40,762 bases of DNA. It comes from Bacteriovoracaceae bacterium (GTDB lineage: Bacteria > Bdellovibrionota > Bacteriovoracia > Bacteriovoracales > Bacteriovoracaceae). The stretch's first letter is position 1. Each line of letters begins with the position of its first letter. The position numbers and the translations under genes were made by a program. The notes under the pieces were generated by a model. The model was not told the origin of the DNA and ran no database searches. It worked only from the letters and a program-made list of their open reading frames with translations. The stretch is from assembly GCA_023137315.1 (NCBI GenBank), contig JAGLPP010000101.1:1-40762 (forward strand), read 5' to 3'. Positions 1 through 40,762 of the stretch are shown piece after piece.

Positions 1-111
1 TCAGAAACGGTAGCCGAAAGCTGATTGCAGATTGCTGTGTACGGTAACGGAAACAAAAAAGCATATTGGCACTATCATAAAATTGAATGTATGATGGGGA
101 TCGTGCGTCAA

Positions 112-120
112 TGATATACT
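112..120 (+). promoter_or_regulatory. Putative extended -10 promoter of plsC
   Basis: The bases TGATATACT form an extended -10 element (TG, one base, TATACT) about 30 bp before the plsC start. No good -35 box is seen 17 bp upstream, which is common for extended -10 promoters. This is an inference from the motif only. Confidence 0.35.
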
Positions 121-149
121 GACATCGGACAGAAAACACGGAGAATTCC

Positions 150-866
150 ATGCTTTTAGGATTAAGAATATTTTTGATTTTTATCTGGATAAATATTGTG
201 ATTATCCCAGGTTTTATTACCCTTCTATTTTGGCCTCGAAATCCAAATATATTATGGGCCTGTTCCAGACTCGTTTCCATTGTCTCCTTTTATTTGATGG
301 GAATCGAATATGAAATGCGTGACAGTGAAATTTTTGATGGAAAAAGACCGGCCATTATCATTTCCAATCACCAGTCCATGCTTGATTTTCTCACCTGTTG
401 CGGAATCATAGCTCCAAGAACTGTCAGCGTTGGAAAGCATTCCATCCTGAAAATACCATTTTACGGACTTGCTTACTGGCTCAGTGGAAATATCCTTATC
501 AACAGAAAAAAGACCAAAAAGGCCCACAGAACAATCAATAAAATCTCTGCAGACATGATCGATCGTGATCTTTTTGTCTGGATCATGCCGGAAGGGACAA
601 GAAGTTACGGTGAAAAATTGCATAAATTCAAAAAAGGTGCCTTTCACGCAGCTATCGCAGCTGAAGTTCCAATTATTCCGGTCTGTATCAGCACCTACAA
701 AAAAAGTATCAATTTAAAAAAATGGAAATCCGGCAAAATTATCGCCCAGGTACTTCCCCCCATCTCCACAGATGGAATGGACAAATCCGACGTCACCGCA
801 CTTTCCGAAAAATGTCATAACATCATCAACGAAACGATCGAAAAGCTGGACATGGAACTAACGTAA
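150..866 (+). CDS. plsC: 1-acyl-sn-glycerol-3-phosphate acyltransferase (PlsC)
   Basis: This enzyme transfers a fatty acyl group to lysophosphatidic acid to give phosphatidic acid, the precursor of membrane phospholipids, at the inner membrane. The two family hallmarks are present: the catalytic HX4D motif at residues 74-79 (NHQSMLD) and the substrate-binding PEGTRS motif at 147-152. A hydrophobic N-terminal segment (about residues 5-30) is the expected membrane anchor, and 238 residues is the normal length. The ATG has a GGAG Shine-Dalgarno sequence six bases upstream. The last 9 bp overlap the end of the convergent rsmJ gene. Assignment to the family is firm; acyl-donor preference cannot be read from the sequence. 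Confidence 0.93.
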   Translation: MLLGLRIFLIFIWINIVIIPGFITLLFWPRNPNILWACSRLVSIVSFYLMGIEYEMRDSEIFDGKRPAIIISNHQSMLDFLTCCGIIAPRTVSVGKHSILKIPFYGLAYWLSGNILINRKKTKKAHRTINKISADMIDRDLFVWIMPEGTRSYGEKLHKFKKGAFHAAIAAEVPIIPVCISTYKKSINLKKWKSGKIIAQVLPPISTDGMDKSDVTALSEKCHNIINETIEKLDMELT

Positions 867-1619
867 ATAAACATCATACCGCGTGGTTTTTCCCTTAAAA
901 CGAAGACTCGGGGTTTTGTTCCCAAAATCATCCCCTTTCAATGATCTCTTGATTACAAGGCGTGGTACTTCAATTTTTTTCGCAAAATTAAAGATTTTTT
1001 CCGGAGGATCATTTGGTAAGACAACCTCCTGGAATATGCGCATCTCCTTTCTCGGAAGTGCCTTTCTCTCGCGCACATCCTCGTACATTGGATCATAATA
1101 AAGAACATCAGGCATTTGTATATTTTGCGAAAGATTCACCATTGGATCTGAAATCTCAAGGGAAAAATTTTCAAGCATTGCGCCAGTTACGACATTTTTA
1201 GAGGCACGCAAAAATGCATCGAAAAGAAGAAGTCCTACAATTTCATCCCTTTCAAACGCCGCCACTTTTACACCAAATGAGAGAATCAACATTGAGTCCT
1301 TTCCTGTCCCGCAGGTCAAATCCCAGACAAAGGGCCTTTTTCCCTTCCCAACTCCTAGGGCACACGCAAGAGACTCCTTTTTAAGCGAGTAATTCATTCT
1401 TCGATGATACAATAATTGCTTTTCAAAATTGAAGCTGATGGGGTTCTCTCCACGTGCCCGTGCGTGTGAAGACGATAATGATAATCCCTTCTCATCATAC
1501 ACAAGAAGATTTACTTCGCTTTTTGGATCACCATCAGCGAGATTCATCCCGGCAATCCTGCTTTCCAGCTCTTTTGGCAGTATATCCGTATTTGGAATGA
1601 ATATTTCAACATCTCGCAT
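858..1619 (-). CDS. rsmJ: 16S rRNA (guanine(1516)-N(2))-methyltransferase RsmJ
   Basis: RsmJ methylates N2 of G1516 in 16S rRNA using S-adenosylmethionine. The SAM-binding motif I lies at residues 100-109 (DLTCGTGKDS). The family-specific catalytic block DPMYEDVRERKALPRKEMR lies at 176-194 and matches the DPM...K..L..KEMR signature of RsmJ (YhiQ). The length of 253 residues agrees with the family. The gene is divergent from gcvP, with 79 bp between the starts, and convergent with plsC (9-bp overlap). The Shine-Dalgarno sequence is weak. Other class I methyltransferases lack the DPM/KEMR block, so the specific name is fairly safe. Confidence 0.88.
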   Translation of the reverse strand: MRDVEIFIPNTDILPKELESRIAGMNLADGDPKSEVNLLVYDEKGLSLSSSHARARGENPISFNFEKQLLYHRRMNYSLKKESLACALGVGKGKRPFVWDLTCGTGKDSMLILSFGVKVAAFERDEIVGLLLFDAFLRASKNVVTGAMLENFSLEISDPMVNLSQNIQMPDVLYYDPMYEDVRERKALPRKEMRIFQEVVLPNDPPEKIFNFAKKIEVPRLVIKRSLKGDDFGNKTPSLRFKGKTTRYDVYLR

Positions 1620-1698
1620 AATCTCATAATACTGGATAAAATGCGTCCTTTCATGTTAAATATCAAATTTTAACCCCAAGCTCAGAAAAGGACGTGAA

Positions 1699-4600
1699 AT
1701 GACAACGAAATTCCAGGATCTTCCCTATGATGTCAAAAAACTTCCACGTGAACTCGCACCTGACTATATTTCCGCCACCGATCAGGAAATCAATGAAATG
1801 CTTTCGGAAATCGGTCTTTCCAAACTTGAAGATCTCTATTCACATATTCCACAAGATATAAAGTTCCAAACCACCCCGGAAATTTGTGAAAAACTCGACT
1901 ATCTTCCACTCATTGATCATGTAAAGAAAATAGCAGAAAAAAATAAGATAAAGACATCGTTTATTGGAGATGGACTGAAAAATTACAAGGTCATGGACAT
2001 CGTAAATCATGTAAGCAACGTTCGCGGCCTGGCAACGGCCTACACACCGTACCAGCCTGAGCGCAGCCAGGGTACGCTTACAAGCCTGTATCTTTATTCC
2101 AGTGCCCTTTCATCTCTGACCGGTTTTGAAGCGGTAAATGCCTCCATGTACGACCGCGCAACCTGTCTTTTTGAGGCCCTGAACAGTTCACTCACAATTG
2201 TTCGCGGGGCCAACACCGTCATCGTTCTTGAGTCCAATTATCCAGGCGATCTTGAGGTTATCAAAACCCTGGCCAAAGAAACAAAAATGAATGTCATTAC
2301 CGTGCCAATTAATACAGATACGGGAACCACAGACATTTCAATGATCAAAAAAACACTCAAAAATATTTCAGGAAAACCATCCGCAATCGCCTTCCCACAG
2401 GTAAATTCACTTGGAAATCTTGAAGATGTTCATTCCATAACCGATCTTTGTCATGAGATGAATCTTATGGCCGTCGCAGTCATTGATCCAATGCTGATTT
2501 CAAACAATTGCCTTGTACCTCCGTCAGCGTATGGTACCAGTGGTGGTGCCCATATTTTTGTGGCCGAGGGACAACATCTGGCAATAGGCCCGAACTTCGG
2601 TGGACCTGGACTTGGAATTTTCGGCGTCCGTTACAATCTTAAAAACAAGCTGGCCATACGTTCCACTCCCGGCAGATATGTCGGCAAGGGGAAGGACAGC
2701 GAAGAAAACGACGCTCTCTGCATGGTTCTTTCCACCAGGGAACAACACATAAGAAGGGACAAGGCCGGAAGTAATATATGCTCCAATGAATCCTATATCG
2801 CCACTCTTGCCGGAGCATCCATGCTCGAACGTGGTGCCAAAGGCATAGCTAAATCAGCACAAATTGCACGAAAAATGGCACTTAAAGCAATTGATATTTT
2901 CACTTCATATGACGGAATCAGACAGGCATTTTCCAATACACCGTTTTTTAATGAATTCACTCTCATTACTCCAATCAAGGCCTTTGAGCTTATCAACAGA
3001 GCTAAAGAAGATGGATTACACATAGGAGTTGATGTTTCCGAGCGCGCTGGAGACAAAAGAGGTAATCATTTGATGGTCTCATGCTCCGATATCCATACCA
3101 ATGAGGAACTCAAAAAACTTGACGTCTTTCTTTCCAAGATCTTTCAAAAAGCTAATGGCCCGTGCACGACTGCGGATATTCCCAAAAACCATCTTAGAAA
3201 TGATGAAGTGAAGCTTCCGGAATTTTCAACGAAAGAGCTTCAAAAATTTTACGATGAGCTTGGAAACCAGAATATCAGTCCGGACAACACAATATATCCC
3301 CTTGGCTCATGTACAATGAAATACAATCCATTTGTGAATGAATATCTCGCAAACCTCCCCGGTTTCACTGATGTCCACCCACAGGCACCTGAAGATGATT
3401 GCCAGGGATGTCTTGAAATTCTTCATGAAACCCAGCAGATGTTTAAAAAGATGACAGGCCTTCCGGGTGTCGCACTGGTACCTGTGGCCGGAGCGCAGGG
3501 AGAGCTTGTTGGTATCAAAATGTTTCAGGCATGGCACCGCGATCGTGGTGAGGGAGATACAAGAAATATAATTTTAATCTTAAAATCCGCACACGGAACC
3601 AATCCGGCCACGGCAACCATGGCCGGCCTTGAAACGAAAAAAATCAATGGAACAAGACAGGGAATCATTGAAATAGGTGCAAATTCAAAAGGCCAGATAG
3701 ACATGGATGAACTTCAAAATGTCATCAGCGAATATGGCCCGCGAATTTGTGGCATAATGGTCACCAATCCAAACACCTCAGGAATTTTTGAGGAAAACTT
3801 CAAGGAGATGGCCGATCTTATCCATGAGGCCGGTGGACTTGTTTACATGGACGGTGCCAACATGAACGCCATCGCAGGATGGGTCGATTTTGAAAAAATG
3901 GGAGTCGATGCGGCCCACAACAATCTTCACAAAACATGGTCTATTCCACACGGCGGAGGAGGCCCGGGAGATGCAATTGTTGCCGTAAGCGAAAAGCTGC
4001 TCGACTACATTCCAGGAATCCAGGTAAAAAAGAATGGAGACCTGTATGAAACTTACATAACACCAAAAAGCATAGGAAACTTCCACCGCCACTTTGGTAA
4101 CTTTGCTCACAAGGTTCGGGCGTATGCCTATTTAAAAGCACTCGGAAGTTCCGGCATCAAAAGAATGGCCGCAGTTGCCGTACTCTCATCACGCTACCTT
4201 TTTCATAAGCTACAAAAAAGCTTCCAGACACTACCGGCCGACACACTTTCTGTTCCAAGAATGCACGAATTCATCCTTACTCTGGACAATAGCGACTTTG
4301 AAAAAATCACACATGCAGGAATACCAAAACCAAACATCATCGCCCAGATCGGAAAACTGTTTTTGGATTTCGGACTTCATGCGCCGACAGTGGCCTTTCC
4401 AGAGATATTCGGACTTATGGTTGAACCAACAGAATCCTTTACAAAGGCCGAGCTTGACCGCTTCGTCCAGGTTGTAAAAATTATAAGAAAAATCATAAAT
4501 GAGCATCCTGAAACACTGAAAACAGTTCCTCATTTTACGCCGGTAAGAAAAGTTGATGAAGTCGGTGCCAATAAAAACCTCAACCTCTTTGAACCAATAG

Positions 4601-4704
4601 ATGAGCTTCCAAAAGTAAAATCGAACGTAATCGCCCCTTCAAAACTCAGCTCTATGGATGTTGAGGAAATTTTCAAGGAAATTATAAAAAGCTCTCAATC
4701 ATAA
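1699..4704 (+). CDS. gcvP: Glycine dehydrogenase (decarboxylating), GcvPA-GcvPB-type single chain
   Basis: This is the P-protein of the glycine cleavage system: a PLP enzyme that decarboxylates glycine and passes the aminomethyl group to lipoyl-GcvH. Residues about 30-480 resemble the GcvPA subunit (AYTPYQPERSQGTL, TREQHIRRDKAGSNIC). Residues about 490-1001 resemble GcvPB (GSCTMKYNP at 536-544, SAHGTNPATA, NLHKTWSIPHGGGGPG). The PLP lysine is expected at K745 in NLHKT. The chain is 1001 residues, a little longer than the one-chain GcvP of Escherichia coli. The GSCTMKYNP form is the one I associate with the two-subunit enzyme, so this looks like a fusion of that type. An AAAAGGA Shine-Dalgarno sequence precedes the ATG. 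No gcvT, gcvH or glycine riboswitch is visible nearby. The 3' end overlaps the convergent neighbour by 10 bp. Confidence 0.92.
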   Translation: MTTKFQDLPYDVKKLPRELAPDYISATDQEINEMLSEIGLSKLEDLYSHIPQDIKFQTTPEICEKLDYLPLIDHVKKIAEKNKIKTSFIGDGLKNYKVMDIVNHVSNVRGLATAYTPYQPERSQGTLTSLYLYSSALSSLTGFEAVNASMYDRATCLFEALNSSLTIVRGANTVIVLESNYPGDLEVIKTLAKETKMNVITVPINTDTGTTDISMIKKTLKNISGKPSAIAFPQVNSLGNLEDVHSITDLCHEMNLMAVAVIDPMLISNNCLVPPSAYGTSGGAHIFVAEGQHLAIGPNFGGPGLGIFGVRYNLKNKLAIRSTPGRYVGKGKDSEENDALCMVLSTREQHIRRDKAGSNICSNESYIATLAGASMLERGAKGIAKSAQIARKMALKAIDIFTSYDGIRQAFSNTPFFNEFTLITPIKAFELINRAKEDGLHIGVDVSERAGDKRGNHLMVSCSDIHTNEELKKLDVFLSKIFQKANGPCTTADIPKNHLRNDEVKLPEFSTKELQKFYDELGNQNISPDNTIYPLGSCTMKYNPFVNEYLANLPGFTDVHPQAPEDDCQGCLEILHETQQMFKKMTGLPGVALVPVAGAQGELVGIKMFQAWHRDRGEGDTRNIILILKSAHGTNPATATMAGLETKKINGTRQGIIEIGANSKGQIDMDELQNVISEYGPRICGIMVTNPNTSGIFEENFKEMADLIHEAGGLVYMDGANMNAIAGWVDFEKMGVDAAHNNLHKTWSIPHGGGGPGDAIVAVSEKLLDYIPGIQVKKNGDLYETYITPKSIGNFHRHFGNFAHKVRAYAYLKALGSSGIKRMAAVAVLSSRYLFHKLQKSFQTLPADTLSVPRMHEFILTLDNSDFEKITHAGIPKPNIIAQIGKLFLDFGLHAPTVAFPEIFGLMVEPTESFTKAELDRFVQVVKIIRKIINEHPETLKTVPHFTPVRKVDEVGANKNLNLFEPIDELPKVKSNVIAPSKLSSMDVEEIFKEIIKSSQS

Positions 4705-5897
4705 TAAAGATCATATCCCCAATTGGCACCAAGCTCCTGTTCTTTCAGAACTTTCTTATAATTACCAACAGTGCTGCCAGCGGGATTCTTCCACAAAAGA
4801 ATATTGTAAATGACTCCTGGAATCCTGATCATTGATTTATATCTTTTAGCGGGTTTTGTGGCCGCCGCCACGGCATCTTTTTTTAAAAAACCATACTGTG
4901 CAAGACGATAGGAAACGGATGCCATGGACCAGAAGTGATAAGGCCGGAGCGTAAATGCCTGCATCTGCTCATCGCTCAATCCGTCGGTAATATTTCTCGG
5001 TAAAAGTTTTCCCGATGAACAGGTCTTTCCGTATGTTTCCATTTTTAAATAAATCTCGCTGGCATCCTTTATGGCCCGGAATTTTTTATTAAATTCAGCA
5101 GGAGACATGTTTTGTTCCATCCATGCCTTGAAATCGCGTATAAGATAAAGGCGCTGGGAACCAAGAACACCGAAAAGATCCATTGCAAGTTCCACATTCC
5201 CTCCACTACAACGAATCGCCATATCAAAAACGTTATCATTGCAATCGTAGTGGTCAATATTTTTTAAAACACATCCGGCAACTTCAGCAATGTTTGTATG
5301 CTCCAATCTTGAAAAAGCAATCTGCGGCATAATGCTTGAAAAAGGCGTCCTCGCCATAAGAATATCATTCACGGCCCTTTTCAAAGTTCCGTAGGAACCC
5401 TGCAGGTTAAATGGTTTTATTATCTTTTCCATGCCGGAAAACTTTTCGCTTCCAAGAGCAATGAACTCCGAAAGGGACATCCCCTTCAAGTCCCTTCCAG
5501 ACCATTCAGGATAATCTGTTTTTGAATTATATGAGAGAGTATCCATCCAGTCTGCGTAAAGCTCATCGCGAAAGTTCAAAAGATACAACATGTAATCCCG
5601 CTCACTTCCACTAAAAAATCTTCTGTAATCATCCCCTTGTTCAAAATAGATCACAAAATCAACAAAAAGAAAGCGGTTATGGGAGCACATCTCCCCTGTG
5701 TCGGCATTTCCAGCAATCCTTACGGCATCAATAAAATCACGCGCCTGCCCGGAATTGATGAGTTTGGTGATTTCCCTTTTCATCCCTGAATACTTCAATG
5801 GATATTTTGTAGGAAGAAGCCTCTTTTCACAGAACGCATCCGCAAAAACGCTTTTTGAAATTAAAATCAAAAATAGCAAAATAAAAATATATCTCAT
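4695..5897 (-). CDS. Exported protein of unknown function
   Basis: I do not recognise this protein. It starts with a clear Sec signal peptide (MRYIFILLFLILISKSVFA) and continues as a mostly helical, soluble-looking chain of about 380 residues with several cysteines that could form disulfides in the periplasm. A longer start at 5921 is possible but adds nine polar residues before the signal peptide; the internal ATG at 5897, preceded by AGGAATGGCGG, is preferred. It is transcribed after the exported 494-residue protein, with a 33-bp gap. Both proteins have a similar block near the C-terminus (FWSMASVSYRLAQYGF here, YHYMTASLLAYEVKRAGY there), which suggests distant relatedness. No catalytic motif was found. 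Confidence 0.75.
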   Translation of the reverse strand: MRYIFILLFLILISKSVFADAFCEKRLLPTKYPLKYSGMKREITKLINSGQARDFIDAVRIAGNADTGEMCSHNRFLFVDFVIYFEQGDDYRRFFSGSERDYMLYLLNFRDELYADWMDTLSYNSKTDYPEWSGRDLKGMSLSEFIALGSEKFSGMEKIIKPFNLQGSYGTLKRAVNDILMARTPFSSIMPQIAFSRLEHTNIAEVAGCVLKNIDHYDCNDNVFDMAIRCSGGNVELAMDLFGVLGSQRLYLIRDFKAWMEQNMSPAEFNKKFRAIKDASEIYLKMETYGKTCSSGKLLPRNITDGLSDEQMQAFTLRPYHFWSMASVSYRLAQYGFLKKDAVAAATKPAKRYKSMIRIPGVIYNILLWKNPAGSTVGNYKKVLKEQELGANWGYDLYYD

Positions 5898-5930
5898 AAT
5901 ACCGCCATTCCTGTTCTCCATGGTATCTTT

Positions 5931-7415
5931 CTAATGGCCTCTTCTAAGCCGTCTCAACCTTCTTTTCCTCATAAGACGACGCCGCTCCAATCTTCTTTGT
6001 TCTTTTTCGTATTCTGGAGTGCCTGGAGTCTTTTTCAACCTTTCAATATGTTTTTTGGCGCATTCAACTCCAAGTTTTCCACCATATCTCCCGGCCTTGA
6101 CTCCGGTTCTATAACCTTGCCGCTTAATAATATCTACAACGTAAGAAATTCCGTCTTCCTTGATCCTGTCCTTCTTCAAGGCCTTTAAAAGTTTATGTGT
6201 CTTGTAGGCCACCTTTGATAAAATCGCCATCAAACGTGCCGTAACCGATGAGTAACCTGCCCGTTTCACCTCATAGGCTAAAAGTGAGGCAGTCATATAG
6301 TGATAAAAGCCGGGATTGCGCTCAAACTTGTGGTAGGGAAAAACATCCTGCAAATACTTCTTCGATAAAATGTCCCTGATATCCCGAAACTTCCAAAAAT
6401 AAGTCTCAAGCAACATGGCCTTCAGTGGTTTTTCACCGTATTGAACATCAAGCGAAGGCATGTTTCTGGTGGAGTATGCCAGTACATAAATTGCGTCCCG
6501 CTCGGAGAAACCGGCCCTCACGGTTTTATTTATAACAAATGAAAAAAATGGAAAATGGACAAGGTTCTCATTCCTTAGTCTGAGCCATTCACTCTCAGCA
6601 TCGTAAACAACCTTTAGAACCTCCTCAAGATAATCAAGTTTGAGCAGCTCATCATAAACGTATAACGTGAAACCATTGATGGAAAACTGACGTCTTGGAA
6701 ATGCCGCCTCCGCCGAAGATATTTTCTGGTTCAGCTTTACAAGTTTTTTACATCCAATCACACATATCTTCATGGCCTTTGCTTCAAGATCACTTATTTT
6801 CTTTACAACAGAACAGGTTTCCTCCTTCCTTCTATATTTATTAGCGGCATCACTCACGTTCTCACGAAAGTAATCATTAGCGATATAGTACCCCTTTATA
6901 TTGCGCTCAAAAAACTCCATCGTTTCCCTGTAGCGATCATGGGCCGGGGTGAGCGATTCAAGTGGAATTGCTGCCCCTTCACCATCAACCCGCGTCCATC
7001 CACCAACAGGTGGAACAGTACTAACAAGTCCATCGCAATAAGCTTCAAGCTCGGGACTCATGGCCTCCAGATAGGACTTTAATGAAATCGAAAGATCAAT
7101 ATCCATTTCCGGATTGGAATTCAAAATTTCTTTATAAATTTCTGCCGGATGATCTTCACTTTTACGAATTTTTTTAACAAGAGGATACCCCAACACCGGA
7201 GATGTCGGCTCAATGATCCTTTTGTGTTCTGGATTTTCAAGTACAAACTGCACTGGAGACAAACTTTCCCTTGCCTCTCCGAGCGCGGCAAATGGTGCGG
7301 AAAACAACCCATTACGCTCCAACAAATCTTCAAAATTCCTATTTGGCTGCAATGCCCCCAGGGCAATACATGGAAGTAATACCGTAAAAACCAGGATCGT
7401 TTTTTTCAGCTTCAT
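5931..7415 (-). CDS. Exported protein of unknown function with strongly basic C-terminal tail
   Basis: The family is not recognised. An N-terminal signal peptide (MKLKKTILVFTVLLPCIALG) predicts export. The mature chain is about 475 residues, helical in character, with conserved-looking aromatic patches around residues 290-420. The last 25 residues are almost all arginine, lysine and leucine, ending in RLRRLRRGH, and could bind nucleic acid, lipopolysaccharide or other polyanions; this is inference. It is the first gene of a two-gene minus-strand unit with the 400-residue exported protein. It is divergent from the response-regulator-like gene across a 169-bp promoter region. Confidence 0.75.
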   Translation of the reverse strand: MKLKKTILVFTVLLPCIALGALQPNRNFEDLLERNGLFSAPFAALGEARESLSPVQFVLENPEHKRIIEPTSPVLGYPLVKKIRKSEDHPAEIYKEILNSNPEMDIDLSISLKSYLEAMSPELEAYCDGLVSTVPPVGGWTRVDGEGAAIPLESLTPAHDRYRETMEFFERNIKGYYIANDYFRENVSDAANKYRRKEETCSVVKKISDLEAKAMKICVIGCKKLVKLNQKISSAEAAFPRRQFSINGFTLYVYDELLKLDYLEEVLKVVYDAESEWLRLRNENLVHFPFFSFVINKTVRAGFSERDAIYVLAYSTRNMPSLDVQYGEKPLKAMLLETYFWKFRDIRDILSKKYLQDVFPYHKFERNPGFYHYMTASLLAYEVKRAGYSSVTARLMAILSKVAYKTHKLLKALKKDRIKEDGISYVVDIIKRQGYRTGVKAGRYGGKLGVECAKKHIERLKKTPGTPEYEKEQRRLERRRLMRKRRLRRLRRGH

Positions 7416-7547
7416 TTACGTCCCCTTATGACACAAAACAGGAATATAGTAACAGTTCTAGCAATTTCAACGCACTGCGTAAAGCTGGTTGTAATTTTTA
7501 TAAGGACATAGAACAAGGCGACATGTAAAATAAGGTAGATATAGGTG

Positions 7548-7553
7548 TATAAT
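7548..7553 (+). promoter_or_regulatory. Putative -10 box of the HD-GYP-like gene
   Basis: A perfect TATAAT sits 31 bp before the ATG at 7585. No convincing -35 hexamer is seen at 17 bp spacing, so the promoter is only suggested. Confidence 0.3.
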
Positions 7554-7584
7554 CCGTTCTTAATAATAACTGGTTGGAGCTGCG

Positions 7585-8934
7585 ATGAGTAAGACAGTCC
7601 TTGTTGGGGATGATTCCGTTCAGATGGATTTATTTTCCTTGAATCTTAAGGCATATGTCGGGACAGAGACAATAATTCTTGATTCTGCAGAAAAACTAAG
7701 AATGTTTTTGGAGCTGGATACCTCCATTGACTTGATTATCACACATGACAAAATTGATATTGAGCCTACAGCACAAAAAATCCATACACTGCTTCAAAAA
7801 AAGAAGCTCTCTGTTCCCTTGTGTGTAATCGGCCCTAAAGACGGCACAATAAAATGTGAAAGATTTTTGCCAAAAAATGTTGATATAAAGGAGTTAATCA
7901 AAACTGTTGCCAGAATTTTTGATATTACGGCAAAAGATATGATCAAACAGTCTGTTGGAGATTATTATCCTGTTCCAATAAGCTTTTTTTCGCGAATGAA
8001 TATTCCGGTATGCGATGTTTTTTTGAGATTAAATGCTTCTGACGGTGACTACCAGTACATCTGTAAATTTAAAGCAGGCAACGACCTGGATTCCAAGCTT
8101 TTGGGCGAATATCAAAAAAAGGGAATTGCCAATCTTTATGTCCCCTCCATCTCAAGACTCAAATTCACCAACAATCTGTCGGAGCAGACAATTGAAATTT
8201 TAAAAAGCGCAACAGTCACACCAGATAGCAGGATTTCCACGGCCGATGTTGCAATGAATCTTATGGTTGATGAACTTGAAAGTGTGGGGCTCACGGAAAA
8301 TACGGCAGAATTGGCGAATAACTGCATAAACTCCATTCAAAAAACAATTAAGGAATATCCCAAACTTAACAATCTCCTTGAAAGATTGTTAAATTCCCCC
8401 GAATCATGGCTTTATAAATATTGTCAGATTTTAACTTTTGTCTCACATCATATTATTGACAATTCAGACTGGGGAAGTGACGAGCAAAAAGAAAAAATAT
8501 CCTTTGTTGTTTTTTTCCAAGACATTGCTTTTATGACAAAAAAGCTTAATCCTGAAAAACTTGCGCCAATCCATTCCAAGGAAGAATTTATGAATGCCTC
8601 TTTGGAAAAAAATGAAAGCAATGTGGTTTTACAACATGCACTCATGGCCGCCGATTTAGTAAGGGAATTCAACAGGGCACCAATGGAAGCGGATGTCATT
8701 ATCAGACAACATCATGGCAGTTACAACGGAGTGGGTTTTCCAGATTCCATCTCACACAACATTTCGCATTTAGCACAGGTTTCGGTCATTGCTCAAAGTT
8801 TTACGCGGGAAATAATGAAAATCAACGATATCAATACTTTCATTTCCACGGACGTTATTAAAAAATTAAAGATAAAGTACCCGACACACCGTCTTGGAAA
8901 AATTGTGAACAACCTGAGTACCTTGAAATTTTAA
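7585..8934 (+). CDS. Receiver-like / degenerate HD-GYP domain protein
   Basis: The order is an N-terminal receiver-like domain (about 1-115), a middle domain (about 125-200) and a C-terminal HD-GYP-like domain (about 270-440). In the receiver, the acidic pair D9/D10 and lysine K97 are present, but the usual phospho-aspartate position (IITHD, residues 51-55) carries His54 followed by Asp55. In the HD-GYP part, the metal-binding HD pair reads Q312-D313 (FFQDIAF), while H351 and H376-H377 remain and the GYP motif reads GVGFP (382-386). Intact HD-GYP domains hydrolyse cyclic di-GMP. The loss of the HD histidine suggests a binding or scaffold role rather than catalysis. The ATG has a GGAG Shine-Dalgarno sequence. 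It appears monocistronic. Confidence 0.72.
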   Translation: MSKTVLVGDDSVQMDLFSLNLKAYVGTETIILDSAEKLRMFLELDTSIDLIITHDKIDIEPTAQKIHTLLQKKKLSVPLCVIGPKDGTIKCERFLPKNVDIKELIKTVARIFDITAKDMIKQSVGDYYPVPISFFSRMNIPVCDVFLRLNASDGDYQYICKFKAGNDLDSKLLGEYQKKGIANLYVPSISRLKFTNNLSEQTIEILKSATVTPDSRISTADVAMNLMVDELESVGLTENTAELANNCINSIQKTIKEYPKLNNLLERLLNSPESWLYKYCQILTFVSHHIIDNSDWGSDEQKEKISFVVFFQDIAFMTKKLNPEKLAPIHSKEEFMNASLEKNESNVVLQHALMAADLVREFNRAPMEADVIIRQHHGSYNGVGFPDSISHNISHLAQVSVIAQSFTREIMKINDINTFISTDVIKKLKIKYPTHRLGKIVNNLSTLKF

Positions 8935-9043
8935 TCTGTTTAAAATTTTTACATCATCAATTACGTAACCCCTTAAAATCAGGATACTTCTTCGGCATCA
9001 AATATGCATCTAAATAATCAGACCACTACGCATGGGAGAACAC

Positions 9044-9640
9044 GTGCAGGCAATTTGGAACGGAATCTACATTAATTTTCTCTTAACAGGAATACTGATT
9101 TTTTCCATCACGAACAGCTCCGCCTTTATGGCCCCTACTCCCAAACTAAAAAAAATCAAGCTTGAAATCCATACATCATTCAAAAAAAACAAGAAGGTTT
9201 GGGGCACCTACAGACTTTCCAAGGAACAATTTTGGGGTTCGGAAAAAACCGAAGATAAATTATCCCAAATCACCTCCGATCAACATCAATTCCCCAAGGA
9301 GACTCTGATCTTCAAAGGAGGCCACCTGTTCTTCATCAATTCAATTCAAGATGAGTATGGAAAAAGCAAGCTGCGGGTTAAAACATTTCCCTACACCTAT
9401 AAAAATAAAAATTTCACAGTGAAATTTTCCGAAAAAAAGGAATGCCTCCTCGAACTGTATCGAATAAAGATCAAAAACCTTTTGATTAAATACGGAGGTC
9501 TTGAAAAAAAACTGGCCAACCTTGACCCTGATCAGATTGAAATAGAATCAATGAAATGCCAAAAATCTAAATCCGGGCTTGATTGTCGTCTCCCAATCGT
9601 CCTGAATGTACCTGCCTCAACCAACTTCCCCCCAATCTAA
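9044..9640 (+). CDS. Exported protein of unknown function
   Basis: A GTG at 9044 is preferred over the ATG at 9032, because a GGGAG Shine-Dalgarno sequence lies six bases before it and none lies before the ATG. The N-terminus then has a hydrophobic segment (about residues 7-25, ending in ITNSSA) typical of a signal peptide, followed by a basic, beta-rich-looking chain of about 170 residues with three cysteines in its C-terminal third. I recognise no domain. It stands alone between two intergenic regions. Confidence 0.6.
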   Translation: MQAIWNGIYINFLLTGILIFSITNSSAFMAPTPKLKKIKLEIHTSFKKNKKVWGTYRLSKEQFWGSEKTEDKLSQITSDQHQFPKETLIFKGGHLFFINSIQDEYGKSKLRVKTFPYTYKNKNFTVKFSEKKECLLELYRIKIKNLLIKYGGLEKKLANLDPDQIEIESMKCQKSKSGLDCRLPIVLNVPASTNFPPI

Positions 9641-9800
9641 AATACATAACATTACAAAAAAAAGCTTAAATTTTAAATAGTTACATCCCTTTGTAAGCAT
9701 TTCATTTGAGAATTTCATTTTTTTTATTTTCAACACATTAAATCCCTTGTATAAGATGCGTACTGCGCTATTTTAGCACATGCACAAAGGAACACTCATA

Positions 9801-11030
9801 ATGGATGAAAAAATTCTTAGAAAGTATGCCGAACTTGTTATCAACACTGGTGTTAATCTTCAGGAAGGCCAATGCCTTTCCATTAAAGGCGAACCAATCC
9901 ACTGGCACTTTATCGATTTACTTCAAGAAATCGCCTATAAAAGAGGCGCTAAATTTGTAAAATCAGACATTCAAAGCTCATGCTCAAGAATCAACAAGAT
10001 CAAATATCAAAAAGATGAATATCTGGGCCATGTCCCCCCATACGTTGAAAACGAAATAGATTATACAGTAAAAGAAAAATGGGCCTTTATTTATCTTGAG
10101 GGCCTTGAGCAACCAGATTGCTATGAATCCCTTGATCCACAAAGAAATGCCACAGTTGAAAAAGCGTGGAGGGAAAAGTCAAAAAATCTCATGTCAGCGG
10201 CCATGAATGGTGTATGTCACTGGACGATCGCCCCCATTCCTACTCCAGGTTGGGGCCAAAAAATCTTTGGAGGAACACCTGACGAAAAAAACACCAAACG
10301 CCTGTGGGACACACTCGTTCCAATCCTTCGTCTTAATCATGAAGATCCTGAAAAAGCGTGGCGCGAACATGACCGCAATCTTAAAAAAAGAATTGATGTT
10401 CTTGAAAAAATGCAACTTGACCACCTGAAATTCACCGGCCCCGATACAGAACTTTTCGTTTATCTTACACCTCTCTCACGCTGGTGCGGAGGTTCTTTCA
10501 CGTCCTCTGAAGGACACAGTTTTATCCCAAACATTCCAACCGAGGAAATTTTCACCACTCCGGATTTCAGAAAAACAAGCGGAAAAGTGAAAGTCACAAA
10601 ACCAGTCATGGTCATGGGAAAACATGTTGAGGATGCTTTTTTTGAATTTAAAGATGGGAAGGTTGTTAATTTTACGGCCGGAAAAAACCTGGAAATTTTG
10701 GAAAAATATTTTGAGATTGATCCGCAGGCAAAATATGTTGGGGAGATTGCCTTGGTTGATATGAACTCCCCCATCTCCAAAACAAATAAAATCTTCCACT
10801 CCATTCTCCTTGATGAAAATGCAAGCTGCCATCTCGCTCTTGGAAGAGGTATCTCCAGCGCAGTAAAGGGCGGAGACAAAATGAACGAGGATGAACTCAA
10901 GAAAACAGGACATAACATATCCCTTCTACATACTGATTTTATGATTGGTTCACCTGAAATCAATATAACCGGCGTTAAAAGGGATGGTCAGGAAGTAAAT
11001 ATCATGGAGAACGGATATTTTAAAATTTAG
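9801..11030 (+). CDS. M29 family aminopeptidase (AmpS / aminopeptidase T-like)
   Basis: M29 aminopeptidases are metal-dependent cytoplasmic enzymes that remove N-terminal residues from peptides. Expected metal ligands are seen: E249 (in PNIPTEEIFT), E315 (VGEIAL), H344 (ASCHLALG), H377 and D379 (LLHTDF). The length of 409 residues is normal. From memory, the family usually has a catalytic Tyr seven residues after the ASCH histidine; here that position (351) is Ile, which may alter activity. An upstream ATG at 9780 is possible, but AAAGGA lies properly before the ATG at 9801. The exported rhodanese gene follows after 13 bp, so the two probably share a transcript. Confidence 0.88.
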   Translation: MDEKILRKYAELVINTGVNLQEGQCLSIKGEPIHWHFIDLLQEIAYKRGAKFVKSDIQSSCSRINKIKYQKDEYLGHVPPYVENEIDYTVKEKWAFIYLEGLEQPDCYESLDPQRNATVEKAWREKSKNLMSAAMNGVCHWTIAPIPTPGWGQKIFGGTPDEKNTKRLWDTLVPILRLNHEDPEKAWREHDRNLKKRIDVLEKMQLDHLKFTGPDTELFVYLTPLSRWCGGSFTSSEGHSFIPNIPTEEIFTTPDFRKTSGKVKVTKPVMVMGKHVEDAFFEFKDGKVVNFTAGKNLEILEKYFEIDPQAKYVGEIALVDMNSPISKTNKIFHSILLDENASCHLALGRGISSAVKGGDKMNEDELKKTGHNISLLHTDFMIGSPEINITGVKRDGQEVNIMENGYFKI

Positions 11031-11043
11031 ACAGGGAGTGAAG

Positions 11044-11499
11044 ATGACACATTTGAAAATCTTATTTCCAGCACTTGTCCTGATTTTTTTAAGTGTTGCC
11101 TCCATGGCACAACAATCCCGACAAGCTGAAAGTTTCAATGTAAAAGAACACAGCATAACAGTTCATGAAGCTTATCAATTGATCATGCAAAACACAGAAT
11201 CAGATGATTTTATCATTTTAGATGTCAGAACAGTTGATGAATACGCAAAAAGCCATATCAAAAATTCCACAAATTTCGATTTTTACAATGAGGATTTTTT
11301 AATGTTCCTGGATCGCCTGGAACGTGGATACACCTATCTAATATATTGCAGGAGTGGAAAACGCAGTCTGAACACACTCAAAATAATGCACGAAATGGGC
11401 TTTGAAAACACCTTCAACATGCTAGGCGGTATCAGCGAATGGATCAAGCATGAATATCCGCTCACCAAGAGTTCTGTTGACCCATCTCAAATTAATTGA
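11044..11499 (+). CDS. Exported rhodanese-like domain protein
   Basis: A signal peptide (MTHLKILFPALVLIFLSVASMA) leads into one rhodanese domain. The first half has LDVRTVDEYAKSHI, and the active-site loop reads YCRSGKRS with the persulfide-forming cysteine. Single-domain rhodaneses carry sulfur as a cysteine persulfide; the periplasmic location is inferred from the signal peptide. A GTG at 11038 is an alternative start, but AGGGAG is well placed before the ATG at 11044. The gene lies directly behind the M29 aminopeptidase and abuts the convergent H1-like gene with no gap. Confidence 0.86.
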   Translation: MTHLKILFPALVLIFLSVASMAQQSRQAESFNVKEHSITVHEAYQLIMQNTESDDFIILDVRTVDEYAKSHIKNSTNFDFYNEDFLMFLDRLERGYTYLIYCRSGKRSLNTLKIMHEMGFENTFNMLGGISEWIKHEYPLTKSSVDPSQIN

Positions 11500-12012
11500 T
11501 TATCTTTTCTTCTTCGCAGTCTTCTTAGTGACCGTTTTTTTCTTTGCGGTCTTTTTGGCGACTGTTTTCTTCTTGGCAGTTTTTTTAACAACCTTCTTTG
11601 CAACTTTCTTTTCCGTTTTTTTCTTTGTTGTTTTTTTAACGACCTTCTTCGCAACCTTTTTCACTGCTTTCTTGGATTGTGACACTTGTTCTACAACCTT
11701 TTCAACAACCTCAGGCGCCTTTCCTTCAACCTCTTCTTTAACATTCTCAACCTTTTGCTTGATACTTTTATACTCATCCATTATCTGGCCATAAAATCCC
11801 AAAATCCTCTTTTTCTGTATATTCACCTTGTTATAGGTCACATTAAACATTTGTCTGAGCGTACGTCCCTTTTCCTGATCAATAACCTCAATCTTATCAA
11901 TCACGTCAAGACACCTGCCCTGAAAACTTTGTTTTTTGAATTTCTTCTTCCCCTTCTTCTTTTTTTCATCCTCTTTAAGTGCTTTTTCTTTCAAAAAACT
12001 GTTGATGTCCAT
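11500..12012 (-). CDS. Histone H1-like protein with lysine/alanine-rich tail
   Basis: Residues about 1-95 form a charged, helical N-terminal part (it contains GRTLRQMFNVTYNKVNIQ). Residues about 110-170 are a low-complexity tail of KKTAKKKT- and AKKVVKK-type repeats. Such tails are typical of histone H1-like nucleoid proteins (Chlamydia Hc1/Hc2, Bordetella BpH1), which bind DNA non-specifically and compact it. The N-terminal part is not the classic eukaryotic globular domain. The gene has its own GGGGAG Shine-Dalgarno sequence and ends directly against the rhodanese gene. The tail repeats may vary in copy number between strains. DNA binding is inferred from composition. Confidence 0.72.
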   Translation of the reverse strand: MDINSFLKEKALKEDEKKKKGKKKFKKQSFQGRCLDVIDKIEVIDQEKGRTLRQMFNVTYNKVNIQKKRILGFYGQIMDEYKSIKQKVENVKEEVEGKAPEVVEKVVEQVSQSKKAVKKVAKKVVKKTTKKKTEKKVAKKVVKKTAKKKTVAKKTAKKKTVTKKTAKKKR

Positions 12013-12203
12013 TCATTCTCCCCTTTTTTCGTAATATTTATATCACCTAAGTATATCCCATGAACTTTTGAAATTTCCACAACTTTTTGCACTGATATAC
12101 AATACTCTAATCGTCAACATTCACATCACAAAAAACCTTATTTTCCCCCTTTCATTACCGTAAAAATAGAGTAACATTTTCAAAAACCTAGGGAGAAAAT
12201 ATC

Positions 12204-12386
12204 ATGAGGGATTTTCAATTTATTTCCACAATAAAAAAAGACAAGATATCCGACAACGATCTTCTCGAACAAAAACTTCTATTATATGAACTGGAATTAT
12301 TTAACGAAACAGGGAAAAAGTCCAAACTCGACAACTGCGAAAAAATAAAAATTCAAAAAAAACTCAGACGTCTTTACAAAATTTAA
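12204..12386 (+). CDS. Small hypothetical protein (60 aa)
   Basis: This short charged, probably helical protein is not recognised. It is supported by a strong AGGGAG Shine-Dalgarno sequence before the ATG and a lysine/glutamate-rich composition that fits a coding region here. It has no signal peptide or cysteine pattern except one Cys. Its last 4 bp overlap the end of the convergent 80-residue gene. Confidence 0.5.
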   Translation: MRDFQFISTIKKDKISDNDLLEQKLLLYELELFNETGKKSKLDNCEKIKIQKKLRRLYKI

Positions 12387-12625
12387 TCAACCCAGATAAC
12401 CTTTCCAAAACCCGGATCATTTTTTTCTTTTTCAAATCGGATAAACTCTGAAACAAGCGGCATGGGATCCTGGCCATTTTTCACCCTTTCAATAATCCCT
12501 AAAGCGACATCCTTTGGGCAGGATGAGAATACCTGCTCAACAAGTGTTTGTCTGGCGGTAATTTCCTTCCACAGAAGTTCCTTTAAATGACTTTTTATTT
12601 CCCTGATCTCTCCCAAACTTTTCAA
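12383..12625 (-). CDS. Small hypothetical protein (80 aa, TTG start)
   Basis: The start is TTG at 12625, supported by an AGGGAG Shine-Dalgarno sequence seven to eight bases before it. The protein looks cytoplasmic and helical, rich in Glu and Lys, and ends in a GFGKVIWVD segment. I do not recognise a family. It follows the 123-residue conserved hypothetical after 39 bp on the same strand, so they may be cotranscribed. Confidence 0.5.
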   Translation of the reverse strand: MKSLGEIREIKSHLKELLWKEITARQTLVEQVFSSCPKDVALGIIERVKNGQDPMPLVSEFIRFEKEKNDPGFGKVIWVD

Positions 12626-12664
12626 AAATCACTCCCTAAAAAACTGCCATTTTTGTTTTTTTAC

Positions 12665-13036
12665 CTACTCATCATCATCCACAACTTCAAGTTCATCCTT
12701 GACGATTGGAGTGTAATCAAGATCAATAATCATGGATGAAACACTCACACCAAACCATTCCTGAAAATCCTCTTTGTCGGGATTAACATTTATCTCACCT
12801 TTTTCCTGCCACCATCCACTAAGCATATGATTGAAGATTTCGACTTCCCGTGAAGCAATATAATCATATGCATCCACTTCATCTTCAAATTCCGGAATAA
12901 GAAAAACACAAGGTTCTGAATTAACCTCTTCAAGCGAGACCGCGTCATCTCCCTGGTATTCAGGCAACGAATTGATCCAGTCAAGCATTTTTTCAGTTGA
13001 ATAAATAATCGCGGATGAACGATTTACAATATCCAT
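12665..13036 (-). CDS. Conserved hypothetical acidic cytoplasmic protein
   Basis: The pattern (MDIVNRSSAIIYSTEKMLDW at the start, then CVFLIPEFEDE and a middle EIFNHMLSGWW...FQEWF...SMIIDL block) resembles a small proteobacterial family of unknown function that starts with I(I/V)NRSA(I/V) and has a conserved YLIPE segment. This match is from memory. The protein is strongly acidic, ends in VVDDDE and has no signal peptide. The Shine-Dalgarno sequence is GAGGA, eight bases before the ATG. No function can be given. Confidence 0.65.
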   Translation of the reverse strand: MDIVNRSSAIIYSTEKMLDWINSLPEYQGDDAVSLEEVNSEPCVFLIPEFEDEVDAYDYIASREVEIFNHMLSGWWQEKGEINVNPDKEDFQEWFGVSVSSMIIDLDYTPIVKDELEVVDDDE

Positions 13037-13118
13037 AATTAATTCCTCACATATTACCTTACGAAATAAAGGCTATCAGATATTTGAGTAATAGAAAATA
13101 CAATAAAAAGGAAAAGTT

Positions 13119-14093
13119 TTACTCTCCATAATTTCGATAGATTTTTTCAATATCGCCAACACTCAGACATTGTTCGCTGGGATCAATTTCATCTGCCGTT
13201 TTTGATATCAGGGTAAACGCCTTCTTGTCCTTTGAGAAGGTACTCTTGGGATACAACATAATCGAGTTGTAATCAAACTCGCTCCCAAGAATCAGTACCA
13301 TGAGATTTTCAGGTGCCAGTTGAAATTGACTTACATACTCGGGTTTAATATTTTCCCATATAATCTCGACAAAGGTGTCACGATCAAAACGTGAATGTTC
13401 GTGAATAAAACCAATAGCATGCATCATCTCATGCATTATTTCCTTTTTTCCACATTCAGGAGCAAGAACAATTGGCTGCGCCCCACCAACTCTCCCAAGA
13501 TAGGAATAACAGTTTTCATTGCCTCCTTTAAAAACAATCAAATCCTCCTGACCGCCAAATGGAACAAAACGCACTGCCGTGTTGTTGTTAAAATACTCAA
13601 CGGCAATTTCAATTTCCTTTTTATTTGAAAGTCCCTGTTCAATAATATAAGGAATTTCACGACCTTCCCACAATCTAGGACTTGGTACTTCATTAAATCC
13701 TCTCTTTGGCATGGAATCCCCGAAGGTATCCACTTCTCCGAGAATGACGTCTCCAAAGGCAATTGCCAACCCGTCGTCATTGACCTCAAATTCCACCAGG
13801 CCTTCTGAAGCAATCTGCTTCATACGTTCTTTCAAAGACCCGATTCCACCCTTTACCGTTGCCTGAAAAATGATTTTTTTATTTTTGGGCCTCACTCCTG
13901 TAATTTTGACATCGGCTATTTTTGAGGTTTTTAGTGGAACAACCTTCGAAACCTTTTTTATTTTGACTTCAATACTTTCAATATTTTTTTTTTGCGTTTT
14001 ACGGCTATTTGAATCAAAAAAGAAATACGCTGACGCAACAACAAGGCCGACTAAAAAAGCAATTAAAAATGATGCAATGGTTGATCTATTCAT
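13119..14093 (-). CDS. Membrane-anchored astacin-like (M12A) metalloprotease
   Basis: The zinc-binding signature HEMMHAIGFIHEH starts at H221, giving ligands H221, H225 and H231 and catalytic E222, as in astacins (HExxHxxGFxHE). The Met-turn is also present as SIMLYP. A single N-terminal transmembrane segment (IASFLIAFLVGLVVASAYFFF) suggests a protease anchored in the inner membrane with its domain in the periplasm, or an uncleaved signal. Residues about 45-130 form a pro-region-like domain. The longer start at 14120 is disfavoured, because TAGGAC lies well before the ATG at 14093. The substrate is unknown; in a predator such enzymes could act on prey proteins, which is inference only. Confidence 0.86.
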   Translation of the reverse strand: MNRSTIASFLIAFLVGLVVASAYFFFDSNSRKTQKKNIESIEVKIKKVSKVVPLKTSKIADVKITGVRPKNKKIIFQATVKGGIGSLKERMKQIASEGLVEFEVNDDGLAIAFGDVILGEVDTFGDSMPKRGFNEVPSPRLWEGREIPYIIEQGLSNKKEIEIAVEYFNNNTAVRFVPFGGQEDLIVFKGGNENCYSYLGRVGGAQPIVLAPECGKKEIMHEMMHAIGFIHEHSRFDRDTFVEIIWENIKPEYVSQFQLAPENLMVLILGSEFDYNSIMLYPKSTFSKDKKAFTLISKTADEIDPSEQCLSVGDIEKIYRNYGE

Positions 14094-14204
14094 TAAAGTC
14101 CTACATACCAGAACAATCACCTCTTAAACAAGTCCATTTAGCGAAAAGACCAACCCCACTTGTCGGATATTTATTTTTTATCTCAATCAACCGATAAACA
14201 TGAC

Positions 14205-14567
14205 ATGAATATCCGCAGACTTTTGAAAAAAAATTTCTACGGCCTGACTGGTGGACGCCACTTCTGGGAAAGAGTTCTGGAAAGGAAAATCCCAGAACAC
14301 ATGATTCGCGATACAATCAAATTCGGAGAAATTCATACCGCCGACAAAGGCCGCAAAATGTTTAGATACAAGGAAATTTATATAATTTTTTCTCAAGAGG
14401 ATAAAAAACTCATTACCATCAACACATGGGCCGACACCTTTGAGGAAGTAAAAATCCTCTCAATGGAACTTAAACACAAACTTATCAACAACATCAAACA
14501 GACCCAAAAAATTATCGATCAGAATAAATTTGAAAAGTATTTTGATTCACATGATAAAGTCGCCTGA
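14205..14567 (+). CDS. DUF4258-like small protein
   Basis: The core (HFWERVLERKIPEHMIRDTI, then GEIHTADKGRKMFRYKEIYIIF and a final LITINTW strand) follows the DUF4258 pattern: a His near the start, an Arg pair, a Gly-Glu, and a beta-strand-rich end. Function of that family is not established; the fold is compared with RelE-like toxins. The longest ORF would start with TTG at 14160; the ATG at 14205 is chosen although no Shine-Dalgarno sequence is visible. It is convergent with the Crp/Fnr gene, with only 2 bp between the stops. No antitoxin-like partner gene is adjacent. Confidence 0.58.
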   Translation: MNIRRLLKKNFYGLTGGRHFWERVLERKIPEHMIRDTIKFGEIHTADKGRKMFRYKEIYIIFSQEDKKLITINTWADTFEEVKILSMELKHKLINNIKQTQKIIDQNKFEKYFDSHDKVA

Positions 14568-14569
14568 TA

Positions 14570-15160
14570 TCATGCAGCTCTAATTAATTTTTTTTTTATT
14601 CGACTCAAAGTGGATGGGTTAATCCCAAGATAAAGCGCAATCTGGTTTTGTGGAATCCTTACGGCCAGGTTTGCATGTTCACTTTTGAACTTATGATATC
14701 TTTCTTCAGCAGAACTGAGCATCAAATCACGTTCCTTGTTTTCCTTTTCGGCAAATTTCCCTTCAATAACCTTTCGAATCAGATCGGCCCAATAGATACT
14801 TCCGGCATTAATCCGCGAAAAATTGTCATAATCAATGACCAAAATCTCTGTATCCTCCAACGCCTGAATATAACGTCGTGATGGAATACAGTGAAGAATT
14901 TCAAAATAAGCAGCGGCAAAATCACCTTCTTTTTGAAAACTTGAGATATATTCCCGTCCATCAGAAGTGGAATAAAAGTTTTTTAAAAGTCCACGTGATA
15001 CAAACGCAATTGTGCGACCAGAATCTCCAGGACTAAGAAAAAGCTCACCTTTTTGGAGTTTCCTCCGTGTCGTCATTGGCGCAATTTTTCTCACTTCCTC
15101 GTGTGGAATAAAACTGATGCGATTCAACTCCAACGCCATGTCATCGAACATATCAAACAT
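14570..15160 (-). CDS. Crp/Fnr family transcriptional regulator
   Basis: Residues about 10-125 form a cyclic-nucleotide-binding-type beta-roll (LFLSPGDSGRTIAFVSRGLL, then GREYISSFQKEGDFAA). The C-terminal part has a helix-turn-helix (VRIPQNQIALYLGINPSTLS, then RIKKKL), the usual Crp/Fnr order. There is no N-terminal Fnr-type cysteine cluster, so an Fe-S oxygen sensor is unlikely. The length of 196 residues is slightly short, like many uncharacterised Crp-like proteins. The start at 15160 has a GAGGAG Shine-Dalgarno sequence, better than the upstream ATG at 15178. The gene is divergent from the four-gene exported/TerB/lipoprotein/methyltransferase run across 290 bp and could regulate it; this is inference. 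Confidence 0.85.
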   Translation of the reverse strand: MFDMFDDMALELNRISFIPHEEVRKIAPMTTRRKLQKGELFLSPGDSGRTIAFVSRGLLKNFYSTSDGREYISSFQKEGDFAAAYFEILHCIPSRRYIQALEDTEILVIDYDNFSRINAGSIYWADLIRKVIEGKFAEKENKERDLMLSSAEERYHKFKSEHANLAVRIPQNQIALYLGINPSTLSRIKKKLIRAA

Positions 15161-15449
15161 AAATATCTCCTCTCTCAACTGGTCAAAATCATTTGGACCA
15201 CATATATATGAACTGACCGTGCAAAGAAGATGCCATTTCTTTTATTGTAATTTTATTATGTTATATAATACCGAATAGACACTGGAATCTTTTTGTCACC
15301 TATAACAAGTGGCCTATTGCTCCCATTCTGCAAAGTCATCAAAAACTTTTTGAAACTCTGTAACACAGGGCATTGCCGGATAAGATTGACTTTTAACCTG
15401 ACGAAATCATATCATTATTCAATTAAAAACATTAAAAGGGGTCTGTTTT

Positions 15450-15938
15450 ATGAAATTTATATTGGTTGTTGTCTTCCTCCTTATATCATTCCATGCCGTT
15501 TCAGCGCAAAAAACAGTCCTGTATGCCACCAACTCACTCACGGAAACCAAACGCCATTTTCATATCATAACAGATGAAAACGGTGATATCGAATCCCTGT
15601 TTTACGTTATAGATGAGGAAGATGAAGAAATTGAAGAAAGACACATTAGCTATGAGGATTTTCTCAAAGGTGATATTGGAGAGACCGGAATCTTCAAGGA
15701 TTTTTTCAAGATCCGACCACAAAACTTCTCCCGTCACAAGGGTGGACATATCATTCTGAAATACCCATATAATTTTTTAAAAAATGAAATACGAACTGTT
15801 GAAATTGACCTTGTCAGAAACGGTGGCGAGTGGAATCTACAAAAGGACGGACTTGGACCATTCAACAACTGCAATATTATAATCAATGGAAGAATCGTTC
15901 CTGTTGGTGCCAAAGAGCTTGTTTTTTCAAAAAAATGA
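15450..15938 (+). CDS. Exported protein of unknown function
   Basis: A signal peptide (MKFILVVVFLLISFHAVSA) precedes about 143 residues with a beta-rich look, an acidic stretch (EEDEEIEE) and an ending (NIIINGRIVPVGAKELVF) that resembles a small beta domain. No family is recognised. An AAAAGGGG Shine-Dalgarno sequence precedes the ATG. It is the first gene of a run of four: its stop overlaps the start of the TerB-like gene in an ATGA arrangement, which predicts translational coupling. Confidence 0.7.
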   Translation: MKFILVVVFLLISFHAVSAQKTVLYATNSLTETKRHFHIITDENGDIESLFYVIDEEDEEIEERHISYEDFLKGDIGETGIFKDFFKIRPQNFSRHKGGHIILKYPYNFLKNEIRTVEIDLVRNGGEWNLQKDGLGPFNNCNIIINGRIVPVGAKELVFSKK

Positions 15939-16354
15939 AAGAGGAAATCGTAAGACTGCGAGTTCTGGGAGAGGCCCATCTTTACGTTGGCATGGCCAAG
16001 GCCGATGGAAAAATCACCATGGAAGAACGTGCCGATATCAATTATTATGCACGAAAATGTGAGGGACTCATTGACCTTCTCGGGATCGGTGAAATGATAC
16101 GAAAAAAGATCACTGGTGCTGTAAAAGAAATACTTTCAGATCCAAAAAACAGCGATTGGGGTGCCTACGATCATCTTGATGAATCAATAAGTCTTTTAAA
16201 AGAAGCAAAAAAAATTGGTGACCACTCCGTTCATCTGATTGTGCATAAACATGAACAAGGCCTCTCACAGGTTGCCGCAAGCGATAGCTATCTTTATGTG
16301 GAATCCTCCTTTCTCAGAGAGGTTAAAACAAGATTTCTAAAACTGAAGGACTAG
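15935..16354 (+). CDS. TerB-like domain protein
   Basis: The segment AHLYVGMAKADGKITMEERA (about residues 12-31) matches the TerB-like helical fold, in which ADGxIxxEE recurs. The rest is helical and charged. Members are linked to stress or tellurite loci, but no tellurite genes are near, so no specific function is claimed. The start at 15935 is chosen over the longer ORF because its ATG overlaps the TGA of the previous gene (ATGA). It has 139 residues and no signal peptide, so it is likely cytoplasmic. The lipoprotein gene follows after 8 bp. Confidence 0.62.
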   Translation: MKEEIVRLRVLGEAHLYVGMAKADGKITMEERADINYYARKCEGLIDLLGIGEMIRKKITGAVKEILSDPKNSDWGAYDHLDESISLLKEAKKIGDHSVHLIVHKHEQGLSQVAASDSYLYVESSFLREVKTRFLKLKD

Positions 16355-16362
16355 AGGACCAG

Positions 16363-16956
16363 ATGGGATTCAAAACACAGCTTCTCATACTCATTATCAG
16401 CTTAACCATTCTTTCAGGATGTTCAAACCTGAATGAGATGAAAAAATTGTATTTTTATAATCAGTTCACTCCGACAATCAATGCGGCAACAGTCCTGGCA
16501 TCAGATCTTCTGCCATGCCTGAAAAAAAGCGAAACCTCACGAGCACTTTTTTTTGTCGAGCTTTCCGGAAAAAACAACCACTTCAAAATAAAAAGCTTTG
16601 AGTCTCCCGGGCCCACAAAAATCAATTGCGAAAAAAAACTCACCGCAAGCATACCTTACGCAAATCCGTATACACGTTGGTATGACGAGAGCAAAAAGAA
16701 AATCACCAATGACATCAGTCACTGTAAATCGGTTGATTTTAATTCGCTGTACGAAAACACAATTTATGAAATACGACTCGATTTTATCTCAAACAAAAAA
16801 ATTCATGTAAAAATCTCCAGAAAGGATCTTGATTCTCTTGCTGAAACGAGATATTTCGAGGGATACGACTTTGAACTCATGGCAAATTCACAAAACAAGC
16901 TCGAACCCAAAGTGCACTCATGCATGGGCCGGTGTGATCAGGATAATCTCTTTTGA
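16363..16956 (+). CDS. Predicted lipoprotein of unknown function
   Basis: The N-terminus is a lipoprotein signal peptide ending in the lipobox LSGC, so the mature protein should start with lipid-modified Cys21 or nearby. The remaining ~175 residues contain several cysteines and a beta-rich pattern and match no family that I recognise. AGAGGACC before the ATG is a good Shine-Dalgarno sequence. It lies between the TerB-like gene and the methyltransferase gene in the same run. Confidence 0.68.
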   Translation: MGFKTQLLILIISLTILSGCSNLNEMKKLYFYNQFTPTINAATVLASDLLPCLKKSETSRALFFVELSGKNNHFKIKSFESPGPTKINCEKKLTASIPYANPYTRWYDESKKKITNDISHCKSVDFNSLYENTIYEIRLDFISNKKIHVKISRKDLDSLAETRYFEGYDFELMANSQNKLEPKVHSCMGRCDQDNLF

Positions 16957-16957
16957 T

Positions 16958-17707
16958 ATGGATTTAAAAGAACTTAGAAGCACAACAATAAACCGACATC
17001 CCTGGGAAAAATCCAGGGCCCGTTTTTTTAAAAATATTATCGAAAAGCACATCCCACGCAAAAACAATGTATCGAAAATTCTGGATATCGGTTCCGGCGA
17101 CGGCCATTTTGCCAGAAATCTTCTGGCCTCACACCAGGATAATTTTCAGATTCATTGCCTTGACATCAATTACACATATGATTTTATAGGTCAGCACTCA
17201 CACGAAAAAATCAAATATATACGTGAACATACCAACGATGAACACGACTTTATTATTCTTATGGATGTTTTGGAACATATTGAGGATGACAGTGCCGCCT
17301 TGAGCGACATCATAAACCGGAACATGAAAAACGATTCATGTTTTCTCATTACTGTTCCTGCATGGAATTTCCTGTATTCAAAGCATGATCTCAAATTGGG
17401 CCATATCAGACGTTATTCACCATCCATGGGTAAAAAACTGATTTCAGATGCAGGCCTTGAAATTATTGAAAGCGGTGGTCTGTTCCATTCACTCGTAATT
17501 CCCCGCTATCTGATGCTACTTCGTGAAAGAATATTCGGGGCATCCGAAGAAGTTTCTGACCTCGGTAACTGGAATCATGGATATCTTTTTACGTCATTGA
17601 TGGACTTTGCCTTTAGAGTGGATAATATCTGCTCAAAAATCTTCTCACTCCTCAATCTGCAGGTTCCAGGTCTCACATGGTGGGCAGTTGGAAGAAAAAA
17701 ACGATAA
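16958..17707 (+). CDS. Class I SAM-dependent methyltransferase
   Basis: Motif I reads KILDIGSGDGHFARNLL, a typical SAM-binding loop. Downstream come IILMDVLEHIEDD and later GHIRRYSPSMGKKL, as in Methyltransf_11/UbiE-type enzymes that methylate small molecules or lipids. The C-terminal part has hydrophobic segments (about residues 180-240) that may lie against the membrane. The substrate is unknown. The longest ORF starts inside the lipoprotein gene; the ATG at 16958, one base after the lipoprotein stop, is the natural start. It is convergent with rtcB, 30 bp away. Confidence 0.8.
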   Translation: MDLKELRSTTINRHPWEKSRARFFKNIIEKHIPRKNNVSKILDIGSGDGHFARNLLASHQDNFQIHCLDINYTYDFIGQHSHEKIKYIREHTNDEHDFIILMDVLEHIEDDSAALSDIINRNMKNDSCFLITVPAWNFLYSKHDLKLGHIRRYSPSMGKKLISDAGLEIIESGGLFHSLVIPRYLMLLRERIFGASEEVSDLGNWNHGYLFTSLMDFAFRVDNICSKIFSLLNLQVPGLTWWAVGRKKR

Positions 17708-17737
17708 AACCAACGCAACAGAATCGCTGTCATCGCA

Positions 17738-18889
17738 TTATTCCTTGATCACAGCAATAGGCATCAACCTTGTTACAATATCCACAAGGTCTTTTTGTTC
17801 ATCCATTACAACATCAATATCCTTGTACGCCGAGGGTGCTTCATCAAGATTATTTTTTGATCTGATTGAATGAATAATCCCTTTTTTATCCAGATTATCA
17901 ATCTCCTCTTTGAGATTTAATGTTTTTACGGCCTTCCTCCGACCAAGTCTTCTGCCGGCACCATGACTGCAACTCATAAATGAATCAGGATTACCCTTTC
18001 CACTCACTATATAACTTGGAGTTCCCTGTGATCCTGGAATTATTCCAATTTCCCCGGATCTCGCGCTGGTGGCACCCTTTCTATGAACCACCACATCTTC
18101 GCCAAAATGAGTTTCAAAAGATGCATAATTATGATGGATATCGACATCTTCAAGAAAATCACACCCTGTTGCATCTGCAAAAAATTCCATTATCCTATCT
18201 TTCATCACAGACCTGTTAAGGGCCGCAAATTTTAAACAATACTCCATTTCAGCAACATATTTCCTGGCGACATCAGTATCCACTGGAAGATATGACAATG
18301 AAATATTTTGTGGAATTTTTCCAAAATCCAGCTCCTCCGCGATCAGATTATAATGTTTTGCAACCTTGAACCCTAGATTTCTTGATCCTGAATGAACCAT
18401 AAACCAGATATGACCATCACTCCCTTTTTGAATTTCTATAAAATGATTTCCACCACCAAGGGTTCCAACCTGTGAACTCAAAACCTTTCTTTGAGAATAC
18501 ACCACCTCCATCTTCTCATCATATTCAGGCAGTATCGATGTCGGTGGAGACTTGTCTTTTTTGTGTTTATAAAATCCCAATGGAATCCCGGATCTTATAT
18601 CCTTCATAATCCGCTTGATCTGTTCAGTGGAAATTTTCTTCAGGCCTGTTTTTACGGCCCCCATTCCGCAACCGATATCAACTCCAACCATATTCGGGGA
18701 AATCGCCCCCCTGAGTGCGACAACACCACCAATCGGCAATCCATATCCCAAATGAGCATCCGGCATCAGACAGACATGCTTGAATACAGGAAGATAATTT
18801 GCAACATTCAATGCCTGGTTTATACAGTCGGCCTCAAGTTCGACACACCATGACCATATATCAATCTTTCCTTCTTTTATTATATTCAT
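17738..18889 (-). CDS. rtcB: RNA-splicing ligase RtcB
   Basis: RtcB joins RNA 3'-phosphate or 2',3'-cyclic phosphate ends to 5'-OH ends using GTP and Mn2+. All main motifs are present: DIGCGMG with metal-binding C74, GGGNH (H149), HSGSR (H166), HHNY (H252-H253) and the nucleotidyl histidine H309 in SCSHGAGRRLG. At 383 residues it is a compact bacterial form. No rtcA or rtcR partner gene is next to it. The longest ORF starts at 18937; the ATG at 18889 (MNIIKEGK) fits the family start better, although its Shine-Dalgarno sequence is weak. Likely roles are RNA repair; regulation is not evident from the sequence. Confidence 0.93.
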   Translation of the reverse strand: MNIIKEGKIDIWSWCVELEADCINQALNVANYLPVFKHVCLMPDAHLGYGLPIGGVVALRGAISPNMVGVDIGCGMGAVKTGLKKISTEQIKRIMKDIRSGIPLGFYKHKKDKSPPTSILPEYDEKMEVVYSQRKVLSSQVGTLGGGNHFIEIQKGSDGHIWFMVHSGSRNLGFKVAKHYNLIAEELDFGKIPQNISLSYLPVDTDVARKYVAEMEYCLKFAALNRSVMKDRIMEFFADATGCDFLEDVDIHHNYASFETHFGEDVVVHRKGATSARSGEIGIIPGSQGTPSYIVSGKGNPDSFMSCSHGAGRRLGRRKAVKTLNLKEEIDNLDKKGIIHSIRSKNNLDEAPSAYKDIDVVMDEQKDLVDIVTRLMPIAVIKE

Positions 18890-18913
18890 GATTATCCAAT
18901 GATTTTTTAAAAA

Positions 18914-18928
18914 ACAGTGTACCTGTGA
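18914..18928. repeat. Copy 1 of a 15-bp near-identical direct repeat
   Basis: ACAGTGTACCTGTGA here differs by one base from 19361-19375. The two copies enclose the DUF5320 gene and its inverted repeat. The function is unknown and chance cannot be excluded. Confidence 0.4.
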
Positions 18929-18995
18929 AATAGGCAACTATGCAAAATATCAACCTAAAAACAAATTTGTCGAAAAACATCCTTTACCAAAACAC

Positions 18996-19042
18996 GTTAT
19001 GGGTATATACTCACATGTAATTTATGGTTATATACCCATAAC
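18996..19042. promoter_or_regulatory. 14-bp inverted repeat upstream of the DUF5320 gene
   Basis: GTTATGGGTATATA (18996-19009) and TATATACCCATAAC (19029-19042) are perfect inverted copies separated by 19 bp, ending 15 bp before the DUF5320 ATG. The arms with their GGGTATA/TATACCC cores could be an operator for a dimeric regulator, or a strong RNA hairpin. No regulator gene is adjacent. Confidence 0.6.
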
Positions 19043-19057
19043 AAAAAGGGGGATTTT

Positions 19058-19315
19058 ATGCCAGGAAGAAATGGAACAGGACCAATGGGAGCAGGACCTC
19101 GAACCGGTGGAGGTTTTGGATATTGTACCGGTGATGGAAGACGTTCTTTTGGAAGAGGAAGAGGAGGAGGAGGAAGAGGATTTGGACAACGTTCATGGGC
19201 CCAACAACCAGCAATTGAAGACGAAAAAACATTTCTTAAAAATGAGATTAAGTCATTGGAAGAACAGCTACTCGAGGTAAAAAACGAGCTTGAAAACATT
19301 GACAAGAAAGAATAA
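19058..19315 (+). CDS. DUF5320 family small glycine-rich protein
   Basis: The start (MPGRNGTGPMGAGPRTGGG, then FGYC) is the signature of DUF5320, small proteins with Gly/Arg-rich middles. Residues about 30-48 are nearly all G, R and F; residues about 55-84 form a coiled coil (EIKSLEEQLLEVKNELENI). In anaerobes such genes often sit near NifX/NifB-like iron-molybdenum proteins; none is seen here. The function is unknown. It has a strong AAAGGGGG Shine-Dalgarno sequence and lies behind a 14-bp inverted repeat. Low complexity means the arginine/glycine region may be disordered. Confidence 0.82.
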   Translation: MPGRNGTGPMGAGPRTGGGFGYCTGDGRRSFGRGRGGGGRGFGQRSWAQQPAIEDEKTFLKNEIKSLEEQLLEVKNELENIDKKE

Positions 19316-19360
19316 AAAATTTGCGTTATCCTTGATTATCCGGTGAGTGCTCTCTCAACA

Positions 19361-19375
19361 ACAGTGTGCCTGTGA
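19361..19375. repeat. Copy 2 of a 15-bp near-identical direct repeat
   Basis: ACAGTGTGCCTGTGA here differs by one base from 18914-18928. This copy overlaps the left arm of the hairpin at 19366-19387. Confidence 0.4.
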
Positions 19376-19387
19376 TAAAACAGGCAC
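19366..19387 (+). terminator. Hairpin, possible terminator of the DUF5320 gene
   Basis: GTGCCTGT (19366-19373) pairs with ACAGGCAC (19380-19387) around the loop GATAAA. The following bases (TCATCTGTTTGTTGG) are only moderately T-rich. A competing stem, TGAGTGC (19334-19340) with GCACTCA (19384-19390), is also possible. Confidence 0.4.
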
Positions 19388-19420
19388 TCATCTGTTTGTT
19401 GGTAATATATGATAATTTCC

Positions 19421-19741
19421 TTAATTAATTAAACCCAACTCTTTTTTCATTGGCCCAATCATAAAATTTGGGGTTGGTCCAGTACCGGCATTCCAATAAG
19501 ATTTACTTCCTTGTCCAGTGCCATAATTCCAATAAGATTCACTGCCTGGCTTGGTACCAGCATTCCAGTAAGATTTACTACCTGGTCCAGTGCCATAATT
19601 CCAATAAGATTCACTGCCTGGCTTAGTACCGGCATTCCAGTAAGATTTACTACCTGGTTCAGTGCCATAATTCCAATGAGATTCACTTGCCAGTAAAGAT
19701 ATTGATACCAGCATCAATAAACAAATTATTAATTTTTTCAT
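19421..19741 (-). CDS. Small exported protein made of six 12-residue tandem repeats
   Basis: A signal peptide (MKKLIICLLMLVSISLLAS) is followed by six consecutive 12-residue units (residues 21-92) of the form SYWNxGTxPGSx. They alternate between SYWNYGT...GSK and SYWNAGT...GSE, so the higher-order period is 24 residues. A 14-residue tail (MIGPMKKELGLIN) ends the protein. The aromatic, Gly- and Ser-rich repeats suggest an extended surface or matrix-type protein, but no family is recognised. The ATG at 19741 has AGGAG eight bases before it; the GTG at 19750 is too close to that site. The repeats may change in number between strains. Confidence 0.72.
   Translation of the reverse strand: MKKLIICLLMLVSISLLASESHWNYGTEPGSKSYWNAGTKPGSESYWNYGTGPGSKSYWNAGTKPGSESYWNYGTGQGSKSYWNAGTGPTPNFMIGPMKKELGLIN
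19466..19681 (-). repeat. Six tandem 36-bp repeats inside the small exported gene
   Basis: 216 bp made of six in-frame 36-bp units, with every second unit most alike (72-bp super-repeat). Gain or loss of units would keep the reading frame. Confidence 0.8.
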
Positions 19742-19847
19742 ACGATTCACTCCTAAAAGTCTGTATTTTTACAATGCGGCCATAATAGAAAAAAAGTGGT
19801 GTAATTTCCAGAAAAACCAACGCTTGGCGTAATTTTTACACGGATAC

Positions 19848-20810
19848 TCAAAGACAGTTTTCCTCAATCATGGAATCAAGAATTCTGAAATCCTTTGATT
19901 TTATCTGTCCCAATGGTGCATTTTCAAAAAGATTTTCACATTGTTTTAGCTTTTCACATTTATTGAAACGAATTTCTTTTTCAGTTTTGACCGAAGAAAT
20001 GAATTCATATCCTGTGGCCTGGGCATAATAGGAGGTCCACTTTAAAAACCCATCATATCCGGAATCCGAGATATAGCAGCCACGAAGTTTTTTATTCTGA
20101 CATTCATCCATGGCAATTTTTTTTGCCTTATCCCCATCAGTTTTATGCCTGTGAATTGACAAGGCCCGTGGAATTTTTTCGACTTTTTGACTGATAATCC
20201 GCATATCACAATAAGGTGTATAAGATCCTTTCTTTCTTAAAGGCCCAAGTTCACTGTAATGAAAATTAGCCTCATCCATGGATATATTTTTTCCTACAGA
20301 CTTCACCATAAGGTAAATAAGAAGATTTCTATAATCTGTTCCGTTATTCAAAATACCGTTTAAAGATCCCCAGGCATTTTTATCCAAAAAAATCATTCCC
20401 TCTGCCACAGCATGAGGGGTATGAATGCAAGTATTATTTTGACAAATTTGCAGTTCCTCCATGACTTTGATGTATTTAATATCAAGAATCCCTTTAAGTT
20501 TATCAACATCGTATTTTTCAAGGACATGATTTAGCTCTTCTAAAATTTTTTCACTTTCCAAAATAAATTTTTTGCGAAGATTATCTCCCCCATTGCCTAC
20601 ATCATCTCCCCCCATAAGAGCGTAACGTTTTTGTATGTTGATTAATTTGTTTCTGTTTTTGAAGTATAGCTGTTCCTGTTTGACCGAATCGTTCAAAATC
20701 CAGGCATCTGAAACCACGAAATGAAATTTCTGCCCTTCATAGCAAAAAGCTGTCTGAAAAATTAAAACCATTTCCAGAACGAAAAAAACGAAAATTCTTT
20801 TTGTCCGCAT
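19848..20810 (-). CDS. Exported protein, paralogue of the upstream gene product
   Basis: The signal peptide is FVFFVLEMVLIFQTAFC-like. The mature chain shares a layout with the product of the preceding gene. Shared points include a hydrophobic LLIYLMVKSVG segment, where the paralogue has LLVLHEILRMA. Both have a GELxPL/SELGPL element followed by (T/R)PYC(D/N)xR. Both have a ...GYD(G/E)F element, and a C-terminal KxxQCxxx(F/Y)xxAPxxxIxxxDF block. Seven or more cysteines suggest periplasmic disulfides. No enzyme motif is seen; the paralogue's HE pair is absent here. The gene overlaps the previous one by 49 bp; AAGGA seven bases before the ATG supports the start, so coupling is likely. Confidence 0.7.
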   Translation of the reverse strand: MRTKRIFVFFVLEMVLIFQTAFCYEGQKFHFVVSDAWILNDSVKQEQLYFKNRNKLINIQKRYALMGGDDVGNGGDNLRKKFILESEKILEELNHVLEKYDVDKLKGILDIKYIKVMEELQICQNNTCIHTPHAVAEGMIFLDKNAWGSLNGILNNGTDYRNLLIYLMVKSVGKNISMDEANFHYSELGPLRKKGSYTPYCDMRIISQKVEKIPRALSIHRHKTDGDKAKKIAMDECQNKKLRGCYISDSGYDGFLKWTSYYAQATGYEFISSVKTEKEIRFNKCEKLKQCENLFENAPLGQIKSKDFRILDSMIEENCL

Positions 20811-21715
20811 TTGTTTTTCCTTTTTAGTTTATCAAGCTCGTCAAAGTCATCTTGTGTAATAATGTTCCCTGGTGCCGAACTGTAAATTTCGTAACACTGG
20901 TTGATTTTTCCACATATTTCTGCCTTTATTTCTTTTTTGGGCCTTTTTTTGATTTTATTTCGAATGCAAACCCCCCGGACATTTACCTCTATCCCACTTT
21001 TTTTAAAACCATTATTGTTGGAACTTCCAATGAATCGTGTACCACGATGATATTGGAATTCATCATAACCAGCATCAAGACATTTTTGACTGGCATCTTT
21101 AATGGCCGCTTGCCAGGCACTATTTGAATTGGAACCATTACCGGAAATAATAAGAATCATTCCTGTGTTTTTTATTGAATCGCTGCCCTTTCCTTTCACT
21201 TTTTTGGTCTGAATCACGGTAATAGTTTTTTTAGCGCGCAGGTTGCAATAAGGCCTGATGGAAATGTCTTCCATTGTTTGCAGTGGATTCAGTTCGCCAT
21301 AAAGCTTTTTGGAGATCATATAATTGTCGTCGTTAATAGCGGCCATGCGAAGAATTTCATGCAACACCAGAAGTCTGATGTCCACATCGCTTTTAATGAA
21401 TTCCAACCAGCTTTTTTTATAAAGTATTACTTGTTGAAAAACACCAATACTATCAACCAGTGATCCAGAATTGTCGACAAGCTCTTTGGTTGCAAGATCA
21501 ATATTACCATTATTAAGAGCATCCTTTAATTTTTCGATTTCAATTGGATGATTATTAATATAAAAGTCCGGAGATATTTGCTGCAAATCATCCAATAGAA
21601 CGTTTCCTGTATTGAAAAAGTATTGAATAATTCTTTTGTCCTTTATCTGTTCCGATCGGTCCGTCGCTTGAAGTGAAAAAGATATGAAAATCAAGTAAAA
21701 CAAAAGCTTTTTCAT
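20762..21715 (-). CDS. Exported protein of unknown function with an HExxR segment
   Basis: MKKLLFYLIFISFSLQA is a signal peptide. The central LLVLHEILRMAAINDDNYMIS segment (about residues 115-135) is a pattern I associate with exported proteins of Bdellovibrio-type bacteria. Its function is unknown; HExxR resembles, but does not complete, a zinc-protease HExxH motif. A GSNSNSAWQAAIKDASQKC region and a cysteine-rich C-terminus follow. The ATG overlaps the TGA of the TIGR02147 gene (ATGA), so it is translationally coupled to that regulator. The next gene is a divergent paralogue. Confidence 0.7.
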   Translation of the reverse strand: MKKLLFYLIFISFSLQATDRSEQIKDKRIIQYFFNTGNVLLDDLQQISPDFYINNHPIEIEKLKDALNNGNIDLATKELVDNSGSLVDSIGVFQQVILYKKSWLEFIKSDVDIRLLVLHEILRMAAINDDNYMISKKLYGELNPLQTMEDISIRPYCNLRAKKTITVIQTKKVKGKGSDSIKNTGMILIISGNGSNSNSAWQAAIKDASQKCLDAGYDEFQYHRGTRFIGSSNNNGFKKSGIEVNVRGVCIRNKIKKRPKKEIKAEICGKINQCYEIYSSAPGNIITQDDFDELDKLKRKNKCGQKEFSFFSFWKWF

Positions 21716-22509
21716 AATATCCCATCATTGTTATTTTGAGGAAATAACTGGATATTAAGACTGTAAACCTGATCGCCATCTTCACTTTTTAAAAAGCTGG
21801 ACAGTGAGCGTCTGAAGTTTTTTATTTTTAACTTTGCCTCTGCCAGTTTCGATTTATCTATTGGCATCATAATTGAGGTTATATCGCGTTCCTCCACTGG
21901 AAAGACTTCCAATGACTGCATGGCCCTTTCAATGTTCTCACGATGAAAATTTCGTATTGCCTGGGAAGGTATATCGGTTGGGGTTTCAATACTTTTATGT
22001 GTTCTTGTATACTTGTTTTCCCTGTACTCCAAAAGCCCAAGGCGCAAAAGTCTTTTTATTGCCTCTTCACATTCCTTCGTGGAAATTCCCAACTCGTTGG
22101 CGATCCATTTTTCATCATGTTGAAAATGATCAAGCATGGTGAGGTTCAATATACCAAGATGATACCAGTTACTGATCATTTTGAAGGAATCGAGCTTGAG
22201 TTGATAATAGTCCAGTTTTTCTTCAAGTTTCCGGTTTTCCCGCTCGGTCGGGTTTAATCGGTAATATGAATCTTTCGAGATGGCCTCCAAAAATTCTTTT
22301 TTACTTTTTTGATCCAATTTAAGAAGAGCTGTCCACTCGATCCCTTTTTCCATTGTTAGTGGCCTTTTACCGCTTAAAATTGAGGAAAGAGTGGTTGGCG
22401 AGGTATCCAGAGAACGGGCAAACGATCTAAGAGAGTATGACGGGTTCTTCTTTCGCCTGTCTTTTAAAACATTATTCAGAATTTGTTTATAGATATCGCT
22501 ATATTTCAT
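21712..22509 (-). CDS. TIGR02147 / DUF4423 family regulator
   Basis: The protein begins with a helix-turn-helix of the Xre type (YSLRSFARSLDTSPTTLSSI, about residues 24-43, then LSGKRPLT). A second winged-helix-like part follows (IANELGISTKECEEAIKRLL). It ends in a region with the recurrent TIGR02147 pattern (IRNFHRENIERAMQSL, then EERDITSIMMPI, then KLAEAKLKIKNFRR). The family is expanded in Fibrobacter and Bdellovibrio; targets are mostly unknown. The first Met codons form a run (22521, 22515, 22509); 22509 (MKYSDIY) fits the family start. It heads a coupled operon with two exported proteins. A perfect 15-bp palindrome at 22545-22559 may be its own operator. Confidence 0.82.
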   Translation of the reverse strand: MKYSDIYKQILNNVLKDRRKKNPSYSLRSFARSLDTSPTTLSSILSGKRPLTMEKGIEWTALLKLDQKSKKEFLEAISKDSYYRLNPTERENRKLEEKLDYYQLKLDSFKMISNWYHLGILNLTMLDHFQHDEKWIANELGISTKECEEAIKRLLRLGLLEYRENKYTRTHKSIETPTDIPSQAIRNFHRENIERAMQSLEVFPVEERDITSIMMPIDKSKLAEAKLKIKNFRRSLSSFLKSEDGDQVYSLNIQLFPQNNNDGIL

Positions 22510-22544
22510 AATCATAATCAAGGTTAAAAGTTACATGGCCCTTA

Positions 22545-22559
22545 TAGCGCAATGCGCTA
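22545..22559. promoter_or_regulatory. Perfect 15-bp palindrome upstream of the TIGR02147 gene
   Basis: TAGCGCA, a central A, then TGCGCTA, placed 35-50 bp before the regulator start. The symmetry and the position suggest an operator, possibly for autoregulation. Confidence 0.5.
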
Positions 22560-22721
22560 AAAATGTCTATTATATTGAAAAAAAGACAGAATGCACCAAA
22601 TTGTTATTAGACATAACTCCTTAATTTTAAGGGGTTATCCGCACGAGAATACCAAAGCAAAACACTCAAGGTTACATCCTGTAGTACCGACAAGTTAAAA
22701 AGATGTCGGGAGAAAATTACA

Positions 22722-23720
22722 ATGAAAATTAAATTTCTGTTTGTCGCTTTATTCTTAAGTATCAATATCTTTGCAATGGGGCCTATTCCGCCGGAGGAAA
22801 TGAAAGATAAACTTTCTCTTTTTGAATATAATCCAAATACTCGTTTAACGAAATTTAAAAGAATACATAAAAATATGTGGATGAAAATTTACAGTGGTAA
22901 GTTACTCGGGACAAATCCGGCAGATGGCAGAAATTTAAATATTCCTTTTTATTATTTAAGACCTAAAAGGATTTCCGGCAAGAGGCCCTTGATGATTGTT
23001 TTTCCTCCAATTTTTGGGGCCAACCCTATTGATTGGGATTTGGCCATTCATTTTGTTTTAAAAAAATATAACGTTATTATGGCCCTTATGCCTGAAGATA
23101 TAAGTGATCCCAACAGACCGGTGTCGGACATAAATGATTTTTTAGTGCGCACAACAATATCTTCAAGAATGTTAATTGATCTGGCGAGTTCGTGGAAGCA
23201 TGTGGATTCATCAAAAATTGGAGCAATAGGCATAAGCCTCGGAGGTATTCGAGCATCGTTGCTATTGGGAGTGGATTTACGTTTAGATGCTGCTGTTACG
23301 TTTGTTGCTGGAGGAAATTTTCCCGAAATAGTGACTAATAGCCAGCAAAAGATAATGAAAAACTGGAGAGAAACAAGAATGGAAATTGAAGGAATACCTA
23401 CAAATAAAGATTTTCTTGAGAAGATAAGTGAAGTGATGGAAATCGATCCAATTTATTTTGCATCAAGAAGAAACAGGAAAGATATTTTTATGATTGTTGG
23501 AAAAAAAGATAACAAAGTCCCAACTATAAACCAGTACGAACTATGGAAATCATTTAGGGAACCTAAAGCTAAATTTTTACCCGCTGGACATGTTCAGACT
23601 GCTTTAACCTGGAAATATTTTTTACCCGGCATTACTCGTTATTTTAAAAAGAAATTAAGCGGAAAACTAAAATCTAAAGATATTAAAAATAACTTCCGTG
23701 AAAGTAAATTCTTCGAATAA
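22722..23720 (+). CDS. Exported alpha/beta hydrolase
   Basis: A signal peptide (MKIKFLFVALFLSINIFA) precedes an alpha/beta hydrolase fold. The nucleophile elbow is GISLGG with S172. The likely acid is D263 in VGKKDNKVP and the likely base is H290 in PAGHVQTAL, giving a Ser-Asp-His order typical of esterases and related hydrolases. RPLMIVFPPIFGA at about 88-100 would form the oxyanion region. The substrate is unknown. GGGAG lies nine bases before the ATG. The gene is more AT-rich than most neighbours. It is convergent with the cyclase-like gene. Confidence 0.8.
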   Translation: MKIKFLFVALFLSINIFAMGPIPPEEMKDKLSLFEYNPNTRLTKFKRIHKNMWMKIYSGKLLGTNPADGRNLNIPFYYLRPKRISGKRPLMIVFPPIFGANPIDWDLAIHFVLKKYNVIMALMPEDISDPNRPVSDINDFLVRTTISSRMLIDLASSWKHVDSSKIGAIGISLGGIRASLLLGVDLRLDAAVTFVAGGNFPEIVTNSQQKIMKNWRETRMEIEGIPTNKDFLEKISEVMEIDPIYFASRRNRKDIFMIVGKKDNKVPTINQYELWKSFREPKAKFLPAGHVQTALTWKYFLPGITRYFKKKLSGKLKSKDIKNNFRESKFFE

Positions 23721-23751
23721 TACACGAGCAAAATCTTTAAAGAAAATCCAC

Positions 23752-24855
23752 CTATTGCAAGCTGGCCTTCCCACCAAAGAATCCATCGAATTCATAAACA
23801 TTTGGTGAACCGTATTCTATCCCGGCAAAATCACTTTCAAGAATATCGATAAGCTTCCACTCCCGCTCAAACACTCCAACCCGAATCCTTTTATAAAGTT
23901 TCACTGTCATGGTCCCGGTCAGTGTTTCATAATCATGAAATATCTCTCCATCGGGAGTCATAAATTCAAGATCCATAAACTCCTCTCTCGGTGCCCAAGC
24001 AGAAACTTCGATTTTATGAGTACCATTGGTAGCCTTCACTTCCCATTTTCCAAAGTTCACATCCATCTTCACGCGAGCAAAATAATTGGGCCTCCATAAA
24101 TACTCTTTTCCATTGTGATTCAAGCCGATTGAAACACCCTTGACCGAGGTCAGACGATTCAGCACTTTTGGCCAACCTCCACCAATTGAAATAGTGGTAT
24201 CAGGATGTCCCTTGAAATGATTTGAAACAATCCACGTCCACCAGGCGGGAAATGAGCGTCCCCAGTTTCGATCCTGATAGCATGGAACATTTTCAAAAGT
24301 TGTTGGTTCCCCGTTTCTTTCAACAGTACCCGTACATCTGGCATCGGCCTGGGCAACATACCATTCGATATTGGTAACACCGTATCCCAACAGCCATCCT
24401 ACGGGATTATATGTCCAACGCTTGTTATAGTTGATATCCCATTTGTAACGAACACCGTCTTTTTCAACATCACCGATAATTCGTTTTTCCGTGGCCACAT
24501 TATCACGAATCGCAACGTATGTTTCGATGTAGCTTGCCTCAAAATCACTGACGGGAAGATGCTTTTCAATGATAAACTTTCTGTTGAAATCGCCCATTGC
24601 AACGACGGACCGGGTTCCTCTCATTGTATTATCTGTATCCCACGGATTAACAACACCATAACAGAAAAAATAATTCTCTCCCGTATTTGGAATAACAATC
24701 TTGTAATACCACCACTCGAACCACGGTCGCATGTCAGCCTCACCGTTTTCACGAAGAACATTTTTTCTGTTGTATCTGTAAGTATTGAACTGATCCACTT
24801 CGGCATAAGCAGTAATGGAGACAAGAACCAGTAACAGTATTGAAATCCTTTTCAT
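23752..24855 (-). CDS. Exported tocopherol-cyclase-like protein
   Basis: After a signal peptide (MKRISILLLVLVSITAYA), the protein follows the plant tocopherol cyclase (VTE1) pattern. It has FEWWYYKIVIP near residue 46 and YQDRNWGRSFPAWWTWIVSN near 193-212. It also has ISIGGGWP, KWEVKATNGTHKIEVSA, and a final LIDILESDFAGIEYG. VTE1 has the corresponding FFEGWYFKVSIP, YSEKNWGGGFPRKWFW, TAENETHLVELEA and LDVTSNMAAVEVGGG, as I recall them. The fold is a lipocalin-like barrel for large hydrophobic molecules. The plant enzyme closes the chroman ring of tocopherols; in this exported bacterial form the substrate is unknown, and a quinone or other isoprenoid lipid is a guess. AAGGAAGG precedes the ATG. 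It is divergent from the AOR gene. Confidence 0.78.
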   Translation of the reverse strand: MKRISILLLVLVSITAYAEVDQFNTYRYNRKNVLRENGEADMRPWFEWWYYKIVIPNTGENYFFCYGVVNPWDTDNTMRGTRSVVAMGDFNRKFIIEKHLPVSDFEASYIETYVAIRDNVATEKRIIGDVEKDGVRYKWDINYNKRWTYNPVGWLLGYGVTNIEWYVAQADARCTGTVERNGEPTTFENVPCYQDRNWGRSFPAWWTWIVSNHFKGHPDTTISIGGGWPKVLNRLTSVKGVSIGLNHNGKEYLWRPNYFARVKMDVNFGKWEVKATNGTHKIEVSAWAPREEFMDLEFMTPDGEIFHDYETLTGTMTVKLYKRIRVGVFEREWKLIDILESDFAGIEYGSPNVYEFDGFFGGKASLQ

Positions 24856-24990
24856 AATACCTTCCTTGGAATTAAGTCTTAATTATTCAAATTGTATCTG
24901 AAAAAATTCAAAATGGAAAAGATCGCATTCACCTTTTTCCTATGAATGACACATGTGCTTTTGTATAATTTTAAAAAAAAGGAAGATTTC

Positions 24991-26901
24991 ATGACAAGTA
25001 AATATCAAGGGATTACAGGCAAATTTCTGGAAATCAACCTGACTACCGGGGAAATTAACGACTACAAAATACCCGACCTTGATTATAGATTATTCCTTGG
25101 CGGAAAGGCCCTTGCTGCAAAAATTCTTTGGGACAAACTTATGCCAAGAGTAGATCCTCTCGGGCCACACAATATCATGGTGTTGTCCACGGGACCTTTA
25201 AACGGTAGCAGCGCGCCACAATCAAGTCGTTTTAACATCTCCACAAAGAGTCCACTATCACTTGGAATAACCTCCTCAAATTCCGGCGGTGATTTTGGGA
25301 CAACACTAAAAAAGTCAGGCCTTGACGGCATTATCTTAAAGGGTAAGGCCGATATTCCAACATGGATCGAAATTATTGATGGCAAGGTCACGCTCAGGGA
25401 TGCCGGCCACATTTGGGGAAAAAACACAGAAGAAACCATATATGGAATCGATAAAAAAACGGCTTCCTTATGCATAGGCCCTGCCGGGGAAAATATGGCC
25501 CGATTCGCCTGCATAATGGCAGGAACACGGGCGCACGGACGTGGCGGCGTTGGTGCCGTCATGGGGTCAAAGAAAGTTAAATTGATTACCGTAAAAGGAT
25601 CGGAAAAAATCAGTTATCATGACCGGGAAGGGTTCAAAAAAAGCGTCAAAAGCTGGACAAAACTTTTAAAAAATAATTCCATAACAGGAGACAAGCTACC
25701 CAAATACGGAACCAGCGTTCTTATGAACCGTTGCAACGACACAAACACCCTCGGCACACATAACTTCAAATACAGTACCTTCAAGGACGCAGACAAGGTA
25801 AGCGGTGAAACCCTTGAAAAAAATCATCTTACAAAAAACTGGGGATGCACCACCTGTCCCGTTCGATGTTCCCGTGAGGTCAAATACAAAGACGGCGTTA
25901 TCAAGGGGCCGGAATTTGAAACCATGGGCATGTTTGGGCCAATGATTGAAAATACCAATCTGGATGCCATTATCGAATGGAATTATATTTGTGACCTTGT
26001 GGGTATGGACACCATCACCGCAGGATCAACAATTGCCTGCGCCATGGAATTAAAGGAATTGGGCCTGTGGGATGATTTTCCTGCAAGCTTTGGAAAAACG
26101 GATCACATAAGTGGTCTTCTCTATGACATCGCCTATAAGAGAAATCATGGAAAGCTTCTAGCCGAAGGAAGCATGCGCCTTTCCAAACAATTTAAAAGAG
26201 ATGATCTCGCCATGCATTCCAAAGGCCTTGAATACGCCATTTATGAACCAAGAGGAGCAGTTGGCCACGGACTGGGATATGCAACGGCCAACCGTGGAGG
26301 TTGTCATTTAAACGGCGGCTATTTGATTTTTCTTGAGGCCTTGGGACCTCTTACAATCGACCCTCTAACCGATCACGCAAAACCCGGGCTTACAGTTATG
26401 AATCAAAATCTTTTTGAGGCCATCTCCGCATCCGGAAATTGTATTTTTTCCTCTTACATCATTTTTCCAGACCTTCCCGGATTTATAACGAAGGGCCCGA
26501 TAAAATGGATAATAAGCGAAGTTACCAAACTTTCACGCTTTTTTCTCAATTTTCTTGGAAGAATAAGACCGTGGATGATTCCAATCAATTTTTATCGTAT
26601 TCCACACAGCAAGGTATTGGCACAACTTACAGGAATGAAAATGACTCTTGGAAATTTTCTGGCCGTAGGAGAACGTGGTTTTACGCTGGAAAGACTTTTA
26701 AATCTCAGAGAGGGACTTACGTCAGAGGACGACTCTCTTGCCCCACGACTGACCGACACACCGGCACAACCTGGCAATCCAAAGACATGTGTTCCCTTGA
26801 AGAAAATGCTTCCCATTTATTATAAAACCAGAGACTGGGACCACAAAGGAATTCCAACAAAAAGACTCTTGAAAAAGCTCAAGATGGATTTCCTACTGTA
26901 G
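24991..26901 (+). CDS. Tungsten-type aldehyde:ferredoxin oxidoreductase family protein
   Basis: AOR enzymes oxidise aldehydes to carboxylates (or the reverse) with a bis-pyranopterin tungsten or molybdenum centre and one [4Fe-4S] cluster, using ferredoxin. The N-terminal domain has the family start (GKFLEINLTTGEI, RLFLGGKALAAKIL) and GPLNGSSAPQSSRFNISTKSP. Cluster ligands are C286, C289, C293 (CTTCPVRC) and C484 (SGNC), close to C288/C291/C295/C494 of Pyrococcus furiosus AOR. The length of 636 residues is in range. AAAAGGAAG precedes the ATG at 24991, so the longer ORF start at 24946 is not used. No separate ferredoxin-like subunit or cofactor gene is adjacent. The specific aldehyde cannot be predicted. 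Confidence 0.9.
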   Translation: MTSKYQGITGKFLEINLTTGEINDYKIPDLDYRLFLGGKALAAKILWDKLMPRVDPLGPHNIMVLSTGPLNGSSAPQSSRFNISTKSPLSLGITSSNSGGDFGTTLKKSGLDGIILKGKADIPTWIEIIDGKVTLRDAGHIWGKNTEETIYGIDKKTASLCIGPAGENMARFACIMAGTRAHGRGGVGAVMGSKKVKLITVKGSEKISYHDREGFKKSVKSWTKLLKNNSITGDKLPKYGTSVLMNRCNDTNTLGTHNFKYSTFKDADKVSGETLEKNHLTKNWGCTTCPVRCSREVKYKDGVIKGPEFETMGMFGPMIENTNLDAIIEWNYICDLVGMDTITAGSTIACAMELKELGLWDDFPASFGKTDHISGLLYDIAYKRNHGKLLAEGSMRLSKQFKRDDLAMHSKGLEYAIYEPRGAVGHGLGYATANRGGCHLNGGYLIFLEALGPLTIDPLTDHAKPGLTVMNQNLFEAISASGNCIFSSYIIFPDLPGFITKGPIKWIISEVTKLSRFFLNFLGRIRPWMIPINFYRIPHSKVLAQLTGMKMTLGNFLAVGERGFTLERLLNLREGLTSEDDSLAPRLTDTPAQPGNPKTCVPLKKMLPIYYKTRDWDHKGIPTKRLLKKLKMDFLL

Positions 26902-26923
26902 AAAAAAAATCGGCGGTAAAACC

Positions 26924-29900
26924 TTATTTATCCTTATTCCTTACCTTCTTCTTAACCTTTTTCTTCTTGAAAAGCTTTTGGAGTGCCGAGCGTATATAGC
27001 GAGCTGAAATAACATCAAAGATTGAAACCGAGTCATCCTTTACGATTTCACTGGCACTGTCCTCATACTTGGCAAGCTGTTCACCCTGATCATAATTTGT
27101 ATCATCAACCGGTTCGGAAGGTTCGGCCTGTTTATTTTCCTCGTCATCAAAAAATCCCTTACTGGATTTCTTTTTCGATGACACCACTGCTGATTTCGAC
27201 CGCCTCTGCTTCATCTGTTTGTTCCATTTGGCAAGTTCCTTCTTTCTGGCCTTGATATTGAGCTTGAACGCCTTGCCTGCAGACCCGGCATTATATCCTT
27301 TGTCAGCCAGGGCCTTCACCGTATTTGCCTTAAGCTGCTTGATGGCATTATCATGCAGAGACTCGAAATCAATCGGTTTTTCTCCAACCTGTTTGAATTT
27401 TCTATTGAGAAGCTTTTGTAAATTCCTCAGTTTCTTTGATAAAACAGCGTGCTTCTTTCCAAGACCTGATACAGACTGCATGGTCGCCGCCGAAAGCTTT
27501 TTTCTGCCTTGAATTTTATTACCAACGGAACCTACGGCCTTGACGTCATTCAAAATATCAGAACCTTTACCAACACTGGACATTCCAGCAATCATCTGCT
27601 TATCGGAAACATTTGACATTTCCCCTGTAACTGAACTGCAATTTTCCGTTATACACGGGGTTTGGGCATCCAGTTCGATACCACTTGATTCTCCACCACC
27701 TCTTTTGACTTTTACCTCACTATAGCCTGGAGCATGTGCTTTAACGGAAACCTCGGTGGATGAATAATCCTGTCCGGTGTAATCACCATCATAATCTTTT
27801 CCAGTCCCCTGTCGTTCACCTATCTGCGCAAGAATCGCATCAATTTTCTTGATTTGTTCTTTAACCTTTTCAATATTCCTTTGAGTTGTTCTGGACGCGA
27901 TAATTATAAGGGTTGAAATAATACCAAAAATAATAGCGCGTTTTGAATACGTCGCCATGTATGTATCAATAAATACGGTCTGGGTTGCCTTTGTGGCATA
28001 ATAAAGAACAAGTGCCACAACTCCAAGGCCAAGAAGTTGTCCAATCTTTCCTCCGCCAAAAGCATGTGCCCCCGGAACCAACAAATCAAATCCCTTGCGG
28101 GCCGCAACCTTCAATATACCTGACATACCAGTCTGCATTTCCCGGCCACCTTCCGTCTCATAAGCATCTTTAAGGGCGAAATATTCATCAGCTCCCATGG
28201 ATTCAATTCTTCCATTCATCAGTGCCATTTTTTCATGGGCACTAACGTACTCATCAACATTGTTCACTTCACCGTGATCCACTACGATATCAAAACGCCT
28301 GATACCGGTATCGGCTAGAACACCCTCTATGGCCTCATTCTCATTATAGTCTGGAGCAACAAGTCCTCCAAACATTGGCGCAAGCTCCTTTTTCACCATC
28401 ATAAATTTTTCATGCTCCCCGCGCATCTTCCAATAATCATCAATTTGTTTTTCTATCGGATGTTTCTTTACAACCGTGGACGATGCAGTAGGAATCTGCA
28501 GGTTGGTACATCTGTTTAACGCCTTTCTTACCCGGTCATAATAAAATTGACATGAAAGTCTCCCCTTGGCGGCACAAATAAGCTTGTATGAAGTGGCCTT
28601 TCCAGAGGCAGCAAGTTTCGCATATAATGCGGCCGCTTTAGCTTTATCCTTCGCTGTATATGACGCATCTGTTGCTGCCGCTGCATAAACCTTTGGTAAA
28701 ATAAAATCAAAAATCGAGCTTTGTGAGTCCTCTACTTCAATATCGTATTCGTATTCATATTCATCCTCATTGGATTTATCCCCACTATTATCCTGTATCC
28801 CCTCTTCTAGAACCTTTCTCTGATATTCGGTTTTTGGTTTAACCTTTTCACCACTGTCCGACTTGAAACCAGAAGTACCATGGGTATCTGCTTTTCTCAT
28901 CTCGGAGGTCTGCTCCTTGTTTTCCTTGCTTCCGCCAACCATGCCCAAAAGACCAAAACCAAGCGCACCTGCCGCAATCATTTTCATCATACCGCTGCCG
29001 CCTTGTTTTGCGACCGATCCAGCACCTTCCTTTGACAAGTCCTTTGCTCTTGACGCTACAATCTTCGCGGTATCTGCAATACTTTGTCCGCAGGCATTGT
29101 AAAGCGATGTCATCATGATATTCGACGTAAGAGCTATTGTATCAGCATTTACATCCGAAAATGTGACCGCTTTATCCAGGGCCGTAAGATTCGGAAGGGC
29201 CACCCCCATTGCAGATACCGCAGCTGCACTACATAAACCAAGCTGTATGGACGCTAAAGCACATCCTGTCGGACAACTCGTATAAACGGTAAGTGGAAGG
29301 CCTGCACCGGTCTCAAGTCCAACAGTCATACGACATGATTCCATTGCAGCCTGACAAGCGGCAATAGCAGGAGCGCAATCAACAGAACAACTTATGGCCT
29401 TCAAACAAATCCCGGATGCCGTCTTACACGTTACCACTCCCGTCTTGCAAAAAGCAGCGGTCGTTTTCAAACCCGACGCACAGGCCATTTTTGAACCTGT
29501 AACAATCAAGTGACCTGCGGTTGCAAGTCCTGCCGCAGATAAAAATGCGACCGAGGCTGCTTTTTGGAATTTCAGTTTACTCTCCAGACCGGCCACGACC
29601 TCATTATAATTTTTCCTTTGCTCTTCCAAGGCCGTTTTGTCAGCGTCGACTATAACGCCATTTTCGTCCCTTTCGTATGTGATTATCCTGGACTGTGCCT
29701 CCTTGAATTTGAAAAATGACATGATTTCGCCGATGACGTATGCAGTCCCGCCGACAGCAGCTGCGTAGGTATCCAGCGTTTTTCCACGACAACGAATCAT
29801 GGATGCGGCAACCACGCCAACCGCAACAGAAGTAATAAATTCCATAATACCGGCACCGCCGGATGAAGCCTTGTCAAGCTTTTCGGTTTCCATCCCGGCA

Positions 29901-30013
29901 TAGGCTGCATTTACCGGTGATACATTAATCAGCCCAAGTGGAGTCGTCACCATCTGGACATGAAGCAAGGTAAAAACCATCAAAGCAGTAATAAAAATTT
30001 TTGACACCTTCAT
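26924..30013 (-). CDS. Large membrane/exported protein C of a three-member paralogous cluster (1029 aa)
   Basis: No known family was recognised. A signal peptide ends near SPVNAAYA (residue 39). The N-terminal block has IRCRGKTLDT (73-82), two hydrophobic helices and IVDADKTALEEQ (121-132). A cysteine-rich stretch (residues 178-261, over ten Cys) follows. The 15-residue motif C-x2-Y-x6-K-[SA]-L-N-[KR]-C is at 488-502, PGAHA is at 647-651 before two hydrophobic helices, and a coiled coil lies at 711-730. PCITENCSSV, a GRKKLSAAT...LNRK block and the C-terminal VSIFDVISARYIRSAL (996-1011) complete it. It is about 370 residues longer than its two paralogues, mainly between residues 310 and 640, including an acidic DEYEYEYDIEVED stretch. 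It starts 17 bp after gene B, so it is probably cotranscribed. See findings. Confidence 0.78.
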   Translation of the reverse strand: MKVSKIFITALMVFTLLHVQMVTTPLGLINVSPVNAAYAGMETEKLDKASSGGAGIMEFITSVAVGVVAASMIRCRGKTLDTYAAAVGGTAYVIGEIMSFFKFKEAQSRIITYERDENGVIVDADKTALEEQRKNYNEVVAGLESKLKFQKAASVAFLSAAGLATAGHLIVTGSKMACASGLKTTAAFCKTGVVTCKTASGICLKAISCSVDCAPAIAACQAAMESCRMTVGLETGAGLPLTVYTSCPTGCALASIQLGLCSAAAVSAMGVALPNLTALDKAVTFSDVNADTIALTSNIMMTSLYNACGQSIADTAKIVASRAKDLSKEGAGSVAKQGGSGMMKMIAAGALGFGLLGMVGGSKENKEQTSEMRKADTHGTSGFKSDSGEKVKPKTEYQRKVLEEGIQDNSGDKSNEDEYEYEYDIEVEDSQSSIFDFILPKVYAAAATDASYTAKDKAKAAALYAKLAASGKATSYKLICAAKGRLSCQFYYDRVRKALNRCTNLQIPTASSTVVKKHPIEKQIDDYWKMRGEHEKFMMVKKELAPMFGGLVAPDYNENEAIEGVLADTGIRRFDIVVDHGEVNNVDEYVSAHEKMALMNGRIESMGADEYFALKDAYETEGGREMQTGMSGILKVAARKGFDLLVPGAHAFGGGKIGQLLGLGVVALVLYYATKATQTVFIDTYMATYSKRAIIFGIISTLIIIASRTTQRNIEKVKEQIKKIDAILAQIGERQGTGKDYDGDYTGQDYSSTEVSVKAHAPGYSEVKVKRGGGESSGIELDAQTPCITENCSSVTGEMSNVSDKQMIAGMSSVGKGSDILNDVKAVGSVGNKIQGRKKLSAATMQSVSGLGKKHAVLSKKLRNLQKLLNRKFKQVGEKPIDFESLHDNAIKQLKANTVKALADKGYNAGSAGKAFKLNIKARKKELAKWNKQMKQRRSKSAVVSSKKKSSKGFFDDEENKQAEPSEPVDDTNYDQGEQLAKYEDSASEIVKDDSVSIFDVISARYIRSALQKLFKKKKVKKKVRNKDK

Positions 30014-30030
30014 AGCTCATCTTCCTGTTT

Positions 30031-32010
30031 TTATTTTTTCTGTTTTTCTTCAACTTTATTTTTTTTCGTCCTGCTGTCAAACACCTTCTTGAAAGCGGAA
30101 CGAATATAACGATTAGAGATAATACTCCAAATTGGAACATTTTTTTCCTGTATTATATCACTACCACCTGTCTCATAACGTTCAAGGGCATCTGCCATGG
30201 AGACATCACCATTCTTGACATCATCATGATCAAGCGGCCCCTTCTCGCTCTTTTTCTCTTCATCAAACAAACTTCCAGTTTTTTTAACTCTCTTCTTTTG
30301 ATACTTCACATTTTTTGCAACTTTCACTTTTTTTACCAAACTCTTGTCGGATATTGCCTCACCTTTTGCCTTGTCATTCGTCAAAACAGAGGTGGACGAA
30401 TTTGGACTGTAACCGGATTCACTGATGGCCAGAGCTGCCTTTTTATTAATTGCGGCAACAATCTTGTCGCTCGCACCAAAATCAAGTACTCCACCGCCAC
30501 CATTTTTTTTAATCATTTTATTATACGCCTTTTGAGCACGTTTAAAAGCATCGCGAACGGCCTTACTCTGACTTCCAAGTTTGGCCACACCACCAAGAGT
30601 TGCTGAAGACAGTTTCTTTTTCCCCTGGATGGAATCTGCTGTTTTCGATGTCATTCTGGCCGCTCCAAGAAGTTTTGATCCTGATGAAGTTGACACCATG
30701 GAATTTACAACCTCTTCATCGGCAGAGCGGTTAAGTGCTGTCGAAACGGACGAACAGTTCGGTGTAATGCATGGGATGCTTTCAGGAAGAACCATGTCTC
30801 CCGAGGTCGTTGGCACGGTGTACAGGTTTGTAGAAGAAGCTGATGTTCCTCCTGTGTTTCCACCATAAGAATCATCATCAAATTCTGAATCAATACCTCC
30901 GGTTTTGTCACCAACGCTGGCAAGAATATCATCAATTTTCCCGATCTGTTTTTTCAGATCGTTGATCTTTTTGCCTGTTTCCTTTGAAGCAAGAAGGGCC
31001 AGTGCAGCCATTGCGCCAAATACATAAACACGTTTTTCATATGTCGCCATATAGAGATCAATAAAATTCGCCGATTTTGCCTTGACTCCCATATAAATTC
31101 CAACACCAACAGCACCAAGACCTATCATTGATCCAAGACTTTTCCCTGTGAAAGCACATGCCTCTGGAAATATCAGTTTAAACACTTTGCGAAGGGCCGT
31201 CCCTCCACTGACTGTATTGGTTGCGCCAGTACAACGATTCAACGATTTTCCAAGTTTTTGCGCATATAACTCACAACTGGTCACCGCTTTCATGGCACAT
31301 GAACTTGAAAGACACTGCTTTATCTTCGCACTCAACATAATTACATTTGACTGAATCTCATTACTTTTGACGCTGGATGGAGAATGTGTTTTTGAGACAT
31401 ATTCAATTTTCGCAGCAGTGGCCTGGGTACTGCTGATTCCTTCCAAACAAGCAGCAACAGAAGCGTTACCGCTGGAAGCTTCAGCACCACAAGATGCCGT
31501 GGCTGCATTCGCAGCTGCAAGACAACTGGCCTTCGCCTTGACCAGTGACATCTTTCCCCAAATAGCCAGACCGGCAGCGGCCGTAAATCCGGCTGCTGCA
31601 GCATTTTGAAAATTTTTCTTTGTCTTAATGGTTTTCATTGCATTCAAAAGGAGTCTTCTCTCCTCCAAAAGGGCCGTTTTATCAGCATCAATAAGAATCC
31701 CGTTTTCATCATAATTGTAGCTGATTGTTTTTTGCTGAATCTCCTTGAACTTTAAAAATGTGATTATCTCACCAGCAACAAAGGCACCACCTGCCGCCGC
31801 TGCCACCAAGGTATCCGAAGTCTTTGTTCTGCACGAAAAGAAACCCCTTGCAACCGCAGCTATGGCAATCATTGTGATAGTACTCATCAGATTACCGTCG
31901 GAGGCTTTTTGCCCCTCGTAAACTCCCATCGTATCCGCCGCATATATCCGTACATTCGTAAGGGTGAATACCAATAAACAAGTAGTAATCAATCTTGTAA
32001 GTTTTTTCAC
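30031..32010 (-). CDS. Large membrane/exported protein B of a three-member paralogous cluster (659 aa)
   Basis: The product starts with GTG behind a GGGG-rich Shine-Dalgarno region and has a signal peptide ending near RIYA (about residue 24). Shared motifs are FSCRTKTSDT (58-67), FKFKEIQ and LIDADKTALLEE (106-117). The cysteine-rich middle holds CELYAQKLGKSLNRC (246-260). FPEACA (281-286) precedes a pair of hydrophobic helices, and IGKIDDILASVG lies at 356-367. CITPNCSSV (414-422), GKKKLSSAT (463-471) and the C-terminal VPIWSIISNRYIRSAF (625-640) follow. No enzyme motif is seen. The gene is flanked by its paralogues, 59 bp after gene A and 17 bp before gene C, so one transcript is likely. The function is unknown; a membrane complex or cell-envelope assembly is a reasonable idea but is not shown. 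Confidence 0.78.
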   Translation of the reverse strand: MKKLTRLITTCLLVFTLTNVRIYAADTMGVYEGQKASDGNLMSTITMIAIAAVARGFFSCRTKTSDTLVAAAAGGAFVAGEIITFLKFKEIQQKTISYNYDENGILIDADKTALLEERRLLLNAMKTIKTKKNFQNAAAAGFTAAAGLAIWGKMSLVKAKASCLAAANAATASCGAEASSGNASVAACLEGISSTQATAAKIEYVSKTHSPSSVKSNEIQSNVIMLSAKIKQCLSSSCAMKAVTSCELYAQKLGKSLNRCTGATNTVSGGTALRKVFKLIFPEACAFTGKSLGSMIGLGAVGVGIYMGVKAKSANFIDLYMATYEKRVYVFGAMAALALLASKETGKKINDLKKQIGKIDDILASVGDKTGGIDSEFDDDSYGGNTGGTSASSTNLYTVPTTSGDMVLPESIPCITPNCSSVSTALNRSADEEVVNSMVSTSSGSKLLGAARMTSKTADSIQGKKKLSSATLGGVAKLGSQSKAVRDAFKRAQKAYNKMIKKNGGGGVLDFGASDKIVAAINKKAALAISESGYSPNSSTSVLTNDKAKGEAISDKSLVKKVKVAKNVKYQKKRVKKTGSLFDEEKKSEKGPLDHDDVKNGDVSMADALERYETGGSDIIQEKNVPIWSIISNRYIRSAFKKVFDSRTKKNKVEEKQKK

Positions 32011-32069
32011 TCGTTCATCCCCATATTTTTTTAATCTCTTTTCAATAATAATATATTAAACCGTGGATG

Positions 32070-34031
32070 CTACTTGCTGATCTTTTCTCCAAGCCTTGGA
32101 AAGGCAGTCCTGATGTATCTAATACTGATAATTTTCCAGATCGGCACGCTCTTGTCATTACTGATATCGCCTGCCTTGTATTCCACTTTCTCCAATCCTT
32201 TTTCAGAACTTTCTTCTTCAAATTTGTACTCCGCAACAGGTTTTTCCGCAGCGTCTTCAAAATTAAAATTCATGTCATTATCCGCCGCCTTGGTTCTTGC
32301 CTCCACTGTCTTCGGACCGGAGATAGACTCTTTATGTTGCGTATCACTCTTCTCTACATCGTTCTTTGCAACAATACCGGCACTCATACCACCACCAAAA
32401 AGTTTTGCCGCCTGTCCGCTTGTATAACCGGCCTTCTTGATGGACTTCGCTGCAGACAATCTAAGCCCGTTCTCAATAGCGGCAATTCTTTTATCAAACT
32501 CAACAGGCTTGTCACCTGCACCAACTATTCTCTTGTTAAACTTTCTTTGCAGCTCACGAAGTCTTTTGGAAAGGGCATTGTGCTCCCCCCCAAGTTTTGC
32601 AGCAGAATTCAAAGTGGCCTTGGAAAGCTGTTTTTTTCCACTCAGTCCATCACCAAGTGTCGCCGTTAGATTGGCCATGTCGTTTACACCGCCACCCATG
32701 GAGACCATATTTTCGGCCAGTCCAGGATCAGACGTTCTGGCGTTCTCCAATTCTTTCGTAGGCACTCCAATAGTGGGTAATTTTCTGTCCAAACCAACAT
32801 CGCCGTATTCAACCGGCAGCGAATACTGCGAGCCATCGGCCGTTTTAATAGCGGCCGTACCGGCCTTCGCTTTTACTGTACCAAGAATCTCTTCGAGCTT
32901 TCCTATATTGCCATCCAAAGTCTTGATTACATCCATTGAGGCCTTTGCGGCCTTGTATGAAAGAGCGGCAAAAGCCGTGAAAAGCAGTCCACGATGAAGT
33001 GGCTGAGCAATCATTCTGTCTGTTTTCGTGGCCTGCACCACAGTCACTCCACGGCAAACAGCAAAAGCAACCACTCCCATTCCAAGAATTCCAACATTCT
33101 TATCCATCGCCCACGCGTTTGGAATAAACAGATTCGGAAAAAACCTCAAAGCATCATCAAGAAGACGCCCCCTTTCATCATTATCGTTCGATGAAAATAA
33201 ATTGGCGGGATTATGTATTGAATCAGAGCATTTATTAAGCGATTTTTTCATCTGCTCGTAATATGAAATACAGACCGACTTTACATTGGACGCACACGAA
33301 GCAGCTGAACATGATCCGGCCATAAGTCCACTTTCACCCTCCTGTATATAGGTAACCAGACTCTGGGAATATTTCGTCGACGGCATTTGTGTCGGCGATA
33401 CGAATTTCTCCCATAGTGACATGTTCCGGGGCCTTGCTGCCATAAGAGAAGCCGAACACATGCAGCTATTACCAGGATCACTCGAACCACACATGGCATC
33501 ACAAGCACCTATCGCCGAATCGGTAGCGGCAGAACATGACTCTTTCTCGATATTCAATTTATATGTGTGATAAAGGGCAACCATCGCTGCGCCAGTAAAA
33601 GCAGCCGCTGCGGCCATCTGCAGAGTACGTTTCATTTGAGCGGTCTTTTTAATTTCCTCGTAATTCTGCTTCTCCTTTTCCAGCGTGGTTTTATGAGCGT
33701 CAATCAACTTACCATCCTCATCACGGGCATATTCAATGGCCTTCTCTTCCGCCTCCTTGTACTTCATCCAGGCGAAAATCTCACCTGCCATGTAGGCAGC
33801 TCCACCAACGCCCGCCAAGATTGTATCAGGAGTTTTTAACCGGCATCTGATCATTGATTTGGCGACTGCCGCCGCTGCCAGCATGGTTATAAAATCCATA
33901 AAATTATCGGAGGTGGTGCTCTCACCATGAAAAGTACCATCCTTGTAGGTTTCATCTGCAGAAAATGTTTGCATGGGCCCGATTGAGACCATTGAAAAAA
34001 CCATTAATGAAACGAATATTATTTTTCTCAC
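32070..34031 (-). CDS. Large membrane/exported protein A of a three-member paralogous cluster (653 aa)
   Basis: This is the promoter-proximal gene of the cluster; it starts with GTG after AAGGAAGGG. It has a signal peptide (MRKIIFVSLMVFSMVSIGPM). IRCRLKTPDT lies at 61-70, AGVGGAAYMAGEI at 73-85, and KLIDAHKTTLEKE (108-120) is the charged loop. Cysteines at 166-192 and 241-268 include CISYYEQMKKSLNKC (254-268). FIPNAWA (302-308) precedes two hydrophobic helices. IGKLEEILGTV (376-386), GKKQLSKAT (465-473) and the conserved tail VPIWKIISIRYIRTAF (629-644) complete it. Most of the chain is polar, helical and Lys/Glu-rich, and residues about 545-625 look disordered. Membrane topology cannot be settled by eye. 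No known family is recognised. Confidence 0.78.
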   Translation of the reverse strand: MRKIIFVSLMVFSMVSIGPMQTFSADETYKDGTFHGESTTSDNFMDFITMLAAAAVAKSMIRCRLKTPDTILAGVGGAAYMAGEIFAWMKYKEAEEKAIEYARDEDGKLIDAHKTTLEKEKQNYEEIKKTAQMKRTLQMAAAAAFTGAAMVALYHTYKLNIEKESCSAATDSAIGACDAMCGSSDPGNSCMCSASLMAARPRNMSLWEKFVSPTQMPSTKYSQSLVTYIQEGESGLMAGSCSAASCASNVKSVCISYYEQMKKSLNKCSDSIHNPANLFSSNDNDERGRLLDDALRFFPNLFIPNAWAMDKNVGILGMGVVAFAVCRGVTVVQATKTDRMIAQPLHRGLLFTAFAALSYKAAKASMDVIKTLDGNIGKLEEILGTVKAKAGTAAIKTADGSQYSLPVEYGDVGLDRKLPTIGVPTKELENARTSDPGLAENMVSMGGGVNDMANLTATLGDGLSGKKQLSKATLNSAAKLGGEHNALSKRLRELQRKFNKRIVGAGDKPVEFDKRIAAIENGLRLSAAKSIKKAGYTSGQAAKLFGGGMSAGIVAKNDVEKSDTQHKESISGPKTVEARTKAADNDMNFNFEDAAEKPVAEYKFEEESSEKGLEKVEYKAGDISNDKSVPIWKIISIRYIRTAFPRLGEKISK

Positions 34032-34208
34032 GATACCCTTCCTTGTCTGAATTACTGTCCACCTATAACCATTCTAATCCAAGAAATGGAACTTTACCTC
34101 AAAAACAAATGGATATTTTGTAAAATTAAGTGGTTATATCAAATTTTCAGTCCTCACCAAATGAACTTTTACTGCCAATTTTTGATGTCAGTTAACTTTT
34201 GGACGTGT

Positions 34209-34214
34209 TATAAT
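34209..34214 (+). promoter_or_regulatory. Putative -10 box (TATAAT) for a near-leaderless transcript
   Basis: A consensus TATAAT ends 12 bp before the ATG at 34227. The predicted transcription start would leave almost no leader, in keeping with the weak Shine-Dalgarno sequence of that gene. Possible -35 TGTCAG at 34186-34191. Confidence 0.35.
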
Positions 34215-34226
34215 TTTATTAGAAGT

Positions 34227-35195
34227 ATGAAACTAAAACTGAATTTACTGACCTTTTTTCTTATAGTTATCACCGTGTCCAACGCTGTTGCAGATGAGCT
34301 TGTTTTTGTTCAGGCCATCTCAAACACGAGAAAAAGATTCATTATAAGCAGAGGACTCGAACATGACATCTCTATCGGACAAACAAGGGCGTTCTCCAAC
34401 GATAGCGTTTCTGTCATGTGTAAAGTCCTTGAAGTTGGCAGGGATAATTCCTTGTGGCAGGTCGTTGACGGACAAACTGCAGTCCCCTTCAAGCGTGGTG
34501 ATACAGTTTTATTCCACACACATTTAATGGATATCATGAAGGAGGTCCTCAAGGAAAAAGAACGCCGTAGAGTGGAAAAACTGGTTGAAAGTGGCCGAAT
34601 TGATTCACTAAGAGATGAGGAATCCGGAAAATACATACGAATGACCAAGGCCGTAAGACGCCCCAACTTTATTATTCGAGGGGCAATGGCCCGGGCCGTC
34701 TATCAATCCGTAAGCTCCACCGATTCATCCTCAACCTCCTCACGCCAGGGGCTACACCTTGAAGGTCTTTATACAAAACAGTTTATCAATCGTCGTTTCG
34801 ATTGGGGAATCGGTTTCAGATGGGATCGTGAAACAGAGGAAGTATCCAGTCAAAATATCATAATCCCCACTGATCGAAAGATGGTTATCACGGAATTTGT
34901 CTATAATTTTGATAAATTCAGGCAAACCCTTAACAACATCTATATGGGAGTCGGATTCGGAGCTGGACAAACCACATCCACCGTTGACATCGAAAATAAA
35001 AAAGGAATCGTACTGGCCATGCCGTATGCCAAATTCGGCCTTCTCAGCCATCTTGGCGGTGAATATTACCTCATTATCGAAACTGTCATCGAATCGCTGA
35101 TATCAAAGGAAAAGTTTCTTGAAACCGGAAAAGAACAATCATCCAGCATTCTCAATGGCAAAATTGCAGCAGGACTTCGCTTTAACATCCTTTAA
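34227..35195 (+). CDS. Exported, possible outer-membrane protein of unknown function
   Basis: A signal peptide (MKLKLNLLTFFLIVITVSNAVA) is followed by a small beta domain (about 23-100) with the pattern of an SH3- or FlgT-C-like module: RFIISRGLEHDISIGQTRAF, then KVLEVG, FKRGDTVLF. The second part (about 150-322) has alternating hydrophobic/aromatic strands (RFDWGIGFRWDRETEEV, NIYMGVGFGAGQTTS, ILNGKIAAGLRFNIL) typical of an outer-membrane barrel. The last residue is Leu rather than the usual Phe. The gene is divergent from the large paralogous cluster and could act with it. The longer ORF from 34086 adds residues without a signal peptide and is rejected. It overlaps the end of yggS by 4 bp. 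Confidence 0.7.
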   Translation: MKLKLNLLTFFLIVITVSNAVADELVFVQAISNTRKRFIISRGLEHDISIGQTRAFSNDSVSVMCKVLEVGRDNSLWQVVDGQTAVPFKRGDTVLFHTHLMDIMKEVLKEKERRRVEKLVESGRIDSLRDEESGKYIRMTKAVRRPNFIIRGAMARAVYQSVSSTDSSSTSSRQGLHLEGLYTKQFINRRFDWGIGFRWDRETEEVSSQNIIIPTDRKMVITEFVYNFDKFRQTLNNIYMGVGFGAGQTTSTVDIENKKGIVLAMPYAKFGLLSHLGGEYYLIIETVIESLISKEKFLETGKEQSSSILNGKIAAGLRFNIL

Positions 35196-35887
35196 TCCTG
35201 TCCAAAAATGGCACCTCCAACCCTCACAAAATCACTTCCCTCTGAAACGGCCATTTTGTAATCCTGGCTCATTCCCATGGAAAGCGCCAAATCAAAAGTA
35301 CTGTAATCTCTCAAAAGCTCCTGCTTTATGCAAACAAGCTTTTTAAATGCGGCCCGTGCATCCCCTTCAAAATCGTCTGTCCGGATTTTACCCATTGTCA
35401 TAAGGCCGTGAAGATAAGGCCCGCCTTTGGGTTGTTCCACAATAAAATTCAATGCTTCACGAAGCGAATCAATTCCTTGAAAACCATATTTTTCCTCTTC
35501 ATCGCTGGTTTTCACCTGGAGAAAATACCCAAGATCTTCTCCTTCGAAATATTCCTTTTTCCTGTACAGCTCCATTAAAAGTTTCATCGAATCAATGGAG
35601 TGAATAAACCTGAGATTTTGAATTCGAAGAAGATGATTAACCTTGTTCGTCTGAAGATGCCCTATAAAATGCCAGCAAATATCATCAATCCCCTCGTCCT
35701 TTAATTTTTCCGATTTCTCTTTTAATTCCTGAACCCTGCTTTCACCAAAATCCCTATGTCCCGCTTCATAAGCGGCGATAATATCACTTGCAGGGTGGTA
35801 TTTTGAAACAGCAACAAGAGTTGCGTTATTACCCAGCTCTTTTTTTAATCGTTCAATTTTTGCTCCAAGAATTCCGGACCTGTTCAT
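35192..35887 (-). CDS. yggS: PLP homeostasis protein YggS/PLPBP
   Basis: YggS (PLPBP) binds pyridoxal phosphate and helps control its level; it has the alanine racemase-like barrel fold without known catalysis. The PLP lysine is K29 in VAVSKYHP. Other family motifs are FGESRVQEL, WHFIGHLQTNK, HSIDS, and the phosphate-binding end LSMGMSQDY...EGSDFVRVGGAIFG. The length of 231 residues is normal. Its ATG overlaps the TGA of the preceding 83-residue gene (ATGA). It is the last gene of a PilZ-RatA-small protein-yggS run. Confidence 0.92.
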   Translation of the reverse strand: MNRSGILGAKIERLKKELGNNATLVAVSKYHPASDIIAAYEAGHRDFGESRVQELKEKSEKLKDEGIDDICWHFIGHLQTNKVNHLLRIQNLRFIHSIDSMKLLMELYRKKEYFEGEDLGYFLQVKTSDEEEKYGFQGIDSLREALNFIVEQPKGGPYLHGLMTMGKIRTDDFEGDARAAFKKLVCIKQELLRDYSTFDLALSMGMSQDYKMAVSEGSDFVRVGGAIFGQD

Positions 35888-36135
35888 TTTTTCACTTTTG
35901 ATTTTTTCTTTGGCTTGAGTTTTATGGTCGCATTCACCTGGATATCATACTTGTCAGCCACTTCGCTCACAAGATTCATGATATCCACCTTCGACAGATA
36001 TTTATGAATTTCATCCTTAATGGCATGAATGAATTCCTCTTTGGATTTTTTGGCATTTTTAAGAAGGCTGCTTATTATATCCTTTGGTGTCGATAATTCA
36101 TGTTTTTTTTGCTTTGTCACAAACCTATTTCCCAC
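35884..36135 (-). CDS. Small conserved-looking hypothetical protein
   Basis: The protein is helical with a hydrophobic pattern in the middle (EEFIHAIKDEIHKYLSKVDI, then MNLVSEVADKY) and a basic tail (KPKKKSKVKK). The pattern is that of small proteins in many delta-type proteobacteria with an EEF...I..EI..YL.KVD....L core; I do not know their function. The start is GTG, at 36135 (overlapping the RatA gene by 11 bp) or possibly GTG at 36120. The overlaps on both sides argue for a real, coupled gene. Confidence 0.6.
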   Translation of the reverse strand: MGNRFVTKQKKHELSTPKDIISSLLKNAKKSKEEFIHAIKDEIHKYLSKVDIMNLVSEVADKYDIQVNATIKLKPKKKSKVKK

Positions 36136-36550
36136 TGGCCCTGTTATAGACGGATTTCATCATAGATGGAAGATTATTGGCCACCAACTTGTTCACCAAT
36201 ACTTTCGGAGCAAATCCCTTAAACTCCAAATCCAGAGCATAGGTCACCTTTGTCCCCTTTTTACCAAGATCCTCCAATACCCATCCTCCGATATTTTTCT
36301 TGAAAATATTTCCTTCAACGAGCGTCCAGCTAACCTTGGTCGGTGATTTTTGTTTGATATCCAAAGTATAATTTATTTTTTTTATGAGATTGAGAAAAAA
36401 CTCAACTTTTGCAGCGGCCTTGGTCTTCTTGATGATGTTGACATCAACCATTCCATCTACAAAATCGGGATAGGATTCATAATCGGTAATGACACCATAC
36501 ATGTCATCTATGCCAATATTAAAAATTTCCGTTCTTTCCACTCTGGCCAT
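36125..36550 (-). CDS. RatA / COQ10-like START-domain (SRPBCC) protein
   Basis: The chain follows the RatA/COQ10 family: an N-terminal beta strand, then the (D)MYGVITDYESYPDFVDGM helix-loop, a beta-sheet core (VEFFLNLIKKINYTLDIKQK), WTLVEGNIFKKNIGGWVLED, VTYALDLEFKGFAP and the long C-terminal helix. In mitochondria and bacteria this family binds coenzyme Q or other lipids; the Escherichia coli name RatA comes from a reported effect on ribosomes. Which role applies here is open. GGGGGAAG precedes the ATG. It follows the PilZ gene by 24 bp. Confidence 0.82.
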   Translation of the reverse strand: MARVERTEIFNIGIDDMYGVITDYESYPDFVDGMVDVNIIKKTKAAAKVEFFLNLIKKINYTLDIKQKSPTKVSWTLVEGNIFKKNIGGWVLEDLGKKGTKVTYALDLEFKGFAPKVLVNKLVANNLPSMMKSVYNRASGK

Positions 36551-36574
36551 AATCTTCCCCCTTAAAATAATTTA

Positions 36575-37297
36575 TCACCTGGCAAGTTTTAACTCAAGAA
36601 ATTCATGTGCCTTTTCCGATAAAAATCCGGCCGGAATCTTTTCAACAATAGTCCGCGTAAAATCCAATTTTTTCTCATCCACGTTTTTATCAACCTCAAA
36701 GGTGAACTCATCTTCGGTTGATAAAGGTGTATCCATATCACGTGAACTGAGTATCTTTCCGGTTCGTATCCCTTTGCCATCTTCCCATTCGACAAATTGA
36801 CGCATGAAAATCACCTGAAACTTCGAAAACTCATGATCGTTATGCTGCCAGACAAAAACCTCAATCTGGCCGTCGGCACGAAGCCAGTACGTCAGGTTGG
36901 CCGGAAATTCAATATCAACCAACGTTTCATGTATTGGACGCATGCTCGAAATAATATTATCAATTGAAAGAAAACATTGAATCTTATTCTGAAAACTTTT
37001 CTCCTTGCTAAAGGCAATTCCCAAACAAGGGCCACTCACCCATTTCACTTTTCCACTCGCCTGCAAATTCAAACCACGCCAACGCAAGTCACCTTTTATT
37101 TTTGATCCCGTGACATATTTATGCCCTCCGTCTCTGAGAGACAATTGCATCCCTGAATGTGATATATCCTTGACTTCAAAAACCTTGTCCTTGTCACTAT
37201 CCCCCTTAAAGGTCAAATAACTGAACGGAAAACGTGGAAAAACCCTTTTTTCAGTTTCCTTAACATCAGACTTGATAAGACTTAGCTCTCTTTCCAT
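36575..37297 (-). CDS. PilZ domain c-di-GMP-binding protein
   Basis: PilZ domains bind cyclic di-GMP. The two binding motifs are present: RVFPR (18-22, RxxxR) and DISHSGMQL (44-52, (D/N)xSxxG). The end of the PilZ domain is near GIAF (93-96). Residues about 105-240 form a second domain of unknown family with tryptophan-rich strands (LTYWLRADGQIEVFVWQHND). The ATG at 37297 has GGGAG six bases upstream, so the longer start at 37309 is not used. It is the first gene of the PilZ-RatA-small-yggS run and divergent from pgsA across 164 bp. Confidence 0.85.
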   Translation of the reverse strand: MERELSLIKSDVKETEKRVFPRFPFSYLTFKGDSDKDKVFEVKDISHSGMQLSLRDGGHKYVTGSKIKGDLRWRGLNLQASGKVKWVSGPCLGIAFSKEKSFQNKIQCFLSIDNIISSMRPIHETLVDIEFPANLTYWLRADGQIEVFVWQHNDHEFSKFQVIFMRQFVEWEDGKGIRTGKILSSRDMDTPLSTEDEFTFEVDKNVDEKKLDFTRTIVEKIPAGFLSEKAHEFLELKLAR

Positions 37298-37461
37298 GTA
37301 TTCTCCCACTCAAAGATAAAAGGATAGATATCACCTCCTAGGATATCGAAATTCAGGTGTCATTATTAGACGGAAAAAGCGTCCTTTTTTTGACGCCATG
37401 CCACTATACTTACAATTTTACTTTGTTTAAATATGTGTTCACGGTTGAGCAGGAGCGAAAA

Positions 37462-38109
37462 ATGAAATCGAATCAAGAACAACCACAACGCTCAGAGTGG
37501 GATATCGATAATCTTCCAAACAGGCTTACCCTGTTTCGAGTTCTGCTGATTCCCATTATCATCGGATGTCTTGGTTTTAATCTGCCAACATGGGGAACAC
37601 TTCTCCCTTTTCAAAAAACCCTTGGATGGATCGCAGCATTTATTTTCTCAATAGCGGCAATAACCGACTTTTTTGACGGCCATTTTGCAAGACGACGAAA
37701 CATTGTCACAGTTTTTGGCTCTTTCCTTGACCCTGTGGCCGACAAATTTTTGGTTGTATCATCAATCATCATGCTTCTTGCCCTTGAAAGAATTCCCGCT
37801 GTTTTGGTGGTCATCCTGATATTACGTGAAATGTATATCACGGCACTTCGACTTCTGGCCGTGGAAAAAGGTCTCTCTATTCCGGTTGATCATTGGGGTA
37901 AATATAAAACAGCCACACAGATGATTGCCATCCCGCTTTTAATGGCATGGGACAGTCCTGCCGGAATACCACTTCCACTTATTGGCTCCATCCTTATATT
38001 TGTTGCGGCTTTTCTCTCGCTGTTTTCCGCACTTCGCTATTCCGTAGGATTGATCGCCAAATTCAAGATAATGAGACATCAAAAGCTTGAGCAAAAAAAT
38101 GAACAATGA
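37462..38109 (+). CDS. pgsA: CDP-diacylglycerol-glycerol-3-phosphate 3-phosphatidyltransferase (PgsA)
   Basis: PgsA makes phosphatidylglycerophosphate from CDP-diacylglycerol and glycerol-3-phosphate, the first step to phosphatidylglycerol and cardiolipin, at the inner membrane. The CDP-alcohol phosphatidyltransferase signature DGx2ARx8Gx3Dx3D is complete: D72, G73, A76, R77, G86, D90, D94. Five or six hydrophobic segments fit the family. AGGAGCG lies seven bases before the ATG at 37462, so the longer ORF start at 37357 is not used. The LRR gene starts within its last 11 bp. Confidence 0.9.
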   Translation: MKSNQEQPQRSEWDIDNLPNRLTLFRVLLIPIIIGCLGFNLPTWGTLLPFQKTLGWIAAFIFSIAAITDFFDGHFARRRNIVTVFGSFLDPVADKFLVVSSIIMLLALERIPAVLVVILILREMYITALRLLAVEKGLSIPVDHWGKYKTATQMIAIPLLMAWDSPAGIPLPLIGSILIFVAAFLSLFSALRYSVGLIAKFKIMRHQKLEQKNEQ

Positions 38110-38761
38110 GGCGATACAACTCCGCAAAACCGTCAAACTGAAGGATAAGGAAAAACTCCTTCCTGAAGATATTTTGGCCAATAAAAACCTCGAATTTCTG
38201 GAAATCATTGCAAGGGGTCTCACTAAAATTGATGACCGATTGGGCGAATTGAAAAATTTAAAATATTTATCAATCACTTCCAAAAATATTGAGTTCATTC
38301 CTGAAATCATCTTCAAACTTGAGAATCTCGAAATCCTGAAATTCAAAAACGGAATGATTAAAAATTTACCAGAAACAGAACCTCTCTGCACCAGGCTTAA
38401 AATTCTCCAGATCAACAATCAACTTCTGGAAAAAATTCCAGTCTGGCTTGAAAAACTCACCTCCCTTGAAACAATCGATTTCGCTGGAAACAAACTTACG
38501 GCCCTTCCCCCTGAAATGGAAAAACTAAAAAAGCTCAAGCGTCTAAATCTTGACCGAAATGAATTCAAGGATATGCCTGAAGTTTTAACATCTTTCATTC
38601 GCCCAAAACCAACTGACAAGAGGCAAAAAACAGGCTTTTCAAAAATTTTTCAATCTGGTTTTAAGCAAATATCTCTCCTGCACTGTTCTGCTTATCATAT
38701 TACTATTACAAACCACTACTTTAAAAAAGTAAGATACGCTCACAAACAGTTGTATTTATAG
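38099..38761 (+). CDS. Leucine-rich repeat protein, C-terminus doubtful
   Basis: Residues about 25-165 contain about five or six leucine-rich repeats of ~23 residues (for example LKNLKYLSITSKNIEFIPE, LTSLETIDFAGNKLTALPPE, LKKLKRLNLDRNEFKDMPE). LRR proteins bind other proteins; there is no signal peptide, so it is cytoplasmic. The start at 38099 overlaps the end of pgsA by 11 bp. The last 40 residues (from about KIFQSGFKQISL to the stop) have an irregular composition and no repeat pattern; the reading frame may run into non-coding DNA, or the gene may be truncated by the neighbouring AT-rich defence locus. Confidence 0.7.
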   Translation: MNNEAIQLRKTVKLKDKEKLLPEDILANKNLEFLEIIARGLTKIDDRLGELKNLKYLSITSKNIEFIPEIIFKLENLEILKFKNGMIKNLPETEPLCTRLKILQINNQLLEKIPVWLEKLTSLETIDFAGNKLTALPPEMEKLKKLKRLNLDRNEFKDMPEVLTSFIRPKPTDKRQKTGFSKIFQSGFKQISLLHCSAYHITITNHYFKKVRYAHKQLYL

Positions 38762-38865
38762 TGTTTTAATAGAAACAAAAATATCCAATAGATGAATGTA
38801 ATCGTTTTTTTGCTATAAACTTCCTTGATGAAATTGGGAGGTTTGCACCAAGAAGATAGGTTACA

Positions 38866-39699
38866 TTATTTATGCATTACCTTATCCCTCTTGCTCTTGC
38901 TCTTGCTCTTGCTCTTGCTAATCAGGTTGTTAATAACTCTCTTTCCAATTACAAGTGAAAGTTCATGGAGTACATCAGGATTGGAAAGTTCCGTCCAGTT
39001 TTTATAATGATAATTGTCGCAAGAAAACTCGTTTTTTCGTTTTAAAAATATCCAAACACCTTGTTTATCTGCCAATACAAATAGTTCAGATTGTAATCTA
39101 AGAGCATATGATTTTGCCTGGCGAAATGCATCTATTAGAGTCGCTTGTCTATCAATGTGATATTTACATTCAACTAGTGCCACAGCAGTCTCTTCCCCAT
39201 GTTTTGGATTTCCTCCTAAAACGTAATCAGGATAGTTTCTCTGGCCTCTGCCCATTCTAACTACAAATTGTCTTATCCAATCATTTTCCGTAAATCCCAA
39301 CTTTTCTAAAAGAGGCTCTAAAAGCATAATTTCGACATCTCTTTCATTGTTAAGTTCCAGGGTTAATGCTTTTTCAATCCTCGAAGGCATTGGAAGTATG
39401 TCAACATCAAAATCTTTGGATTTCATTAACTCTAAAATTGCATCATATTCCTCAATGCTAAAAGTAGAGCCTGTTGCGGCTTGAAACTTTCCTCTAACGA
39501 TTGGTTTTTTGCCAAGTAGTGGGTGTTTGGCAATTTCAGAAAAACGAATATGTGGCACCTTAATGGGCCAACCTATTTTAACCATAGAGTAAAAGTAAAA
39601 ATAAGGATCGTTGTATCCAGGTACAACTACTCGCCAAATGGAATGAATATAGCTTCTAGGTGATTGGCAATACATAAGGACGATATCACCAGGGCGCAT
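38866..39699 (-). CDS. EVE-like / PD-(D/E)xK restriction nuclease, distal part of a split gene
   Basis: The first ~95 residues look like an EVE/PUA-type domain (RPGDIVLMYCQSPRSYIHSI, then WRVV), a fold that reads modified bases. Residues about 115-240 resemble the N-terminal nuclease domain of type I restriction R subunits: PDYVLGG, then ALVECKYH form a PD-(D/E)xK core, followed by an amphipathic helix (DAFRQAKSYALRLQSE). The same frame stays open upstream to 39834 and encodes VWFIIGFGRGHDAEF and HWQGKLE, which complete the first strands of the EVE domain, but it has no normal start codon there. The gene therefore probably belongs with the preceding ORF (39780-40499) and is separated from it by a frameshift near 39800. 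A Ser-Lys microsatellite lies near its end. Confidence 0.72.
   Translation of the reverse strand: MRPGDIVLMYCQSPRSYIHSIWRVVVPGYNDPYFYFYSMVKIGWPIKVPHIRFSEIAKHPLLGKKPIVRGKFQAATGSTFSIEEYDAILELMKSKDFDVDILPMPSRIEKALTLELNNERDVEIMLLEPLLEKLGFTENDWIRQFVVRMGRGQRNYPDYVLGGNPKHGEETAVALVECKYHIDRQATLIDAFRQAKSYALRLQSELFVLADKQGVWIFLKRKNEFSCDNYHYKNWTELSNPDVLHELSLVIGKRVINNLISKSKSKSKSKRDKVMHK
38888..38917 (-). repeat. Hexanucleotide microsatellite, five copies
   Basis: CTCTTG repeated five times on the plus strand; on the minus strand it encodes alternating Ser-Lys near the C-terminus of the nuclease gene. Copy-number change would keep the frame. Confidence 0.85.
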
Positions 39700-39779
39700 T
39701 TCAAGTTTTCCCTGCCAATGCCTGACTGTTTCGTTGCTTGCTTGATCTAAAAATTCAGCGTCATGTCCACGTCCGAAAC

Positions 39780-40499
39780 CTATGATAAACCATACCCTAG
39801 ATGAGCAGGCAATTTTTGAAGTGGTGCCAATTCATCTTTTACATTTTCTTTTGCAAAGTCGTACAGAAAGGCATTGAGTTCCCGAGGAGAAAGCCTATGC
39901 TTTTTACGAAAATCTTGAAGAACAGCATTAATTTCCAGATAATATAAGGCACGCTCTCTTTTTTGTAGTTTTCCTGGAACCTGAGGAATTGGAATTTCAA
40001 AAAATCTTAATATCTTTTCAAGTTCATTGTATTTTAATTCAAAGAAGTAGGGAAAGAAAAATTCCGGATAAGCATCATAAAGTCCTGCGGTAAGAGCATC
40101 AATTGACTCAATTATATCATCTTGATATCGATAGGGTTCATCTTTTCCACCACCATAATTGCGAATGATTTTTTTTCCTTCATGATTCTCGATTTTAAAG
40201 TCAATCCCTGACTCAAAGTAAATGCCTTCATCCGAAATTTCAATAAAAAGTTTATTGGCATGCTCTTGGTCCTCTATATTTTCCTCTAAAGCATATCTTC
40301 TAATTGCTTCACGTAGATTCATTTGAGCAGAAATAGTTTTTCCATCATCCTTTATTTCATCATTTTTATCTAATTCATCACACTCTAACAAATATATAAA
40401 ATTGTCAGTATCATTTAATTCAGAAAGTCCTTCAGCTATAAACGTCTTTCCTTGTTCTGACTTAATGTATAATTCCCAAACATATTTATTAAATTGCAT
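39780..40499 (-). CDS. Proximal part of the split restriction-type protein
   Basis: This 239-residue ORF has an acidic N-terminal part and ends with ALYYLEINAVLQDFRKKHRL, then SPRELNAFLYDFAKEN and KLPAHLGYGLS. I recall homologues in which an ELxAFLYDFA helix is followed directly by (P)xxVWF and the EVE-like domain in one chain. Here that continuation is in another frame. One added base near 39800 would give LPASSRVWFIIGFGRG, joining it to the nuclease part. Alone, this ORF has no recognised catalytic motif. A 37-residue ORF precedes it by 10 bp. The Shine-Dalgarno sequence is weak. Confidence 0.62.
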   Translation of the reverse strand: MQFNKYVWELYIKSEQGKTFIAEGLSELNDTDNFIYLLECDELDKNDEIKDDGKTISAQMNLREAIRRYALEENIEDQEHANKLFIEISDEGIYFESGIDFKIENHEGKKIIRNYGGGKDEPYRYQDDIIESIDALTAGLYDAYPEFFFPYFFELKYNELEKILRFFEIPIPQVPGKLQKRERALYYLEINAVLQDFRKKHRLSPRELNAFLYDFAKENVKDELAPLQKLPAHLGYGLS

Positions 40500-40509
40500 A
40501 GCTACTAAC

Positions 40510-40623
40510 TCACTTTTTTATTCTTCTGAGTACAACTTCAAAAATATCAGCATTAATTTCGTCCTGATATTCATTAATGGTTTCTTTTTGGGGGTCGATT
40601 CCCAATACATCCAACTTATCCAT
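40510..40623 (-). CDS. Possible small ORF (37 aa) before the split nuclease gene
   Basis: ATG at 40623 to TGA at 40510 encodes a mixed-charge 37-residue peptide (it contains LGIDPQKETINEYQDEINAD) that ends in EVVLRRIKK. The stop lies 10 bp before the next start, as in an operon, but no Shine-Dalgarno sequence is visible. It could be a leader, a small partner, or chance. Confidence 0.35.
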   Translation of the reverse strand: MDKLDVLGIDPQKETINEYQDEINADIFEVVLRRIKK

Positions 40624-40762
40624 ATATTTTTAATAAAGTTATTTTAACATAGAATCAAACAAAATATCGCCATTAAAAAAATGGAGTGATTTGTTGCCAC
40701 TATCACTAGAAGATGGTCACTTGACTCTCCAAAAACGTTCCGTCGCCGGCACAAAAAAAATT

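Follow-up and report, generated by a model that had tools for sequence, protein, structure and literature searches.

The closest described counterparts of the proteins reported here are the cargoes of the T9SS C-terminal domain, PEP-CTERM, GlyGly-CTERM and MYXO-CTERM systems, which combine an N-terminal signal peptide with a conserved C-terminal tag and comprise several unrelated proteins per genome, encoded by scattered genes. In precursors of the VirB2/TrbC-type pilins of type IV secretion, an A-x-A cleavage site precedes a hydrophobic hairpin containing a basic loop. Signal peptidase I sites are marked by alanine at −3 and −1 with a bulky residue between them at −2, and by proline at −5, and in viral polyproteins signal peptidase cuts at internal sites. 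The C-terminal degrons known from the periplasm consist of short hydrophobic ends. We analysed a 40,762-nucleotide stretch of DNA from a Bacteriovoracaceae bacterium (hereafter the window), in which a tandem array of three genes encodes large exported proteins resembling the tagged cargoes in their C-terminal tail and the pilin precursors, in layout only, around an internal site.

The three genes lie on the minus strand and are separated by gaps of 59 and 17 bp: gene A (653 aa; 32070–34031), its paralogue B (659 aa; 30031–32010) and the longer paralogue C (1029 aa; 26924–30013). These positions and sizes agree with those given by a sequence-only reading of the same DNA that preceded our analysis. 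The paralogues are about 32% identical. A matched B with an E-value of 4e-64, the N-terminal part of C with 7e-29 and the C-terminal part of C with 3e-23, so the likeness is far beyond chance. In the three-way alignment all motifs listed by the earlier reading were found in identical order in A, B and C. A signal peptide comes first, then hydrophobic segments around a CRxKTxDT motif, a (V/I)DAxKTxL motif, a further hydrophobic stretch, which is weaker in B than in A and C, and a Cys-rich region; these are followed by a PxAxA motif, a hydrophobic segment or hairpin, a G(K/R)KxLSxAT motif and a tail with RYIR(S/T)A. In A, the hydrophobic segments span residues 43–61, 71–89, 136–154 and 308–335, and the Cys-rich region residues 166–268, between the signal peptide at the N-terminus and the tail at the C-terminus. 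The description of the three as paralogous exported proteins with hydrophobic segments is thus supported. The proteins are probably mostly helical, long helices being predicted at low confidence; an AlphaFold model of A from seven sequences had a mean pLDDT of 39 and was unusable.

The proteins had been said to belong to no known family, and this was borne out by searches of Pfam, NCBIfam, PHROGs and the PDB, which gave nothing significant; the PDB likewise gave no match for a profile of 48 family members. TrbC/VirB2 models were absent among the matches listed (25 of 65 weak families) in a Pfam scan of these 48 members, and no viral relatives of the family were found. An assignment to the SLATT 2TM effectors was rejected, as SLATT_1 reached 11.2 bits against a cut-off of 26.3, and in A only. 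A profile of the trio gave hits in 33 of 59 related genomes, and these hits fell within a single GTDB family. With the profile built from the 48 members (A2), the family was detected in 124 of the 129 genomes of the window's order and in 46 of its 48 genera, Halobacteriovorax marinus SJ included, and in none of about 169 genomes from other families when 241 genomes of the phylum were sampled. On these searches, the A/B/C family is a new, order-specific protein family that appears to have expanded within the order of Halobacteriovorax. Its members range from about 520 to 1805 aa and are single, paired or arranged in arrays of up to four; most are single, and homologues do not always occur singly, since arrays of two to four were found in several genomes. 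The genus g18 carries an array of four beside a related barrel gene, the first gene of this array being the best partner of A and the third that of C; identities are only about 30%, indicating that the array is old.

The last part of the family profile is its most informative part. Column identity is about 50% in the C-terminal tail versus about 12% over the whole proteins, and the tail follows the consensus [SN]-[IL]-[FW]-x-[IV]-[IV]-[ST]-x-R-Y-x-[KR]-[ST], with R in 98% and Y in 99% of sequences, percentages obtained with a selection pattern that permitted some alternatives but favours both residues. Two tail-only profiles were used. The first, A5, has 32 columns without padding and was run on whole genomes, after which the loci were read; the second, A7, has 21 columns with one row padded by one residue, and A5 gives a like picture within the order. 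The tail profile matched the tail of A (VPIWKIISIRYIRTAFP; 32091–32183, minus strand) with an E-value of 2.1e-16, that of B (VPIWSIISNRYIRSAFK; 30079–30174, minus strand) with 5.2e-14 and that of C (VSIFDVISARYIRSALQ; 26969–27064, minus strand) with 6.3e-13. Over all loci read, 104 tail proteins of 228–1805 aa were gathered. In all 104 open reading frames of at least 200 aa the tail lay within 50 aa of the C-terminus (median 9), with 0–50 residues beyond it. A crude signal-peptide test was passed by 95 of the 104 tail proteins versus 195 of 402 neighbouring genes, and most of the tail proteins that failed have N-termini resembling real or lipoprotein signal peptides, or lie in truncated frames. 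That the tail forms an amphipathic membrane helix was not supported at 100 degrees (mean z 0.07). Since the tail shows no clear amphipathic helix, recognition by a protein is likelier than membrane binding. The tail might instead act on stability, as a periplasmic degron or protease-targeting or processing site rather than a sorting signal, a function suggested by its being short, linear, strictly C-terminal and borne by exported proteins. We regard this as quite unlikely, since a tail with a fixed R-Y core and 0–50 further residues behind it is unlike the short hydrophobic ends of known degrons.

The tail also occurs on open reading frames left unmatched by the full-length family profile. Most of the tested genomes of the order carry it on about 4–11 large open reading frames each, always at the C-terminus. 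In the window's own genome it is present on A, B and C and on proteins of contigs C45 and C75, with a weaker form on contig C142. The array had been described as a trio. The three neighbouring paralogues are real, but because C45 and C75 carry further family members and C142 another tail protein, the set is not merely a trio. In the genera g32 and g4, the full-length family is absent and tail proteins are present. When the tail was stripped from the 104 proteins, an all-against-all comparison divided them into more than 15 clusters without detectable similarity, and a tail-free family profile matched none of the other tail-protein classes. One tail protein of H. marinus SJ (4928–7279 of locus L097, corresponding to about 1098.9–1101.3 kb of G002 C1) is an L,D-transpeptidase (YkuD_2, E-value 1e-46) with a long linker; relatives that share the transpeptidase part occur in long frames in other genera, and one of these (G007 C5) ends with a tail match. 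The C-terminal half of this H. marinus protein is related to another tail-protein class, of the L102 type.

By these comparisons the tail is modular, and its presence on unrelated exported proteins scattered over the genome suggests that it acts as a C-terminal signal common to them. The sequence-only reading had taken the conserved tail and membrane segments to suggest that the three proteins form one complex as its subunits. In such a membrane complex the tail would be the assembly interface among A, B and C. Tandem paralogy, the like layout and the array order kept in g18, with A first and C third, are in keeping with such a complex. The tail, however, is found on many proteins that are unrelated to one another and on genes that stand alone, it is present in families without any A/B/C homologue, and most members of the A/B/C family itself are single. 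A dedicated complex is therefore unlikely, and the step from a conserved tail to subunits of one complex is not supported as stated.

The distribution of the tail extends beyond the order. The A5 profile also matched the families f12 and f2; after these had been added to give A7, matches appeared in f8, f19 and f22. The matches in f8, f19 and f22, obtained with a profile containing no sequence from any of them, were C-terminal, within the last 50 aa of exported proteins, which have signal peptides, some of the lipoprotein type. At least one tail protein was found in 11 of 13 genomes of f12 and 13 of 35 of f8, two families in which the tail is present and the A/B/C family absent. No tail was found in any of the 35 genomes of the Bdellovibrio family (f6), B. 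bacteriovorus HD100 and Tiberius included, indicating a low false-positive rate of the search. The families f3 and f11 are likewise tail-free. In f12, an exported family of about 300 aa recurs (loci L117, L118, L130, L131, L134, L135, L136 and L137) with an N-terminal Y.C.G.DG.PI..G...CC motif and an A/B/C-like tail on a protein unrelated to A/B/C. Also in f12, two different tail proteins (about 450 and 720–775 aa) lie adjacent to each other among identical housekeeping neighbours (L116, 4452–8207; L133, 4130–7645).

A second shared feature lies inside the A/B/C proteins, where a hydrophobic-P-x-A-x-A sequence resembling a signal peptidase I site stands ahead of the hydrophobic hairpin. Alignment and motif counts place it at FIPNAWA|MD in A (33108–33122), IFPEACA|FT in B (31153–31167) and LVPGAHA|FG in C (28061–28075), all on the minus strand. 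P-x-[ASTGV]-x-A occupies the aligned position in 28 of 51 members versus 5% of windows drawn at random from these proteins; LLIPSAQA|, LVFPKAHA| and FIPNAWA| are typical forms in the family. The preferred residues are P at −5, A at −3 and −1, and H, Y or E at −2; alanine at −1 is common to the internal site and the proteins' own N-terminal signal peptides, as far as a site finder that itself favours alanine can indicate. Because the stretch just upstream often holds D, G or K, this stretch is a weak signal sequence, and the proline is absent in some members. These counts are simple motif counts, preferred to a statistical signal-peptidase matrix that, once trained on neighbouring genes, had shifted into the hydrophobic core. 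Gene C has an additional sequence, FILPKVYA|AAA, at about 28658–28711 of the window (residues about 435–452), which resembles another signal peptidase I site.

The surroundings of the array and of other tail genes were also read. Divergent from the array on the plus strand is a gene for an exported protein of the predicted outer-membrane-barrel type (34227–35195), whose N-terminal domain comprises about 75 aa. This barrel-like neighbour had been noted before; it is exported and real, but it likely starts at 34227 rather than at 34086. The barrel gene has relatives next to the arrays of g18 and, in H. marinus, at a distance of about 3 kb from a tail gene. Its N-terminal domain resembles one at the end of a further exported barrel protein that is encoded near tail genes (hhalign E-value 4e-5 in one comparison, with a probability of only 44%). 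As a general rule, a role of the barrel gene as a fixed partner was rejected, because in 12 genomes the majority of barrel-family genes are distant from tail genes, which makes the link between barrel and tail a loose one. On its other side, the array is flanked by divergent genes for an exported Pfam Tocopherol_cycl protein and an aldehyde ferredoxin oxidoreductase (23752–24855 and 24946–26901). The window also encodes a PilZ-domain protein (36575–37309), and a protein that begins in a similar way (MER.L.LIK.D...TEKR.FPRFPF; L098, 13448–14001) is encoded about 3 kb from an H. marinus tail gene. Exported FecR-domain proteins stand directly behind a gene of one orthologous group of the family in two loci (L093, 10564–11493; L094, 2590–3675). 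In the loci read, tail genes share no common operon and are scattered among housekeeping genes, and neither a receptor nor a processing enzyme was found.

Another orthologous group adjoins a VanY-type D,D-carboxypeptidase in seven loci (L055, L065, L066, L067, L068, L077 and L078); in L067, L068 and L078 a YaeF/YiiX-type C92 amidase is also near. Such nearby cell-wall enzymes, VanY among them, would suit a role in predation, in which the hairpins would be pore- or translocon-like and delivered to prey in the manner of type III translocators, with the tail as the release or delivery signal. The hydrophobic segments, the low-confidence long helices and the presence of the predator H. marinus SJ in the order are compatible with this idea. 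On sequence grounds we consider it very improbable, because the tail is absent from B. bacteriovorus HD100 and Tiberius and from 33 other genomes of their family, and because searches of A, B, C and their family against Pfam and the PDB gave no homology to translocators.

Taken together, the data point to the tail as an undescribed address label that is read by some part of the cell envelope. Our preferred reading, to which we give a probability of roughly 0.52, takes A, B and C to be envelope proteins that are exported by Sec and probably processed at the internal site, with the tail serving as a recognition signal for a putative envelope partner. The proteins would be exported by Sec through their N-terminal signal peptides, and after export signal peptidase I may also cut at the internal site, so that the chain would yield a Cys-rich N-terminal fragment and a C-terminal fragment starting with the hydrophobic hairpin. 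The tail would then be displayed on the periplasmic or outer side, where one common putative envelope component would bind it and sort, dock or retain all proteins that bear it. The tandem array would accordingly be an old local set of such clients and not a unique complex. A broader and more tentative possibility, which we think less probable than not by a clear distance, is that the tail belongs to an undescribed sorting pathway in part of Bdellovibrionota, in which a dedicated receptor acting after Sec would direct a range of proteins, cell-wall enzymes and internally cut hairpin proteins among them, to a specific site or surface; in predatory Bacteriovoracales this could be a predator-specific structure.

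Should the tail prove to be a sorting signal, one machine would place 4–11 large proteins in most genomes of the order, the motif would be a direct handle on that machine in the cultivable predator H. marinus, and about 100 unannotated envelope proteins would be labelled at once. With the internal site, the idea that signal peptidase I cuts one bacterial chain twice can be put to the test.

We found no account of the SIF..IS.RY tail or of the A/B/C family in the literature, and curated models of the T9SS C-terminal domain, PEP-CTERM and GlyGly-CTERM in NCBIfam and Pfam did not match A, B, C or other tail proteins. Like the T9SS and CTERM tags, the tail combines an export signal on nearly all bearers, a position at the extreme C-terminus and cargo that is otherwise unrelated. 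CTERM tags, however, contain a transmembrane stretch and a basic cluster, both of which are missing from the tail sequences and from the hydropathy of A, B and C, and the T9SS tag is an Ig-like domain, whereas the tag of the tail proteins is a short linear motif with an R-Y core. The internal site and hairpin of A, B and C follow the layout of VirB2/TrbC-type pilin precursors, but the site comes only after about 280–650 residues and a long C-terminal region stands behind it. Viral polyproteins share with A, B and C a signal-peptidase-I-like site inside an exported chain; A, B and C differ in being bacterial and in usually having one internal site per protein, at which cleavage is proposed from the motif. 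Judged by its sequence features, the tail seems to work like a C-terminal sorting tag that belongs to none of the known ones tested.
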